Shown here: positions 1 to 64,000 of the stretch, in pieces
Position numbering within the stretch: the first letter of the stretch is position 1
Layout: each line of letters opens with the position of its first letter
Notes under the pieces: generated by a model
Seen by the model: the letters and a program-made list of their open reading frames with translations, nothing else
Told to the model about the DNA's origin: nothing
The model's database searches: none
Assembly: GCF_003030345.1 (NCBI RefSeq)
Contig: NZ_CP028158.1
Coordinates: 3,162,001-3,226,000 of the forward strand
Source: Plantactinospora sp. BC1
Lineage (GTDB): Bacteria; Actinomycetota; Actinomycetes; Mycobacteriales; Micromonosporaceae
Length of the DNA stretch: 64,000 nt
Direction: 5' to 3'
Position numbers and translations under genes: made by a program

Positions 1-386
1 GACCGCTCGTCGGCCCACGGGAGCGCGATCACGCCCACCGCCAGGTGGGCAGCCGGAGTGTGCGGATCGGCGAGGATCACCGTGGCCGCACGGCCCCGGA
101 TGGCGTCCAGCACCTCGGTGGTCGTACCCGAGCGGGTGATCGCGACGACGGCGTCGTAGCCGCGCTCGGCGGGGAACTCCGACGCGGTGAACGCGTCCGT
201 CTCGCCGTGCCCGGCGGCTTCCCGCAGTCGGGCGTACGCCTGGGCGACGAACCAGGACGTGCCGCAACCGATGACGGCGCTCCGCTGGCCCGGTTCCGGG
301 AGCAGGTGGCCGACCTCGGCGACGAGCCCGATGGCCCGCCGCCAACAATCGGGCTGGCTGGCGATCTCCCGCGTGACGTGACTCAT
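1..386 (-). CDS. SIS-domain phosphosugar isomerase/deaminase, partial (C-terminus beyond window)
   Basis: Only the first 128 residues lie in the window. The protein opens MSHVTREIASQPDCW and has the first half of a SIS domain: GCGTSW at residues 40-45 and the phosphate-binding TRSGTTTE at 84-91. Stand-alone SIS proteins with the EIASQP opening are relatives of the isomerase half of GlmS and of AgaS and act on amino-sugar phosphates in the cytoplasm. Its ATG overlaps the stop of the DUF4832 gene (ATGA), so translation is coupled. It is the last visible gene of the leftward operon that starts at 7459. A galactosamine-6-phosphate substrate would suit the GH114 neighbour, but that is inference. 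Confidence 0.8.
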   Translation of the reverse strand, partial: MSHVTREIASQPDCWRRAIGLVAEVGHLLPEPGQRSAVIGCGTSWFVAQAYARLREAAGHGETDAFTASEFPAERGYDAVVAITRSGTTTEVLDAIRGRAATVILADPHTPAAHLAVGVIALPWADER

Positions 387-2125
387 CGGACAACCACCGA
401 GTGCAGCAGGTCGTTGTAGCCGGTGCTGGGCTCCCACACGTTGGTGTTGGCCAGCCGGATGGCGTACTCGGGCCGGGTGGCGAGCCCCGGACGCGGGTCG
501 GGGAGGCTGAGCAGCAGCCGGTAACTGCCCGACGGCACGCCCGCCAGCGAGACGGACTGGTTGACCGTGGTGGACGTGCCCGCGGCCCAGCGGCGCGGAT
601 CGGCACTGAGCGCCCTCGAGTGGACGGCACCCGTCGCGGTGTTGCGCAGCACGAGGGTGAGACCGCGCGGGTTGAACGGCGCGGCCCAGCCCGCGTTCTG
701 CACGGTGAACTGGACTGCCAGGCTGCCGCCGGCCGTCGCGGTGGCCGGGTACGTGCCCTGGGTGAGGGTGAACCGGTGGCCGAGGTTACGGCGCACGCTG
801 GTCATGCAGCCACCGCTGGTCCAGCCGTTGAGCACCTCCGCGCGATAGTCGGCGTTGAGGTAGTTCCAGTGGAACTGGCCGAGTTCCTGTAGCGCGGTCG
901 GGCACTGTGAGCGCGGCGGGTTGGGCTGACAGGTCTCGCCGCCCATCGGCACGAACTGGGTCTCGGCCGCCAGGTACGGGTACTCGACCGCAATGTTCTC
1001 GTAGGTGCCGAGGTCGTCGGGGCTGGCGAGGAAGCAGTCGTTGTGGTGACCGAGGCGGGCGAGCGCGGTGCCGTTGTACGCCTGGCCGGGCGTCAGTGCG
1101 CCGGTGCCGTACATCGTGCGCTTGAACTTGGGGGTGCGCAGTTGGACCATGCGGTTCGCCGGCAGCACACTGAGGAGCTTGTCCACCACGGCCTTGCGGT
1201 TGGCCCAGTCGGCCTGGGTCACGTTGCCTTCGTTGCCGAAGTTCTGCGTGTACCACCACTCGCCCCACGCGCCGATGAAGCCGGCCTGCATGACGTGGAT
1301 GACGTCGCTGTTGGCGCTGAGGTACGGCGCGAGCTGGTCGAGGTGTGACAGCACGCGGCTGAGCGGGGCGTCGTCGCCGCTGGTGGAGGTGGTGTACGCG
1401 AACCGCAGGATCATCTTCAGCCCGGCGGCGCGCACGGTGTCGGCCTGCTGCTGGAACTGGGCGAGTGCCGCCGCGCTGATCGGCGCGTTCTTGAACGCGG
1501 CGAGGTAGAACACGCACATCACGAGCGTGGTCTGCTGGCTGGTGCGGTAGCCCTGCAAGGTGGCGAGGTTGAAGTCGTTGACGTCGCAGTCGCCGGTGTG
1601 GTGGTAGAAGCCGCGCTCCGGGTTGGCGATGTCGGCGGTGTCCGGCTGGTACGTCACCGTGCCGCCGCCGTTGCCTGAGCCGCTGTAGACGTGGGTGTAC
1701 CGGGCCGAGGTGTCCAGCGGCGCCTCGGTCTGGAAGACCAGGTCGGCGTCGTTGGGTGTCGCGGTCTCGCCGAGGTCGGCGCGGTTGACGGTCCAGCTCG
1801 CGGTGCCGCCGCCGTTGGTGTGGGTGACGGCGGTGACCACGGCCCAGTTCCAGCCGCTGCCGGCGTGCCGGTACAGGGTGCCGTTCTCCAGCAGGTAGTC
1901 CGCTCCGATGCCGGCGGTGGCGAACCCGGTGGCCGCGTTGCGGTCGGTGTCCACGTAGACGCGGCGCCACGCGGGTGCGCCGGTGTACTGGTATCGGTAG
2001 GTGACGGTGGTGGCGGTGTTGGATGCCGTCTGGCCGCTGATCGTGGCGTGTGCCGGCGCCACGTTGAGGGTGACCGTGGCCAGCACGCCCACGAGGGCGG
2101 CGGCGATCATTCGGTTACGGGACAT
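383..2125 (-). CDS. Secreted DUF4874/DUF4832 protein, glycoside-hydrolase-like
   Basis: A 580-residue exported protein. The ATG at 2125 is chosen because a purine-rich ribosome site (GAGAGAGA) precedes it and a Sec signal peptide follows, ending near APAHA (about residue 27). Residues of roughly 28-145 form a beta-rich module (YVDTDRNAATGF, GADYLLENG) resembling sugar-binding domains. From NPERGFYHHTG (about 165) onward the sequence fits the DUF4874 TIM-barrel-like region, followed by the DUF4832 C-terminal region. The family occurs beside polysaccharide-degrading genes, but its reaction is unknown to me. It lies in the operon between the GH114 gene and the SIS gene, with a 4-bp overlap to the latter. 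Confidence 0.8.
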   Translation of the reverse strand: MSRNRMIAAALVGVLATVTLNVAPAHATISGQTASNTATTVTYRYQYTGAPAWRRVYVDTDRNAATGFATAGIGADYLLENGTLYRHAGSGWNWAVVTAVTHTNGGGTASWTVNRADLGETATPNDADLVFQTEAPLDTSARYTHVYSGSGNGGGTVTYQPDTADIANPERGFYHHTGDCDVNDFNLATLQGYRTSQQTTLVMCVFYLAAFKNAPISAAALAQFQQQADTVRAAGLKMILRFAYTTSTSGDDAPLSRVLSHLDQLAPYLSANSDVIHVMQAGFIGAWGEWWYTQNFGNEGNVTQADWANRKAVVDKLLSVLPANRMVQLRTPKFKRTMYGTGALTPGQAYNGTALARLGHHNDCFLASPDDLGTYENIAVEYPYLAAETQFVPMGGETCQPNPPRSQCPTALQELGQFHWNYLNADYRAEVLNGWTSGGCMTSVRRNLGHRFTLTQGTYPATATAGGSLAVQFTVQNAGWAAPFNPRGLTLVLRNTATGAVHSRALSADPRRWAAGTSTTVNQSVSLAGVPSGSYRLLLSLPDPRPGLATRPEYAIRLANTNVWEPSTGYNDLLHSVVVR

Positions 2126-2198
2126 AGCTCTCTCTCTGACCGTGACGAGGGGCAGGGGTTCGGCTCGGCCGGGAGCCGTTCGTCGGTGGAGTTGTCCT

Positions 2199-4238
2199 TC
2201 AGGTGGCCGGCACGTTCGTCGCCTGACCGTTGCCGACGACCGGCGACGGGATGGGCGCAGCGCCGGGCACGGAGAACCGCACGGCCTGGCCACCGAAGTT
2301 GGCGACCCGGAACCACGTCCAGATCTCCCGGCCCGCCGTCGAGGGCGGGAAGATGTAACCGCGGTCGAATTCCAGCTCGGCGCGGGTGCCGGACTGCACG
2401 ACCCGCACCGGCCAGCCCCGGTTGCCGGGCGCGCTGGGGCTGCTGAACCGGAACACGTCGGCCTGACCGGCCACGTGTGGCAGCAGGTACGCCTGGTTGA
2501 GGTTTTCCAGGTAGACCCGGGCGTCGGGTGAGGTCGGCCAGAAGGGCTGCCAGCCGGAGGGGCCGTCCCGGTCGTAGTCGAAGTAGATCATCTCCTGGGC
2601 CAGGCTGATCGTCTGCTTCGCCTCGATCATCATGAAGAACCGGTCCCCGACGAACCGGGCGTACACCTTGGTGATGCCCTTGGCGTTGGCGCCGGCAGGA
2701 TCGTGGTAGATCGGTGTCTGGGACGTCCACTCCCCGGTGTCGCCGTCGGCGACGAACCCGCCGAACAGGTTGGTCGGGTGGGCGCCGGCCTGGCTGGGTG
2801 CGGCGCGTCCGTTGGCGTCGAGCCAGTTCTTCGCGTCGTCGTAGATCGCCGAGTTGAAGTGGTTGGCGCCGGAGACCGAGTAGCCGAGGTAGCCGGAGTT
2901 GACCACCACCTCGTTCATCCACTTCTGGGTGCCGCTGGCTGGCACCCGGAAGTCGATGATCGCGATGTTGAAGCCGTCGGCCCGGTTGGCCTGGGCGTTC
3001 ATGTAGGACTTCCAGAAGCCGCCGAAGTTGTCGCGGTGGCGGTAGCCGGCCGAGGCGGGATCGGTGTTCCAGTTGCTCTCGTAACCGGGGCTGCTGTCGT
3101 AGAAGCCGGGGATGTAGGTGTTGTAGTACCAGGATTCGGTGACGAATACGTTGATGGCGCGGCGATAGCGGTCAGCGAACCGCGAGGTGCCCTCGTCCGG
3201 GTTGAAGTACCAGTAGCCGCGGTTGGCGGCGACGACCTTGCTCGGGTCGACGGCCTTGATCTTCTCGACGAGGTCGATCATGCCGCCGGCGGTGAAGCCG
3301 AAGTTGCCGCGTGGGCCCCACGAGACACCCGGTCCGGCCCCTCCGACCGGGTCGGGCGTGTCGACGGTGTCGAGGAAGACGCCGTCGTAGTCACCGTCGT
3401 GGACGATCTTGTCGACCTGGTACGTGACGAACCGCTGCCAGGCCGGGTCACCGGCGTTGATGTAGCCGCCGCCGTAGTTGCGGTTGACGTCGACGGTGCC
3501 GTCCCCGTCCCGCCAGTAGCCGCCGTAGAGGTACCGGCTGTCGCTGACCCAGGTGCCCTGCTGGTCGAGGTACCAGGGCATGACGCCGCGGTTGCGCCAG
3601 GTGAGCCGGTTGCCCCAGGAGGAGTAGCCGGCGGCGATGTTCAGACCGGTGTAGCCGGCATAGCCGTCGTCGTACGTGCCGTCCGGGGTCGCGCCACCCT
3701 CCACGTTCAGGTAGCCGCCCGCGGCGTTGTAGTTCCACGGGTTGGGTCCGTGCAGCGGACCCGACGGTCCGGTATAGCCGGCCGGAAGGAGGCCGAGTTC
3801 GATGCCCTTCTGGGTGGTCATGTGCCCGCTGTGCCCGGGAATGATGGTGGGCAGCATCTCCCCGACCGAGAGGTAGCCCAACACGATGACGTCGTCGGCG
3901 CTGCCGAGCACACCGTCCAGCCCGCGCTTGATCTCCTGCACCTGTGCGCTGGTGACGGACTCGAAGTAGAAGTGGTCGGCGGTCAGGTTGAGCACCCGCA
4001 GGGTGGGTTCGAGCACGACCAGGTCGTACGCCTTGAGCTGGTTGGTCTTGGCCTGGTCGAGTTGCCCGTACCAGAACGCGGTGCGGCTGTTCTGGTTGAG
4101 CGTGGGCACCTTGCCGTAGAAGGGGGTGCGGCCGATCTCGAACGCGGCCGCGTTCGCGGGCTGCGCGTGGGGCAGGACGATGGCGGCGGCGGTCAGGACG
4201 ACCACGCCGCAGAGCAGGCGGATGGCTTTACCGAACAC
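2199..4238 (-). CDS. Secreted GH114-type endo-alpha-1,4-polygalactosaminidase with C-terminal CBM9-like domain
   Basis: A 679-residue exported protein. The GTG at 4238 follows AGGGGAGAAG at good spacing and opens a signal peptide ending near ANAAA (about residue 31). Residues of about 35-470 look like the GH114 TIM barrel: LGYLSVGE is the family strand motif and YDGVFLDTVD carries the likely catalytic aspartate. From about 485 (VADGDTGEWTS) the tail resembles CBM9/DOMON-type sugar-binding beta sandwiches. Known GH114 enzymes cut alpha-1,4-linked galactosamine polymers (fungal galactosaminogalactan, Pel-like exopolysaccharide). It lies downstream of the ABC permeases after 151 bp containing two hairpins. 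The substrate in this organism is inferred from the family. Confidence 0.75.
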   Translation of the reverse strand: MFGKAIRLLCGVVVLTAAAIVLPHAQPANAAAFEIGRTPFYGKVPTLNQNSRTAFWYGQLDQAKTNQLKAYDLVVLEPTLRVLNLTADHFYFESVTSAQVQEIKRGLDGVLGSADDVIVLGYLSVGEMLPTIIPGHSGHMTTQKGIELGLLPAGYTGPSGPLHGPNPWNYNAAGGYLNVEGGATPDGTYDDGYAGYTGLNIAAGYSSWGNRLTWRNRGVMPWYLDQQGTWVSDSRYLYGGYWRDGDGTVDVNRNYGGGYINAGDPAWQRFVTYQVDKIVHDGDYDGVFLDTVDTPDPVGGAGPGVSWGPRGNFGFTAGGMIDLVEKIKAVDPSKVVAANRGYWYFNPDEGTSRFADRYRRAINVFVTESWYYNTYIPGFYDSSPGYESNWNTDPASAGYRHRDNFGGFWKSYMNAQANRADGFNIAIIDFRVPASGTQKWMNEVVVNSGYLGYSVSGANHFNSAIYDDAKNWLDANGRAAPSQAGAHPTNLFGGFVADGDTGEWTSQTPIYHDPAGANAKGITKVYARFVGDRFFMMIEAKQTISLAQEMIYFDYDRDGPSGWQPFWPTSPDARVYLENLNQAYLLPHVAGQADVFRFSSPSAPGNRGWPVRVVQSGTRAELEFDRGYIFPPSTAGREIWTWFRVANFGGQAVRFSVPGAAPIPSPVVGNGQATNVPAT

Positions 4239-4301
4239 GGCTTCTCCCCTTCAGTCAGGTGACCGTGGTGGTGTACTCGGGTGCACTGCCTGCGCCGGGT
4301 A

Positions 4302-4363
4302 GCACCACCCGGGTGTGGTGCCGGCGCGAGCGACCGCTGCCAGGTCGGTCAGACCGGTCGCTC
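4302..4363 (-). promoter_or_regulatory. Two intercistronic hairpins between permease and GH114 genes
   Basis: Two perfect inverted repeats lie in the 151-bp gap: GCACCAC/GTGGTGC (4302-4308 and 4315-4321) and GAGCGACCG/CGGTCGCTC (4328-4336 and 4355-4363). They could terminate part of the transport transcript or stabilise its 3' end, so that importer and hydrolases are made in different amounts. No T-tract follows either one. Confidence 0.5.
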
Positions 4364-4389
4364 CGTTTCTCGCCCGCGGCTGTGGGCTG

Positions 4390-5217
4390 TCAGCCCTTGT
4401 TGCCGGTGAGGGCGATGCCTTCGATGAAGTGCCGCTGCATCACGACGAAGACCGCGATGACCGGCAGGGAGGCGAGTAGCGATCCGGCCATGAGCACCGG
4501 GTAGTCGGTCTGGAACTGGCCCTGCAGGGAGGCCAGCCCTGCGGACAGGGTCATCTTGTCCGGGTCGGTGTTGACCACCAGCGGCCAGAAGAGGTCGTTC
4601 CAGGACCAGAGCAACGCCAGGATGGCGAGCGCCAGCAGACCCGGCTTGGCCAGTGGGAGCATCACGGACCAGTAGATGCGCAGCGGTGAGGCGCCGTCCA
4701 GCCGCGCCGCCTCGTCGAGTTCCTTGGGCAGGCCGAGGAAGAACTGCCGCAGCAGGAACACCCCGAATGCGCTGAACAGGCCGGGCACGATCAGCGCCTG
4801 GAGCGAGTTGAGCCAGCCGAGCTTCGCCATGATCTCGTACTGGGGGATGACGAACAGCGGTGGCGGCACCATGAGCACGGACAGGAAGACGCCGAAGAGC
4901 AGGTTCCGGCCGGGAAACCGCAGTCGGGCGAAGGCGTACGCCGCCATCGAGCAGAACAGCAGCTGCCCGGCGGTACGCCCCACCGCCACGAGCGCGGTGT
5001 TGAGGAACTGGTCGCCGAAGGGCAGCAGTTCGAAGACCCGCCTGTAGTTGGACCAGTGCCAATCCGGCTGGATCGTCGGTGGTACCCGGGTCGCACTGGA
5101 GAGCGACTTCAGCGAAGTGAGGAACTGCCAGGCGAACGGGACGACCATCAACATCGTGCCGACGGCGAGGGCCGCGTGGGTCCCGAGGTGCCCGCGGCGT
5201 GTCGTGATCCTAGCCAT
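4390..5217 (-). CDS. Carbohydrate ABC transporter permease, MalG type
   Basis: A 275-residue inner-membrane permease with six predicted membrane spans. The EAA loop that contacts the ATPase is seen as ELDEAARLDGASPLRIYW at about residues 165-182, followed by PLAKPGL. Length and motif are those of CUT1-family sugar importers. Its start overlaps the end of the MalF-type gene by 8 bp. No ATPase is encoded in this operon; actinobacterial CUT1 systems often share a distant MsiK-type ATPase. The imported sugar is not determined by sequence; an amino-sugar oligosaccharide is suggested by neighbours. Confidence 0.92.
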   Translation of the reverse strand: MARITTRRGHLGTHAALAVGTMLMVVPFAWQFLTSLKSLSSATRVPPTIQPDWHWSNYRRVFELLPFGDQFLNTALVAVGRTAGQLLFCSMAAYAFARLRFPGRNLLFGVFLSVLMVPPPLFVIPQYEIMAKLGWLNSLQALIVPGLFSAFGVFLLRQFFLGLPKELDEAARLDGASPLRIYWSVMLPLAKPGLLALAILALLWSWNDLFWPLVVNTDPDKMTLSAGLASLQGQFQTDYPVLMAGSLLASLPVIAVFVVMQRHFIEGIALTGNKG

Positions 5218-6190
5218 AGTGGACCCACCTCCGTTGGAGCCGGAACTGCACGGCCGTCAGCGCGACGATCAACAGGAGCAGGGCCATCACGATCGCCGCC
5301 GCGTAGCCGCGGTCGTTGCTGGAAAACGCCTTCTCGTAGAAGAGCGCCACCACCGTCTGGATGCGCGGGTACGCCGGGTTGTTGCGCGCGGACTGGCCAC
5401 TGCCGCCGATCACGTACACCAGGTCGAACAGTTGCAGCGAGCCGATGACCGACAGCACCGAGACGAAGAAGATGGACGGCGACAGCAGCGGCAGGGTAAT
5501 CCTGCGGAACTGGACGAGCGGCCCCGCACCGTCGATCGAAGCGGCCTCGTACAGCTCCCTCGGGATCGCCTGCATACCGGCCAGGAAGATCACCAGGTTG
5601 TAGCCGAGGGTGGTCCAGATGCCGACGGCAGCCAGGGCGTAGAGAGCGGTGGCCGGATCGGCGATCCAATGCGGACCGTCGATTCCCACGCGCGACAGGA
5701 CGTGGTTGATCAGCCCGTACTCGCCGTTGTAGAGCCACCGCCACACCATCGCGACCGCGACCGGCATCGTCACCATCGGCAGGAAGAACAGCATCCGGTA
5801 GACGGACACCGCCCGCAGTTGGCGCCGGTTGAGCAGTGCGGCGAAGACGATGGCCACCGGAATACCCGCCAGACCCAGCACCGTGTACAGCGTCGTGTTG
5901 CCCAGCGCCCGCAGCGCCTCCGCGTCGCCGACGAGAGTCCGGTAGTTGTCCAGGCCGATCCACTCGTGCCCGCCGAACGGCCCCCACTCGCTGAACGAGA
6001 AGTACGCCGTCTGTAGCACCGGCCAGAGGTAGAAGACGGCCAGGCCCAGCCCCGTAGGGGCGATGAGCAGGTACGCCCAGAGCGCCTCGCTGCGCTGGTG
6101 CCGCCAGGACCGGCGGCGCCGGGTCGGACCGGGGGGTACGGGCGGGACGACCGATTCGGCCCGCACGACGCCCGACTCGGTGACCACCAT
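5210..6190 (-). CDS. Carbohydrate ABC transporter permease, MalF type
   Basis: A 326-residue inner-membrane permease with an Arg-rich cytoplasmic N-terminus (about residues 24-33) and six predicted spans, the first at about 38-58. The EAA motif is IPRELYEAASIDGAGPL at about residues 212-228. It pairs with the MalG-type protein downstream (8-bp overlap) and with the binding protein 6 bp upstream. Together they make a CUT1 sugar importer lacking its own ATPase gene. Confidence 0.92.
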   Translation of the reverse strand: MVVTESGVVRAESVVPPVPPGPTRRRRSWRHQRSEALWAYLLIAPTGLGLAVFYLWPVLQTAYFSFSEWGPFGGHEWIGLDNYRTLVGDAEALRALGNTTLYTVLGLAGIPVAIVFAALLNRRQLRAVSVYRMLFFLPMVTMPVAVAMVWRWLYNGEYGLINHVLSRVGIDGPHWIADPATALYALAAVGIWTTLGYNLVIFLAGMQAIPRELYEAASIDGAGPLVQFRRITLPLLSPSIFFVSVLSVIGSLQLFDLVYVIGGSGQSARNNPAYPRIQTVVALFYEKAFSSNDRGYAAAIVMALLLLIVALTAVQFRLQRRWVHYG

Positions 6191-6196
6191 GGCCGG

Positions 6197-7459
6197 CTAC
6201 TCCTTCGCCAGCAGGGCGTTCATGTCCTTGGCGAGCGCCGTGGCCGCGGTCTCCACATCGACCTCACCGCTGTACGCCCGGCTCAGGTGCTTGGCCTCGG
6301 CCTCGTTCCACGCGGCGGTGTTGCGGGAGACCGGGTACGGCACCGCGTACGTCACCGCGTCGAGGAAGTACTGCACCTTGAACCGGGCGTTGGCGCTCGC
6401 CCATCCCGTCTGCGTTCCCGTGTACGCCGGGATCGGTCCGCTGCGACCGAGGATCTCGGCTGCCGGCCGGGAGCCGAGGAACCGTACGAACTCCCAGGCC
6501 TGCTCCGGGTGGCTGGTCTTCGAGGAGACCACGTTGGCGACACCGTGGATGATCGTGGCCTTCCTGACACCGGTCGGCAGCGGGCCCACGTCGACCCGCG
6601 TCCTCGTGTACTCGTTCTTGGAGAACTCCGACACGTTCCACGATCCGCCCCAGTACATGGCGAGCTTGCCGGACTCGAAGAGTTGCAGCGGCTGGGTGTC
6701 GGTCATCGTCTTCAGGTCAGGCGACTGCCCGGCCTTGATCAGGTCGGTCCAGAAGCGCAGACCCTCGATGGTGGCCGGCTGGTCGTAGCCGGAGGTCTTG
6801 CCGTCGGCCGAGATGACCTGGCCGCCGGCCTGGTAGATGGTGTTGTAGAAGTACTCCTGCCCGGAGGAGACGCTGGCACCGATCGCGTACACGCCCTTGG
6901 CGGGATTGGTGAGCTTCGCGGCCGCCGCCTTGAAATCGGCCCAGGTCCAGCCGTCGGTGGGGTAGGCGACCTTGGCCGCGTCGAAGAGTTCCTTGTTGTA
7001 CCAGACACCCACGGTGTCGAAGTCCTTGGGCAGGCCGTAGACCTTGCCCTCGAAGGTGTAGAGGTCGACGAGGGCCTTGGGGTAGACACCCAGGTCGATC
7101 CCGGCGTCGCTGATCCTGTCCGACAGCGGCACGATGACCTTGTTGTCGGCGTAGAGCTGGATGTTCGGACCGTTCATCCAGAACACGTCCGGGGCCGCTC
7201 CCCCGCTCACCGCGGCTCGCAGCTTGGTCCAGTAGTCGGTCCAGGGGGTCATCTGCACGTCGACCGTGACGGTGGGGTGCTCCTTGGTGAACGCCGCGGC
7301 GAGTTCCTTCATCACCGGCACCTGATTGGTGTCCCACACCATGTAGGAGAGCGTCACCGGGCCGTCCGCAGGATGTTCGTCGCTGCCGCAGGCCGCGGCG
7401 GAGAAGGTGAGCGCGGCAGCCAGCATCGCTGCCAGTCCTAACCGCAGGGGTCTCAACAT
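6197..7459 (-). CDS. Extracellular sugar-binding lipoprotein of ABC importer
   Basis: A 420-residue lipoprotein. The signal peptide ends in the lipobox SAAAC with Cys24 as the lipidated residue. The remainder fits the family-1 solute-binding fold (VTVDVQMTPWTDYWTKL, VFWMNGPN, GVWYNKELF). It would capture the substrate outside the membrane and deliver it to the two permeases. The ATG at 7459 follows AAGGGACG. It is the first gene of the leftward operon and sits about 40 bases downstream of a consensus promoter with an embedded operator (7501-7532), so it is probably induced by its sugar through the ROK repressor. Confidence 0.92.
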   Translation of the reverse strand: MLRPLRLGLAAMLAAALTFSAAACGSDEHPADGPVTLSYMVWDTNQVPVMKELAAAFTKEHPTVTVDVQMTPWTDYWTKLRAAVSGGAAPDVFWMNGPNIQLYADNKVIVPLSDRISDAGIDLGVYPKALVDLYTFEGKVYGLPKDFDTVGVWYNKELFDAAKVAYPTDGWTWADFKAAAAKLTNPAKGVYAIGASVSSGQEYFYNTIYQAGGQVISADGKTSGYDQPATIEGLRFWTDLIKAGQSPDLKTMTDTQPLQLFESGKLAMYWGGSWNVSEFSKNEYTRTRVDVGPLPTGVRKATIIHGVANVVSSKTSHPEQAWEFVRFLGSRPAAEILGRSGPIPAYTGTQTGWASANARFKVQYFLDAVTYAVPYPVSRNTAAWNEAEAKHLSRAYSGEVDVETAATALAKDMNALLAKE

Positions 7460-7500
7460 GGGCGTCCCTTCAGACAGGAGACTCAGGTCACAGCACGCCC

Positions 7501-7525
7501 ACTATTAATACTGTCCCTCATAAGT
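7501..7525 (-). promoter_or_regulatory. Putative ROK repressor operator, copy 1
   Basis: A 25-bp site that fills the space between the -35 and -10 boxes of the importer promoter. It matches 18 of 25 bases with the site at 8788-8812 (opposite orientation). Shared bases include outer ACT and AGT ends and a central ACTnTCC. The placement is that of a classical repressor site; the assignment to the adjacent ROK protein is inference. Confidence 0.65.
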
Positions 7526-7532
7526 CTGTCAA
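7505..7532 (-). promoter_or_regulatory. Promoter of the sugar-importer operon
   Basis: Read leftward, TTGACA (7532-7527) and TATTAA (7510-7505) are 16 bp apart, close to the vegetative sigma consensus. The start point would be near 7498, about 39 bases before the binding-protein ATG. Confidence 0.75.
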
Positions 7533-7585
7533 GACTGGCGCAACAATGTGAAGACATGGCACGGAAGCCGGGGGTGTCGGTGCGG

Positions 7586-8752
7586 TCAGCGCTTCGGGGC
7601 GGCTGGCGCGGCCAGGCCGCTGCCCGGGTCGAAGATGTGCCGCTCCAGGTGGTCGAGGGCGTGCCGGACCGCACCGAGCGCGACGGCATCGTCGGCGAGG
7701 GCCGACTGGAGCACCTCCGGGGTCCGGATGCACCGCTTGTCGAACTCCCGGCGGAGCGATTCCAGCAGCACATCCGCCGAGCGGGAGAAGCCGCCGCCGA
7801 GGACCACCATCTGCGGGTCGAGGGCGAGGACCAGCGCCGAGGCGCCAAGCGCCAGGTCCTTCACGTACCGCCGGACCATGGTGAGCGCCCGGCGGTCACC
7901 CTCCCGCGCGGCGGCGAAGACGAGCGCGGCCACGTCTTCCGGGTCGGTCCCGGCCGGCGCGTCGGGCCAGGTGCGCAGGTGTTCCTGGGCTCGGATCCAG
8001 CCCATCTCCGGCAGCGCCCCGATCTCCCCCGCCGCACCCGCGAACCCCTGGTGCAGCTGGCCGTTGATGATCAGGCCGGTGCCCGTGCGCAGGCCGGCGA
8101 GGAGGTAGACGACGTTCTGCGCGTACCGGGCTACACCCCGCCAGGTCTCCGCCAGGGCGGCGAGGCGGCTGTCGTTCTCCACCATCACCGGTCCCGAGAC
8201 CAGGCGGCTGAGGTGCTCGGCCAGGTGCACACCGGTCCACTCGGGCAGCGCGACCGAGAGCACCACCCGGCCCGCCGCATCGGTCAGACCGCTCGTGGCG
8301 ACCGTCGTCGCCCACATCTCCGCCCCGGTTCGTCCGGAGCCGGCCAGGCATTCGGCGACCACCTTGTCCACCACCGCCAGCCGTTCGGCCCGCCCGGCGG
8401 CGGGTGAGACCGGTTGGCGCAACGCGTACCGGATCTCGCCGTCGAGGTCGGCGACCATCGCCCGGACCGTGTGTCCGCCGACGTCGACGCCGAGCACCCA
8501 GCCGGCATCCGCGCGGAACCGGTACCGCCGGGCCGGCCGCCCCATCGTGCCCGCGGCCGGGTCGACCTGCTCGACCCACCCCTGCGCTTCGAGTTCGCGG
8601 AGGACCTCCTCGCTGGCCGCGCGGGACAGACCGGCAGCCCGCGACACCTCCCGCAAGGTACGCGGGGCCTGCTGGCGCAGCGCGTGCACCACCGTGAGGG
8701 TGTTGAGCTGCCGCAACCTCGACAGGTCTCCGCCGGCGAGTTGTCCGGTCAC
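7586..8752 (-). CDS. ROK-family transcriptional repressor of the sugar locus
   Basis: A 388-residue protein if started at the GTG at 8752, which has AAGGGG upstream; an in-frame GTG at 8785 would add 11 residues. An N-terminal winged helix (about 18-65: LREVSRAAGLSRAASEEVLREL) precedes a ROK sugar-kinase-like domain with the ATP loop LGVDVGGHTVRAMVADL (about 81-97) and AGEIGALPEMGW. The usual zinc-binding CxCGxxGC after the GE motif is absent. ROK repressors leave DNA when sugar or sugar phosphate binds. Its gene lies between the importer operon and the divergent oxidoreductase, and the paired 25-bp sites are its likely targets. Confidence 0.9.
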   Translation of the reverse strand: MTGQLAGGDLSRLRQLNTLTVVHALRQQAPRTLREVSRAAGLSRAASEEVLRELEAQGWVEQVDPAAGTMGRPARRYRFRADAGWVLGVDVGGHTVRAMVADLDGEIRYALRQPVSPAAGRAERLAVVDKVVAECLAGSGRTGAEMWATTVATSGLTDAAGRVVLSVALPEWTGVHLAEHLSRLVSGPVMVENDSRLAALAETWRGVARYAQNVVYLLAGLRTGTGLIINGQLHQGFAGAAGEIGALPEMGWIRAQEHLRTWPDAPAGTDPEDVAALVFAAAREGDRRALTMVRRYVKDLALGASALVLALDPQMVVLGGGFSRSADVLLESLRREFDKRCIRTPEVLQSALADDAVALGAVRHALDHLERHIFDPGSGLAAPAAPKR

Positions 8753-8763
8753 GCGCCCACCCC

Positions 8764-8792
8764 TTGACGTCCGCCACTGAGGCACCTACTAA
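8764..8792 (+). promoter_or_regulatory. Promoter of the oxidoreductase gene
   Basis: TTGACG (8764-8769) and TACTAA (8787-8792) are separated by 17 bp. The second operator copy overlaps the -10 box and start point. Confidence 0.65.
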
Positions 8793-8812
8793 TGATGGAG
8801 AGTCTAATAAGT
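8788..8812 (+). promoter_or_regulatory. Putative ROK repressor operator, copy 2
   Basis: Inverted relative to copy 1 and identical to it at 18 of 25 positions. It lies in the divergent region between the repressor (start 8752) and the oxidoreductase (start 8834), so it could control both genes, including autoregulation. Confidence 0.65.
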
Positions 8813-8833
8813 AGCTCCAGGGAAGGCACCTAC

Positions 8834-10093
8834 ATGACTGTAAACCCGGTACGACTGGTCGTGGCGGGCGCCGGGCTGCGAGGACTCGGGTACGCCCGGC
8901 ACGCGGCCGCGTCCGGACGGGCTCGGGTGACGGCCGTGGCCGAACCGGACCCGAGCCGCCGCGCCCGGTTCGCCGCCGAGTTCGGCGTGCCGCCGGAGCA
9001 CGTCTACGCGGACTGGCGCGACCTCGCCGCGGCCGGCCGGGTGGGTGACGCGGTCGTGGTCGCCACCCAGGACCAGATGCACACCGAACCGACCATCGCC
9101 TTCGCCGAACTCGGATACCACATCCTGCTGGAAAAGCCGATGGCAACCACCGAGGCGGACGCCGTACGCATCGCCGCCGCGGTACAGAAGGCCGATGTCA
9201 TCTTCGCGGTCTGCCACGTCATGCGGTACACGCCCTACTCCAAGGCGCTCAAGGAAGTGCTCGACGACGGGGTGATCGGCCGGCTCGTCAGTGTGCAGCA
9301 CCTCGAGCCGATCGGCTGGTGGCACTACGCGCACTCCTTCGTCCGCGGCAACTGGCGCAACAGCCACACCTCCGGCCCGCTGCTGCTCACCAAGTCCTGC
9401 CACGACATCGACTGGCTGCTTCACCTCTTCGGATCCGCACCGACCCAGGTCAGCTCGTTCGGCGGACTCAGCCACTTCCGTCCCGACCAACGACCCGAGG
9501 GCGCCACGAACACCTGCCTCAGCTGCCCGGTCGAGCCGTCCTGCCCGTACTCCGCCCCCCGGCTCTACCTCGCCTGCCTCGGCGACCCGGAGCGCGAGTT
9601 CTGGCCGCTGTCCGCAGTCACCACCGACCACACCCCGGCCGGCGTCGAGGCGGCACTGCGGACCGGCCCGTACGGCCGCTGTGTCTACGCCAGCGCCAAC
9701 GACGTCGTCGACCACCAGGTGGTCACCATGTCCTTCGCGGACGGCGCGACCTGCTCGTTCACCCTCACCGCCTTCACCCCGATGAGCGGTCGCCGCACCC
9801 GCCTGTTCGGCACCCACGGCTCCATCGAAGGCGACAACAGCACGCTGCACATCACCGACTTCCGCACCGACCGTCGGTGGACCCTCGAGACCGGGGCCGG
9901 CGCCGGCAGCACTGCCGCCGAGGGCCACCACGGTGGCGACGCCGCCATGACGGACACTTTCCTGGCGGCCGTCGCCGAGGGCAACCCCTCCCTCATCCCC
10001 TCCGACGCAGCCTCCAGCCTGCTCAGCCACCGTGTCGTCTGGGCCGCCGAACACGCCCGTAACACCGGCACCGTGGTCCACCTACCGGGGTAG
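8834..10093 (+). CDS. Gfo/Idh/MocA-family NAD(P)-dependent oxidoreductase
   Basis: A 419-residue cytoplasmic protein. The ATG at 8834 follows GGAAGG. A Rossmann fold opens with VVAGAGLRG (about residues 9-17), and the catalytic-lysine motif LLEKPMATT follows at about 97-105. These enzymes oxidise or epimerise sugars and inositols. An uncommon Cys cluster, TCLSCPVEPSCPYSAP (about 227-242), is inserted in the C-terminal half and could bind a metal or form disulfides. It is divergent from the ROK gene and shares the operator region, so it probably works on the imported sugar or a derivative. Confidence 0.88.
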   Translation: MTVNPVRLVVAGAGLRGLGYARHAAASGRARVTAVAEPDPSRRARFAAEFGVPPEHVYADWRDLAAAGRVGDAVVVATQDQMHTEPTIAFAELGYHILLEKPMATTEADAVRIAAAVQKADVIFAVCHVMRYTPYSKALKEVLDDGVIGRLVSVQHLEPIGWWHYAHSFVRGNWRNSHTSGPLLLTKSCHDIDWLLHLFGSAPTQVSSFGGLSHFRPDQRPEGATNTCLSCPVEPSCPYSAPRLYLACLGDPEREFWPLSAVTTDHTPAGVEAALRTGPYGRCVYASANDVVDHQVVTMSFADGATCSFTLTAFTPMSGRRTRLFGTHGSIEGDNSTLHITDFRTDRRWTLETGAGAGSTAAEGHHGGDAAMTDTFLAAVAEGNPSLIPSDAASSLLSHRVVWAAEHARNTGTVVHLPG

Positions 10094-10160
10094 CCGAGGT
10101 ACGCACGGGTGTCGGTCCGACGTGCGCCGAGCGACAGCCGAGATGGAAGACGGTACGCAG

Positions 10161-10337
10161 ATCGATGACGACCCGAAGTCGGAGGCGGGTAAGATGATCT
10201 ACCAGCACGCGACTCGTGACCGCGATCACACCATCGCAGCGGCGCTGGACGCTTTGATCGAGGAGCGAGAGGCACGATCGCCGCCTGATCTGGCACAGAT
10301 CTGGCACGTAGCAGAATTCGACGCCCTAAGACAGTGA
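10161..10337 (+). pseudogene. Tyrosine recombinase (phage integrase) C-terminal remnant
   Basis: The frame ending at 10337 encodes MIYQHATRDRDHTI followed by a helix ALDALIEERE. This closely matches the end of actinobacterial phage/ICE integrases, where the last Tyr (here in IYQH) is the catalytic nucleophile. Nothing resembling the rest of an integrase lies upstream; the preceding sequence is the end of the oxidoreductase gene. It is therefore a truncated relic. It abuts the 3' end of tRNA-Ala (10397), where an integrase gene would sit after site-specific insertion. Confidence 0.7.
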
Positions 10338-10376
10338 TAGCCCTGGTTCCCCGGGATCACTCCCGACCAGGGCTAT
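10337..10376. terminator. Hairpin terminator between integrase relic and tRNA-Ala
   Basis: ATAGCCCTGGT and ACCAGGGCTAT form a perfect 11-bp stem. It lies 20 bases downstream of the tRNA-Ala 3' end on the minus strand and directly after the relic on the plus strand, so it may serve both. Confidence 0.6.
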
Positions 10377-10396
10377 CGCCATCTCTCACGCAAGGG

Positions 10397-10469
10397 TGGA
10401 GCCGAGGGGACTCGAACCCCTGACCCCCACACTGCCAGTGTGGTGCGCTACCAGCTGCGCCACGGCCCC
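10397..10469 (-). tRNA. tRNA-Ala (anticodon GGC)
   Basis: The minus strand reads GGGGCCGTGGCGCAGCTGG and folds as a complete 73-nt cloverleaf. The anticodon loop is CTGGCAG, giving anticodon GGC. The T-loop GGTTCGAGTCC is present and the 3' end GGCTCCA lacks an encoded CCA. The gene is a likely attachment site for the element whose integrase relic lies next to its 3' end. Confidence 0.97.
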
Positions 10470-10563
10470 TTGCTTTACTGCCTGCCCGGTCTCCCGGGCA
10501 CCCGCGCAATAGTACACACCCTCACGGCCCGGGTCATCCGAGGGGCCACCGTGCCGTCCAGGG

Positions 10564-11118
10564 TCAGTTGAGCAGTACGTCCGGCGGGAAGTGCGCGACC
10601 GCCGCCATGATCCCGCCCTGCCGACGGAGCACCATCGGCCAGAGATCGTCGGGGCGCTCCATGAACGCGTCGCCGGGCAGGGCGTCCAGGACGAACCAGG
10701 AGCCCCGGGCGACCTCCTCCTCGACCTGTCCCGGGGACCAGCCCGAGTAGCCGGCGAAGACGCGGATCCCGGTGACGGCGTCCCGGAGCCGGTCCGGGTC
10801 GACCGAGAGATCCACCGTGCCGACCGCCCCGGTGACCTGGTGGATGCCCTTCACCCGCTGGGTCGGGGTACGCATCCGGGCCAGGCAGATCGCCGACTCC
10901 GGCTGTACCGGACCGCCCTCGAAGAGCACGGCCGGGTCCCGGGCCAGCCCGCCCCAGGCGCCGAGCACCTCGGAGACCGGCACCTCGGTCGCCCGGTTGA
11001 GCACCACCCCGAGTGCGCCGCCCGCCTCGTGCGCGACCAACAGCACCACGGTCCGGTCGAAGTTCGGGTCCTTCAGCGCAGGGGTCGCGACCAGCAACTG
11101 CCCGGTCATCGACTCCAT
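10564..11118 (-). CDS. yqgE: YqgE/AlgH family protein
   Basis: A 184-residue cytoplasmic protein, the usual length for the UPF0301 (DUF179) family. The start is set at the ATG at 11118 (MESMTGQLL), preceded by GGGGGA. Family landmarks are LLVATPALKDPNF at about 7-19, VLLVAHEAGGALGVVLNR at about 23-40 and FEGGPVQPE. The C-terminal YSGWSPGQVEEE is also typical. The biochemical function of the family is unsettled. A possible 45-codon ORF precedes it on the same strand. Confidence 0.92.
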   Translation of the reverse strand: MESMTGQLLVATPALKDPNFDRTVVLLVAHEAGGALGVVLNRATEVPVSEVLGAWGGLARDPAVLFEGGPVQPESAICLARMRTPTQRVKGIHQVTGAVGTVDLSVDPDRLRDAVTGIRVFAGYSGWSPGQVEEEVARGSWFVLDALPGDAFMERPDDLWPMVLRRQGGIMAAVAHFPPDVLLN

Positions 11119-11165
11119 TGACCGTCCCCCGATCGCCTGCCCCTCGCCGTACACGCCAGCCACCG

Positions 11166-11303
11166 TTACTCGGCCGGCCCGAGGACCAGGAACCACTCCC
11201 CGGGCCCCCGCCGCGTCTTGTCATCGGTCATTACGGCCCGGCCCTTCACCGGCCTCGCCGGATCGACAGGATCGATGGTGATCCTGCGCGCAGTAAACGC
11301 CAT
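11166..11303 (-). CDS. Possible 45-aa protein upstream of yqgE
   Basis: An ATG-started frame encoding MAFTARRITIDPVDPARPVK and ending WFLVLGPAE before TAA. Codon choice is mostly G or C in third position, and it lies in the same direction just 47 bp before yqgE, suggesting an operon. An ATG 12 bases further upstream is an alternative start. I recognise no family; it could be a small conserved actinobacterial protein or chance. Confidence 0.4.
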   Translation of the reverse strand: MAFTARRITIDPVDPARPVKGRAVMTDDKTRRGPGEWFLVLGPAE

Positions 11304-11418
11304 GCCACGCACCATAGCTTGCGGCACTGGCCCTGGTTAAGGTCTGTAGGGCTAGTCCACAGAGCGCTTTGACGACAATCGGCAGCCCGGACGAGCGTTG
11401 AGCAGGAGAGGCGGGGGC

Positions 11419-12222
11419 ATGGGTCCGCAGGCGGAACTCGCGGTGATCGGCGGATCCGGGCTCTACGCCCTACTGGAGGACGCCACCGAGCACCGGGTCG
11501 AGACGCCGTACGGGCCGCCCTCCGATCCGATCACCGTGGCGCAGGTGGCGGGTCGGGCGGTCGCCTTCCTGCCCCGGCACGGGCGCGATCACCGGTTCCC
11601 GCCGCACCTGATCCCGTACCGGGCGAACCTGTGGGCGTTGCGCTCGCTCGGGGTACGCCAGGTTCTCGCCCCCTGCGCCGTCGGCGGGCTGCGCCCGGAA
11701 CTCGGCCCGGGAACGTTCGTGGTTCCGGACCAGCTCGTCGACCGGACGAGTGGCCGGGCACAGACCTACTACGACCGGGGCGCGGTGCACGTCTCCTTCG
11801 CCGACCCGTACTGCCCCCGGGGCCGCGGCACCGTACTGGCCGCCACGGCCGCACACGGGATCGAGGCGCAGGACGGCGGCACGATGGTGGTGGTGGAGGG
11901 GCCGAGGTTCTCCACCCGGGCCGAGTCCCGCTGGTACTCCGCGATGGGTGGCGCGATCATCAACATGACCGGGCACCCGGAGGCGGTACTCGCCCGCGAA
12001 CTCGCACTCTGCTACACCGCCGTGGCGCTGGTCACCGATCTCGACGCCGGTGTGGAGGGTGGCCACGCGGTGACCCAGGAGGAGGTGTTCCGGGTCTTCG
12101 GCGAGAACACCGCGCGGCTGCGGGAGGTGTTGCTCGACGCGGTCGGGCGGCTCTCCACCGACCGCGACTGCCCGTGCCCGCACAGCCTCGACGGCATCAG
12201 GCTGCCGATCGACCTGCCCTGA
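11419..12222 (+). CDS. MTAP/PNP-family nucleoside phosphorylase (5'-methylthioadenosine or related)
   Basis: A 267-residue cytoplasmic enzyme started at the ATG at 11419 after AGGAGAGG; a TTG 21 bases upstream is in frame but lacks a ribosome site. Residues 7-14 (AVIGGSGL) are the phosphate-binding opening of the family, FLPRHGRDHRFPPH (about 50-63) and VEGPRFSTRAE (about 163-173) follow, and NMTGHPEAVLARE carries the base-recognition region. MTAP enzymes cleave methylthioadenosine with phosphate in methionine salvage; actinobacterial members sometimes prefer inosine or adenosine, so the substrate is uncertain. Confidence 0.88.
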   Translation: MGPQAELAVIGGSGLYALLEDATEHRVETPYGPPSDPITVAQVAGRAVAFLPRHGRDHRFPPHLIPYRANLWALRSLGVRQVLAPCAVGGLRPELGPGTFVVPDQLVDRTSGRAQTYYDRGAVHVSFADPYCPRGRGTVLAATAAHGIEAQDGGTMVVVEGPRFSTRAESRWYSAMGGAIINMTGHPEAVLARELALCYTAVALVTDLDAGVEGGHAVTQEEVFRVFGENTARLREVLLDAVGRLSTDRDCPCPHSLDGIRLPIDLP

Positions 12223-12253
12223 GCACGGGCGGCGCCGGCCCGGACGGATCGGT

Positions 12254-12760
12254 TCAGGTCTCCCCGCCGATGTCCGTCTGGTACGCCTCGTAGACCAGGT
12301 CGGCGCCGCGCTGCCGGTGCCGGGAGAGTTCCCGGAGCAGGTCGGTGGCCCAGGTCCGGAGTTCGGTGACGCCGATCTCCGGCAGGTCGACCCGGCGTTG
12401 CAGGGCGGCCATCGTGTCGATCACCGCCGCGTGTTCCCGGATCAGCACGTGTACGCCCCGAGCCAGTCGCGGCGCGTGGTCCAGCAGTTCGGCGTAGAGG
12501 CCGTCCGGTCCCTCGGTGCTCACCATGTGCTCGGCGAAGGCGCAGCGCAGCCCGCCGAGGCTGGTCCGGACCCGGGGTCGCCAGCCGGGATCCCGGGCCG
12601 GCGCGGCGATCGCCTGCTCCAGGGAGTGGATCTCGCCGAGCAGTGCGGCCCGGCGGCGGCGAACCATCCGCAACGTGGCCGACCCGGTCGACGTCCCCGG
12701 TACGGGTGACGCGGACGGCACGGAGATCGACAGTCGGTGCTGGTGCGAATCGGTCGGCAT
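12254..12760 (-). CDS. Hypothetical helical protein
   Basis: A 168-residue cytoplasmic protein. The ATG at 12760 follows GGGAGGTGGTC. The N-terminus is Ser/Pro-rich; residues 40-168 are predicted almost entirely helical with several His/Glu positions (EHMVSTEGPDGL, LIREHAAVI, ELSRHRQRGADLVYEAY). A four-helix, hemerythrin-like bundle is conceivable, but I see no convincing metal motif. It stands convergent to the MTAP-family gene and downstream of ssrA on the same strand. Function not recognised. Confidence 0.75.
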   Translation of the reverse strand: MPTDSHQHRLSISVPSASPVPGTSTGSATLRMVRRRRAALLGEIHSLEQAIAAPARDPGWRPRVRTSLGGLRCAFAEHMVSTEGPDGLYAELLDHAPRLARGVHVLIREHAAVIDTMAALQRRVDLPEIGVTELRTWATDLLRELSRHRQRGADLVYEAYQTDIGGET

Positions 12761-12934
12761 GACCACCTCCCGCGGAGCGGCACTACCGGATGTAACCCCG
12801 ATGGTGCGGCTCGGCGCGTACCGCTGTCGACCCTTGCGACCCGGCTCATCTGTCCCGTACGTCCCATCCGTCCCAGCCACCCCAGCAGCCCCGGCGACCC
12901 CTGCTCGGTCCTCGGGGCGGACAGACGCGGATAC

Positions 12935-12970
12935 GGCTGCGCCCCGGTCCCTGTGGACCGGGGCGCAGCC
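12935..12970 (-). terminator. Terminator of ssrA
   Basis: GGCTGCGCCCCGGTCC and its exact complement form a 16-bp stem with a 4-base loop (CTGT), starting 8 bases after the tmRNA 3' end. Confidence 0.8.
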
Positions 12971-12977
12971 GTTGTCG

Positions 12978-13350
12978 TGGAGGTGCCGGGAATCGAACCC
13001 GGGTCCTTCGTCGCCTTGCCAGGGCTTCTCCGAGCGCAGCTCGCTGTGCCTCTACTCGGCCCCTCCGATCACGCGAGCGAGTCGGTGTGACGGGCCCAGT
13101 CGCTGATTAATCTCGCCGCACGGACCCCGCGACCGGGTCCGATTGGCCAGCCTCCTAGCTGATGCCGGCTAGCTGGGTCGAAGGCACTCCCAGGCCGACA
13201 GACTTGCTACTCGCCTCAGGCGGCGAGAGCGAAGTCAGCGCGATTCTGCTTGGCGCTTATTGGTTTCCGACGAACGATTCTCGAGACGACGTCGGCTTCC
13301 TCGGCTCGCTTCCCCTGCCGCAACGTACGAAGTCGAAACCAGTCACCCCC
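12978..13350 (-). ncRNA. ssrA: Transfer-messenger RNA (tmRNA)
   Basis: About 373 nt. The 5' end GGGGGTGACTGGTTTCGAC pairs with the 3' CACCTCC to give the acceptor stem; CCA is not encoded. The 3' part has a T-arm (GGGTTCGATTCCC). The tag-coding frame (13254-13216) gives AKQNRADFALAA followed by TGA, with GCC as the resume codon and the degradation signal LAA at the end. tmRNA with SmpB frees ribosomes stalled on broken messages and marks the products for proteolysis. smpB lies just upstream on the same strand. Confidence 0.97.
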
Positions 13351-13556
13351 TGTGTCCTACCGGCCCGGGCGGGCCGATGGAGTTTTCCGCACCGCCTCTC
13401 GGCGGCCACCCCAAGCCTAACGCCTCGCCCCGCCGACTTCATTCCAGATACCGGCCCGGCACACCGCCGAACCGGACAAGGCGACCGTAACCTCCGTCAC
13501 AGCCGTCCCAGCGCTCCCAAACGGCAGACCCCGGACACGGGGCCGGACGACTCGGG

Positions 13557-14033
13557 TCAGGCCATGCCCTTGCCGCGCCTGCCGGCAACCTTGGCGATCT
13601 CCCGGTCGGCGTCCCGCTTGGCCAGATCCTGCCGCTTGTCGTACGACTTCTTGCCCTTGGCCAGGCCGATCTCGACCTTGGCCCAGCCGTCCGAGAAGTA
13701 GACCGAGAGCGGCACCAGGGTCAGCCCGCTCTCCTTCAGCTTGCCGATCAGCCGGCTGATCTCCTGGCGGTTCAGCAGCAGCTTGCGGGTACGCCGAGGT
13801 TCGTGGTTGGTCCAGGTCCCCTGGGCGTACTCCGGGATGTGCATGCCGTGCAGGTAGATCTCGCCGTCCCGCTCCTGGGCGAAGGCGTCGACCAGGGACG
13901 CCCGGCCGGCCCGCAGCGACTTGACCTCGGTGCCGGTCAGTGCCATGCCCGCCTCGTAGGTGTCGAGGATGGCGTAGTCGTGCCGCGCCTTGCGGTTGGA
14001 GGCGACGACCTTCCGCCCCTTCTCCCGTGGCAT
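13557..14033 (-). CDS. smpB: SsrA-binding protein SmpB
   Basis: A 158-residue cytoplasmic protein. The ATG at 14033 ([16 protein letters not shown]) is preferred over the GTG at 14042, which sits only one base from the AAGGGG ribosome site. The oligonucleotide-binding fold shows [19 protein letters not shown] at about 18-36, SLVDAF, and the C-terminal lysine/arginine-rich tail [20 protein letters not shown] that enters the decoding centre. It binds tmRNA, encoded about 200 bp downstream, and follows ftsX in the conserved prfB-ftsE-ftsX-smpB-ssrA order. Confidence 0.97.
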
Positions 14034-14113
14034 CGGCGCCACACCCCTTCCTCGTCGTGCTCGTGCGTGTTCCTCGTCGTACCCGTGAACAACCGCGCAA
14101 TGCTACCTCGCGG

Positions 14114-14161
14114 CGCAGGGCCCCTGGCTCGCGCTTTTCGCGCCGTGCCAGAGGCCCTGCG
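14114..14161 (-). terminator. Hairpin between ftsX and smpB
   Basis: CGCAGGGCC and GGCCCTGCG plus an inner CTGGC/GCCAG give a stem with one mismatch enclosing about 18 bases. It would end or attenuate the ftsEX transcript before smpB. Confidence 0.6.
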
Positions 14162-14191
14162 GTTGATCGACGCCGCCGCGGCGGCGGAGGG

Positions 14192-15067
14192 CTAGACCCT
14201 CAGGTAGAACCGGAGCGTCACCCAGGCGGTGACGGCACTGACCAGACCACCGACCCCGGCCATGAACGGGAACATCAGCAGCACCGTGCTCCACTCGATC
14301 GGTGTGAGCAGGTCGGTCAGGTCCCGCAGCGACCCGTCGAGCAGGAAGATCTTGCCCAGTACGAGTGCGCCGAACCCGATGATCGCGCCGAGCAGGCCGG
14401 CCACCACGGCCTCCAGCACGAACGGCGCCTGGATGAACCAGTTCGAGGCACCGACCAGCTTCATCACCGCGACCTCACGGCGCTTGCTGTAGGCGGCCAC
14501 CTGGATCGTGTTCGCGACCAGCAGCAGCGCGGCGATCGCCATCACCGAGGCGGAGACCAGTGCCATGTTCTGGATCGCGTTGAGGATGTTGAAGATCTGT
14601 TCGAGCAGCCGACGCTGGTCGATGATGTCGTCGATCCCCTCGCGGTCCTTGTAGTTGTCGAGGATCTGCTCGTACTGCTCAGGGTTGACCAGGTTGACCC
14701 GGAACGACTCGGGAAGCTTCTCCGCCTGCACCGCCTCGACCAGGTCGGGCGAGTCCGCGAAGAGCTTCCTGAACCGCTCGTAGGCCTCCTGCTTGGACTC
14801 GTACTTGACCTCCCGGACGAGCGGGTCGCCCTCCAGGGCGGTCTGCAACTCGGTACGCTGCGCCTCGGTCACCCCGGCATCGAGGAAGATCGACACCTCG
14901 ATGTCCTTGTAGTACGCGTCTTTCATGGCGTCGACCTGGAGGTACATCAGGCCGCTGGCGCCGAGCATGGTGAGTGAGACCGCCATCGTGATGATCATCG
15001 CGATGGTCATGGTCACGTTGCGCCACAGCCCGACCAACACCTCGGACAGGACGTATTTCAAGCGCAT
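14192..15067 (-). CDS. ftsX: Cell-division ABC transporter permease FtsX
   Basis: A 291-residue membrane protein. The ATG at 15067 follows GGAAGG. One membrane span at about 19-44 (MTIAMIITMAVSLTML), an extracellular loop of about 120 residues, then three spans from about 165 give the FtsX topology with an FtsX domain near the C-terminus. With FtsE it transmits cytoplasmic ATP hydrolysis to peptidoglycan hydrolases at the septum; in actinobacteria the partner is a RipC-type NlpC/P60 hydrolase. It lies 100 bp after ftsE on the same strand. Confidence 0.97.
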   Translation of the reverse strand: MRLKYVLSEVLVGLWRNVTMTIAMIITMAVSLTMLGASGLMYLQVDAMKDAYYKDIEVSIFLDAGVTEAQRTELQTALEGDPLVREVKYESKQEAYERFRKLFADSPDLVEAVQAEKLPESFRVNLVNPEQYEQILDNYKDREGIDDIIDQRRLLEQIFNILNAIQNMALVSASVMAIAALLLVANTIQVAAYSKRREVAVMKLVGASNWFIQAPFVLEAVVAGLLGAIIGFGALVLGKIFLLDGSLRDLTDLLTPIEWSTVLLMFPFMAGVGGLVSAVTAWVTLRFYLRV

Positions 15068-15167
15068 CGGGGGTTCCTTCCGGATCTCCGCAGGGGTCGT
15101 TCATCGTCGATTCAGGGCCGGTGCCGGGCGGGACGGGGGGCTGGTCCGCCCGGGCGGCGGGGCACGG

Positions 15168-15848
15168 TCAGCCGTAGACGCCCCGGGCCTGGTCACGCAC
15201 GATGCGACCACTCTCGATCTCGATGACGCGACGACGCATCTGGTTGACGATGTTGGAGTCGTGGGTGACCATCACGACCGTGGTACCGGTGCGGTTGATC
15301 CGGTCCAGCAGGCGCATGATCTCGATCGAGGTGTCCGGGTCGAGGTTTCCGGTGGGCTCGTCGGCCAGCAGGATCAGCGGCCGGTTGACGAAGGCCCGCG
15401 CCACCGCGACACGCTGCTGCTCACCGCCGGAGAGCTCGTGCGGGTACCGGTGCTCCTTGCCACCGAGCCCGACCAGTTCCAGCACCTCGGGCACGACCCG
15501 GCGGGCGACCGCCTTGGTCTTGCCGATGACCTCCAGGGCGAACGCGACGTTCTCGTACGCCGTGCGGTTGGGCAGCAGCCGGAAGTCCTGGAAGACGCAG
15601 CCGATCGAGCGCCGGAAGTTCGGGATCTTCCAGGAGCGCATCGAGGTGACGTCCTTGTTGTTGACCATCACCCGACCCTTGTTCGGGGTCACCTCGTGCA
15701 GCAGCAGCTTGATGATTGTCGACTTGCCGGAACCGGAGGGACCGATGAAGAAGACGAACTCACCCTTCTCGATCGAGACCGACACGCTGTCGAGCGACGG
15801 CCGGGACGCCTTCGGGTACGTCTTCGTCACTTGCTCAAGCTGAATCAC
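15168..15848 (-). CDS. ftsE: Cell-division ABC transporter ATP-binding protein FtsE
   Basis: A 226-residue ATPase. The GTG at 15848 ([13 protein letters not shown]) matches the normal FtsE N-terminus; the in-frame ATG at 15884 would add 12 atypical residues. No ribosome site precedes the GTG, so the message may be leaderless. Walker [10 protein letters not shown] is at 36-44, the signature LSGGEQQR at about 137-144 and Walker [10 protein letters not shown] at about 156-164. It pairs with FtsX to control septal wall hydrolysis. prfB lies upstream on the same strand, about 165 bp away. Confidence 0.97.
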
Positions 15849-16012
15849 GGGTGGTGAGTCTACGCGTCGTAACGAAAAGGCCAAGCCCGGAGCCCGGCCT
15901 GTCCGGGCGACATTTATCGTGAAACTGCACTGCGTCCGGCGTTCCTCACGCCCTGCACATGGAAACGATCACCGATGTCGACGCACCGCAGCGACGCGGA
16001 CGCGAGCCGTGT

Positions 16013-17134
16013 TCACGCGGCGTCACCGGCGAGCTGCCGCTGCTTGCGCCAACGGATGCCTGCCTCGATAAATCCGTCCAAATCACCGTCGAACACCGAT
16101 GCCGGGTTGCCCGTCTCCTGCTCGGTACGCAGATCCTTCACCATCTGATACGGGTGCAGGACGTACGAGCGCATCTGGTCGCCCCACGACCCGGCGGCGT
16201 CGGTCTTCAGGCCCTCCAGTTTGGCCTGCTCCTCCTGGCGCTTGCGCTCCAGCAGCCGGGCCTGGAGCACGCGCAGCGCGGACGCCTTGTTCTGGAGTTG
16301 GGACTTCTCGTTCTGGCAGGTGACGACGATCCCGGTCGGGATGTGTGTGATCCGCACCGCCGAGTCGGTGGTGTTCACGCTCTGCCCACCCGGCCCCGAC
16401 GAACGGTAGACGTCGACCCGCAGCTCGTTTTCCGGAATGTCGATATGGTCGGTCTGTTCGGTGACCGGCAGCACCTCGACCCCGGCGAAGCTGGTCTGCC
16501 GGCGTCCCTGGTTGTCGAAGGGACTGATCCGGACCAGCCGGTGCGTGCCGGCCTCGACACTGAGCGTGCCGTACGCGTAGGGGACCTTGACCGCGAAGGT
16601 GGCCGACTTCAGGCCCGCCTCCTCGGCGTACGACGTCTCGTAGACCTCGGTCGGATAGCCGTGCCGCTCGGCCCAGCGCAGGTACATCCGGAGCAGCATC
16701 TCCGCGAAGTCGGCCGCGTCCACCCCGCCCGCGCCCGCCCGGATCGCGACCAGCGCCTCCCGGGAGTCGTACTCCCCGGACAGCAGGGTACGGACCTCCA
16801 TCTCCTGGATGGCCTTGGTCAGCCCGCCGATCTCCGTCTCGACCTCGCCGAGCACGCCCGCGTCGGCCTCCGCCTCGGCGAGTTCCAGCAGCACCCGGGC
16901 ATCGTCGAGCCGGGCACGCAGGCTCTCCAGCTTGGCGATCTCCCCGTTGACGTACGAAAGCCTGGAGGTCACCTCCTGGGCGCGGGCCTGGTCGTCCCAC
17001 AGGTCCGGCGCGGAGGCCGCCTCCTCCAGCTCCGCCTTGGCCTGACGCAGGCGGTCGACATCGAGGACGGCCTCGATGTTGCGGAGAGTAGCGTCAAGAT
17101 CCTTGAGTTGGTCGGCGTACTCGGCAGCGGTCAC
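16013..17134 (-). CDS. prfB: Peptide chain release factor 2
   Basis: A 373-residue release factor that reads UGA and UAA. The GTG at 17134 ([14 protein letters not shown]) is chosen over a TTG nine bases upstream, which falls inside a TACTCT -10 element; the message is probably leaderless. The stop-codon recognition tripeptide SPF is in [11 protein letters not shown] (about 200), and the peptidyl-hydrolysis motif GGQ is in [17 protein letters not shown] (about 245). There is no in-frame UGA and no frameshift signal, so the usual RF2 autoregulatory frameshift is absent. Confidence 0.97.
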
Positions 17135-17243
17135 GACAGTCAAGAGTACTGGTCGTCCGCGGGACCGGGTCGCCGCCGGCAGCGAAGCGCTCCGGCGCGT
17201 CCGTCGGGCGTCGCCCGGACCGGCCCGCCGGGCCGGTGCCGAC

Positions 17244-17756
17244 TCAGACCGGTGCGCTCTTCAGCCAGGACAGCGCCGCCTTGTGGTACGCGACCGCGAA
17301 CTCCAGGGCGGCGGCACCGTACGAGTCACCGGCCTTCTTGGCGTCCCGGGCCTGCTCCCGGGCCGCCGCGAGCGCCTCGGTGTGGTACTCGTTGGCGCTG
17401 CTCATCAGGTTGCGCAGCTGGGTGGCCGAGTGCTGGGGGCCGAAGGCGACCCGGAGCGCGGTCGGGTTACGCACCGTGTCCCGCCCCGGCGTCTCGGTGA
17501 GCCAGCGGGAGAAGGTCCGCTTCCCGGCCGCCGTGATCGCGTACGGCTGACTGGACCGGGGGCCGGGCTTGCCGAGCCGGACGAGTCCCTGCTCGGCCAG
17601 GGCCGGCAACTCCCGGTAGACCTGGCTCCGGGTCATCGACCAGTACGGCGCGAGGCGCCGCTCGGCGGCGGCCATCAACTGGCCGCCTGTCATCGGTCCT
17701 TCGTGGAGCAGCCCGAGCAGGGCCGCCGCGGTGGGATTGATTGCAACATCCGCCAT
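17244..17756 (-). CDS. PadR-family transcriptional regulator
   Basis: A 170-residue protein from the ATG at 17756, which follows GTGGAGG closely. A winged helix at about 8-85 ([57 protein letters not shown]) is typical of PadR; the C-terminal helices of about 95-170 form the Vir_act_alpha_C dimerisation part. PadR proteins usually repress detoxification or efflux genes and their own gene. No obvious target is adjacent; the kinase gene upstream ends 341 bp away. Confidence 0.85.
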
Positions 17757-18097
17757 GGCCTCCACGCTGCCACTTTGCCGGCGCCGCGTCCAGGATTTGG
17801 CACTATCCGCTGGTCGTCGTCTCCACTGTGCACTGTTCTGGGACGACAGTCGGATGAGGACGATCGATGGATCGGGGGTCGCCGGGCACGGCGGAGCCGA
17901 CGACCCGACGCGGGGCGCCGGCCCGCCGGACGCTTCCGCGCACCCCTCCGCGAGCCGCACCGCGCCACCCGCCGGAGCCGCCCGCCGGAGCCACCCGACC
18001 GAACGGTACCGAGCCGTCCGGCGGACCGCCTCGCACGGTCCCGGCGGCGCGTACATCCGGTCACGGGCAAGTGTCAATTGGGGAGGTTAGTCAACTT
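17757..18097. other. Gene-free stretch between PadR and kinase genes
   Basis: 341 bp without a convincing gene. The PadR frame stays open upstream but its codons encode low-complexity Arg/Pro/Gly sequence with no start supported by a ribosome site. An imperfect inverted repeat, GTCGTC...GACGAC (about 17815-17850), near the PadR promoter side could be an operator. Nothing else is apparent. Confidence 0.4.
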
Positions 18098-19513
18098 TCA
18101 TCGCTTATGTAGGCTTTTGCCGGAAGGCCCTCGCCGGACGTCGGGCTCTGCCGACGGCACACCCCGGGCGGTACGGGTCGGCCCGGCGGCACCGGGGCTC
18201 GGCGGCGGGCTGCCGACGGGTGCCCCGGAACCCTCCGGCGCCGAGCCGGCGAGACTCGGTACGACGGGTACCCCGCCCCGGTGCCGATCGTGTGCCGTTC
18301 CGGCATCCGTCAGTACGGTGGCCAGCAGCGTCGCGGCGACGAGCGCACCGGCGCCCACCAGCGCGGCCGCCTCGGGAGGCCGGCTGCGGCGGCCACCGGT
18401 CCGCGGCACCACCGGCGGGTCGGGCCGCGGTTCGGCGCCGGCCGGGCCGGACGAGCCCTGCCCGGCGGTTCCGGAGCGGCCCGGACCGGACCCGGGCCGG
18501 CCCCGTCCGGCGGGGGCGGACCCACCCGGACCGGCAGGTGACGGGTACCCGATCCACCCGGCGGTTCCGGAGCCACCCGGACCGCTGCCCGGCACGATCG
18601 TCGGCCGGTCCGGCCGGCGGTCGACCGGTGCCCTCCCGGCCACCGGGCCGGCGCTCCGGGGCCACCAGGTGACCTGGTCGGGGGCGGGCCTGGGCAGCGC
18701 GGTCAGTCCGTCCAGCGCCGGCTCCATGCCCCGCAGCCGGGCGGCGGCCCGCACCGCGTCGGGTCGCTCGCTCGGGTCAGCCGCCAGGCAGTCCTCGATG
18801 AACTGCCAGACCACCGGAGGCAGTCCGGGCGGCGGCACCGGGCGACAGGTGCGGTGCCGGTGGAGTACCTCGGCTGGCGGCCCGCCCCGGTACGGGCTGC
18901 GCCCGCTGACCAGTTCGAAGAGCACGACGCCGAGGGCGTAGACGTCGCTGGCCGGGGTGGGCGGGCCGCCGCCGACCACCTCCGGCGCGACGTACTCGGG
19001 AGTGGCCTGGGTGTTCGGCCAGGCCGGTCCGGCACCCACCCGGCGAGCCGCGCCGAAGTCGACCAGCCGGACCAGGCCGCCGTCCGCCGGCACCACCAGG
19101 TTGCCCGGCTTCACGTCGCCGTGCACGATCCGCCGAGCGTGCAGGTAGGCCAGCGCACCGGCGAGTTGTGCCGACACCTCGGCCGCGATCGCCGGTGGGA
19201 CCGGCCCGGCGCGGTGCAGCCGCCGCCGCAGGTCCTCCCCCTCGACCAGTTCCATCACCAGCGCCCGCTCCGGCCCCTGCCCGAGTACGTCGCGCGGCCG
19301 TACCAGGCAGGGGTGGTCGAGGCCGGCGACCAGCTCCGTCTCGGCGACGAACGCGGCCACCAGGTCCGGCCGGCCGGCGGCGCGCGGCCGCAGCGTCTTG
19401 ACCGCCACCGGTTCGCCGCCGCGCAGGTCCACGGCCCGCCAGACCACCCCGGTCGCGCCCGAGGCGACCTCCCGGATGATTCGGTAGCGGCCGCCAAGCA
19501 CGTGATCGATCAC
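18098..19513 (-). CDS. Membrane-anchored Ser/Thr protein kinase, non-RD type
   Basis: A 471-residue protein started at the GTG at 19513 after GGGGAGG. The kinase domain spans about 7-260: P-loop [10 protein letters not shown] (about 15-24), ATP-binding lysine in VAVKTL, catalytic loop HGDVKPGN and DFGAA. The usual HRD is HGD, so the arginine is missing and activation-loop phosphorylation may not be needed. A Pro/Gly-rich linker precedes a single membrane span near residue 400 and a 60-residue extracellular tail with no PASTA repeats. The target is unknown. An 18-bp perfect palindrome covers its start codon. Confidence 0.9.
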
Positions 19514-19516
19514 GTG
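19499..19516. promoter_or_regulatory. 18-bp perfect palindrome over the kinase start codon
   Basis: CACGTGATCGATCACGTG is self-complementary and includes the kinase gene's GTG and its first codons. It could be an operator or an mRNA hairpin controlling initiation, or a codon coincidence. Confidence 0.4.
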
Positions 19517-19671
19517 TCCTCCCCTGACCCGGGTCGCCGTCCGCTCCACCGGCACCGGCCGGCGGAGCGGACGATCACCTTCCGCTGTCTGGGAGTGACG
19601 CTAGGTCGATCGGATCGGGCGGCGGGCCGGGCGCGGCCGGGCTGGCACGAACCGGGGAGGCCGGACGGGCG

Positions 19672-21300
19672 TCAGCCCATGTGCGGGTAACGGTGGTCGG
19701 TCGGCGGGGCGAAGGACTCCTTCACGGTGCGCGGCGACATCCACCGGGCCAGGTTGTGCCAGGAGCCGGCCTTGTCGTTGGTACCGCTCGCCCGGGCACC
19801 GCCGAAGGGCTGCTGCCCGACCACCGCACCGGTCGGCTTGTCGTTGATGTAGAAGTTGCCGGCCGCGTACCGCAGGGTCTCGGTGGCCCAGTCGACCACC
19901 CGACGGTCGGTGGCGAAGATCGAGCCGGTCAGGGCGTACGGGGCGACGGACTCGGCCTGCCGCACGGTCTCGGAGAAGCGGGCGTCCTCGTAGACGTGTA
20001 CGCCGAGGATCGGCCCGAAGTATTCGGTGGTGAACGACTTGTGCCCCGGGTCGTCACACTCGAAGAGGGTCGGCCGGACGAACCAGCCGACCGAGTCGTC
20101 GGCGGTGCCGCCGGCCACGACCCGGCAGGCGGAGTCGCTGCCGATCATGTCGAGCGCGGCGGTGTGCCGGGCGAACGCCTTGGCGTCGATCACCGCACCG
20201 CCGAAGTTGGTGAAGTCGGCGACGTCGCCGTACGCCAGCCCGTCGGCGGTGGCGGCCAGCCGGTCCCGCAGCCCGCCCTCCCAGAGCGAGCGGGGCACGT
20301 ACGCCCGGGACGCGGCCGAGCACTTCTGCCCCTGGTACTCGTACGCCCCGCGGATCAGCGCGGTGTGCAGCGCGTCCACGTCGGCGCTCGGGTGCGCGAC
20401 CACGAAGTCCTTGCCACCGGTCTCGCCGACCAGCCGGGGGTAGCCGCGGTAGTTCGCGATGTTCTCCCCGACGCCCTGCCACAGCTTCTGGAAGACCTTG
20501 GTCGACCCGGTGAAGTGGATGCCGGCCAGGTCGGGGTCGGCGAGGGTCACCTCGGAGACCGCGATGCCGTCCCCGGTGACCATGTTGATCACGCCGGGCG
20601 GCAGGCCGGCCGCCTCGAAGAGCCGCATCGTGTAGTGCGCGGCGAGCTGCTGGGTCGGTGCCGGCTTCCAGACCACCGTGTTGCCGACCAGCGCGGGCGC
20701 GGCGGGCAGGTTGGCGGCGATCGCGGTGAAGTTGAACGGCGTGACGGCGTAGACGAAGCCCTCCAGCGGCCGGTGGTCGAACCGGTTCCACACCCCGCTC
20801 GACGAGAGCGGCTGCTCGGCGAGGAGCTTGCGGGCGAAGGCGACGTTGAACCGCAGGAAGTCGATCAGCTCACAGGCAGAGTCGATCTCGGCCTGGATCG
20901 CCGTCTTGGACTGGCCGAGCATCGTCGCCGCGTTCAGGGTGTCCCGCCAGGGTCCGGCGAGCATGTCGGCGGCCCGGAGGAAAACGGCGGCCCGGTCTGC
21001 AAAGGACAAATCACGCCACATCGGGGCGGCTTGCTTCGCGGCCGTCACCGCCGCCTGCGCATCCGCGTTGGTTGCGTTGTGGGTGACCCCCAGCACATGC
21101 TGGTGCCGGTGCGGCGCTACGACGTCGATCGCGGCACCCGCGCCCATCCGTTGCGCACCGCCGATGGTCATCGGCAGTTCGAGCCGTTCGGCGGCCATCT
21201 CGGCGAGCCGGCGTTGCAGGCTGGCCCGCTCGGCACTGCCGGGCGCGTAGTCGCGGACCGGCTCGTTGCGCGGCTCGGGTACGGAGAGAACGGCGTCCAT
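19672..21300 (-). CDS. pruA: L-glutamate gamma-semialdehyde (pyrroline-5-carboxylate) dehydrogenase
   Basis: A 542-residue cytoplasmic enzyme. The ATG at 21300 follows AGGAGAA. It oxidises glutamate semialdehyde to glutamate with NAD in proline and arginine catabolism. The aldehyde dehydrogenase glutamate is in LVGETGGKD (about 285-293), the catalytic cysteine in QGQKCSAASRAYV (about 317-329), and VTPFNFTAIAANLPAAPALV is the monofunctional PruA/ALDH4 signature. Length agrees with the family. No putB is adjacent in the window. Confidence 0.94.
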   Translation of the reverse strand: MDAVLSVPEPRNEPVRDYAPGSAERASLQRRLAEMAAERLELPMTIGGAQRMGAGAAIDVVAPHRHQHVLGVTHNATNADAQAAVTAAKQAAPMWRDLSFADRAAVFLRAADMLAGPWRDTLNAATMLGQSKTAIQAEIDSACELIDFLRFNVAFARKLLAEQPLSSSGVWNRFDHRPLEGFVYAVTPFNFTAIAANLPAAPALVGNTVVWKPAPTQQLAAHYTMRLFEAAGLPPGVINMVTGDGIAVSEVTLADPDLAGIHFTGSTKVFQKLWQGVGENIANYRGYPRLVGETGGKDFVVAHPSADVDALHTALIRGAYEYQGQKCSAASRAYVPRSLWEGGLRDRLAATADGLAYGDVADFTNFGGAVIDAKAFARHTAALDMIGSDSACRVVAGGTADDSVGWFVRPTLFECDDPGHKSFTTEYFGPILGVHVYEDARFSETVRQAESVAPYALTGSIFATDRRVVDWATETLRYAAGNFYINDKPTGAVVGQQPFGGARASGTNDKAGSWHNLARWMSPRTVKESFAPPTDHRYPHMG

Positions 21301-21707
21301 GGGATTCTCCTGGGCGATCTCGACAGCGACGGCGAAACCGGACCCGCTGGTGCCGACCGGTGGGCCGGGCACCTCGACCCCGTGCCCCGGGAGATGCCGG
21401 GAGTACGGGGGCGGGACCTGCGCCAATCCTTGCATGGTTGCCGCTGCCGGCCGGCTCGGCGGGGCACGCCCGTGGAGGCGGCCGCGGTCGATCGCCACCC
21501 GTCGGGTACTTCCCGGTCACCGGGGCGGCCAGCACCGGCCGGCCGGTCGACGCCACCCGTCGCAGAGATGCGGTGCGGTCCGTCCGTACCGGCACCGGGC
21601 CAGCGCCCCGAGCGGCCCGCGTACGCTGAGGAATCGGCGGCCGGGCCGGACCACCGCAGCCTCCCGTCGCCGCCGCGCCACCGCGCCGGCCATCCGCTGA
21701 AGGGGAG
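21301..21707. other. Divergent intergenic region pruA / membrane protein
   Basis: 407 bp carrying the two divergent promoters. On the plus strand TACGCT (21622-21627) is a plausible -10 and AGGGGAG (21701-21707) a ribosome site directly before the membrane-protein start. I see no RNA gene or repeat, and the open frames here are high-GC shadows. Confidence 0.4.
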
Positions 21708-22922
21708 ATGATGACGAAAGAGTCCGGCACGACCGCGACCCCGGCCCCCGACCAACCGGTCGAGCCGGAGGCGCCGGTGACGGCCGCCCCGCCCCCGGTG
21801 CCGGCGCCCGGCGCGCTCGTCCTCGCGGTACTGGCACTGGGCTGGCTGGCCGCGATGCTCTGGTCGGCCAGGGCCGAGATCTCCTCGGCCGGGCTCAGCT
21901 CGATGGCGACCGTCCAGACGGCGTACGCACTGCCCGGACTGGTCTCGGCAAGCCTGCTCGGCGGGGCCGCGGTAAGCCTCGTCCTGGGCAACCTGATGAC
22001 CCGGCTCGGAATCTGGCGCAGCACCCCCCGGTTCGCCGTGTCGCTGGCCATCGGCGTCTCCGTCGGGTTCCTCGCCGCGCTGGTGGTCACCCTCAGCTAC
22101 GGCGACGGTTCGGCGATCATGGTCCTCGCCGGCACCGTCGCGGCGGCCGCCACGGTGGGCGCCATCGTCGGCGGGCTGCGCAACACGCTGGTGGTGGCCG
22201 CCATCGTCGCCGCCGGGCTGGCCGTCTTCGCGGTCGGCTACGCACTGAACTACGTCAAGGACCCGTTGCTCGACCTCTACGGTTTCGGCGACACCGAGGT
22301 GTCGCAGCTCACCGCGTACCGCTGGTTCAACCGGACCGTCTCGCTGGCCAGCGGCCTGGCCGCCGGTCTGCTGGTGTTCGGCTACCTCCGGACGGCCGGA
22401 CGACGGGCCGTCGAGCGGGTCACCGGCACCGGGCCGCAGCTGCGCTGGCCGGCGTACCTGATCACGGGTGCCGGGCCGGGTCTGCTGCTGCTCACCACGG
22501 AGATCCTCATCCGGACCGCCGGGGCGGAGGTGATCCGGCTGGCCGGCGCGATCAGCGACGCCGACCAGATCGTGCAGGCCGACCTCGGCCGCTCCCGGAT
22601 CAACCACCTGCTGCTGGTGCTCTTCGTCGGCGCACTCACCGCGCTGATCGCCTTCGGCCGGACGCTCCGGCCGGCCGAGGAGTCGGCCGGGACGCCGTCC
22701 GGCCCCGACGACTCCGACCGGGGCGGTGCCGAGGGCGCCGGGCCGACGGAGATGGTCGACGACCCGGCCGAGGACCCGACCGCCGAAGATCTCGCCGCCG
22801 AGGATCAGACCGCCGAGGCCGCCGAGCCGTCCGCCGAGGGCGAGGAGAGCCCGCGCAGCGACGGGGACGACGACCACCAGCCGGCGGAGCGCCCCGAACC
22901 GGTCGCCAAGGCCGGTCGCTGA
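21708..22922 (+). CDS. Multi-pass membrane protein with acidic C-terminal tail
   Basis: A 404-residue protein; two ATGs in tandem (21708, 21711), the second having the better distance to AGGGGAG. A Pro/Ala-rich N-terminus of about 35 residues is followed by roughly eight membrane spans (about 37-325) including a Gly/Ala-rich pair near 155-185. The last 90 residues are rich in Glu, Asp and Pro and presumably cytoplasmic. I do not recognise the family and see no catalytic motif. It is divergent from pruA and precedes a small lipoprotein gene. Confidence 0.8.
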   Translation: MMTKESGTTATPAPDQPVEPEAPVTAAPPPVPAPGALVLAVLALGWLAAMLWSARAEISSAGLSSMATVQTAYALPGLVSASLLGGAAVSLVLGNLMTRLGIWRSTPRFAVSLAIGVSVGFLAALVVTLSYGDGSAIMVLAGTVAAAATVGAIVGGLRNTLVVAAIVAAGLAVFAVGYALNYVKDPLLDLYGFGDTEVSQLTAYRWFNRTVSLASGLAAGLLVFGYLRTAGRRAVERVTGTGPQLRWPAYLITGAGPGLLLLTTEILIRTAGAEVIRLAGAISDADQIVQADLGRSRINHLLLVLFVGALTALIAFGRTLRPAEESAGTPSGPDDSDRGGAEGAGPTEMVDDPAEDPTAEDLAAEDQTAEAAEPSAEGEESPRSDGDDDHQPAERPEPVAKAGR

Positions 22923-23050
22923 GCGCAGCCCGCATCCCGGTACGCGCCGCATTCCGGTACACGCCGCACGCCGACCGCCCTCGCGCCGACCGCCCTCGCG
23001 CCGGGCGGCCGGGGCCACCGGTCCGAAGCGGCGGGACATAGACTGGCATC

Positions 23051-23356
23051 ATGGTCAACATCCTCAGAACGGCCGCCGCCACCCTCGTCGCGGCAGGGCT
23101 CGCGCTCGCCCTGGCCGGCTGTGCGGACGACGCCCCCGACCGGGACGACGTGGTGGCGAAGGTCCGCACCGACCCGCGGATGGCGGGTACCTCCGAAAAG
23201 GCGATCAACTGCCTGGCCGACTGGTACATGGAGAACGCGACGGTGGAGCAGCGCGAGGCGTACGTGGCGGGCGAGAAGAGTACGAACCCGGACGAGATCG
23301 CGGCGGTCGACGGCGCCGTGCTCAACTGCCTCAGGATGGCGGCCGGAACGCCCTGA
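23051..23356 (+). CDS. Small putative lipoprotein
   Basis: A 101-residue protein whose signal sequence ends in the lipobox ALAGC, with lipidation predicted at Cys24. The mature part is about 78 residues with two cysteines (in INCLADWYM and VLNCLRMA), which could pair. An alternating Glu/Ala helix EQREAYVAGE lies between them. No domain recognised. It follows the membrane protein by 128 bp on the same strand. Confidence 0.75.
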   Translation: MVNILRTAAATLVAAGLALALAGCADDAPDRDDVVAKVRTDPRMAGTSEKAINCLADWYMENATVEQREAYVAGEKSTNPDEIAAVDGAVLNCLRMAAGTP

Positions 23357-23403
23357 ACCGCCGTACCCGGGCCACGGACTCCGGGTCGCAGGTCCTGGCT
23401 GGG

Positions 23404-23916
23404 TCAGCCGATCGCGCCGGAGAGCGCGTCCAACTCGGAGGGGTCGTACCACTCCAGTTCGTGGTCCTCGGCGCCGTCCACGGTGAACTGCGCGTCCGGG
23501 TCGCCGGCCAGGGCCTGTTCGACCACCTCGACCGCCGCCTGCACGTCGTCCGTCGCCTCGGCACCGTCCAGATGGATGGCGGCGACCGAGCCGATGCCGA
23601 TCCGCCCGCCCAGCCGTACGGTGCTGGAGCCGAGTTCGGGATCGGGCCGGGTGACGGTCCCCGGGGGCAGATCGACGGCGACGACGACCCGGCGCCGGGG
23701 CGCCTGCGGATCGGCCTTGAGCAGCCGCAACGCCTCCTGCGCGGCTCGGGTGAAGGCGACGTACTCCAGCTCCTCCTCGTCGCCCTCGGCGTACCACTCG
23801 CGCAGTTCGGGGGTGACGGCGTGCCCCTGGGCCGCCATGATCCAGCCCTCCTGGCGCAGTTCGGCGAGGATCGGCAGGGTGGCCGGGACGTACACCCGGA
23901 CGAGCTGCTCTGTCAC
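23404..23916 (-). CDS. DUF6912-type hypothetical protein
   Basis: A 170-residue cytoplasmic protein from the GTG at 23916 ([17 protein letters not shown]), with GGGGGAGA upstream. The N-terminal [10 protein letters not shown]...LRQEGW followed by [20 protein letters not shown] is characteristic of a conserved actinobacterial family of unknown function (DUF6912, from memory). The C-terminus is acidic ([14 protein letters not shown]). It is convergent with the lipoprotein gene. Confidence 0.75.
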
Positions 23917-24075
23917 CGTAGGTCTCCCCCGCTCGACGCCGACCCGCGACGGTGCCCGGTCCGGGCCACGGCGTCGCGCCACTCACCCGCGACGGTAGTA
24001 CACCGGGGGCGGGCCGAGCGGCAGCGGACCCGGGACCACGCGGCGGTCGCACCGCCGCCGACGGCACCCGAGCGG

Positions 24076-24549
24076 TCAGCGGGGCACCGCCGCCGGCCGC
24101 ACCGGGGCGGTCAGCGGGTCGACGGCCCGGGTCACCAGGTCGGCCTCGGCGACCCGGATCGGGAAGCCCTCCCGGATCCAGTACTCGATGCCGCCGATCA
24201 TCTCCTTCACCCGGTAGCCCCGGCTGGCCAGCGCGAGCGCCGCCTTCGTCGCGCCGTCGCAGCCGGGCCCCCAGCAGTAGGTGACCACCGGGACGTCCGG
24301 GTCGAGCAGCCGGGCGGCGCGCATCGGGATCATCCGGGTGGGCAGGTGGATCGCGCCGGGGATGTGCCCCTGCCGCCAGGCAGCCAGGTCCCGGGTGTCG
24401 ACCAGGGCGAAGCCGGGGTCGCCGGTGTCGAGCGCGGCGTGCACGTCGGAGACGTCCGTCTGCACCGCGAGCTTGCCGGCGAACCAGGCGGCGGCTCGGT
24501 CGGGCGCGGCCGGCGGCACCGCCAGCACCGGGTTCGAGGTCGTGGTCAT
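24076..24549 (-). CDS. Rhodanese-like sulfurtransferase
   Basis: A 157-residue single-domain rhodanese started at the ATG at 24549. DTRDLAAWRQGHIPGAIHLPTR (about 51-72) is the conserved rhodanese core, and the persulfide-forming cysteine lies in VTYCWGPGCDGATKAAL (about 91-107). The loop has a second cysteine four residues later, compatible with sulfur transfer or redox use. No ribosome site precedes the ATG, so it may be leaderless. It is divergent from the Lrp-type regulator, whose start is 93 bp away, so the two may be functionally linked. Confidence 0.87.
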   Translation of the reverse strand: MTTTSNPVLAVPPAAPDRAAAWFAGKLAVQTDVSDVHAALDTGDPGFALVDTRDLAAWRQGHIPGAIHLPTRMIPMRAARLLDPDVPVVTYCWGPGCDGATKAALALASRGYRVKEMIGGIEYWIREGFPIRVAEADLVTRAVDPLTAPVRPAAVPR

Positions 24550-24641
24550 GCCGAAACGGTACGGCCGCAGCCTCCCCGCCAGAAGGCAGATTCCCCGGCG
24601 CCGGGCTGGAATCGCCACCAAAACGACGGTATCGTGCGCTC

Positions 24642-25124
24642 GTGACCGGCGATTCCCCGAGACTCGACGCGACCGACTGGCGAATCCTCGCGGAACTCCA
24701 ACGGGACGGCCGGGCCAGCTTCGCCGAGCTCGCCCGGCTGGTGTCGATGTCGCCGAGCGCGGTCACCGAACGGGTACGCCGACTCGAAGAGGCCGGGGTG
24801 GTCGCCGGCTACCGCGCCGTGCTGGTGCCGGAGCGGATCGGCCTGCACATCCTCGCCTTCGTCCGGCTCCGCTATCCGACCGGCAACTACCGCCCCTTCC
24901 ACGCGCTGCTCGACAGCACCCCGGAGATCGTGGAGGCGCACCACGTGACCGGGGAGGACTGCTTCGTACTCAAGGTCGTCGCCCGGTCGATGGGCCACCT
25001 GGAGCAGGTGGCGGGCCGGATCGCCGGGCTCGGTGCGGTGACCACCAGCGTGGTCTATTCCAGCCCGCTACCCGGGCGGGACCTGACGGTGGAGGCGACG
25101 AGGCCGCAGTCGATGGCAAACTAA
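24642..25124 (+). CDS. Lrp/AsnC-family transcriptional regulator
   Basis: A 160-residue protein from the GTG at 24642. The helix-turn-helix at about 8-55 (LDATDWRILAELQRDGRASFAELARLVSMSPSAVTERVRRLEEAG) is followed by an RAM ligand-binding domain (about 68-150) with VTGEDCFVLKVVA. Lrp/AsnC proteins sense amino acids. The divergent rhodanese gene is the most likely local target; Lrp-rhodanese pairs commonly share an intergenic operator. Confidence 0.92.
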   Translation: MTGDSPRLDATDWRILAELQRDGRASFAELARLVSMSPSAVTERVRRLEEAGVVAGYRAVLVPERIGLHILAFVRLRYPTGNYRPFHALLDSTPEIVEAHHVTGEDCFVLKVVARSMGHLEQVAGRIAGLGAVTTSVVYSSPLPGRDLTVEATRPQSMAN

Positions 25125-25152
25125 GGCAGCCACCGACTACCGGGAGTTCTCT

Positions 25153-25380
25153 GTGGAACCCAGGTTCCTGCTCTTGTCCGACGTCGCCGCCGAGCTGAAC
25201 GTCTCGGACTCGCAGGTCTACCACATGGTGCGCAGCGGCGAACTGCCGGCGATCAAGATCGGCGGCCGGGGGCAGTGGCGGGTGGAGCGGGCCCGCCTGG
25301 AGGAGTACATCGCACGCAAGTACGCCGAGACCGCCGAGTGGGTGGCCGGCAACCCGCTGGTGGAGCGCCTGCCCGAGTAG
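25153..25380 (+). CDS. MerR-type/excisionase-like helix-turn-helix protein
   Basis: A 75-residue protein from the GTG at 25153. Residues of about 7-57 are the HTH_17 (excisionase) fold: LLSDVAAELNVSDSQVYHMVRSGELPAIKIGGRGQWRVER is the full winged helix. The C-terminus EEYIARKYAETAEWV is helical. Actinobacteria carry a conserved family of such proteins, including BldC-like regulators. It lies 28 bp after the Lrp gene, probably co-transcribed. Not linked to a visible mobile element. Confidence 0.88.
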   Translation: MEPRFLLLSDVAAELNVSDSQVYHMVRSGELPAIKIGGRGQWRVERARLEEYIARKYAETAEWVAGNPLVERLPE

Positions 25381-25595
25381 GCCCCGGGACACCTCCCGGG
25401 CGGTGTCGGACCGTCCGGGTACCGTCCACTCCGGCTCGGCCAGCGTCTCCTTCCACCTCACCCCCGTGCCCCGGCGGCGTACCGCGAACCCGAGGGCACG
25501 GGTCTGGCGGAGCTCTGTCCCGAGGACGGGCGGGCCGCCGTCTCCGGGGCCGGGTCAAGGAGCTACCCGACGACGCGCCGATCGGATTCGAGTCA

Positions 25596-25624
25596 TTGAC
25601 GGCGGCGAGTGGATCGGTTAGAAA
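25596..25624 (+). promoter_or_regulatory. Promoter of the Rv3235-like gene
   Basis: TTGACG (25596-25601) and TAGAAA (25619-25624) are 17 bp apart. A strong ribosome site, GGAAGGAG, precedes the ATG at 25677. Confidence 0.6.
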
Positions 25625-25676
25625 TTAGCCCGTCGGAGGCAAACGAAAGCAAACGCAAGATTAAGGAAGGAGTGAA

Positions 25677-26441
25677 ATGCCCGTCGCCCGCACCCGGCCG
25701 CCTCGCCGGCCCACCGTGCGCCTGCGCCCCGTACCGCCCCTTGATCCGCCCTTCGACGACGAACGTGTCCCGGAGACCTGGGTCGACCTGACACCACCGC
25801 CCCGAGCCGTCCCGCCCGCGGTCGAACGGTTCCGGCCGGCGGCGACCGAGAGTCGGCGCCCGGGCCGGATCGGCCACCCGCTCGCCGTGCCGACGACCTC
25901 GTCCCGACCCACCGCCCCGGTGAGCACGCCCGTTCCGCACCCTCACCCGGCCGGCCTGCGGGCGGCCGCTCCGACGCACCAGGGCAGGGTCGGCAGGGCT
26001 CGCCCGGCCCCGGACCCCGCCCGGGCAGCCGCCTCCGACGGTCCAGGTGCCGCCGGGACGACCACCCCACCACCGGTCCCGGAGGCGGTGGCCGGCGCGA
26101 CCCCCGAGGCGAAGCGGGCGGCGAAGCGGTTCCTGGACACCTGCCTGGAGATCGTCAACGGCTACCGACCGGCCGGGCACGTGCGCGCGCTGGCCAGCCC
26201 CACCGACGCGGCCGGCATGGTCGCGCAACTCGCCTCCGCCACGGGCCGGGTCTCCGGCCGGCGCCGGCCCGGACAACCGGTCCGCACCGTGCGGCTGCGC
26301 CGGCTGAGGGTCTGTGAACCCCGGCCCGGAGTCGTCGAGGCGGCCGCCGCGGTCGGGGTCGCCGGGCGTACCTGGGCGATGGCGTTCCGGATCGAGCGGC
26401 GCCGGGGAAGCTGGGTCGGTACCTCGGTGGCCCTGCTCTGA
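25677..26441 (+). CDS. Rv3235-family protein (DUF6459-type)
   Basis: A 254-residue protein with a long disordered Pro/Arg-rich N-terminus (about 1-140) and a compact C-terminal domain (about 143-254: AAKRFLDTCLEIVNGYRPAGHVRALASP and VRLRRLRVCEPRPGVVEAAAAVGVAGRTWAMAFRIE split by a short linker). This domain is found in actinobacterial proteins encoded next to secA, as here. Its role is unknown; the convergent position to secA is conserved in several genera. The ATG is supported by GGAAGGAG. Confidence 0.8.
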   Translation: MPVARTRPPRRPTVRLRPVPPLDPPFDDERVPETWVDLTPPPRAVPPAVERFRPAATESRRPGRIGHPLAVPTTSSRPTAPVSTPVPHPHPAGLRAAAPTHQGRVGRARPAPDPARAAASDGPGAAGTTTPPPVPEAVAGATPEAKRAAKRFLDTCLEIVNGYRPAGHVRALASPTDAAGMVAQLASATGRVSGRRRPGQPVRTVRLRRLRVCEPRPGVVEAAAAVGVAGRTWAMAFRIERRRGSWVGTSVALL

Positions 26442-26530
26442 CCGGCCGCGGCCGCCGCGCTCGGTCGGGCCCGGCCGGCGCACCTCCCGCCGGACCGTCC
26501 AAGCCACCGGTGCCGTGCCTGACACAGCGG

Positions 26531-26562
26531 TGCCCCCGACCGCCGAGCGACGGTCGGGGGCA
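26531..26562. terminator. Bidirectional terminator between Rv3235-like gene and secA
   Basis: TGCCCCCGACCG and CGGTCGGGGGCA form a perfect 12-bp stem with an 8-base loop in the gap between the two convergent genes. Confidence 0.8.
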
Positions 26563-26586
26563 TCGGACGATCAGGCGCGTGGGCGA

Positions 26587-29445
<2,859 letters not shown>

Positions 29446-29616
29446 GGATCAACGCTCCCCTAGACAGTCTGCCGAACCATCGTAGGCGCATCACCGGCCC
29501 GATCGTCAGTCGCGCCGCCCCTCCCGTTCAGCGAACCGGACATTCTGTCCGATAGTAGCCTTGAGGGCCGGTAAATCCGGTTACGCCCAGGGCGAACCCT
29601 CCGGCACGATGGCCCG

Positions 29617-30849
29617 ATGAACCAGAACAGCAGGCCGGACGGGGTCGAGATCGTCGAGGCGGGGCTGCTGCTCCGGCCCTGGCGGGCCGAGGACGTCGAG
29701 GACGTACACCGGGCGTGCCAGGATCCGGCCATCCAGCGCTGGACCGCCGTGCCGAGCCCGTACCGGCTGGAGGACGCGATCGACTTCGTCACCAAGCGGG
29801 CTCCGCGGGCCTGGTCGACGGGGTCCGGAGCGCCCTTCGTCGTCCGCGACGCGGCCACCGGCGAGTTGCTCGGTTCCTGTGGGCTGATCAGCATCGACCC
29901 GGTGCTCCGCTCCGGAGAGGTCGGCTACTGGACCGCCCCCTGGGCCCGGGGCCGGGCGGTGGCGGTCCGGGCCACCCGGGCGGTGTGCCGGTGGGCCTTC
30001 GCGGAGTTGGGGCTGCGCCGGATCGTCTGGCAGGCCGAGGTCGGCAACCACGCCTCCCGGCTGGTCGCGCTCCGGGCCGGCTTCCAGGTCGACGGGCGGC
30101 TCCGGCTCGCCGACCCGCACCCGCACGGCGTCCGGGACGGCTGGGTCGGCTCGCTGCTGCCGGACGACCTGGCCGCCGCCGACCCGGACGGCACGGGACC
30201 GACCGACGGCCCGGCCGGCAAGGGCTCGCTCGAGGCCCGCCGGACCGCCGTCTTCGCCGCGCCGCAACCGGTGCTCTTCGCCCGGCCCGCCGACGGTACG
30301 GAGCTGCGGCTCCGCCCCCTGCACGAGCCCGACCTGGACGCGATCGTGCGGACCTGCCGGGACCCCGAGAGCATCCGCTGGACCACCGTGCCCGACCCGT
30401 ACCAGCGCTCGGACGCGGAGTTCTTCGTGCACGAGCACGGCCCGACGGTGTGGCGACGGGGTACCGGCGCGGTCTTCGCCATCGTCGACGAGTCCGACCG
30501 GTACGCCGGGGTGGTGGAGCTGCGGATCTCCCCGAGCGATCCGCTCGTCGCCGACCTGGGTTTCGTCGTCTCGCCGTGGGCACGCGGCCGGGGCTACTGC
30601 CCGGCGGCGGTCGCGGCCGTCTGCGTCTGGGGCTTCACCGCCCTGAACCTGGCCCGGATCGAGTGGCGGGCCAACACGGGCAACACCGCCTCGCGCCGGG
30701 TAGCGGAGAAGGCCGGCTTCACCTTCGAGGGCACCGCGCGGCACGCCCTCAACCACCGGGGCAACCGGGTCGACGCCTGGGTCGGCGCGCTGCTTCCCGG
30801 CGATCTCGGGCTGCCGGCGGACCCCGGCCGGACCGGAGCCGACGACTGA
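29617..30849 (+). CDS. Tandem GNAT N-acetyltransferase (RimJ/RimL type)
   Basis: A 410-residue protein made of two complete GNAT domains: about 8-180 and about 222-400. Each has the RimJ/RimL opening (LLLRPWRAEDVEDVHRAC; LRLRPLHEPDLDAIVRTC), the CoA-binding turn (APWARGRAVA; SPWARGRGYC) and the C-terminal NHASRLVALRAGF or NTASRRVAEKAGF motif. The repeats probably arose by duplication. Substrates are unknown; relatives acetylate protein N-termini or small amines. It is divergent from secA, with 171 bp between them, and convergent with hpf. Confidence 0.88.
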   Translation: MNQNSRPDGVEIVEAGLLLRPWRAEDVEDVHRACQDPAIQRWTAVPSPYRLEDAIDFVTKRAPRAWSTGSGAPFVVRDAATGELLGSCGLISIDPVLRSGEVGYWTAPWARGRAVAVRATRAVCRWAFAELGLRRIVWQAEVGNHASRLVALRAGFQVDGRLRLADPHPHGVRDGWVGSLLPDDLAAADPDGTGPTDGPAGKGSLEARRTAVFAAPQPVLFARPADGTELRLRPLHEPDLDAIVRTCRDPESIRWTTVPDPYQRSDAEFFVHEHGPTVWRRGTGAVFAIVDESDRYAGVVELRISPSDPLVADLGFVVSPWARGRGYCPAAVAAVCVWGFTALNLARIEWRANTGNTASRRVAEKAGFTFEGTARHALNHRGNRVDAWVGALLPGDLGLPADPGRTGADD

Positions 30850-30904
30850 CCGCCGCGCGCCGGTCCCCTGCGGTGAACGCCGGCACCGGCGGTCGTGGGT
30901 GCGG

Positions 30905-30936
30905 CACCGGCCCCGGGCGCCTGCCCGGGGCCGGTG
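30905..30936. terminator. Bidirectional terminator between GNAT gene and hpf
   Basis: CACCGGCCCCGGGC and GCCCGGGGCCGGTG give a perfect 14-bp stem with a 4-base loop between the convergent genes. Confidence 0.85.
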
Positions 30937-30949
30937 GAACATCGTGGAA

Positions 30950-31606
30950 TCAGGTGGTGGCCAGGGCGATGATGCCGTAGTCGTAGCCCTTGCGCCGGTA
31001 GACGACGCTGGGGCGGCCGGACTCCTTGTCCAGGAACAGGTAGAAGTCGTGGCCGACGAGTTCCATCTGGAACAGCGCGTCGTCGACCGTCATCGGCTCG
31101 GCCGGGTGCAGCTTCTCCCGGGCGATGTGCCAGGGCTGCGCGTCGTCGTACTCGTCGAACTCCGGCTCGGCGGTCGCACGGCCGTTGCCGTTCGACTTCG
31201 CCGGTGCGGGGGCGGTGAGGGTGGCCAGCGCCGAGTCGCTGGCATCGACGACCGGCAGCCGGGCGGTGGCGGCGGCGACGGAGACCGGGGCGTGCCGGCC
31301 ACGGTGTACGCGGCGGCGGTCGGCGGCCCGACGCAGTCTCGTGTCAAGTTTCGAGATCGCCGCGTCGAGGGCACTGTAGAAGTCCTTCGCGCACGCCTCC
31401 GCACGGACCACGGGTCCGCGGGAGATGCAGGTAATCTCTATTCGCTGGCAGTGATCGGACTGTCGCGGATTGCGTTCGTGAAAGAGTTCCACGTCGATCC
31501 GAATAAGCTTGTGGTCGTAGCGCTCGATCTTGGCGAGCTTCTCGGCTACGTGCACTCGGTAATGATCCGGCACCTCGACGTTTCGACCCTTGACCACGAG
31601 ATCCAT
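30950..31606 (-). CDS. hpf: Long-form ribosome hibernation promoting factor
   Basis: A 218-residue protein. The ATG at 31606 follows GGGAGG. The N-terminal ribosome-binding domain (about 1-105: MDLVVKGRNVEVPDHYRVHV, DFYSALDAAISKLDTRLRR) is joined by a variable linker to the C-terminal dimerisation domain (about 155-218: MTVDDALFQMELVGHDFYLFLD, VVYRRKGYDYGII). Long HPF joins two 70S ribosomes into inactive 100S dimers during stress or stationary phase. A sigma-F-like promoter and a terminator-like hairpin lie in its leader. Confidence 0.96.
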   Translation of the reverse strand: MDLVVKGRNVEVPDHYRVHVAEKLAKIERYDHKLIRIDVELFHERNPRQSDHCQRIEITCISRGPVVRAEACAKDFYSALDAAISKLDTRLRRAADRRRVHRGRHAPVSVAAATARLPVVDASDSALATLTAPAPAKSNGNGRATAEPEFDEYDDAQPWHIAREKLHPAEPMTVDDALFQMELVGHDFYLFLDKESGRPSVVYRRKGYDYGIIALATT

Positions 31607-31639
31607 GCGTGACCTCCCTGCGCCATCGGAGAGTCTGCG

Positions 31640-31692
31640 GAAACAAAAATCCCGGTCAGCCCGCCCCTGGAGTTTCCATTCGGCTTGACCGG
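31640..31692 (-). terminator. Intrinsic terminator or attenuator upstream of hpf
   Basis: CCGGTCA and TGACCGG plus an inner CCG/CGG pair form a stem interrupted by a two-base internal loop, directly followed on the minus strand by GATTTTTGTTT. T-tract terminators are uncommon in such GC-rich DNA. It may end the mtrA-mtrB-lpqB-comF transcript or attenuate hpf. Confidence 0.6.
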
Positions 31693-31751
31693 ATCGGGAA
31701 CAACGGCGATGCCTCCCTCCAGGTGCGTCCGCGGGGCGTTGAACACCCGTC

Positions 31752-31778
31752 ATACCCCCGGTAAATAAGACGCTAACC
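31752..31778 (-). promoter_or_regulatory. Sigma-B/F-type promoter for hpf
   Basis: Leftward, GGTTAG (31778-31773) and GGGTAT (31757-31752) are 15 bp apart. This resembles the actinobacterial SigB/SigF pattern GTTT-N14-16-GGGTAT. Stress control of a hibernation factor would fit. Confidence 0.5.
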
Positions 31779-31925
31779 CCAATCGACCCGCCAGTCACCC
31801 CGGACGGCAAGACCAATTCGAGAAGATTTGCAGGAACCGCACGACAGGGTGAATCTGGCAACACGTAGAGTGAGTATTTCTCATCTCGACCGGCGCGAGA
31901 GATGCGGCCGGCGCACACCCTCCGG

Positions 31926-32639
31926 TCAGCCACGCCCGCGCCGGACGGTCGCCGCCAGCACCGCCGCCGCGTACACCGGAATGCCGGCGTTCTCCAGCCG
32001 CCGGGCCACCGCCGCCAGGGTGACCCCGGTGGTCACGACGTCGTCCAGCAGCACCACCACCCGGCCGGCGGCGAGCCGGCGGACCGCGCCCGACCGCCCC
32101 TCGCGGAGCCGGAACGCGTCCCGCGCCGCCGCCGCCCGGCCGGCGCTGTCCAGCGTGGCCGAGTCGGGCCGGGGCACCGCGCGCAGCGGATGGGCCACCG
32201 CCACCGGCCAGCCGGCGGCCCGCAACCGGTCCGCGGAGTGCCGGGCCAGCCGGCGCAGATGGTCGCCGTGCCGGGCCCGTACCGCCCGCGCGGTCGCCGG
32301 CACCGGCACCAGCAGCACCGGGCGCCGCCCACCCACCGCCTCCGCCACCACCTCCGCGAGCAACCTGCCCAGCGGCCGGGCCAGGCCGTGCCGACCCCGT
32401 TCCTTGTACGACAGCAGCGACTCCCGCAACGCGCCCCGGTAGCTGCCCAGCGCCACGCAGTCCGGCAGGCCCGGCGGTGCCGGGGTGGGGCGTACCGGGG
32501 CCGGGCGCAGCGCCGCCAGGCCGGCGGAACAGGTCGCGCAGACGCCCTGGCGCAGCGGCAGCCGCTCGGCCCGGCAGCCCGCGCACTCGGCCGGCAGCAC
32601 CAGGTCGGTCAGCTCGGCCCAGACCCCCGCCAGCACCAC
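31926..32639 (-). CDS. comF: ComF-family phosphoribosyltransferase-like protein
   Basis: About 237 residues from the GTG at 32639 (a second GTG is at 32636), eight bases after the lpqB stop. An N-terminal zinc-ribbon-like part has CAGC and CATC pairs (about 18-40). The phosphoribosyl pyrophosphate-binding motif VVVLLDDVVTTGVTL is at about 193-207. ComF proteins take part in DNA uptake in competent bacteria, but in actinobacteria the role is unclear. It completes the mtrA-mtrB-lpqB-comF operon. Confidence 0.9.
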   Translation of the reverse strand: MVLAGVWAELTDLVLPAECAGCRAERLPLRQGVCATCSAGLAALRPAPVRPTPAPPGLPDCVALGSYRGALRESLLSYKERGRHGLARPLGRLLAEVVAEAVGGRRPVLLVPVPATARAVRARHGDHLRRLARHSADRLRAAGWPVAVAHPLRAVPRPDSATLDSAGRAAAARDAFRLREGRSGAVRRLAAGRVVVLLDDVVTTGVTLAAVARRLENAGIPVYAAAVLAATVRRGRG

Positions 32640-32647
32640 GCCCCCGG

Positions 32648-34471
32648 TCAGTAGAGGTAGAAGGAGGCGGTCGCCGAACTCACGTCGGGTGGCGGCGCGC
32701 CCCAACCGGGCGCGATCTGGCCCGGGGTGATGACGGTGGACTCGGAGACGAAGGCGACCTCGTTCGCCTCGTACGTCAACGGCAGCGGCTGCGTCGCCAG
32801 GAAGGTGGGGTCCGCGGCGAGCGCCTCGACGGGAGCCCGGCTGACGTACCTGATCTCCTGCCGCTCCAGCGAGCCGTCGACGTTGATCCGGTTGATCACC
32901 TTGGCGTTCTCGCCGTCCACGCCCGCGACCACGAGCGAGTTCTCGCTGAACCAGTCCACCGCGCTCAGCGAGTGCAGCGAGATGGCCAACTGACGGGGCG
33001 ACTCGACGTTCAGCCCACCGTCGTCCGGGCGCACCCCGGCGACGTAGAGCCGGCCGCCGGAGACGAAGGCGATCCGGTTGCCGTCCATCGACGCCGCCAC
33101 CGCCGTCACGCCGGGGGACGCTCCGGGGAAGGAGACCAGGGTCAGCTCGGGGTTCCCGGCGGTGAAGGTCCAGAGCTTGCCCTCGGCCACCACCAGCCCG
33201 ACCGGCCCGCCGAGCCCCGCCTCCTTCAACCAGACCGGCCGGCTCATGTCGGGGTAGGGCCGCTGGCCGGTGAGCAGCGTGCTCGCCGCCCCCGGGCCGG
33301 TACCGGTACGCAGCCGGAACGACTGGCCGTCCCGAACGACCAGCGCCACCGCGACGTCGTCGCCGTTGCGGCTCACCCCGGCGGTGACGATGTCGTGGTT
33401 GTCGTTGGCGGGGATGGGCACCGGCTTCGGTTCGCCCGGCTTGGTCAACGGATAGATCCGGCCGGCGAACACGCCGTACCGGGCCGCGCCACCGTTGAGC
33501 TGGTAGAGCGGGTGGTCCCGCCGGTAGTCGTCGGCGACCTCGATCATCCTGGACTGGTTCTGGATCTTCAGTTCCAGCTCGTTGTCGAGCAACTGGTTGC
33601 TCCGCAGCGACCAGACGATCTGGGTGAAGAGCCGTTCCAGGTCGAGCTTGGTCTCGAAGGCACCAGCCCGGGCCGCGAGGTTGATCTCAAGCCGGCCACC
33701 CTGCTCCGGCGCCGGCACGTTACCCACCGGGGTGGTGCCCTCCGGCAGCGCGACGGCCGACTTGAGCCATTCCGCCGGGCCACCGGTCAGCCAGTCGAGC
33801 ACCGCGGTGGCGTGCTGCGGCACCGGCACGGTACGCGGCAGGTAGCGCAGGTCCGGCACCAGCGAGGTGCCGTTGGCGTTCCAGAAGTAGATGGTCTGTT
33901 CCTCGTAGTAGTCCCGCAGGGCGTCGTCGGTCATCAGCAGCACCGACGGGTGCTTGAGCACCCACAGCCCGCCGCCCGTCCCCGGGTCACGCGGCGCGGC
34001 GCCGACGACGAAGTCGTAGACCGTCTCCTGGCGTACCGGCTCGCCGATCGAGCCGTTGGCCCGGAGTACCCCGATCTGCTGGACCGTGACGATCACCTTG
34101 CTGGTGCCGTCCTTGTTCTGGGTGACCTCGATCCCGCCGCCGTCGAGGTCGACCCGGACGACGTTGATGTCGCCCTTGTCGTCCGCCTTCGGCTTGAACC
34201 GCTCGCTGTCTTCGATGTACTCGTTGAACCGCTTGTACGCCTCACCCGCCTCACCGGCCGCGGCGGTGAGGAAGTTCCTGGCGAACGCCTCCGGGTCGCT
34301 GCCGCTCGCGGTACGGTCGGGCGGCCGGGCAGCCGGACGGTCCGCCGGAGCGGCGTTCGCCACCGGCCCCCGCCCGTCGACCCGCACGTCGCTCTCACCC
34401 GGGATGCCACAGCCGACCAGCCCGGAGAGCAGCACCGCCACGGCCCCGAGCGCGATGCCGCGCCGGCTCAT
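32648..34471 (-). CDS. lpqB: Lipoprotein LpqB
   Basis: A 607-residue lipoprotein with lipobox GLVGC (Cys22 region). An N-terminal part, then a GerMN domain (about 200-320), and a C-terminal LpqB beta-propeller domain (about 340-600) give the family architecture. In mycobacteria LpqB binds the extracellular part of MtrB and modulates MtrA signalling. The ATG overlaps the mtrB stop by four bases (ATGA), consistent with that partnership. Confidence 0.96.
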   Translation of the reverse strand: MSRRGIALGAVAVLLSGLVGCGIPGESDVRVDGRGPVANAAPADRPAARPPDRTASGSDPEAFARNFLTAAAGEAGEAYKRFNEYIEDSERFKPKADDKGDINVVRVDLDGGGIEVTQNKDGTSKVIVTVQQIGVLRANGSIGEPVRQETVYDFVVGAAPRDPGTGGGLWVLKHPSVLLMTDDALRDYYEEQTIYFWNANGTSLVPDLRYLPRTVPVPQHATAVLDWLTGGPAEWLKSAVALPEGTTPVGNVPAPEQGGRLEINLAARAGAFETKLDLERLFTQIVWSLRSNQLLDNELELKIQNQSRMIEVADDYRRDHPLYQLNGGAARYGVFAGRIYPLTKPGEPKPVPIPANDNHDIVTAGVSRNGDDVAVALVVRDGQSFRLRTGTGPGAASTLLTGQRPYPDMSRPVWLKEAGLGGPVGLVVAEGKLWTFTAGNPELTLVSFPGASPGVTAVAASMDGNRIAFVSGGRLYVAGVRPDDGGLNVESPRQLAISLHSLSAVDWFSENSLVVAGVDGENAKVINRINVDGSLERQEIRYVSRAPVEALAADPTFLATQPLPLTYEANEVAFVSESTVITPGQIAPGWGAPPPDVSSATASFYLY

Positions 34472-36489
34472 CTGGTCACCTCGCTCCGCTCGGCGTCGGC
34501 CGGGGTCCTCGGGCCGGCCAACCCACCTGGTACGGGGTCCACGCTCTCGTCCGGGGCAGCCGTCCCGGCCGGCCCGTCGGCGGAGCCCGTCACCCCGTCG
34601 GTCGGCGCGCCCGGACCGTCCGCCCCGGCCGCACCGCCGACGGGCGAGACCCGGCCACTGACGGACGAGACCTCGTCACCGGCGGGCGGGACCTCGTGGC
34701 CGACGGCCGGGACCGCGCCACCCGCGCCACCGCCACCGGGCTGCGATTCCGTGGCCCCAGCGCCAAGTTGCGATTCCGTGGTCGCAGCGCCGAACTGCGA
34801 TTCCGTGGTTCCACCGCCGACGGGGGTCGGTATGGTCCAGCCGAGGTCGTCCGTGACCGCCAGCGGCGCGTCGGCCGGCACCAGCCGCAACGGTGACGAG
34901 GTGAGCCGGTCACCGGCCCGGGCCGGCAGGGTCAGCCGGAACTGGGCGCCCTCGCCCGGTGCGCCCCACGCCTCCAGCCAGCCGCCGTGCAGCCGGGCGT
35001 CCTCCAGGCTGATGGAGAGGCCGAGCCCGGTGCCACCGGTCTGCCGGGCCCGGGACGGGTCGGCCCGCCAGAACCGGTTGAAGACCAGCTTCTCCTCGCC
35101 GGGCTTCAGCCCCACGCCGTGGTCCCGGACCGTGATCGCCACCGCCGTCTCGTCCGCGGCCAGCACCACCGCCACCGGTTTGCCGGCGCCGTGCTCCACC
35201 GCGTTGCCGACCAGGTTGCGCAGGATCCGCTCCACCCGGCGCGGGTCGACCTCGGCGATCACCGGGGTCTCCGGCACCGTCACCCGCAGCGGGGTGCCGC
35301 AGCGGGTGGCGAGCGACTCCAGCCGGTCGGCCACCCGGTGCACCACCGGCACCAGGTCGGTGGGCTCGGCGTCCAGCATGGCGAAGCCGGCGTCGAACCG
35401 GCTGATCTCCAGCAGGTCGGTGAGCAGGTCCTCGAACCGGTCCAGCTCGGCGTGCAGCAACTCGGCGGTACGGGTGACGGCGGGGTCGAACTCGTCGCGC
35501 TCCGCGTAGATCAGGTCGGCCGCCATCCGTACGGTGGTGAGCGGGGTACGCAGCTCGTGCGAGACGTCCGAGGTGAACCTCCGTTGCAGCCGGGACATCT
35601 CCTCCAGCCGGACGATCTGGCGTTGCAGGTTCGTCGCCATCTGGTTGAACGACGAGGCGAGCATCGCCAGGTCGTCCTCGCCGTTGACCACCATCCGCTG
35701 GTCGAGCAGCCCCGCCGAGAGCCGCTGGGCGGTGCGGGCGGCGACCCGTACCGGATTGACCACCAGCCGGGTGACCAGCCCGGAGAGCAGCCCGAGCAGG
35801 ACGACCAGGGCGAACCCGGTGGCCAGTACGGTGGCCCGGGAGCCGTCGGCGATCTGGTCCCACCGGGTCAGCGGGACGAAGTAGTACAGCTCGACCTGAC
35901 CGAGCCGGGTCGGCACCGGCGAGCCGTAGACCAGGTATTTCGTCGGCCCCTTGTCGAAGAGGTCGCCGGTGCGGAACTGGTGCGCGATGTCGCCGCCCTT
36001 GACCGCGTTCTCCAGCCCCGGGGTCAGGATGCCGCTGACGTCCACCTGGGGGGAGGTGGCCGGCGCGACGCCGGTGACCCGCAACGTCACCACCACACCG
36101 CCGAGCTGGGCCGGGTCTCCGCCGGCCAGGTAGTTGACGGTGTTCTCCAGGGTGGTACGCAGCCGCTGCTCCGCGACCGTCGTGTGGTTGCTGAGCTGCT
36201 CGGAGGCGTACTCCTGACCGTCCTGGAGCCGGCTCTTGACGTCGCTGGTCGCGTTGTCCAGGACGATCTCGGTGATGTTGTCGGCGACCAGATAGGCGAA
36301 CCCGCCGACCAGCAGGCTCGACGCCACCAGGGTGATCGTGACGACCCGCACCTGGAGCGAGCGCCGCCAGGTGCGGTGCAGGCCGGTGGCCGCCCTCGCC
36401 AGCCGGACCGAACTGACGCGCCGCAACCGCCGCCCGGTCGCGGCGGCGCGGCCGAGCAGGGCGGACGACGAGGTCAAAGTACGGGCCAC
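34468..36489 (-). CDS. mtrB: Sensor histidine kinase MtrB
   Basis: A 673-residue membrane kinase started at GTG 36489. Two spans (about 50-70 and 225-247) bracket an extracellular sensor of about 150 residues; HAMP follows. The phospho-accepting histidine is in SDVSHELRTPLTTVR (about 315), and the ATPase domain shows NLVGNAVEHG and GTGLGLSISLEDARLHGG. The last 130 residues are a low-complexity tail with a ninefold-residue repeat (TESQ...). It controls MtrA, which governs cell-wall hydrolases and division in actinobacteria. Confidence 0.96.
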   Translation of the reverse strand: MARTLTSSSALLGRAAATGRRLRRVSSVRLARAATGLHRTWRRSLQVRVVTITLVASSLLVGGFAYLVADNITEIVLDNATSDVKSRLQDGQEYASEQLSNHTTVAEQRLRTTLENTVNYLAGGDPAQLGGVVVTLRVTGVAPATSPQVDVSGILTPGLENAVKGGDIAHQFRTGDLFDKGPTKYLVYGSPVPTRLGQVELYYFVPLTRWDQIADGSRATVLATGFALVVLLGLLSGLVTRLVVNPVRVAARTAQRLSAGLLDQRMVVNGEDDLAMLASSFNQMATNLQRQIVRLEEMSRLQRRFTSDVSHELRTPLTTVRMAADLIYAERDEFDPAVTRTAELLHAELDRFEDLLTDLLEISRFDAGFAMLDAEPTDLVPVVHRVADRLESLATRCGTPLRVTVPETPVIAEVDPRRVERILRNLVGNAVEHGAGKPVAVVLAADETAVAITVRDHGVGLKPGEEKLVFNRFWRADPSRARQTGGTGLGLSISLEDARLHGGWLEAWGAPGEGAQFRLTLPARAGDRLTSSPLRLVPADAPLAVTDDLGWTIPTPVGGGTTESQFGAATTESQLGAGATESQPGGGGAGGAVPAVGHEVPPAGDEVSSVSGRVSPVGGAAGADGPGAPTDGVTGSADGPAGTAAPDESVDPVPGGLAGPRTPADAERSEVTR
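34742..34822 (-). repeat. Three 27-bp direct repeats in the mtrB tail
   Basis: The sequence TGCGATTCCGTGG recurs at 34742, 34769 and 34796, giving three near-identical 27-bp units. They encode nine-residue repeats of the form TTESQxGAx. Copy number may vary between strains. Confidence 0.8.
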
Positions 36490-36502
36490 AGTGCGCCCCA
36501 GG

Positions 36503-37192
36503 CTATCCGGTGCCCGCCTTGTAGCCGACTCCCCGCACCGTCAGGATCACCTCGGGTCGCTCCGGATCCGGCTCGATCTTGGCGCGGAGCCGCTGGACGT
36601 GCACGTTGACCAGGCGGGTGTCGGCGGCGTGCCGATAGCCCCAGACCTGCTCCAGCAGGACCTCCCGGGTGAAGACCTGACGCGGCTTGCGGGCCAGCGC
36701 CACCAGCAGGTCGAACTCCAGCGGGGTCAGCTTGACCTCCTCGCCGTCCCGGCTGACCGTGTGCGCCGGCACATCGATGTTGATCTGGTTGCCGGGCGGA
36801 CCGATGGTCAGCAGCTCCGGCGCGGCGTCCTCGCCCCGGCGCAGCCGGGCCCGCATCCGGGCGACCAGCTCCTTGGGCTTGAACGGCTTGACCACGTAGT
36901 CGTCCGCACCCGACTCCAGCCCGAGCACCACGTCCACGGTGTCGCTCTTGGCCGTCAACATCACGATCGGGATGCCCGACTCGGACCGGATCGCCCGAGC
37001 CACGTCGATGCCGCTCATCCCCGGCAGCATCAGGTCGAGCAGCACGATGTCGGGCCGGTTCTCCCGGAACGCGGCCAGCGCCCGCTCCCCGTCGGCGACG
37101 AACGAGGGCAGGAAACCCTCGCTGCGCAGCACGATGCCGAGCATTTCGGCCAGCGCGGGGTCATCGTCGACGACCAGTACCCGGGCTCTCAT
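36503..37192 (-). CDS. mtrA: Response regulator MtrA
   Basis: A 229-residue OmpR/PhoB-family regulator. Receiver acidic pocket D9/D10/D11 and phosphorylation site Asp53 (IVLLDLMLPG), with T/K in MLTAKS and KPFKPKEL. The winged-helix DNA-binding domain is at about 130-226 (LTPLEFDLLVALARKPRQVFTREVLLEQVWGY). The ATG at 37192 follows an AATATT element by six bases, so the message is probably leaderless. It forms an operon with mtrB (14-bp gap). Confidence 0.97.
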   Translation of the reverse strand: MRARVLVVDDDPALAEMLGIVLRSEGFLPSFVADGERALAAFRENRPDIVLLDLMLPGMSGIDVARAIRSESGIPIVMLTAKSDTVDVVLGLESGADDYVVKPFKPKELVARMRARLRRGEDAAPELLTIGPPGNQINIDVPAHTVSRDGEEVKLTPLEFDLLVALARKPRQVFTREVLLEQVWGYRHAADTRLVNVHVQRLRAKIEPDPERPEVILTVRGVGYKAGTG

Positions 37193-37463
37193 GACACTAA
37201 TATTCCACCCTCTTTTCCACGGCGTGGTCCCGGCACCTCCCGGCGCGGCGCACCGCCTGGCCATCCCTGGGCGCGAGGCGCAGTAGCTTACCCTGGTCAA
37301 CCACCCCGCACCAGGGATGATCACCACCGATCAGCGGTCGCGCGACGCACACCGAACCGTGACTCGGGAACCGGCCGAGCGGCTCCGGCCGGGATGAGCC
37401 GGCGTGACACCATGACTGCTGCGGCGCGTACCCCGCCACCCCCGATGCCCGCCAGGAGTTCGT

Positions 37464-38309
37464 TTGCCCGACGCCGGCCCGACCGCCGTACTGCCGCTGC
37501 GTCCGCTCACCGTCGGTGAGCTGATCGACTCGGCGGTGCTGCTGCTCCGCGACCACGCCCGGGTGCTGGTACCGGTCGCACTGGTGCTGGCCGCGCTGGA
37601 ACAACTCCTGCTGCATCCGCTGCGGCTGGTCGCCGAGGTCACCCCGCCGGCCTACCTGCCGAGGATCGACGAGCTGCCGGCGTACTGGTTCCTGCTGGCC
37701 GTCGGCGCCGCCTGCGAGGCGGTGATCGTCGCGCTGCTCGGCAACCTGACCGGCCGGGCGGCCGGTACGGTCCTGCTCGATCCCGGTACCCGGGTCCGCC
37801 GGCTGCTCCACCCGGGCGGCGCCCGGCTGCCGGCGACGCTCCTGGTCGCCCTGCTGGCCGGTGCCGTGATGTTCGTGGCGTCCCTGGTCATGCCGCTCTG
37901 GGTGGTCGGGTTCGCGCTGCTCGGCTCGGTGGCGCCGGCGATCGTGCTGGACCGGCTGGGACCGTTCCGGGCGCTGTGGCGCTCCGCCGCCCTCGCCCTG
38001 CGCACCGGCGGCCGGGCGGCGGCGGTACGGGTGCTCGGCTACCTCGTCTGGTGGCTGTTGCGGATCGGCCTCGCCGTCGGTGCCGTCACCGGCCTGAACT
38101 CGCTCGGACTGCTCGCGGAGGAGTGGCAACTGCCGGTCGGGCTGGCGGTCTGGGCCCTGGTCAACAGCGTCGCCTATCCGGCGCTCGCCTGCCTCGACGC
38201 GGTGGTCTACCTGGAGGGGCGGATCCGCACCGAGGGGCTGGACATCGTCATCGACCGGGCCCGGCGGACCGGATCGCCGATCCTCACCCCGCTGGCGGGC
38301 CGACGGTGA
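37464..38309 (+). CDS. Integral membrane protein of the DUF4129/MoxR module
   Basis: A 281-residue protein with a TTG start supported by CAGGAG five bases upstream. It opens LPLRPLTVGELIDSAVLLLRDH, which resembles GlpQ-memb-type (glycerophosphodiester phosphodiesterase membrane domain) proteins, followed by about six spans. The next gene's GTG overlaps its stop (GTGA). Proteins of this type regularly precede DUF4129 genes in actinobacteria; function unknown. Confidence 0.8.
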   Translation: MPDAGPTAVLPLRPLTVGELIDSAVLLLRDHARVLVPVALVLAALEQLLLHPLRLVAEVTPPAYLPRIDELPAYWFLLAVGAACEAVIVALLGNLTGRAAGTVLLDPGTRVRRLLHPGGARLPATLLVALLAGAVMFVASLVMPLWVVGFALLGSVAPAIVLDRLGPFRALWRSAALALRTGGRAAAVRVLGYLVWWLLRIGLAVGAVTGLNSLGLLAEEWQLPVGLAVWALVNSVAYPALACLDAVVYLEGRIRTEGLDIVIDRARRTGSPILTPLAGRR

Positions 38310-38941
38310 GCTTCAGCCGCTGGTGGACGGAGACGACGGCCGCGCTCGGCGACCGGATTCCGCTCTCCCTCGTCGCCCTGCTGCTGGTGCTCGCCGCCGT
38401 GCTGGTCGCGCTCGGCTGGTTCCACTACCCCGCCTGGGTGCCCCGCCGGCTGCCGCGCTGGCGGCTGTCCCGGTGGCGGCGACGGCGCAAACCCCGCCCG
38501 ACACCGGCCCCCGAGCCCGAGGCGGCGGCGGAGCAGGATCCGGAGCTGCCGGACGTACCGGCGGAGCGGCTGGTCGCCCTCGCCGACCGGTTGGCCGCCG
38601 AGGGCCGGTACGCCGAGGCGGTCCGCGAGCGGTTCCGGGGAATGGTCCGGGAGCTGGTCGACCGTGGAGTGTTCGAGCACCGGCCGGGGCTCACCGTCAC
38701 CGAACTCGCTGCGGCGGCCGCCCGGAACCGGCCCGAGGTGGAGCCCGCGCTCTCCGAGGCCGGTCGGCTCTTCTCCGACCTCTGGTACGCCCAGCGTCCG
38801 GCCCGGCGCGAGCACGACGACCGGATGCGCACCCTCGCCACCGACCTGGACCGGATCCTCGACGGCCCGCCCGGCACCGCCGACGGGGTGGCCCCCGTGG
38901 CGAGCCGGGAGACGACCCAGCACGGGATGGCCCGGAGATGA
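38306..38941 (+). CDS. DUF4129 membrane protein
   Basis: A 211-residue protein with one span (about 18-38), a basic juxtamembrane stretch (WRLSRWRRRRKPR) and a C-terminal DUF4129 domain (about 75-195) ending in FSDLWYAQRPARREHDDRM. The GTG overlaps the upstream stop, and its own stop overlaps the next ATG. DUF4129 also ends bacterial transglutaminase-like proteins of MoxR/DUF58 clusters, suggesting a role in a membrane assembly with those partners. Confidence 0.85.
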   Translation: MSFSRWWTETTAALGDRIPLSLVALLLVLAAVLVALGWFHYPAWVPRRLPRWRLSRWRRRRKPRPTPAPEPEAAAEQDPELPDVPAERLVALADRLAAEGRYAEAVRERFRGMVRELVDRGVFEHRPGLTVTELAAAAARNRPEVEPALSEAGRLFSDLWYAQRPARREHDDRMRTLATDLDRILDGPPGTADGVAPVASRETTQHGMARR

Positions 38942-40385
38942 CCTCTGCCCCGGAGACGCCCGCCCCGACCGGTGACCGGCGCGACGGCACCGCCCCCGCC
39001 CAACCGGACCGGTCGGCGGCGCCGGCAGCGGCGGGACGCCGACGGCGCCGCTGGCACCGGATCGCGATCCCGCTCGGCGCGGTCGCCGTACTGCTGGCGG
39101 TCACCGGGATCACCCGGGCGATCGACCAGCCCGACCCCGGCTCCGCCGGCTTCCTCTCCCCGGTCAACACCGGCGACGAGGGCGGGAGCCGGCTCGCCGA
39201 CCGGCTGCGGGCCGAGGGCGTCACCGTCGAGCGGTTCACCAGTACCCGCCGGGCGCTGATCGAGGCGACCAGCCGGGGATTCACCCTCTTCGTCCCCTCG
39301 CCGGGGCTGGTCCACCCGCTCTATCTGCCGTACCTCGCCGAGCCGGCCGTCCGCGCCCGGGTGGTGCTGGTCGACCCGCCGCAGCGGGTACTGGACGGCA
39401 CCGAACTGCCGCTGGCCGTCGCCGGCCGGCGCTGGGCCGCCGGTGTGGTCGAGGCCGACGCCGGCGGCCGCCCCTGCCCGCTGCCCGAGGCGACGAGAGC
39501 CGGCCGGGCCGCCGCACTGCTACAGCGGTACGCCAGCCCGCCCGGCCTGGGCGACGGTACCGACCACTGCTACGCGGGCGGGCTGGCCCGGACGGAGCGG
39601 CGGGGCAGCGAGGTCGTCGTGATCGGCGCCAGCGACCCGTTCCGGAACGACCGGATAGCCGAGCAGGGAAACGCCGTACTCGCCACCGGGCTGCTCGGTA
39701 CCCGCGACCGGGTCGTCTGGCTCGACCTCGCCGGACCGGAGCCACCGCCGCCGTACCACCGCGACGGCGAACTGGAGCCGTGGACGTCGATGCCGGACGG
39801 CTCCGACGGCGAATCCGACGGCGAATCCGAGGAGGGCGACGGCAACGGGGAGTACGAGGGCCGGCCCCAGCCGCAACCCGGGCAGGACGACCAGGGCGCC
39901 CCGCCGGAGCGGCGCAATCCGCTCTGGGACGCCTTCCCGCCCTGGTTCTGGGCCCTGCTGGCGCAGCTCGCCCTGGCCCTGCTCCTGGTGGTGCTCTGGC
40001 GGGCCCGCCGGCTCGGGCCACCGGTCGCCGAGCCGCTGCCGGTGACCGTCCCGTCCGCCGAGACGGTGCTCGGTCGCGGCCGGCTCTACCAGCGGGCCCG
40101 GGCGTACGGGCCGGCGGCGGAGACGCTGCGGGCGGCCGCCCTGCACCGGCTGACGCAGTCCCGGGCCGTACCGCCCGACGCCGGCCCGGACGAGCTGGCC
40201 GCCGCCGTCGCGGCGCGTACCGGCCGGAGCGCCGCCGAGGTGCACGACCTGCTGCACGGTCCGGCCCCGGAGACCGACCAGGAGCTGCTGGAGCTGGCCC
40301 GGGCGCTCGACGACCTGGCCGCCTCCCCCGGCACCGCCCCGTCCGACCAGCCCCGGCACGACCGCCCCATCGAAGGAGAAGCCCG

Positions 40386-40389
<4 letters not shown>
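38938..40389 (+). CDS. DUF4350 domain membrane protein
   Basis: A 483-residue protein: cytoplasmic Pro/Arg-rich N-terminus, span at about 43-60, an extracytoplasmic DUF4350 domain (about 75-270: SRLADRLRAEGVTVERFTS, VVVIGASDPFRND), an acidic linker with a short GESDGES repeat, a second span at about 335-358 and a cytoplasmic tail. DUF4350 resembles a GATase-like sugar or ligand-binding fold. Start and stop both overlap neighbours by four bases, so the module is tightly co-translated. Confidence 0.87.
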
Positions 40390-41416
<1,027 letters not shown>

Positions 41417-41420
<4 letters not shown>

Positions 41421-42727
41421 CGGGACGGGCGGCGGTCCTGCTCGGCGCGGGCGCGCTGACCCTGCCGCTCTGGCCGGCCCCGTGGCTCGGCGTGCTGGTG
41501 ATGACCGGGCTGGTGCTGGCGCTGACCGTGTTGGACTGGCGGCTGGCCGCCCCGCTCGGCGCGATCGAGGCGAGCCGGGACGGCGACCGGGCGGTCCGGC
41601 TCGGCGACACCGCCACGGTCTCGGTGCGGCTGCACAACACCTCCGACCGGCCGCTGCGCGGAGTGGTCCGGGACGCCTGGGTGCCGTCCGCCGGGGCACG
41701 GTTCGACTTCCCCGGCGCCCCGACGGTACGCGTCGAGCCCGGTGCCCGGGTGGAGCTGCCCAGCCGGCTGACCCCGACCCGGCGCGGGGACCGGCCGGCG
41801 CTGCGGCTGACACTGCGCTCGTACGGGCCGCTGGGGTTGGCGTTCCGACAGCGGGCGGAGCGGCCGGCGACACCGCCGTGGACCCTGCGGGTGCTGCCCC
41901 GGTTCGAGTCCCGCCGGCACCTGCCGGAGAAGCTGGCCCGGCTGCGGATCATCGACGGCACCGAGGTGGCCCGGGGGCGGGGCCAGGGCACCGAGTTCGA
42001 CACCCTGCGCGAGTACGTGGTCGGCGACGACGTGCGCTCGGTCGACTGGCGGGCCAGCGCCCGTCGGGCCGACGTACTGGTCCGGACCTGGCGGCCGGAG
42101 CGTGACCGGCGGGTGGTCTGCGTACTCGACACCGGGCGTACCTCGGCGGTGCGGGTCGGCGACGAGCCCCGGCTCGACGCCGCCATGGACGCCACCCTGC
42201 TGCTGGCGGCGCTGGCCGGCCGGGCCGGTGACCGGGTCGACCTGCTGGCCGTGGACGCGGCCGTCCGGCTGGCGCTGACCGGGGGCGCCCAGTCGACGCT
42301 GCTGGCCCGGATGGTCGACGCGCTCGCCCCGCTCCAGCCGGCGCTGGTGGAGACCGACTTCGAACTGGTCGCCGGGGAGATCCTCCGGCAGCAGCGCCGA
42401 CGCTCCCTGGTGGTGCTCTTCACCGCCCTCGAACCGGGTGCGCTCGGCGAGGGGCTGCTGCCGGTACTCCCCCGGCTGGCGACCCGGCACCGGGTGATCG
42501 TGGCGTCGGTGCACGATCCGGTGCTGACCGACCTGACCACCCGCCCGCCGGAGACGGTGCAGGACGCGTACGCGTCGGCCGCGGCCTGGCGGGCGCTCGG
42601 CGACCGGGACAGGGTACGCGCGGCGCTGGCCCGGCACGGGGTGACGGTGGTGGACGCCCCGGCCGACCGGCTGGCGCCGATGGTCACCGACACCTACCTG
42701 CGGCTCAAGGCCCTCGGTCAGCTCTGA
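41417..42727 (+). CDS. DUF58 protein (VWA-like partner of MoxR)
   Basis: A 436-residue protein with two N-terminal spans (about 5-42), a beta-rich middle region and the DUF58 core: GTEFDTLREYVVGDDVRSVDW (in two halves around residues 193-213) and then a degenerate VWA fold (VVCVLDTGRTSAV about 232-244). DUF58 proteins pair with MoxR ATPases. The ATG overlaps the moxR stop by four bases. It closes the five-gene overlapping operon. Confidence 0.93.
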
Positions 42728-42892
42728 TCCGACCGGAGCACTCCGGCCCGGACCCGGACCCGGACCGGCGAGCGGCTGGCCGAGGACCTGGCCGGCCGCG
42801 AACGATCTCGATGTCGGATACTTGCTGATCACGCGCGCCGTCGTCGCCGCCGGGCGGTACGGTGCGTCCGACCGAGGGACCTGGGAATCATC

Positions 42893-43492
42893 GTGCGTAA
42901 GCTCGTGTACTACGTCGCCGCCACCATCGACGGTTTCATCGCCGGCCCGGACGGTGCCGATCCCACCGGCCCGGGCGGCTTCTGGCAGATCCCGGAGGAC
43001 TACCTCCGCCATCTCGTCTCCGAGTACCCGGAGACGCTGCCGCAGGCGGCCCGTACCGCGCTGTCCGTCACCGCCGAGGGCACGCATTTCGACACCGTCC
43101 TGGAGGGACGGCTCAGCTACGAGATCGGCCTGCGGGTCGGCGTCACCGACGCCTTTCCGCACCTGCGCCACCTGGTGTTCTCCCGGACGCTGTCCGAGAG
43201 CCCGGACCCGGCCGTCGAGGTGGTGAGCGGTGACCCGGTCGCGAAGGTGCGGGAACTGAAGCGCGAGGCGGGTAAGGACATCTGGCTCATCGGCGGCGGT
43301 GAGCTGGCCGGTGCGCTCTACCCGGAGATCGACCAACTGATCGTCAAGCTGGCCCCGTTGACGATCGGTACCGGAATTCCGCTGTTCGGTCGCCGGGCCG
43401 AGTTCGACCCGCGCAACTGGCAACTCACCGACCACGTCGTGCTGGGCAGCGGAGCGGCCTACCTCACCTACACCCGCGCGCCCACCGAGTAG
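42893..43492 (+). CDS. Dihydrofolate reductase-family (RibD C-terminal) protein
   Basis: A 199-residue cytoplasmic protein with a GTG start. The RibD_C/DHFR-like fold is shown by KLVYYVAATIDGFIAGPDG (about 3-21), LVFSRTL (about 100-106) and IWLIGGGELAGAL (about 130-142), the last being the NADPH-binding Gly motif. Such proteins reduce pterin- or flavin-like compounds, but no specific substrate is known. It is convergent with the SpoIIM-like gene (16 bp gap) and not part of the DUF58 operon. Confidence 0.88.
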   Translation: MRKLVYYVAATIDGFIAGPDGADPTGPGGFWQIPEDYLRHLVSEYPETLPQAARTALSVTAEGTHFDTVLEGRLSYEIGLRVGVTDAFPHLRHLVFSRTLSESPDPAVEVVSGDPVAKVRELKREAGKDIWLIGGGELAGALYPEIDQLIVKLAPLTIGTGIPLFGRRAEFDPRNWQLTDHVVLGSGAAYLTYTRAPTE

Positions 43493-43508
43493 CCACCGCG
43501 GTTCACGA

Positions 43509-44477
43509 TCAGGCACTCGATTCGGTGGCGGATTCCTCGGCTACGGCCGCGCGGTGGCCGAACCAGCAGACGTAGCCGAGGAAGCCGAGCCAGCCGAGTA
43601 CGCCGATCCCGACCCGGATCCCGGTGGGTACCGCCGCCGGGGTGACGAAGGCCTCGATGAGCCCGGCGACCGCGAAGAGCCCCACCAGGCCGACCGCGAC
43701 CAGGACGCCGGAGCGGCCGGCCCGGGCCACCGCCTGGCCCCGGGTCAGGTCGCGCGGCGGCGCGATCCAGGCCCAGCCGATCCGCAGGCCGACACCGGCC
43801 GCCACGAAGATCCCGGTCAGCTCCAGCAGGCCGTGCGGCGTGATCATGCTGAAGAAGACGTCGGTACGGTCGTAGGCGGCCAGTACCCCGCCGGTCACGC
43901 CGATGTTGAGGGCGTTGTGCCAGAGCAGGTAGAAGACCGGCAGGATCAGGATGCCGGAGGCGAGGCAGCGGGCGGCGACCCAGGCGTTGTGGGTCCACAG
44001 CTGGAACGCGAAGCTCGGTGCCGAGTATTCGCTGTAGTAGCCGACGAACCGGGCCTCGAACGCCTCGGCCGCCGCGTCCTCGCCGATCAGTGCCACGGCG
44101 TTCTCCGGATGCTCGGCGATCCAGTACATCAGGAAGCCCGCGACCAGGACGAACCCGACGCCGACGGCGCTCCACCACGGCCAGGCCCGGTAGACGGCCA
44201 GCGGGAAGCCGGTGGAGAAGAACCGGCGGACGGTCGCCCAGGAGAAGCCGGACCGGCCGGCGAGCCGGCCCCGGGCGGCCAGCACCAGCTGGGAGAGCTG
44301 GGCGACGAGTACCGGATCGGGCGACCGGCTGCGTACCACCGACAGGTGCGTGGCCACCCGCTGGTAGAGCGCGACCAGCTCGTCGGCCTCGTCCGCGCCG
44401 AGCCGTCGCCGCCCGGTCAGCTCGGCCAGCCGTCGCCATTCCCGGTCGTGCTCGGCCGTGTACGCGTCGAGATCCAA
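43509..44477 (-). CDS. Stage II sporulation protein M-like membrane protein
   Basis: A 322-residue membrane protein. The TTG at 44477 is chosen because it gives MDLDAYTAEHDREW, the usual start of the family, and GGGGAG lies five bases upstream. About seven spans follow a cytoplasmic N-terminal helix bundle; NALNIGVTGGVLAAY and MITPHGLLELTGIFVAAG are the SpoIIM family core. In firmicutes SpoIIM acts in wall remodelling during engulfment; the actinobacterial form occurs in non-sporulating genera too and is paired with an RDD protein, as here. Confidence 0.9.
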   Translation of the reverse strand: MDLDAYTAEHDREWRRLAELTGRRRLGADEADELVALYQRVATHLSVVRSRSPDPVLVAQLSQLVLAARGRLAGRSGFSWATVRRFFSTGFPLAVYRAWPWWSAVGVGFVLVAGFLMYWIAEHPENAVALIGEDAAAEAFEARFVGYYSEYSAPSFAFQLWTHNAWVAARCLASGILILPVFYLLWHNALNIGVTGGVLAAYDRTDVFFSMITPHGLLELTGIFVAAGVGLRIGWAWIAPPRDLTRGQAVARAGRSGVLVAVGLVGLFAVAGLIEAFVTPAAVPTGIRVGIGVLGWLGFLGYVCWFGHRAAVAEESATESSA

Positions 44478-44513
44478 CTCAGCTCCCCAGGGTTCGCGAC
44501 CATAGTGTTCACT

Positions 44514-45536
44514 GTGCTGGTGACAGCGCAACCACCGAGGTCCGCTCCGGCCCGGCCGGCGCCTCCCGCCGGGTACGGTGCGGACGCCGGACTGGTCAGC
44601 GGCGAGGCGGTCGAGTTGGATGTCCGGGCCGCCCGGCTCGGCTCCCGGGTGCTGGCGCTGCTGATCGACATCCTGACGCAGCTCACCCTGGCGGTGGTGC
44701 TGCTGATGTGCGCGGGGATCCTGCTCACCTCGCTGGTCGGCCCCGGCGCCTTCGACGGGGCGACCCTGCGCGGCCTACAGACCGTCGGCGTGGTGCTGGT
44801 CCTGGTCGGCTACCCGGTGGCCTGCGAGACCCTCAACTCCGGCCGTACGGTCGGCAAGCTCGCCGTCGGGCTGCGGGTGGTACGCGCCGACGGTGGCCGG
44901 GTCGGCTTCCGGCAGGCGCTGACCCGCAGCCTGGTCGGCGTGGCGGTGGAGTGGCCGGGTCTGGTGCTGCCGCTGCTGACCTGGGCGGTGGGGGTGACCG
45001 TGATGCTCACCGATCCCCGGGGGCGGCGACTCGGCGACCTGGCCGCCGGCACGCTGGTGATCCACGACCGGAGTCCGGCCGGCACCGGCTACGTCCCGAC
45101 CATGGTTCCGCCGCTGGCCGGCTGGGCGGCCACCCTGGACCTGACCCGGCTGGACGACGGCCTGGCGCTGGCCGTACGCCAACTGCTGAGCCGGACCTCG
45201 ACGTTGACCCGGGAGGCGCGGCGCGGGCTGACCCGGTCACTCTGGGCGGAGGTGGCGGCGGTGACCTCGCCACCGCCCCCGCCGGGCCTGCCCGAGTGGG
45301 CGTACCTGGCCGCCGTACTGGCCGAGCGGCACATGCGGGCCCGGCAGCGGCTGGCGGCCACCCGGTCGGTGACCTCGACGCTCTGGCCGGAACTCGCCCC
45401 GCCGGTCGCCGAGCCCGCCGGGGCGGCACCGCTCCGGCCGGCGGTGCCGGCGCCCACGGAGCCGGCGGTGCCGCAGCCCGGGATGGTCCGCCCCGTGGTG
45501 GCCGGTTCCGGCACGCCGAACGGGTCGGCCCGGTGA
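44514..45536 (+). CDS. RDD-family membrane protein
   Basis: About 340 residues; GTG codons at 44505, 44514 and 44520 are all in frame and no ribosome site is present, so a leaderless start at 44514 or 44520 is likely (TAGTGT at 44503 as -10). The RDD domain (about 30-170) has LGSRVLALLIDI and SGRTVGKLAVGLRVVRADG with the Arg-Asp-Asp pattern, and three to four spans. The C-terminal 170 residues are helical and then Pro-rich. It is divergent from the SpoIIM-like gene, its usual partner. Confidence 0.88.
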   Translation: MLVTAQPPRSAPARPAPPAGYGADAGLVSGEAVELDVRAARLGSRVLALLIDILTQLTLAVVLLMCAGILLTSLVGPGAFDGATLRGLQTVGVVLVLVGYPVACETLNSGRTVGKLAVGLRVVRADGGRVGFRQALTRSLVGVAVEWPGLVLPLLTWAVGVTVMLTDPRGRRLGDLAAGTLVIHDRSPAGTGYVPTMVPPLAGWAATLDLTRLDDGLALAVRQLLSRTSTLTREARRGLTRSLWAEVAAVTSPPPPPGLPEWAYLAAVLAERHMRARQRLAATRSVTSTLWPELAPPVAEPAGAAPLRPAVPAPTEPAVPQPGMVRPVVAGSGTPNGSAR

Positions 45537-45676
45537 AGGCGTTCCTGCCCTGGCTGCTGGTCCTGGCGGTGGTGATCGCCCTGAACGCGCTGCGGCTGCG
45601 GCCGCTCGCCACCGCGGTCGCGGTCGCCTGGCTCGGCTACTGCCTCTGGACCTGGTTCCGGCCCCGACCCCGATGA
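45533..45676 (+). CDS. Small membrane protein (47 aa)
   Basis: The GTG overlaps the RDD stop (GTGA). The product MKAFLPWLLVLAVVIALNAL continues into a second hydrophobic stretch ATAVAVAWLGYCLW and ends FRPRPR, giving two short spans with a basic C-terminus. Tight coupling makes it likely real and a companion of the RDD protein. Too short for confident family assignment. Confidence 0.65.
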   Translation: MKAFLPWLLVLAVVIALNALRLRPLATAVAVAWLGYCLWTWFRPRPR

Positions 45677-45696
45677 CTTGACCGGCGCCAGACGGG

Positions 45697-45732
45697 CGAG
45701 CCCGGAACGGCAGGGCTGCCGTTCCGGGCTCG
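45697..45732. terminator. Bidirectional terminator between RDD operon and ahcY
   Basis: CGAGCCCGGAACGGCA and its exact complement form a 16-bp stem with a GGGC loop, between two convergent transcription units. Confidence 0.88.
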
Positions 45733-45782
45733 TCGGTCGATGCTCAGCTCGTCGGTCGAGCGCTCAGCTCGTCGGTCGATGC

Positions 45783-45785
<3 letters not shown>
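45728..45785. repeat. Triplicate 19/20/19-bp direct repeat at the ahcY 3' end
   Basis: Units starting at 45728, 45747 and 45767 share GCTCGTCGGTCGA and end in GCTCA. The first overlaps the terminator arm and the third includes the ahcY stop codon. Confidence 0.8.
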
Positions 45786-47282
<1,497 letters not shown>

Positions 47283-47704
47283 GAAGGCTCCTGTCGTACG
47301 GGTCTGCGGCGCGACCCTCCACGTTACGCCCCGGGCCTACCGCGACGGATTCCGGCCGGGTCGCAATCCGGACAGTACGGGTCGGGTCGGGGGCTGCCCG
47401 AACCGGGCGGGACGTCGCCGGACCGACGGCCGGACAGCGCGCGGGGCGGTCGGTCCCGAACGGTTTCCCGCCCAGTCTCCGGCCGCCCCGCGCATCCCCC
47501 CGGTTTGGTTCCCCGCGCGTGTCTCGGACCTGCGTCGCGATAACGCTGCGTACCCATAGCGTCACACTGAGCAAAGGAGGTGTCAAGCCGATCCGCAAAT
47601 TTCCGTTTCGTGCCGACTCGCGTTTGGCCGTGCATCGTGCCGGAACAGGGGGTGCACCGTGCCGGAACGCGGGGTGAAGCGTGCCGGAACGCGGGACGGA
47701 CGGC
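47283..47704 (-). promoter_or_regulatory. Long leader and promoter region of ahcY
   Basis: 422 bp without a firm gene. Leftward there is TTGACA (47586-47581), a 77-codon open frame from ATG 47557 (MGTQRYRDAGPRHARG), several GC hairpins, a possible second -10 TAACGT (47327-47322) and the ahcY ribosome site. I compared it by eye with SAH and SAM riboswitch consensus cores and saw no match. Three 22-bp tandem repeats occupy the manA-proximal end. Confidence 0.4.
47636..47701. repeat. Three 22-bp tandem repeats between manA and ahcY
   Basis: CGTGCCGGAAC starts at 47636, 47658 and 47680, an exact 22-bp period; units differ at a few positions. They end at the manA stop codon. Confidence 0.75.
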
Positions 47705-48880
47705 TCAGGAGAGTCCGACCGAGGCGACGTAGAGTTCGCCGTCGCCGCTGACCGTCAACGGCCCGCCGTCGGCCCGGCCGATCGCCGCCGCACCGGGGCC
47801 GAGCAGCGCCGACCCGGCGCCGTCCGCCACGGTGACCTCACCGGCCAGGCAGAGCGCGATCCGGGGCCCCCGCAGCTCCAGCCGGGCCGATCCGACCCGC
47901 CCGTCGAGGCGTACGCCGTGCAGGGCGAAGTCGTCCACCGGCACCGGCCAGGTGACCACCCCGGGACTCACCGGCACCGGGCTGACCACCGGATCGGCCA
48001 GCACCTCGAACCGGAGCACCCGGAGCAGCTCGCGCACGTCCACGTGCTTCGGAGTCAACCCGCCCCGCAGCACGTTGTCGCTGGCCGCCAGGATCTCCAC
48101 CCCGGCGCCGTAGAGATAGGCGTGCAGGTTGCCGGCCGGCATCCAGATCGCCTCGCCCGGCGCCAGGTTGACGTGGTTGAGCAGCAGCGCCACCAGTACG
48201 CCCGGATCCGCCGGATAGCGTCCGGCCAGCTCGCGGGCCAACACGGCCGAGGCGGCGAACTGCTCGCCGACCTCCGCCGCCACCACCGCCGCGACCAGCT
48301 CGGCACGCTCCGCCGACGGCCAGGTGAGCAGGGTACGCACCGCGTCCGGCAGCCCGTCGGTGCCGGCCCGCAGCGCGGCGACCACCGGATCGAGCACGGC
48401 CAGCCCGAACGCGTCGAGCAGATCCGCCGAGTGCTTCGGATCGCGGAACCCGCAGAGCGCCCGGAACGGCGAGACCGCGACCAGCATCTCCGGCTTGTGG
48501 TACGGGTCGACGTAGTTGCGGTGGGTCAGCTCCGGGTCGGTGGTCTCCGCCGCGTACCCGGCCCGGGCCTGCTCGGCGTCCGGATGCGCCTGCAACGACA
48601 GCGGCGCCTCCGGCGCCAACACCTTGAGCAGGAACGGCAGCCGCTGGCCGAACCGGTCGATCACGTCGGCACCGAGCCAGCGCCCCGGATCCTCGGCGAA
48701 GGCGTCGACCAGGCTCAGCGGCGCCCCACCCCGGTGCAGCATGCTCGGGTCACCGGGATGGGCGCCCAGCCACAGCTCCGCCTCCGGGCCGTCGCTCGGC
48801 ACGGGACGGCCCTGCAACTGCGCGAGGACGGTCCGCGACCCCCATGCGTAGTCGCGGATCCGGCCGTGCAGCGGTTCCAC
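47705..48880 (-). CDS. manA: Mannose-6-phosphate isomerase, class I
   Basis: A 391-residue cytoplasmic zinc enzyme that interconverts fructose-6-P and mannose-6-P. GTG start at 48880. The metal-binding Q/H/E/H set is visible in LKVLAPEAPLSLQAHPD (about 86-102), YVDPYHKPEM (about 121-131) and the late LLNHVNLAPGEAIWMPAGNLHAYL (in two parts, about 233-256). Begins MEPLHGRIRDYAWGS as typical. With manB it supplies mannose-1-phosphate for GDP-mannose and glycans. It follows the CDF gene by three bases. Confidence 0.95.
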   Translation of the reverse strand: MEPLHGRIRDYAWGSRTVLAQLQGRPVPSDGPEAELWLGAHPGDPSMLHRGGAPLSLVDAFAEDPGRWLGADVIDRFGQRLPFLLKVLAPEAPLSLQAHPDAEQARAGYAAETTDPELTHRNYVDPYHKPEMLVAVSPFRALCGFRDPKHSADLLDAFGLAVLDPVVAALRAGTDGLPDAVRTLLTWPSAERAELVAAVVAAEVGEQFAASAVLARELAGRYPADPGVLVALLLNHVNLAPGEAIWMPAGNLHAYLYGAGVEILAASDNVLRGGLTPKHVDVRELLRVLRFEVLADPVVSPVPVSPGVVTWPVPVDDFALHGVRLDGRVGSARLELRGPRIALCLAGEVTVADGAGSALLGPGAAAIGRADGGPLTVSGDGELYVASVGLS

Positions 48881-48883
48881 CGC

Positions 48884-49852
48884 TCAGGCCCCCTTCAGTT
48901 CCGGTACCCCGTCCGCGGGCTGCTCCACCTGGCGGTAGATGTCCGGCTCCAGATAGATCACCCGGGCGATCGGTACGGAGTTGCGGATCCGCGCCTCCAC
49001 CGAGTTGATCCCCTCGGCCAGCTCGGCCGCCGTCTCGTACGGCCGCACCGCGACCTTCGCCGCGACCAGCAGCTCCTCCGGCCCCAGGTGCAGGGTCTTC
49101 ATGTGGATGATCCGCTCGACCTCGGAACCCGAGGTGATCGCCTCCTCGATCTGTCGGACGTCCTCCGGAGTGGCCGACTCGCCGAGCAGCAGGCTCTTGG
49201 TCTCCAGCGCCAGGATCACCGCGATGGCCACCAGCAGGATGCCGATCGCCGCGGTGCCGGCCGCGTCCCAGTAACCGTTGTCGGTGATCAGGGTCATCGA
49301 GACGCCGATCAGGGCGAAGACCAGACCGAGCAGCGCGCCCAGGTCCTCCAGCAGCACCACCGGCAGCTCCGGCGCCTTGGCCCGGCGGACGAACTCCTTC
49401 CAGGAGGCCTTGCCCCGGATCGCGTTCGACTCGACGATCGCGGTCCGGAACGAGAACGACTCCAGGATGATCGCGACCACCAGCACGACGATCGGCAGCC
49501 ACTGCCAGCTCTCGATCCCGCCCGGGTGCACCTGCTGCTCGTGCCACTTGTGGTACGCCTCGTAGAGCGCGAAGAGGCCACCGAGGCTGAACAGCACGAT
49601 GGAGACGATGAAGGCGAAGATGTAGCGCTCGCGGCCGTACCCGAAGGGGTGTTGCGGGGTCGCCCGGCGCCGCGCCCGACGCCCGCCGAGCAGCAGCAGC
49701 GCCTGGTTGCCGGAGTCGGCCACCGAGTGGATCGACTCGGCGAGCATCGACGACGACCCGCTCAGCGCGAACGCGACGAACTTGGTGACCGCGATGCCCA
49801 GGTTGGCCAGCAGGGCCGCGACGATCGCCCTGGTACCGCCACCCGCGCTCAC
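48884..49852 (-). CDS. Cation diffusion facilitator (CDF/SLC30) transporter
   Basis: A 322-residue membrane protein with six spans in about 1-215 and a cytoplasmic ferredoxin-like domain in about 225-310. The transport-site residues are in SMLAESIHSVADSGNQ (about 35-50), the family HxxxD-type motif in spans 2, and LLEDLGALLGLVF (about 163-175) in span 5. It exports divalent metals such as Zn, Mn or Fe by proton exchange. Its position inside a mannose-phosphate cluster is unusual; ManA and ManB are metal-dependent, which may explain the link. Confidence 0.92.
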   Translation of the reverse strand: MSAGGGTRAIVAALLANLGIAVTKFVAFALSGSSSMLAESIHSVADSGNQALLLLGGRRARRRATPQHPFGYGRERYIFAFIVSIVLFSLGGLFALYEAYHKWHEQQVHPGGIESWQWLPIVVLVVAIILESFSFRTAIVESNAIRGKASWKEFVRRAKAPELPVVLLEDLGALLGLVFALIGVSMTLITDNGYWDAAGTAAIGILLVAIAVILALETKSLLLGESATPEDVRQIEEAITSGSEVERIIHMKTLHLGPEELLVAAKVAVRPYETAAELAEGINSVEARIRNSVPIARVIYLEPDIYRQVEQPADGVPELKGA

Positions 49853-49923
49853 GACCGGCCCTCCGCCGCGTCGGCCGGGGTCCGGGCCACGGCGGACCCG
49901 CCCCGGGTGATCTGCTCGGTCAC
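49849..49923 (-). CDS. Possible 24-codon coupling ORF between SIS isomerase and CDF genes
   Basis: GTG at 49923 overlaps the upstream stop (GTGA) and the TGA at 49849 overlaps the CDF start (GTGA). The product would be MTEQITRGGSAVARTPADAA plus four residues. Two perfect four-base overlaps suggest a translated bridge that carries ribosomes to the CDF gene; no ribosome site is needed. It may equally be a spacer. Confidence 0.35.
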   Translation of the reverse strand: MTEQITRGGSAVARTPADAAEGRS

Positions 49924-51113
49924 TGGTTGGACAGCTCCTTCATCTCGGTGATCGCCGGTACGGCCATCGGGTCGAGTCCGTGCGCCAGCGCCAGGTAGAT
50001 CGAGGCGAAGTCGGGCACCGCGGTCAGCGAGGCGAGCCGTTCCAGCGCCGATCCGCCCTCGGCGGTCACCACGTCGCAGCGCACCCCGCGCCGCTCGGCG
50101 AGGGTCTGCACGGCGTCGGCCCGGCGCTCCTCCACCACCAGCGGCTCGTCGGTGTCGTCCTCGGCGTTCAGGCCGCCGTCCCGGAGCAGCACCAGCCGCA
50201 GCCGGGTGCCGGTCGCCTCGTCCTCGGGGTCGGCGAAGATGTCCCGGCTCGACTCGCCGAGGCCGCCGAAGACGCCGTCGAGCAGGCCGACCCGGCCCCG
50301 CCCCGCCTCGCCGAGGGCACCGGCCACCACCGGGTAGCGGGCGTTCGCCGAGAGGGTGTCGCCGAACCGCCGGGCCGCCACGGTGGCCAGCGGCGACGAG
50401 CCCCAGACGATCGGCACCGAGCCGGCCAGGCCCAGCGCCAGCGACTTGGCCGGGTTGACGAAGGACTCGGCGGACGGGCGGCACCGGTCGGCCTCCGCGT
50501 CCAGCCGGGCCGCCGTCTCGGCCAGGTCCGCCTCGTTCACCTTGACCAGGCCGAGCGCGCGGGCGGCGAGCAGCACCGGCACGGTGAGCGCCCAGAGGCT
50601 GGCCCGGGCCGGCGCCCGGCGGGGCACCGGGACGAACGGCGCCCGGACCCCCTCGGCCACCGACTGGAGCTGCGAGTCCGGCGCACCGACCGCGACCAGC
50701 CGGGCGCCGCGCCGGGCGGCGGCCTCGGCCGCGCCGAGCGCCTCGGGGCTGCGCCCGGAGGCGCTGACCGCGATGACCACGTCCGCCGCGCCCACCCAGC
50801 CGGGCACCCCGGCGCTGCGGTGCTGGATCACGGGTACGGGGCAGCGCGGGCCGGCGACGGTGGCCAGCACCTCACCGGTACGCGCGGCGGTGCCGATGCC
50901 GGCGATCACGACCGCCCGGGGGCGGCCCTCGTCGGCCAGCACCCCGAGGTTGGCCTCGGCGGCCAGCGCGGCCGTCTCCCGGACCTGCGCACCGGCCGCG
51001 GCGGTGTGCCGGAGCATCCCGCCCGGATCGTTCTCGTTCATCGCGGCGACGTCGTCGAGCATCCCCTCGTCGGGGACCGGGCGGCCGCGCAGACCGGCCG
51101 TACCGTCCATCAT
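49920..51113 (-). CDS. SIS-domain phosphosugar isomerase, PGI/PMI-like
   Basis: A 397-residue cytoplasmic protein. Tandem ATGs at 51113 and 51110 overlap the Trm112 stop. Two SIS domains are visible: about 60-180 (VVIAGIGTAARTGEVLA, VIAVSASGRSPEALGA) and about 235-390 with a bPGI-type C-terminus (VPIVWGSSPLATVAARRF). The family includes bifunctional phosphoglucose/phosphomannose isomerases; the N-terminal SIS loop keeps the SASG phosphate-binding pattern. In mycobacteria the homologous gene sits between manB and manA too. Confidence 0.85.
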   Translation of the reverse strand: MMDGTAGLRGRPVPDEGMLDDVAAMNENDPGGMLRHTAAAGAQVRETAALAAEANLGVLADEGRPRAVVIAGIGTAARTGEVLATVAGPRCPVPVIQHRSAGVPGWVGAADVVIAVSASGRSPEALGAAEAAARRGARLVAVGAPDSQLQSVAEGVRAPFVPVPRRAPARASLWALTVPVLLAARALGLVKVNEADLAETAARLDAEADRCRPSAESFVNPAKSLALGLAGSVPIVWGSSPLATVAARRFGDTLSANARYPVVAGALGEAGRGRVGLLDGVFGGLGESSRDIFADPEDEATGTRLRLVLLRDGGLNAEDDTDEPLVVEERRADAVQTLAERRGVRCDVVTAEGGSALERLASLTAVPDFASIYLALAHGLDPMAVPAITEMKELSNQ

Positions 51114-51328
51114 CGCTGGTCCGCGCTGCCGCCGGGGGTCGCACCCGGACCGGCCGCCGGGCCGCCGCGCGCCTCGTCCAGCAGCAGGACCGGTACGTCG
51201 TCGCGCACCTCGAAGATCCGCGCGCACTCGGTGCAGGTCAGGGTCTGCGCCGCCGGGTCGTAGTCCAGCGGTGCGTGATGGGTGTCCGGGCAGGCCAGGA
51301 TCTCCAGCAACTGCGGGTCGAGGGCCAC
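51110..51328 (-). CDS. Trm112-family zinc-ribbon protein
   Basis: A 72-residue protein, GTG start after GGAAGGAG. It begins MALDPQLLEILACPDTH and has a second cysteine pair in LTCTECARIFEVRDDVPVLL; the usual first CxxC is reduced to CPDTH, so zinc binding may use Cys13 plus the TCTEC pair and His. Trm112-like proteins activate methyltransferases or related partners. Its stop overlaps the SIS gene start. The C-terminus is a disordered Gly/Ala tail. Confidence 0.85.
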   Translation of the reverse strand: MALDPQLLEILACPDTHHAPLDYDPAAQTLTCTECARIFEVRDDVPVLLLDEARGGPAAGPGATPGGSADQR

Positions 51329-51396
51329 GGTGCGGCTCCTTCCACTCCTCGTGCGGTAGGTCGGGTACGGCGGGTCTCCGACCAGCGCGATGGATC

Positions 51397-52782
51397 TTAT
51401 CGGCGAACCAGTCCGAGCACCTCGTCGCGGAGTGCCACCATCCGTTCCGGGGTGGGCGCCTCGACGTTGAGCCGGAGCAGCGGCTCGGTGTTGGACGGGC
51501 GCAGGTTGACCCAGGCGCCGTCCGGGAAGCGCAGGGTCAGCCCGTCCAGCTCGTCGGTCTCGGCGTCCGGGTAGGCGGCCCGGACCTCGGCGAGCTTGGC
51601 CCGCTGGTCCGGTACGGTCGAGTTGATCTCGCCGGAGGAGGCGTACCGCTCGTACGCCCGGCCGAGTTCCGACAGCGGGCCGTCCTGCTCGCCGAGCGCC
51701 GCCAGCAGGTGCATCGCGGCGAGCATCCCGGTGTCGGCGAACCAGAAGTCCCGGAAGTAGTAGTGCGCCGAGTGCTCGCCGCCGAAGGCCGCGTTGGTGC
51801 GGGCCATCTCGGCCTTGATGAAGGAGTGGCCGACCCGGCTGCGCACCGGCTCGCCGCCGTGCTCACGGACGATCTCCGGCACGGCGCTCGACGTGATCAG
51901 GTTGTGGATGATCGCCGCGCCGGGGTGCTTGGCCAGCTCGCGTACGGCCACCAGGGCGGTGATCGCCGACGGGGAGACCGGTTCGCCCCGCTCGTCGACC
52001 ACGAAGCAGCGGTCGGCGTCGCCGTCGAAGGCGAGCCCGAGGTCGGCCCGGTGCTCGCGTACGGCCGCCTGGAGGTCGACCAGGTTCGCCGGGTCCAGCG
52101 GGTTCGCCTCGTGGTTGGGGAACGAGCCGTCGAGTTCGAAATAGAGCGGCACGATCTCCAGCGGCAGTGACGGCAGGGCGGCGTCGCCGAGCACGGCCGG
52201 TACGGTGTGCCCGCCCATGCCGTTGCCCGCGTCGATCACCACCTTGAGCGGGCGGATCCCGGTCAGGTCGACCAGGGTGCGCAGGTGGGCCGCGTACGCG
52301 GGCAGCAGGTCCCGGTGTTCCAGCGGCGGCAGCGGCTCGTCCAGCGGCCGGGTCTCGCCCTTGTCCAGCAGCGCCTGCGCCCGGTCACGCAGCTCGGTCA
52401 GCCCGGTGTCCTGGCCGATCGGCCGGGCCCCGCCGCGACACATCTTGATCCCGTTGTAGGCGGCCGGGTTGTGGCTGGCGGTGAACATCGCACCGGGCAG
52501 GTCGAGGCTGCCGGAGGCGTAGTAGAGCAGGTCGGTGCTGCCGAGGCCGAGGTGGAGCACGCCGAGCCCCTCGGAGCGGACCCCGGCGGTGAAGGCGGCG
52601 GCGAGGCCGGGTGACGACTCCCGCATGTCGTGGGCGACGGCTACGGTCCCGGCCGGCTCCCCGGAGGTACGGAGAAGCTGGGCGAAGGCCGCGCCCAACG
52701 CCTCGGCGGCCCGCTCGTCCCACTGCTCGGGAACGGTACCCCGGACGTCGTACGCCTTGACGATAGCGGACAAATCAGACAA
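51397..52782 (-). CDS. manB: Phosphomannomutase/phosphoglucomutase
   Basis: A 461-residue cytoplasmic enzyme with a TTG start (MSDLSAIVKAYDVRG) after AGGGGCGAG. The phosphoserine loop is TASHNPAAYNGIK (about 101-113), the Mg-binding loop DGDADRCF (about 249-256) and the sugar-binding EHSAHYYF (about 325-332). The C-terminal RPSNTEPLLR binds phosphate. It converts mannose-6-P to mannose-1-P, the step after ManA. The cluster order manB-trm112-SIS-CDF-manA reads leftward. Confidence 0.96.
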   Translation of the reverse strand: MSDLSAIVKAYDVRGTVPEQWDERAAEALGAAFAQLLRTSGEPAGTVAVAHDMRESSPGLAAAFTAGVRSEGLGVLHLGLGSTDLLYYASGSLDLPGAMFTASHNPAAYNGIKMCRGGARPIGQDTGLTELRDRAQALLDKGETRPLDEPLPPLEHRDLLPAYAAHLRTLVDLTGIRPLKVVIDAGNGMGGHTVPAVLGDAALPSLPLEIVPLYFELDGSFPNHEANPLDPANLVDLQAAVREHRADLGLAFDGDADRCFVVDERGEPVSPSAITALVAVRELAKHPGAAIIHNLITSSAVPEIVREHGGEPVRSRVGHSFIKAEMARTNAAFGGEHSAHYYFRDFWFADTGMLAAMHLLAALGEQDGPLSELGRAYERYASSGEINSTVPDQRAKLAEVRAAYPDAETDELDGLTLRFPDGAWVNLRPSNTEPLLRLNVEAPTPERMVALRDEVLGLVRR

Positions 52783-52947
52783 GATCTCGCCCCTCAGCCG
52801 GACATTCGGTCAACGGCCTGAGCGTATCGGAGCCGGACGCCACGCCCCGCCCCAAGGCGATCCACCGGCGGCGAACAGCCGCTGTCAGCCCTGTTCGGCG
52901 GGGGCGGGCCGACCCCGACACGCCCGGCTGGCAGCGGCATCGGCGGA

Positions 52948-54258
52948 CTACCGCTGGGGACGCTGGGACGGCGGCAGGATCAGGGTCGCGTCGGGTCCGC
53001 CGGCCGGGGGCTGCTCCGGCGGTACGGATCCCTCCGGCCGGGGCGGCACACCCTCCGGTCGGGCCGGCGCAGTCTCCGGTCGGGCCGGCACCTCGCCGGG
53101 GGTCGCCGAACCGGTTCCGGCCGGCGGCACCACCTGGGCCGGGAGCGTTCCCGGCTGCCGGGGCGGCGTCGAGGTGGCCGGTCGCGGCAGAACCGCGCCG
53201 GAGGCGGGCAGGATCAGGGTCTGGTCACCGACCGCCGACACGCCACCCGGCGCCGCACCGACCCCGCCGACCGGCCCCACCCCGTCGACCGGCTGCGTGC
53301 CGGGCAGGGGTCCGGCGGCGCCGACCGGACCGGCACCGTCACCCGGGGCACGGCCGGCACCGGCGGCACTGCGGAAGACCGGGCCCACCGGCGCGTTCCG
53401 GGCCGTCGGGTCCGCCGGGGGAATCCGGGTGGTCCGCTCCGCGCCGAGCACGATGATCCGGGCGGTCTTCTCCGCATCGTCCCCGGACGCCACGGCCACC
53501 CGGCCACGCTCCGCCCGGCTCCGCCGGATCAGGAGCACCATCAGGGCGATCCCGATCCCGACCATCACGATGCCGACCACCATCACCATGCCGCCCAGCC
53601 CGAGCGACCCGCCGGACTCGTCCTCGGCGGCGACCGGCTGCGCCGGCAGGGCCGCCGCGACCTCCTCGGTGGCCGGTGCGGCCGGCTCCTCGGTGGCCTG
53701 CGGCGTCGCCGACGGGATCACCAGCTCGGGAGTACGCTGCGTCGCCGGGGCGTCTCCGGTCCGGCCGGTCAGCCGGGCCGAGTCGGTGTCCCGGCCGAGC
53801 AGCCGGCCACCCGCCCCGTACGCCTCGGCGAGCAGGGTCACCCGGCCGGCGGGCGCGCCCTCGGCCAGACTCACCCGGTACCGGCTGGAGACGCTCTTCC
53901 GGGCGCAGAGTTCGGGCTTGTCCGGTGCGGTGCGCTCCCCGACGACCAGCCCGTTCGCGCCCTCCGAGACCGGCACCCGGCGCCAGTCACCGTCGGCGGC
54001 GACCCGCACCTCGACCCGGTCGGCGGTCAACCCCGGCAGGTGCACCCCGAGCACGGTACGGACGTTCACACAGCCGCCGCCGCGCATCGAGACGTTCACC
54101 GTCACCGAGGCCGGCGAGCCGCCCGCGCTGATCGAACTCGGCGCGCGGACGCGTACCGATTCGCCCTCGGCCACGGCCGGGGCGGCGGCGAGTGACACCG
54201 TCGTACCGACCAGCAGACCGACGGTTCCCAGCCAGGTCGCGCCACGCCGTACCGACAT
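52948..54258 (-). CDS. Exported, single-span protein with long cytoplasmic tail
   Basis: A 436-residue protein, ATG at 54258 after GCGAGG. A signal peptide (about 1-31, AAPAVAEG) leads into a beta-rich extracellular region (about 32-160) with two cysteines (GGGCVNVRT, PELCARKS), a Pro/Ala linker, one span at about 210-232 (GLGGMVMVVGIVMVGIGIALM) and a Pro/Gly-rich cytoplasmic tail with repeated LILPAS/LILPPS motifs. No family recognised. Possibly a surface sensor or scaffold. Confidence 0.75.
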   Translation of the reverse strand: MSVRRGATWLGTVGLLVGTTVSLAAAPAVAEGESVRVRAPSSISAGGSPASVTVNVSMRGGGCVNVRTVLGVHLPGLTADRVEVRVAADGDWRRVPVSEGANGLVVGERTAPDKPELCARKSVSSRYRVSLAEGAPAGRVTLLAEAYGAGGRLLGRDTDSARLTGRTGDAPATQRTPELVIPSATPQATEEPAAPATEEVAAALPAQPVAAEDESGGSLGLGGMVMVVGIVMVGIGIALMVLLIRRSRAERGRVAVASGDDAEKTARIIVLGAERTTRIPPADPTARNAPVGPVFRSAAGAGRAPGDGAGPVGAAGPLPGTQPVDGVGPVGGVGAAPGGVSAVGDQTLILPASGAVLPRPATSTPPRQPGTLPAQVVPPAGTGSATPGEVPARPETAPARPEGVPPRPEGSVPPEQPPAGGPDATLILPPSQRPQR

Positions 54259-54409
54259 GATCACCTCGCTCGTCGCAGTGCAGATCCGGGCACAGGCTAC
54301 CGGTGCAGCGGCAACCGTCCTCTCTCATGCCCGGCCGGCGCCGCGCCGAATCCTCCGGCTGCCGGAGCCGACGCCATCGGCACAGGAAGCGGGCGGACGG
54401 CTCCCGCCG

Positions 54410-55117
54410 TCACACCCCGGCGAACCTGCGCAGTTCGGCCCGGCAGAGCCGGTCCGCCTGCCGGGTGGTCTCCGGCAACCGGTAGGCCGGGGTGAGCCGG
54501 AGCACCTGGGCGCAGGCGTTGTCCAGGTCCATCCGGTGCCCCACCGAGACGAAGACCGGCCGCACGTCGTCCCGGGTCCGCAACACCCGGCCGACCTGCT
54601 CGGCACCGTCGACCAGCGGCGCCCAGGACCCGCGCCGCCGGTCCGGCCCGCTCCACGTCCCGACCAGCGGCGTCTTGCCGACGCCGATCGCCGGCCGGTC
54701 GGTGAGCACGCCCAGGTGACAGGCGAGCCCGAACCGGCGCGGGTGGGCGAGCCCGTGCCCGTCGCAGACCAGCAGCTCCGGCTCGACGGTCAGCCGGGCG
54801 AGCGCGGTCAGCAGGGCGGGCAGCTCCCGAAAGGCGAAGAGCCCGGGTACGTAGTCGAAGGCGGCCCGCCCGGTGGCCACCGCCGTGTCCAGCACCTCCA
54901 GGGTGGCCGGGTCCAGCACGGTCACCGCGGCGGCGAGCCGGTCGCCGTCCTCGGCGTACGCCACGTCGAGCCCGGCCACCGTGCGGGGTGCGGCCGGCCC
55001 CGGCCCGGTCAGGTCGACCAGCGGGCGCAGCCGGTCCTGCACCGCCTCCGCCTCGGCGACCGTGCCCGGGATCTCGATCGCGGCGACGGTGGAGAACTCC
55101 GGCGGCCGCGCTACCAC
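54410..55117 (-). CDS. nfi: Endonuclease V (deoxyinosine 3' endonuclease)
   Basis: A 235-residue DNA-repair nuclease. The GTG at 55117 overlaps the aldehyde dehydrogenase stop. Catalytic motifs: VAGLDVAYAEDGDRLAAAV (first Asp, about 49-67), YVPGLFAFRELP, LLVCDGHGLAHPRRFG (second Asp, about 118-133) and IGVGKTPLVG. It nicks DNA near deaminated adenine (inosine). Length is normal. Co-transcription with the dehydrogenase may be incidental. Confidence 0.93.
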   Translation of the reverse strand: MVARPPEFSTVAAIEIPGTVAEAEAVQDRLRPLVDLTGPGPAAPRTVAGLDVAYAEDGDRLAAAVTVLDPATLEVLDTAVATGRAAFDYVPGLFAFRELPALLTALARLTVEPELLVCDGHGLAHPRRFGLACHLGVLTDRPAIGVGKTPLVGTWSGPDRRRGSWAPLVDGAEQVGRVLRTRDDVRPVFVSVGHRMDLDNACAQVLRLTPAYRLPETTRQADRLCRAELRRFAGV

Positions 55118-56571
55118 TCGATCCCGCTCAGCACCATCACCCGGGACTCGGTGTAGTCCTCCATCGCGCTGCGTACCCCCTCCCGGCCGACGCCGCTGCC
55201 CTTCACCCCGCCGTACGGCATCTGGTCGGCCCGGTACGACGGCACGTCGCCGACGATCACGCCACCGACCCGCAACGTCCGGTACGCCGCGAACGCGGTC
55301 CGCAGGTCGTGCGTGAAGACCCCGGCCTGCAACCCGTACGCCGAGTCGTTGACCGCGGCGAACGCGGCCGCGTCGTCCGGCACCGGCGCCACCACCAGGA
55401 CCGGCCCGAAGACCTCCTCGGTGTTGACCCGGCACTCCGGTCGTACCCCGGTCAACACCGTCGGCGTGTAGTGCGGGCCGTCCCGGCGGCCGCCCAGCTC
55501 GACGGTGGCACCGGCCGCCACCGCCTCGTCCACCCAGCTCTCGACGCGCCGGGCCGCGGCCTCGTCGATCAGCGGCCCGACCTCGGTCGCCTCGTCGGCC
55601 GGATCCCCGGTGTGCAATGCGGCGACCGCCGCGACCAGCCGGGGCAGGAAGCCGTCGAGCAGCCACTCGTGCACGAAGACCCGCTGTACCGCGATGCAGC
55701 TCTGCCCCGCCTGGTAGTTGCCGAAGGTGGCGATCCGGCGCGCGGCGTGGTCGAGGTCGTCGGTGCCGGCCCAGTCCGCGCAGACCACTGCGGCGGCGTT
55801 GCCGCCCAGCTCCAGGGTGACGTGCTTCTCCGGCACCGACCGCCGGATCGCCGCACCGACCGGTCCGGAGCCGGTGAACGACACCACCGGCAGCCGGGGA
55901 TCCCGGACCAGTTCACCGGCCCGGTCGTTCGGCAGCGGCAACACCGAGCACATCCCGGCCGGCAGGCCGCTGCCCGGACCGTCCGGCTCGGTCACCTCGG
56001 CCAGCAGCTCGCCGAGGAGCAGCGCGGTCAGCGGGGTCGCCGGGGCCGGCTTGACCACGATCGGCGCCCCGACCGCGAGCGCGGGGGCGACCTTGTGCGC
56101 GACGAGGTTCAGCGGAAAGTTGAACGGCGTGATGCCGAGCACCGGCCCCCGGGGCAGCCGGCGGACCAGCGCGACCCGCCCCTCCCCGGCCGGCTCGGTG
56201 TCCAACCGCTGCATCTCGCCGGACCAGCGCCGGGCCTCCTCGGCGCCCCACCGGAAGGTGGCGACCGCGCGGGCCACCTCGACCCGCGCCCACCTGACCG
56301 GCTTGCCGCTCTCGGCGGTGATCAGCCGGGCGATCTCCTCGGCCCGCTCGGCGAGCCGGCGCGACACGTGCGCCAGGGCGTCGGCCCGGACGTGCGCCGG
56401 CAGGGCGGCTGCCCGCTCCGCCACCTCGGCGGCGGCGGCCACCGCCGCCTCGACCTGCTCCGGGTCGGCGTGGCTGGTCCGGCCGACCTCGCGACCGTCG
56501 GGATGCCGGACCACGAGCGGATCGCCGCCCCGGGCCGGCCGGCCGGCGAGGAGGAACGGCACGGATTCCAC
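55111..56571 (-). CDS. NAD(P)-dependent aldehyde dehydrogenase
   Basis: About 486 residues from the GTG at 56571, which lies seven bases after TAGGCT and is probably leaderless; a GTG at 56661 would overlap the MerR gene and add low-complexity residues. The catalytic Glu is in VTLELGGNAAAVV (about 245-257), the Cys in YQAGQSCIAVQRVFV (about 279-293), and GITPFNFPLNLV gives the cofactor region. It resembles glyceraldehyde-3-phosphate/succinate-semialdehyde-type ALDHs; substrate unknown. Confidence 0.9.
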   Translation of the reverse strand: MESVPFLLAGRPARGGDPLVVRHPDGREVGRTSHADPEQVEAAVAAAAEVAERAAALPAHVRADALAHVSRRLAERAEEIARLITAESGKPVRWARVEVARAVATFRWGAEEARRWSGEMQRLDTEPAGEGRVALVRRLPRGPVLGITPFNFPLNLVAHKVAPALAVGAPIVVKPAPATPLTALLLGELLAEVTEPDGPGSGLPAGMCSVLPLPNDRAGELVRDPRLPVVSFTGSGPVGAAIRRSVPEKHVTLELGGNAAAVVCADWAGTDDLDHAARRIATFGNYQAGQSCIAVQRVFVHEWLLDGFLPRLVAAVAALHTGDPADEATEVGPLIDEAAARRVESWVDEAVAAGATVELGGRRDGPHYTPTVLTGVRPECRVNTEEVFGPVLVVAPVPDDAAAFAAVNDSAYGLQAGVFTHDLRTAFAAYRTLRVGGVIVGDVPSYRADQMPYGGVKGSGVGREGVRSAMEDYTESRVMVLSGIEW

Positions 56572-56641
56572 GTCCGGCAGCCTAACCCTCCGGTACCGGC
56601 CGACGGATCGCCGCTCGCCTCCTCTTACCCGGGCACGCTGC

Positions 56642-57382
56642 TCAGGTGGCTGGCTCGTCACTCTCGCCGGGTGCGATGCCCAGATAGTCGTGCAGTCGGC
56701 TCGACCCCTCCAGCATCGCGGTGGCCCGTTCGGTCAGCTCCAGCCGGCGGCGCTGCACCGCGGCCCGCAGCGCCGCCGTACTCCCGGTGCGGCGCAGACC
56801 GTCGAGGATCGGCCGGATCTGCGGCAGCAGGTAGCGGCTCCGCCGGAGCATGCTGATCATCTGGGCGTCCCGGATCTCGGCCGGGCCGAACCGGCGGTAC
56901 CCGGTACCCGGTTCCCGTTCCGGTACGAGCAGGCCGGCGGCCTCCCAGACCCGCAGCGCCGACGTACGCACACCCAGTCGGGCCGCCAGCTCGCCGATCC
57001 GCAGCGTCAGCCGGGAGACCGTCGCCGGCTCGGTCTGCTGCCCGGCGACCGCCTCCAGCGCGGTGGCGGCCTCGGCGAGCGCACGGCGCTCCTCGTGCAG
57101 CCCGGCATGACTGGCGTCGACCAGGGCGAGCGCGGACGGCAGATCCCCGGCGTGCACCGCGTGCATGATCGACCGAGCGGTCTCCCAGCCGTACCCCCGG
57201 GCCAGCGCCCGGTACGTCAGCAGCGCCCGGCGGTGCCGCTCGTCGAACTGGCGGTATCCCGAGGCGCTCCGGGGTGCCGGGGGCAGCACCCCGGCGTCGA
57301 GATAGTTGCGGACCTGCTGGGTGGAGATGCCGGCCAGCCGGGCGAGATCGACGGGTCGGAGCCTCCGTTCCGGCCGGCTCAC
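56642..57382 (-). CDS. MerR-family regulator with two helix-turn-helix modules
   Basis: About 246 residues from the GTG at 57382, which overlaps the stop of a 13-codon upstream ORF. Two MerR-like winged helices are present: about 9-75 (PVDLARLAGISTQQVRNYLDAGVLPP, YRQFDERHRRALL) and about 129-200 (LRIGELAARLGVRTSALRVWEAAGLL, YRRFGPAEIRDAQMI). A helical C-terminus follows. No ligand-binding domain is seen. The 11-bp inverted repeat in its promoter region suggests autoregulation. Confidence 0.88.
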   Translation of the reverse strand: MSRPERRLRPVDLARLAGISTQQVRNYLDAGVLPPAPRSASGYRQFDERHRRALLTYRALARGYGWETARSIMHAVHAGDLPSALALVDASHAGLHEERRALAEAATALEAVAGQQTEPATVSRLTLRIGELAARLGVRTSALRVWEAAGLLVPEREPGTGYRRFGPAEIRDAQMISMLRRSRYLLPQIRPILDGLRRTGSTAALRAAVQRRRLELTERATAMLEGSSRLHDYLGIAPGESDEPAT

Positions 57383-57420
57383 CGGGCCGGGACCGCCGAG
57401 TTGAGGGTTGTCAGGCGCAT
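57379..57420 (-). CDS. Possible leaderless 13-codon upstream ORF of the MerR gene
   Basis: ATG at 57420, six bases after TATCCT, encodes MRLTTLNSAVPAR and its TGA overlaps the MerR GTG (GTGA). This would give the weakly initiated MerR gene ribosomes by coupling. Confidence 0.4.
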   Translation of the reverse strand: MRLTTLNSAVPAR

Positions 57421-57458
57421 CCGCCCAGGATAAGCCCGGAGGTGGCCACAACCCTCAA
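57401..57458. promoter_or_regulatory. 11-bp inverted repeat in the MerR promoter
   Basis: TTGAGGGTTGT (57401-57411) and ACAACCCTCAA (57448-57458) are exact complements 36 bp apart. The distal arm contains TTGAGG, 20 bp from TATCCT on the minus strand, an over-long spacing typical of MerR-controlled promoters. Confidence 0.6.
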
Positions 57459-57571
57459 GGCGTTTCGGAGCAGCGCTGAAAGGCGGGCCGGCTGCTCGCC
57501 GGCCGTACCGTCGAGCGGTTCGCCGGCGATGCGGACCTGCCGGCGAGGTTGTCCGGCAACAGAGCCCGGGT

Positions 57572-58744
57572 TCAGCCGGCGGCCTGGAACGCCCGGCCCA
57601 CGGCCGTCGGCTGGTCGCCGCCGCGGAACAGCCCGGTGCGGTCCCGGTCGGTGGCGGGCAGCCCGAACCAGGCGTACCGGTGCAGGTAGGAGAGCCCGCC
57701 GAGCATCCTGGTGGCGGCGGTCAGGAACGCGGCCTGCTGCTGCTCGCCGGGGAACCGGGTACCGCCGTTGGAGAAGTCGATCAGGGCGAACTCGGTGAGC
57801 CAGATCGGCAACCGGTAACGCTGGTACACCGCCTGGAGATACTGCCTGAGCTGGTTCACCGCGTTCGCGGTGACGAAGTCTCCCCCGTACCAGTGCAGGG
57901 CGATGAAGTCGACCCGGTAGCCGCGCGACCTGGCGCCGGAGATGAACCGGTCGAGCCAGCCGCCGGGGGTGGCCCCGCCGAAGGCGACCGCCGGGCTGCC
58001 CAGGGTGGCACCGGTCGCCTGCAACCTGGGCCAGAGCCGCAGCGCCTCGTCCACGCTCATGTCCGCCTGGCCGGCCATGTCCGGCTCGTTGAACCCCAGC
58101 AGGTACGGCCCGGCCGCCTTCGCCTGGGCGAGGGTGCCGCTGTCGACGTTGTCCCGACCCCAGATCATCGGTACGAACTCCGCGCCCCGGGGCGTCTCGA
58201 CCCCCTGGTGGTGACTGGCCCAGGTGTAGTACCAGCTCGCCTTCGAGTTCGCCAGCGCCGGGCTGACGCCGGGGAAGTTCCAGACCGCCACCCCCTTCTT
58301 GTCGGAGGTGCGCGCCGGACCCGCCGGTACGGCCGGCCGGATCGACGTACGCGGCTTCGGCGTCGGCGTGCCCCGGCGCGGCGTCGGGGTGACCCCGGTG
58401 ACCGTGGGCGTGGCGGTGGCGGTGATGGCGACGACAGGTGCTCCGGCGAGGTCGGCGGTGGCGACGTCCGGAGTGGACGGTTCGGCCTGTTCGGTCAGCC
58501 GCACCGCCACCAGGACCGCCGCCACCAGTACGGCGAGCGCCGCCGCGACCGCGACCGGCCCGACCAACCGGCGTGCTCCGGCCGCCGGGGACCGGCCCGA
58601 CGGGCGGGCGGGAACGGCCGCCGGACGGTTCGAGCCGGCGCCCGGATCGACACCGGGAACGGCACCCGGATCGGCACCCGGAACGGCGGCGCGGCCCGGG
58701 CCGAGGTCACCGGTGTCGGCTCCACTGTGGCCGGTTCCGGACAT
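57572..58744 (-). CDS. Membrane-anchored GH128-type glycoside hydrolase
   Basis: A 390-residue protein; ATG at 58744 after GGGAGGAAG. A disordered N-terminus with PGADPGAVPGVDPGA repeats, one span at about 62-85, a Thr/Pro linker, and a catalytic core of about 150-390 of the GH128 (Asl1-like) TIM barrel: GVAVWNFPG, WYYTWAS, LLGFNEPDMAGQ (acid/base Glu) and WLTEFALIDF (nucleophile Glu). Known GH128 enzymes cut beta-1,3-glucans. The span makes it a surface-anchored type II protein. Confidence 0.87.
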   Translation of the reverse strand: MSGTGHSGADTGDLGPGRAAVPGADPGAVPGVDPGAGSNRPAAVPARPSGRSPAAGARRLVGPVAVAAALAVLVAAVLVAVRLTEQAEPSTPDVATADLAGAPVVAITATATPTVTGVTPTPRRGTPTPKPRTSIRPAVPAGPARTSDKKGVAVWNFPGVSPALANSKASWYYTWASHHQGVETPRGAEFVPMIWGRDNVDSGTLAQAKAAGPYLLGFNEPDMAGQADMSVDEALRLWPRLQATGATLGSPAVAFGGATPGGWLDRFISGARSRGYRVDFIALHWYGGDFVTANAVNQLRQYLQAVYQRYRLPIWLTEFALIDFSNGGTRFPGEQQQAAFLTAATRMLGGLSYLHRYAWFGLPATDRDRTGLFRGGDQPTAVGRAFQAAG

Positions 58745-58866
58745 GCTGGCTTCCTCCCATCGGTCGGCGTACCCGTGCCGGGGCACCGGGGACGCCAGTC
58801 GCCCGCTCAGCAGACCGGGCCACTGCCAGCGGATTACGGATTTTTCCCGCCGTCGGTTCACCGGCG

Positions 58867-58896
58867 TTGACGGCGACGACCGAGGACTTCTATGGT
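58867..58896 (+). promoter_or_regulatory. Promoter of the GntR-ABC operon
   Basis: TTGACG (58867-58872) and TATGGT (58891-58896) are 18 bp apart, giving a start near 58903. Confidence 0.6.
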
Positions 58897-58917
58897 TCTT
58901 CGGTAAAGTAAAGAACC
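58894..58917 (+). promoter_or_regulatory. Operator-like inverted repeat before the GntR gene
   Basis: GGTTCTT (58894-58900) and AAGAACC (58911-58917) are exact complements 10 bp apart. The repeat overlaps the -10 box and start point, as expected for autorepression by the YtrA-type protein encoded next. Confidence 0.65.
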
Positions 58918-58933
58918 CAAGAAGCAGGTTGAC

Positions 58934-59293
58934 ATGTTCGACGACCGGAGCCCGATCTACCGCCAGATCGCCAGCCGGATCAAGGCCGACGTGCTCAGCG
59001 GCACGCTGAAGGCCGACGACCAGGTCATGTCGACCAACCAGTACGCCGCCTTCTATCGGATCAACCCCGCGACCGCCGCCAAGGCCTTCCAACAACTGGT
59101 CGAGGAGGGCGTCCTCTACAAGAAGCGAGGTATCGGCATGTTCGTCAGCCCCGACGCCCGGGACACGCTCCGGGCCCAGCGCCGCGAAGGGTTCTTCGCA
59201 GACGTGGTCGAACCGATGATCGCCGAGGCCAGGGCGATCGGCATCCCGCTGCGCGACGTGATCCGCCGCATCGAGGAGCGGGACGGGCGATGA
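58934..59293 (+). CDS. GntR-family regulator, YtrA subfamily
   Basis: A 119-residue protein from ATG 58934. The winged helix at about 5-75 (PIYRQIASRIKADVLSGTLKADDQVMSTNQYAAFYRINPATAAKAFQQLVEEGVL) is standard; the short C-terminal helical tail of about 45 residues lacks a ligand domain, which defines YtrA types. These repress the ABC transporter operons they head. The next gene's ATG overlaps its stop (ATGA). Confidence 0.93.
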   Translation: MFDDRSPIYRQIASRIKADVLSGTLKADDQVMSTNQYAAFYRINPATAAKAFQQLVEEGVLYKKRGIGMFVSPDARDTLRAQRREGFFADVVEPMIAEARAIGIPLRDVIRRIEERDGR

Positions 59294-60156
59294 GGATCGA
59301 CGTCGAGGAGCTGGTGCTGCGCTACGGCGACACCACCGCGCTGGACGGTCTCACCTTCAGCCTGGCCGGCGGGAAGATCTACGGGCTGCTCGGCCGCAGC
59401 GGCTCGGGCAAGACGAGTCTGCTCTCCGTGCTGGCCGCCTTCCGCCGGGAGTCCGCCGGCCGGGTCCGGATCGACGGCCGGCCCGTCTTCGAGAACGCCG
59501 CCGTCACCCGGCAGATCGTCATGATCCGGGACGGCGGTGAGACGACCCGGATCGGCACCGTGGCGGACGCGATCTATTTCGCCGAGTGGCTCCGCCCCAC
59601 CTGGGACGGCGAGTACGCCCGCAGCCTGCTCGACCGGTTCGCACTGAAGCCGAAGGCGCGGGTCGGCGAGATGTCCAGGGGGCAGCGCTCGGCACTGGGC
59701 GTCGTCGTCGGGCTGGCCAGCCGGGCTCCGCTGACCATCTTCGACGAGTCGTACCTCGGCATGGACGTCCCATCCCGGTACGCCTTCTACGAGGCGCTGC
59801 TCGCCGACTACATGCGGCATCCGCGCACCATCGTCCTCTCCGCGCACCTGATCGAGGAGGTCGCCCCGCTCCTGGAGGAGGTCGTCATCATCGACCGGGG
59901 CCGGCTGGTGGTGCACGAGGAGACCGAGAGCCTGCTCGCCCGGGGCAGCGCCGTCACCGGACCCGCCGGGCAGGTCGACACCTTCACCGCCGGACTGACC
60001 GTGCTCGGCAGCCGGGAACTCGGGCCGACCAAGTCGGCGATGGTCTACGGCGAACTGGACGAGACCCAACGCCGCGCCGCCGCCGAAGCCGGGCTGGAAC
60101 TCGAACCCATCGCCATGCAGGACCTGTTCGTGCACCTGACCGGAGGGCCCCGATGA
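59290..60156 (+). CDS. ABC transporter ATP-binding protein
   Basis: A 288-residue cytoplasmic ATPase. Walker A GRSGSGKTS (about 36-44), Walker B LTIFDES (about 149-155) and the H-loop SAHLIEE (about 181-187). The signature is MSRGQRSALG rather than LSGGQ, and the Q-loop region is divergent, as in YtrB/BcrA-like export ATPases. It is co-translated with the GntR regulator upstream and the permease downstream (ATGA overlaps on both sides). Substrate unknown, perhaps peptides or antibiotics. Confidence 0.92.
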   Translation: MRIDVEELVLRYGDTTALDGLTFSLAGGKIYGLLGRSGSGKTSLLSVLAAFRRESAGRVRIDGRPVFENAAVTRQIVMIRDGGETTRIGTVADAIYFAEWLRPTWDGEYARSLLDRFALKPKARVGEMSRGQRSALGVVVGLASRAPLTIFDESYLGMDVPSRYAFYEALLADYMRHPRTIVLSAHLIEEVAPLLEEVVIIDRGRLVVHEETESLLARGSAVTGPAGQVDTFTAGLTVLGSRELGPTKSAMVYGELDETQRRAAAEAGLELEPIAMQDLFVHLTGGPR

Positions 60157-60860
60157 GATTCCCCAGCCGCCTGCTGGCCAGCACCATGGTGCACGCCTCG
60201 ATGCTCTGGGCAGGCTTCCTCGCCGTGGTCGCGGTGATCGTGCTGGGCATCGCCGTCTTCGGCCGGGTGACCGCAAGTGCCTGGGAGAAGGCCGCGGTGT
60301 TGCCGCGCTGGTACGTGCTCTTCGTCGGCATCGCGCTCATCCGCGAGTTCCTGCCGCTGTACGTGGCGCACGGGCAGACCCGACGCCGGTTCGGCGTACA
60401 CGCGGCCGTCACGGTGACCCTGCTGGCCCCGTTCCTCTCCGCCCTGCTGGTGGTCGGCTACCTGATCGAGACCGGGGTCTACTCGCTCGCCGGCTGGGAG
60501 CAGGCGCTGGACCGGACCCACCTGTTCGGCGAGCCGACCCAACTGCACCTGGTCTTCCTGGAGTACGCCCTGGAGTTCCTGGTCTGGCTGGCCGGCGGGG
60601 CGTTCATCGGTGCCGCCTACTACCGGTGGGAGGCCGGCGGCCTGCTGATCGGCATCCCGGTGGGTGCCGGGCTGATCCTGCTCACCCAGGCCATGATCGG
60701 CGCCGACTTCGGGCTGCCGGTGGTCGGCCGGATCCTGGAGTCGAACCCACCCGGGTCGCTGGCGCTGGCGGTCGCCGTCGGGCTGGCCTCCTTCGTCACC
60801 TGCCTGGCGCTGACCTGGTCGACGATCCGCGACATCCCGCTGCGCAACAACATCGGCTGA
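60153..60860 (+). CDS. ABC transporter membrane protein
   Basis: A 235-residue membrane protein with about six spans (first at about 17-38). It overlaps the ATPase gene by four bases and matches the ABC-2-like permeases of YtrA-regulated operons only in size and topology. A conserved-looking YVAHGQTRRRF loop lies between spans 2 and 3. The third gene of the GntR operon. Confidence 0.8.
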   Translation: MRFPSRLLASTMVHASMLWAGFLAVVAVIVLGIAVFGRVTASAWEKAAVLPRWYVLFVGIALIREFLPLYVAHGQTRRRFGVHAAVTVTLLAPFLSALLVVGYLIETGVYSLAGWEQALDRTHLFGEPTQLHLVFLEYALEFLVWLAGGAFIGAAYYRWEAGGLLIGIPVGAGLILLTQAMIGADFGLPVVGRILESNPPGSLALAVAVGLASFVTCLALTWSTIRDIPLRNNIG

Positions 60861-60950
60861 CCGGGCCACGACGGCGACGGGCGACGGGCCCCGGGTCGGT
60901 GGCCCGGATATCGGGTACGCCCACGGCGCCGATCCGGTTAGCCTGGATCC

Positions 60951-61082
60951 GTGGCCAGTTCCGCCGGTAGCGCGTACCCCGACCTTCCCGGTCGGGTGGT
61001 GCCCGCGTCCGGGTCCGCCCCGACCGTGGGCCGACGGCGTCCGGTGGCTCGTTCCCGAGCCCGCCGAGGCCGCCTGAGCTGA
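60951..61082 (+). CDS. Putative arginine-rich leader peptide of argS (43 aa)
   Basis: A leaderless-looking ORF: GTG six bases after TAGCCT, TGA at 61080-61082. The N-terminal half is unremarkable (MASSAGSAYPDLPGRVV). The last 17 residues, GRRRPVARSRARRGRLS, contain eight arginines. Their codons are CGA, CGG, CGT, CGT, CGA, CGC, CGA and CGC: CGA and CGT are otherwise rare in this DNA, and seven of eight are read by the same tRNA-Arg (ICG). A hairpin lies within the run. Likely acts as a sensor of charged tRNA-Arg for the argS gene 105 bp downstream. Confidence 0.6.
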   Translation: MASSAGSAYPDLPGRVVPASGSAPTVGRRRPVARSRARRGRLS

Positions 61083-61096
61083 CCACCTGATCACTG

Positions 61097-61116
61097 CCGG
61101 CGGACCGATCCGCCGG
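61097..61116 (+). promoter_or_regulatory. Hairpin after the arginine leader ORF
   Basis: CCGGCGGA and TCCGCCGG form a perfect 8-bp stem with loop CCGA, extendable by two pairs, 15 bases after the leader stop codon. Confidence 0.7.
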
Positions 61117-61187
61117 TATCCCCGTACGCCGATCAGTCCGCTCCGTCCCGTCCGCCACGCGGACCGGAGCCAGAGAGGCGTACCTGG

Positions 61188-62906
61188 ATGAATCTCGAAA
61201 GGCTGCTCACCGACCGGCTGGCGCCGTCGTTCGCGGCGCTGGCCGGCGGCCCGGTGGACCCGGCGGTCCGGCGTTCCCGGCACGCCGACTTCCAGGCGGA
61301 GGCGGCGCTGCCGCTGGCCCGCCGGCTCGGCCGGCCGCCCCGGGAGATCGCCGCCGAGGTGGTCGAGCACGCCGCACTCGTCGGCCTGTGCTCGTCGGTG
61401 ACGGTCTCCGGTCCCGGATTCGTCAACCTCACGGTCGCGGACGACCTGCTCGGCGCGCTGCTGTCGAGGATGGCCGCCGACCCCCGGCTCGGCGTGCCGA
61501 CCGTGACCACCCCGGAGACGGTGGTGGTGGACTACTCGGCGCCGAACGTGGCCAAGGAGATGCACGTCGGGCACCTCCGGTCGACCATCATCGGTGACGC
61601 CGTCGTCCGGCTGCTGGAGTGGCTCGGGCACCGGGTCGTCCGGGCCAACCACCTCGGCGACTGGGGTACCCCGTTCGGGATGCTGATCGAGCACCTGCTC
61701 GACCTCGGCGAGTCCACCGCCGTCGCCGAGTTGTCGATCGGCGACCTGGACTCGTTCTACAAGGGAGCGCGGGTCAAGTTCGACGCCGACGAGGCGTTCC
61801 GGCGGCGGGCCCGCGAGCGGGTGGTGGCGCTACAGGGCGGGGACGAGGCGACGCTGCGGCTGTGGCGGCTGCTGGTCGAGGAGTCGGAGTCGTACTTCCT
61901 GGGCGTCTACGACCGGCTCGACGTGCTGCTGACCCGGGCGGACTTCGTCGGCGAGAGCCACTACAACCCGATGCTCGGCCCGGTCACCGACGAACTGGAC
62001 CGGCTCGGCCTACTCGTCGACAGCGGCGACGCGGCCTGCGCCTTCCCGCCCGGCTTCCCCGGCCGGGACGGCGAGCCGGTGCCGCTCATCGTGCGCAAGC
62101 GGGACGGCGGGTACGGCTACGCCGCCACCGACCTCGCCGCGCTCCGGTACCGGACCCGGGAACTCGGCGCCACCCGGCTGCTCTACGTCGTCGGGCTGCC
62201 GCAGCGGCAGCACTTCGAGATGGTCTACGCGGTCGCCCGGCAGGCGGGCTGGCTGCGGCCACCGGCCCGGGCCGAACACGTCGGCTTCGGGCTGGTCCTC
62301 GGTCAGGACGGCCGGAAGCTGGCCAGCCGGGCCGGCGACTCGGTGAAGCTGGTCGAACTGCTCGACGAGGCCGTCGACCGGGCGGCGGCGCTGGTCCGGC
62401 AGAAGAACCCCGACCTGACTCCGGACGCGGTGCTCGAACTGGCCCGGGCGATCGGCATCGGCGCGGTGAAGTACGCCGACCTGGCCAGCGACCGGACCCG
62501 GGACTACGTCTTCGACTGGGACCGGATGCTCGGGCTCTCCGGCAACACCGCCCCCTACCTCCAGTACGCGCACGCGCGGATCCGCTCCATCTTCCGGCGG
62601 GCCGGCCGGGCGGCACCGGAGGGCGTACCGGTCAGGGTGGTCGAGCCGGCCGAGCGGGCGCTCGCGCTCGAACTGCTGGACTTCGGCGCGGTCGTCGACG
62701 CCGTGGACCGGACCCTGGAGTTCCACCGCCTCGCCGGTCACCTCCACGCGGTCGCGGTCGCGTTCAGCGGCTTCTTCGAGCACTGCCCGATACTCCGCGC
62801 CGAGCCGGCCGTCCGGGAGAGCCGGCTGGTCCTCTGCGACCTGACCGCCCGGGTACTCCGGCAGGGCCTGCACCTGCTCGGCATCGCCACCCCGGACCGG
62901 ATGTGA
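61188..62906 (+). CDS. argS: Arginyl-tRNA synthetase
   Basis: A 572-residue class I synthetase. N-terminal Add-1 domain (about 1-110), HIGH-type motif APNVAKEMHVGHLRS (HVGH at about 125-128), KMSKS equivalent GQDGRKLASRAG (about 372-383) and the C-terminal anticodon-binding DALR domain (about 455-572, ending GIATPDRM). The sequence VVVDYSAPNVAKEMHVGHL is of the E. coli/Streptomyces type, not the mycobacterial type, so the genome may carry a second ArgRS. It stands alone, preceded by the arginine leader. Confidence 0.97.
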   Translation: MNLERLLTDRLAPSFAALAGGPVDPAVRRSRHADFQAEAALPLARRLGRPPREIAAEVVEHAALVGLCSSVTVSGPGFVNLTVADDLLGALLSRMAADPRLGVPTVTTPETVVVDYSAPNVAKEMHVGHLRSTIIGDAVVRLLEWLGHRVVRANHLGDWGTPFGMLIEHLLDLGESTAVAELSIGDLDSFYKGARVKFDADEAFRRRARERVVALQGGDEATLRLWRLLVEESESYFLGVYDRLDVLLTRADFVGESHYNPMLGPVTDELDRLGLLVDSGDAACAFPPGFPGRDGEPVPLIVRKRDGGYGYAATDLAALRYRTRELGATRLLYVVGLPQRQHFEMVYAVARQAGWLRPPARAEHVGFGLVLGQDGRKLASRAGDSVKLVELLDEAVDRAAALVRQKNPDLTPDAVLELARAIGIGAVKYADLASDRTRDYVFDWDRMLGLSGNTAPYLQYAHARIRSIFRRAGRAAPEGVPVRVVEPAERALALELLDFGAVVDAVDRTLEFHRLAGHLHAVAVAFSGFFEHCPILRAEPAVRESRLVLCDLTARVLRQGLHLLGIATPDRM

Positions 62907-62931
62907 CCGCATTCCGGTCGTAGGCGGTGTG

Positions 62932-62982
62932 GCCCGCCCCGGTTCGCCGCCCAAGGGAAGGTGGCGAACCGGGAGCGGGCCG
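62932..62982. terminator. Bidirectional terminator after argS
   Basis: GGCCCGC-CCCGGTTCGCC pairs with GGCGAACCGGG-A-GCGGGCC: 18 bp with one bulged A, between argS and the convergent small gene. Confidence 0.85.
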
Positions 62983-63004
62983 GTCGGGTCACGGAGCGGA
63001 GCGG

Positions 63005-63289
63005 TCAGCGACGGCGCGGGACCCAGTAGAGGATCTGGCCGGTGACCAGCGCCGGATGCGTGTCGGGCAGCGCTTCCAGCGCCCGGACGAGGTGCGCGGC
63101 CAGGTACATCAGCAGTCCCACCCGGTCACCCCGGAAACCGATCAGCAGCGCCAACCGGGCCGGCGCACACGGCCACGGGTCGGCACAGGTCCGGCAGCGG
63201 TACGCCGGCGCCGGCAGGTGCCGGCCGGTCGGGTACCGCCGCCGCATCCGTCGTGCAGCCCGGTACCAGCGTTCCTGCGGCCCGATCAC
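63005..63289 (-). CDS. Small Cys-containing hypothetical protein
   Basis: A 94-residue protein from the GTG at 63289. A basic N-terminus (RRMRRRYPTGRH) precedes YRCRTCADPWPCAPAR, a three-cysteine cluster that could bind zinc or an Fe-S centre, then hydrophobic helices (RVGLLMYLAAHLVRAL). No known domain. Its start is three bases from the stop of the next gene, so both are co-transcribed. Confidence 0.65.
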   Translation of the reverse strand: MIGPQERWYRAARRMRRRYPTGRHLPAPAYRCRTCADPWPCAPARLALLIGFRGDRVGLLMYLAAHLVRALEALPDTHPALVTGQILYWVPRRR

Positions 63290-63292
63290 CTG

Positions 63293-63640
63293 TCACACCC
63301 GCGTACCGTGCCGGGCACGCGTGACTCGTCCCGGCTCCAGCACGCCCGTGCGCCCGTTGCGCGGATGTAAGCGGCTCGGCGCGTCCCGGGCCGGGCGGCG
63401 GTTGTCCCCCCGGTAACGGATCGGCGGGGCCGGCACGTCTTGGGACGACGGCCCCCGGGCCTCGGCACGACGAGCGGCCCGGTAGGTCGCGCCGGTCAAC
63501 GGCGGCACCACCGGCGCGTACGGCATCGGCACCAGGTCGACCGAGTCCGGACACCGCCAGCGGAGGCCACACCGGCAGTACCGCCAGAGCCGACGCCAGT
63601 TCCGGCGGTGATACGGCTTCGTCCCGCGACCGATTCTCAT
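63293..63640 (-). CDS. Arg-rich Cys-containing hypothetical protein
   Basis: A 115-residue protein from the ATG at 63640 after AAGGCAGGG. The N-terminal part RNWRRLWRYCRCGLRWRCPDS carries three cysteines in a CxCxxxxxC arrangement; the remainder is Pro/Arg-rich and disordered (APPIRYRGDNRRPARD). No family recognised. Together with the next small gene it is divergent from a helix-turn-helix gene at the window edge, an arrangement suggesting a regulated pair. Confidence 0.65.
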   Translation of the reverse strand: MRIGRGTKPYHRRNWRRLWRYCRCGLRWRCPDSVDLVPMPYAPVVPPLTGATYRAARRAEARGPSSQDVPAPPIRYRGDNRRPARDAPSRLHPRNGRTGVLEPGRVTRARHGTRV

Positions 63641-63857
63641 GCTGCCCTGCCTTCCGAAGAGAAATCCGACGGTGGAATGTGCCGGAGCCGACGTGCTGGT
63701 TGGCCATTCCGCCACCACCACATCGGTCGGACTTTTCACGTCACCGCGACAGCCCGAGGACCGCGCGGAAATGTTCGGTTCCACCCTGGACGCATAGCCC
63801 CTACGCTGGGAAGATGGCGTGCGTCTATGGATAGCGCTGGCCAATCTCTCAGACGCC

Positions 63858-63887
63858 TGAATGCCATTGAATAGCCGTGAATAATTG
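63858..63887 (+). repeat. Three TGAAT repeats at exact 10-bp period
   Basis: TGAAT starts at 63858, 63868 and 63878 in an AT-rich patch 23-52 bp upstream of the helix-turn-helix gene. Spacing of one helical turn is typical of operator half-sites. Confidence 0.45.
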
Positions 63888-63909
63888 ATCTACATCCTGG
63901 GGAATTCTG

Positions 63910-64000
63910 ATGATCGAAGTACCGGAACCACTGGCCGCCTTCATCGTTGTCGAGATCCGCCAGGGCAGGCAGGCGGCCAAGATGACCCAGGAGGCGTTCG
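63910..64000 (+). CDS. Helix-turn-helix (XRE-like) protein, 5' part only
   Basis: The ATG at 63910 follows GGGGAATT. The first 30 residues, MIEVPEPLAAFIVVEIRQGR followed by QAAKMTQEAF, look like the start of an XRE-type DNA-binding domain (helix 1 and the beginning of helix 2). The rest lies beyond the window. It is divergent from the small Cys-protein pair and has phased TGAAT repeats upstream. Confidence 0.65.
   Translation, partial: MIEVPEPLAAFIVVEIRQGRQAAKMTQEAF

Follow-up and report, generated by a model that had tools for sequence, protein, structure and literature searches.

An arginine-rich leader ORF with competing RNA helices upstream of an auxiliary argS gene in Micromonosporaceae: a candidate charged-tRNA-Arg attenuator

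Results

The argS2 locus

The DNA analysed, a 64-kb stretch of a Plantactinospora genome that is called the window below, carries an arginyl-tRNA synthetase gene, argS2, which is preceded by a short Arg-rich ORF and a series of hairpins (Table 1). The earlier note on this DNA had described a TAGCCT six bases ahead of a GTG, a 43-codon ORF with eight Arg in its last 17 residues, three CGA and two CGT among the Arg codons, and three hairpins lying in the Arg run, after the stop and before the argS ribosome site; all of these elements were found in the sequence. The final 17 residues, GRRRPVARSRARRGRLS, use CGA three times, CGT twice, CGC twice and CGG once for their eight Arg. The 6-bp hairpin of the Arg run (GGCTCG-TTCC-CGAGCC) was also visible by eye in loci L004 and L008 and in the gltX2 tails described below, and the post-stop hairpin contains a perfect 8-bp core (61097-61104 with 61109-61116). 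In the fold of the window sequence, the ribosome-site helix H2 pairs 61124-61130 with 61177-61183 and 61140-61144 with 61166-61170. A tmRNA gene with the tag peptide AKQNRADFALAA was also observed in the window, at 12977-13350 on the minus strand.

Table 1. Positions of the features of the argS2 leader region in the window
Feature	Position	Strand	Remarks
-10-like TANNNT (TAGCCT)	60939..60944	+	six bases upstream of the leader start codon
Leaderless predicted Arg-rich leader ORF, VASSAGSAYPDLPGRVVPASGSAPTVGRRRPVARSRARRGRLS	60951..61082	+	GTG start, 43 codons and TGA
Arg control region	61029..61079	+	last 17 codons, eight Arg including three CGA; contains the 6-bp hairpin
Post-stop hairpin H1 (A:B)	61096..61117	+	arms 61096-61104 and 61109-61117
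Segment A in alternative helix A:C	61100..61110	+	partner C is 61131-61141; by an eye count, 10/11 positions pair in the window
Segment C, 5' arm of ribosome-site helix H2	61124..61144	+	overlaps the A:C partner
Local hairpin inside H2 (GTCCGC/GCGGAC)	61150..61164	+	third hairpin of the earlier note; differs among relatives
Segment D, 3' arm of H2	61166..61183	+	holds the argS SD-like GAGAGG (61173-61178)
argS2, second auxiliary arginyl-tRNA synthetase, 572 aa	61188..62906	+	TIGR00456 and Pfam matches

The product of argS2 scored 442 bits against the TIGR00456 argS model (cut-off 261.65) and matched PF00750, PF05746 and PF03485. That argS2 is an auxiliary second copy could not be told from the window sequence alone: the canonical ArgRS is encoded elsewhere in the genome (4683021-4684571) and matches argS2 in two pieces with 27% and 33% identity. 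The sole tRNA-Arg(CCG) gene found (L268, G000:C1:4680188-4680259) lies about 2.8 kb from canonical argS; this tRNA would read CGG, the dominant codon. Canonical argS was also considered as the regulated gene and rejected, as the canonical genes at L002, L011 and L014, inspected by eye, are leaderless and have no leader ORF; four further loci, for which wrong ORFs had been shown, were left out of this comparison.

The argS2 type was present in six of the seven genomes of the genus, the own genome included, and the seventh (G005) gave weak matches only. Whole-length matches within the genus were at least 80% identical, the match in G002 being split in two pieces, and the nearest named relative in the search of genome contigs was Plantactinospora alkalitolerans at 80%. 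The class search gave an argS2-type enzyme in 91 of 296 genomes (89 of them outside the family), many at 48-57% identity.

The leader ORF across Micromonosporaceae

The search covered 250 genomes of the family, sampled from a larger group, and 190 of these had an argS2 match at E up to 1e-100. Upstream DNA was analysed for the best 150 of these matches by score, in sets of 131, 17 and 2, and was scanned for a TANNNT followed after 5-8 nt by a start codon and an ORF of at least 10 codons with at least three Arg in its last 17 residues. An Arg-rich leader was found at 123 of the 150 loci among the matches listed (106/131, 15/17 and 2/2 by set). With ATG, GTG and TTG allowed as starts for the 131 loci, and ATG and GTG for the 17 loci and the controls, the scan gave 106/131 among the matches listed versus 15/530 for shuffled upstreams, 1/106 for reverse complements and 1/424 for tiles of the window. 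In the 106 leaders of the largest set the spacing from TANNNT to the start codon was 6 nt in 62, 7 nt in 43, 8 nt in one and 5 nt in none, and the leader stop lay 70-135 nt before the argS2 start in 101.

The N-termini of the peptides diverge widely among relatives, and the Arg cluster is common to all examples. It persists, with the remaining peptide replaced or lost, in L007 (MASPRRRSVAPRRALRDRLR) and Salinispora (VSSIELRRTVLDRLS); it persists likewise in Actinoplanes (MHSTFSERRRRLHGRR at L204, identical in Actinoplanes palleronii L041), and is shared by L111 (MTSSHAFPTASPDVLFGALRRRRSRDRLR), by L108 (VSSIELRRVLLDRLS, with Salinispora L022 similar) and by L164 (VFPAVVCAGLCGRVVVRRPGRVVVIERRRIVAAR, identical in Catellatospora coxensis L031).

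No leader was found by the scan at 25 of the 131 and 2 of the 17 family loci. At 18 of these 25, an in-frame start of argS itself follows a TANNNT after 5-8 nt. By eye, a reading frame ends close upstream of argS2 at L163; the short ORF of L185 contains two Arg (VIHGVEQRRIETAG), and at L103-L106 a second gltX immediately precedes argS2. In the close relative L005 (G006) the Arg run and the stop have been lost through a natural deletion that spared the hairpins, and the remaining ORF continues in frame through them and overlaps the argS start codon. This locus is the single exception among relatives to conservation of the ORF where the hairpins are kept, one of the two points on which the earlier note had let its proposal depend.

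Outside the family, loci were examined for 28 of the 89 genomes from the class search, and at none of them was there a leaderless ORF with an Arg cluster at its end and a length of 10 codons or more. At L288 an ORF of 7 codons includes two Arg, stop-ended Arg-rich stretches without the TANNNT motif are present at five loci, and at 26 of the 28 argS itself has a TANNNT 6-7 nt before its start.

Codon usage in the Arg run

Arg accounts for 27.5% of all residues in the leaders and for 46.6% of their last 12, versus 9.5% in argS2; its share in the other two frames of the same leaders is 13% and 19%. CGA makes up 26% of the 680 leader CGN codons versus 2.3% of 2079 in 40 argS2-type genes, where CGT stands at 2.0%, so that both codons are rare as the earlier note had stated, and the share of CGG drops from 78% in these genes to 21% in the leaders. 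The A-ending bias is specific to Arg, because only 3.3% of codons end in A across the seven remaining four-fold boxes in these leaders. The longest Arg run opens with CGA in 98 of 104 distinct leaders. Among Micromonospora leaders (17 distinct 12-codon tails from 42 leaders), six columns are Arg in 16 or 17 of the 17 tails and the others vary; one of the six is synonymously variable (CGG 9, CGA 5, CGC 2). Gap runs in pairwise comparisons of leaders were multiples of three in 487/487 and 737/771 cases, a pattern that is in part a product of the selection, since each ORF of a pair had to be open up to a stop.

Five tRNA-Arg genes were detected with ARAGORN in the stretches of this genome that hold its 61 tRNA matches, namely ACG twice and CCG, CCT and TCT once each. 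Inosine lets the ACG tRNA read CGA, CGC and CGT. The fixed CGA may also come partly from an RNA-sequence constraint on GACGCCGGCG.

Competing helices between the leader and argS2

The RNA from the leader stop to argS2 folded at -55.2 kcal/mol (z -4.8), and none of 200 shuffles was as good. Two alignments were made from part of the 106 leaders, picked for alignable length and tail: A1 with 35 Actinoplanes-type stretches and A2 with 38 Micromonospora-, Plantactinospora- and Salinispora-type stretches. The helix A:B was paired in 100% of cells in A1 and 97.4% in A2, and A:C in 97.4% and 98.3% respectively, with two-sided changes. Segment A is common to both helices, so that A:B and A:C are mutually exclusive, and both are conserved. 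The percentage, the number of changed cells and the score of A:C were each reached by 0/500 shuffles in both alignments, and sliding the helix by 1-3 columns dropped its pairing to 55% or lower. In A1 three A:C pairs changed on both sides, a number matched by 1/500 shuffles; double changes in A2 were confined to one pair, a count reached by 299/500 shuffles. Since related sequences can exceed shuffles without any structure, the covariation of A:C is good, not final, support. The helix C:D was paired in 89.0% of cells in A2 (1/500 shuffles as high) and in 73.8% in A1, which is not significant (183/500) in an alignment where D has many gaps. A duplex z below -2 was obtained for A:C in 28 of 101 leaders, a figure that is evidence neither way because the automatic detection of H1 often picked the wrong hairpin there.

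Folding put A:B (mean P 0.26-0.73) in competition with A:C (0.24-0.69) only in transcripts ending after C. In full-length equilibrium folding with ribosome masks at several positions, A:B stays (mean P 0.72-0.94) and the ribosome site is mostly paired. The effect of the ribosome position on partial transcripts was modest and inconsistent between the two alignments and the two masking modes; in one such analysis the free leader end lowered A:C, opposite to a simple stall model. As equilibrium folding gave no consistent switch, the decision must be kinetic, involve other partners or run in a direction that was not assumed.

A scan for intrinsic terminators (a GC hairpin with a U-tract, the only kind of terminator that it covers) gave no site in 60860-61400, and in several folds only a few bases separated the 3' arm of the last helix from the argS start codon. 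A T-box or other Rfam riboswitch was considered and rejected, as the only two matches in 59500-64000 at E values up to 5 fell below the gathering score and did not lie in the leader. Searching the own genome with an RNA model of the element gave one clear site, at argS2; further genomic copies were discounted, the only other match being a weak 20-nt one on the minus strand (E 0.07) inside the same hairpin. Across the class, 6 of 296 genomes matched the model, two of them Micromonosporaceae and the other four, from outside the family, with weak matches (L251-L254, E 2e-4 to 4e-4).

Loci with a second gltX before argS2

Three genomes of one genus (G082, G095, G120) and G248 have two copies of the glutamyl-tRNA synthetase gene gltX, one of which lies directly upstream of argS2 in each. 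At these loci (L103-L106) the gltX before argS2, here gltX2, is 73-76% identical to the other copy, and its C-terminus replaces the Arg leader peptide. This C-terminus is Arg-rich (GRERTLARLRAALDRLS; GRERTVARLRAALDRLS in G248) and is followed by hairpins like the post-leader hairpins elsewhere. In an argS2 tree of 50 chosen sequences the gltX2 loci are nested among leader loci (5 label changes, minimum 2). Ten leaders were identical to the gltX2 tail at 38-41 of 54 bases and three others at 36, 30 and 20; canonical gltX tails reach up to 39/54. The leaders may be relics of a gltX2 tail, with which they share features, but many canonical gltX tails match them just as well; alternatively, gltX2 may have taken over a leader.

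Discussion

The leader observation is correct and goes beyond chance. From the sequence comparisons we conclude that auxiliary argS carries a real, conserved, Arg-specific leader system with an apparently U-less switch that covers the ribosome site, the function of which we infer. The earlier note had proposed a charged-tRNA attenuator. That proposal is supported by the survival of the Arg cluster, the CGA enrichment confined to Arg and the covarying rival helix, although the fold change that it called for was absent from equilibrium modelling. We give a probability of about 0.8 to a charged-tRNA-Arg attenuator of the auxiliary ArgRS gene, which probably acts on argS2 translation.

In the mechanism that the sequence suggests, the transcript would begin directly with the leaderless start codon, and the short Arg-rich peptide would be translated by a ribosome. 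The CGA-led run would be decoded mainly by tRNA-Arg(ACG), which may make it very sensitive to charging, and the ribosome would stall when charged tRNA-Arg drops. In the OFF state A:B and C:D would form and the argS2 ribosome site would be buried; in the ON state A:C would form, freeing segment D and the ribosome site. A stalled ribosome would bias the nascent RNA towards A:C, a step in which the helices are supported and the control is presumed, and ArgRS2 output would rise until charging recovers.

A more specific joint reading is that the CGA-led runs tune the leader to tRNA-Arg(ACG), whose codons are a minority in argS2 genes, that the A:B/A:C/C:D switch gates translation of the spare ArgRS, and that the gltX2 tail serves as the sensor in one lineage. 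We hold this combination only tentatively, at somewhat under even odds. Under it, the whole gltX2 gene may double as an attenuator sensor that links two auxiliary synthetases.

Leader translation may instead gate RNA polymerase, by classical transcription attenuation or Rho-dependent termination, with the last hairpin as terminator. Transcription attenuation is the usual mode of trp-type leaders, co-transcriptional competition of A:B with A:C is plausible, and some actinobacterial leader systems are described, in the available parts of the papers, without obvious terminators (PMC1262725) or with unclear ones (PMC8079986). However, no U-tract terminator-like site was found in the region scanned, and the position of the last helix near the argS start codon is as expected for sequestration of the ribosome site. 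Because of these two findings control of translation is likelier than classical termination. Control of transcription, be it through a U-less or a Rho-dependent terminator, we regard as possible but rather unlikely, and the anatomy of control codons, exclusive helices and a covered ribosome site is most likely that of a leader-peptide attenuator of the translational kind.

It is improbable that the peptide or its translation as such matters, through reinitiation or coupling and without sensing of tRNA charging. The ORF of L005 that runs through the hairpins into the argS start suggests direct coupling at that locus, and reinitiation at leader genes is proposed in the part available of the work of Seliverstov and co-workers; yet the distance from the leader stop to argS2 is long for reinitiation, and the N-terminal part of the peptide varies by clade while one kind of Arg codons recurs.

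Micromonosporaceae include macrolide producers, and the Arg run could be read as a +X+ (Arg-X-Arg) motif that stalls macrolide- or ketolide-bound ribosomes, as in ErmDL. Such a drug sensor is very unlikely here, as the downstream gene encodes an ArgRS and not a resistance protein, and as +X+ concerns residues, whereas the roughly tenfold enrichment here is that of a single synonymous codon, CGA. That GC-rich DNA simply yields Arg-rich ORFs and hairpins everywhere has some footing in the Arg content of the other leader frames, but is hardly credible against the control scans, the Arg-only codon bias and the A:C covariation.

If the attenuator of argS2 is real in function, arginine would be added to the amino acids for which leader-peptide control of the cognate synthetase has been proposed in Actinobacteria, and many Micromonosporaceae would be predicted to carry an inducible spare ArgRS. 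The argS-lysA operon of Brevibacterium and Corynebacterium reportedly responds to arginine and lysine. The mechanism is directly open to test, as nature supplies about 100 leader variants (104 distinct leaders), one relative that lacks the run and four loci with a gltX tail in its stead.

No argS leader peptide was found in the literature searched, including the parts available of PMC4833913, PMC2965389 and PMC9437257, a search in which subscription papers were thinly covered. The auxiliary TrpRS gene studied by Vecchione and Sello in 2010 is said to be trpRS1 of Streptomyces coelicolor. According to a reference entry in PMC4787780, an auxiliary antibiotic-resistant TrpRS is under ribosome-mediated transcriptional attenuation; in function it is the closest analogue of the argS2 system. 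Like argS2, trpRS1 is an auxiliary synthetase gene of an actinomycete, with ribosome-mediated attenuation for trpRS1 and a candidate for argS2; the two differ in the amino acid, Trp versus Arg, and in that the control is titled transcriptional for trpRS1, whereas at argS2 no U-tract terminator was found and a helix lies over the ribosome site. Since the auxiliary enzyme of the Trp case is antibiotic-resistant, the Arg case may be a sign of an as yet unknown ArgRS stress or inhibitor in nature.

Leader peptides with competing hairpins were reported as candidate attenuators before trpS and leuS in Streptomyces (Seliverstov 2005, PMC1262725, available in part). These resemble the argS2 leader in lying before actinobacterial synthetase genes and in their competing hairpins, but their terminators carry poly-U tracts, unlike the argS2 leader; for the genomes studied, the available part of the same paper describes the regions upstream of arginine operons as free of conserved RNA structures. 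In S. lividans TK24 the leaders leuL, trpL, alaL and thrL precede leuS, trpS, alaS and thrS, and several are leaderless (PMC8079986); as far as the available text of that paper goes, they are like the argS2 leader in this respect, in preceding synthetase genes and in that some have no U-tract, and argS and arginine are absent from its main text.

Sensing of arginine itself is described for orf34 of Salmonella speF, in which two consecutive Arg codons respond whether rare or frequent (PMC6386406, in part), which weighs against a need for CGA in the argS2 leader. By description, speF is like argS2 in having a hairpin downstream of the leader stop and a ribosome site sequestered by RNA structure, and unlike it in that an ornithine decarboxylase is controlled via Rho and RNase G from an SD-led leader (PMC6386406). 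Translational attenuators of the ermDL type, as far as the sources available describe them, come close in their logic, since a stall on the leader refolds the mRNA and favours the next gene, as is proposed for argS2; they differ in that the inducer is a drug and the controlled gene encodes a methyltransferase.
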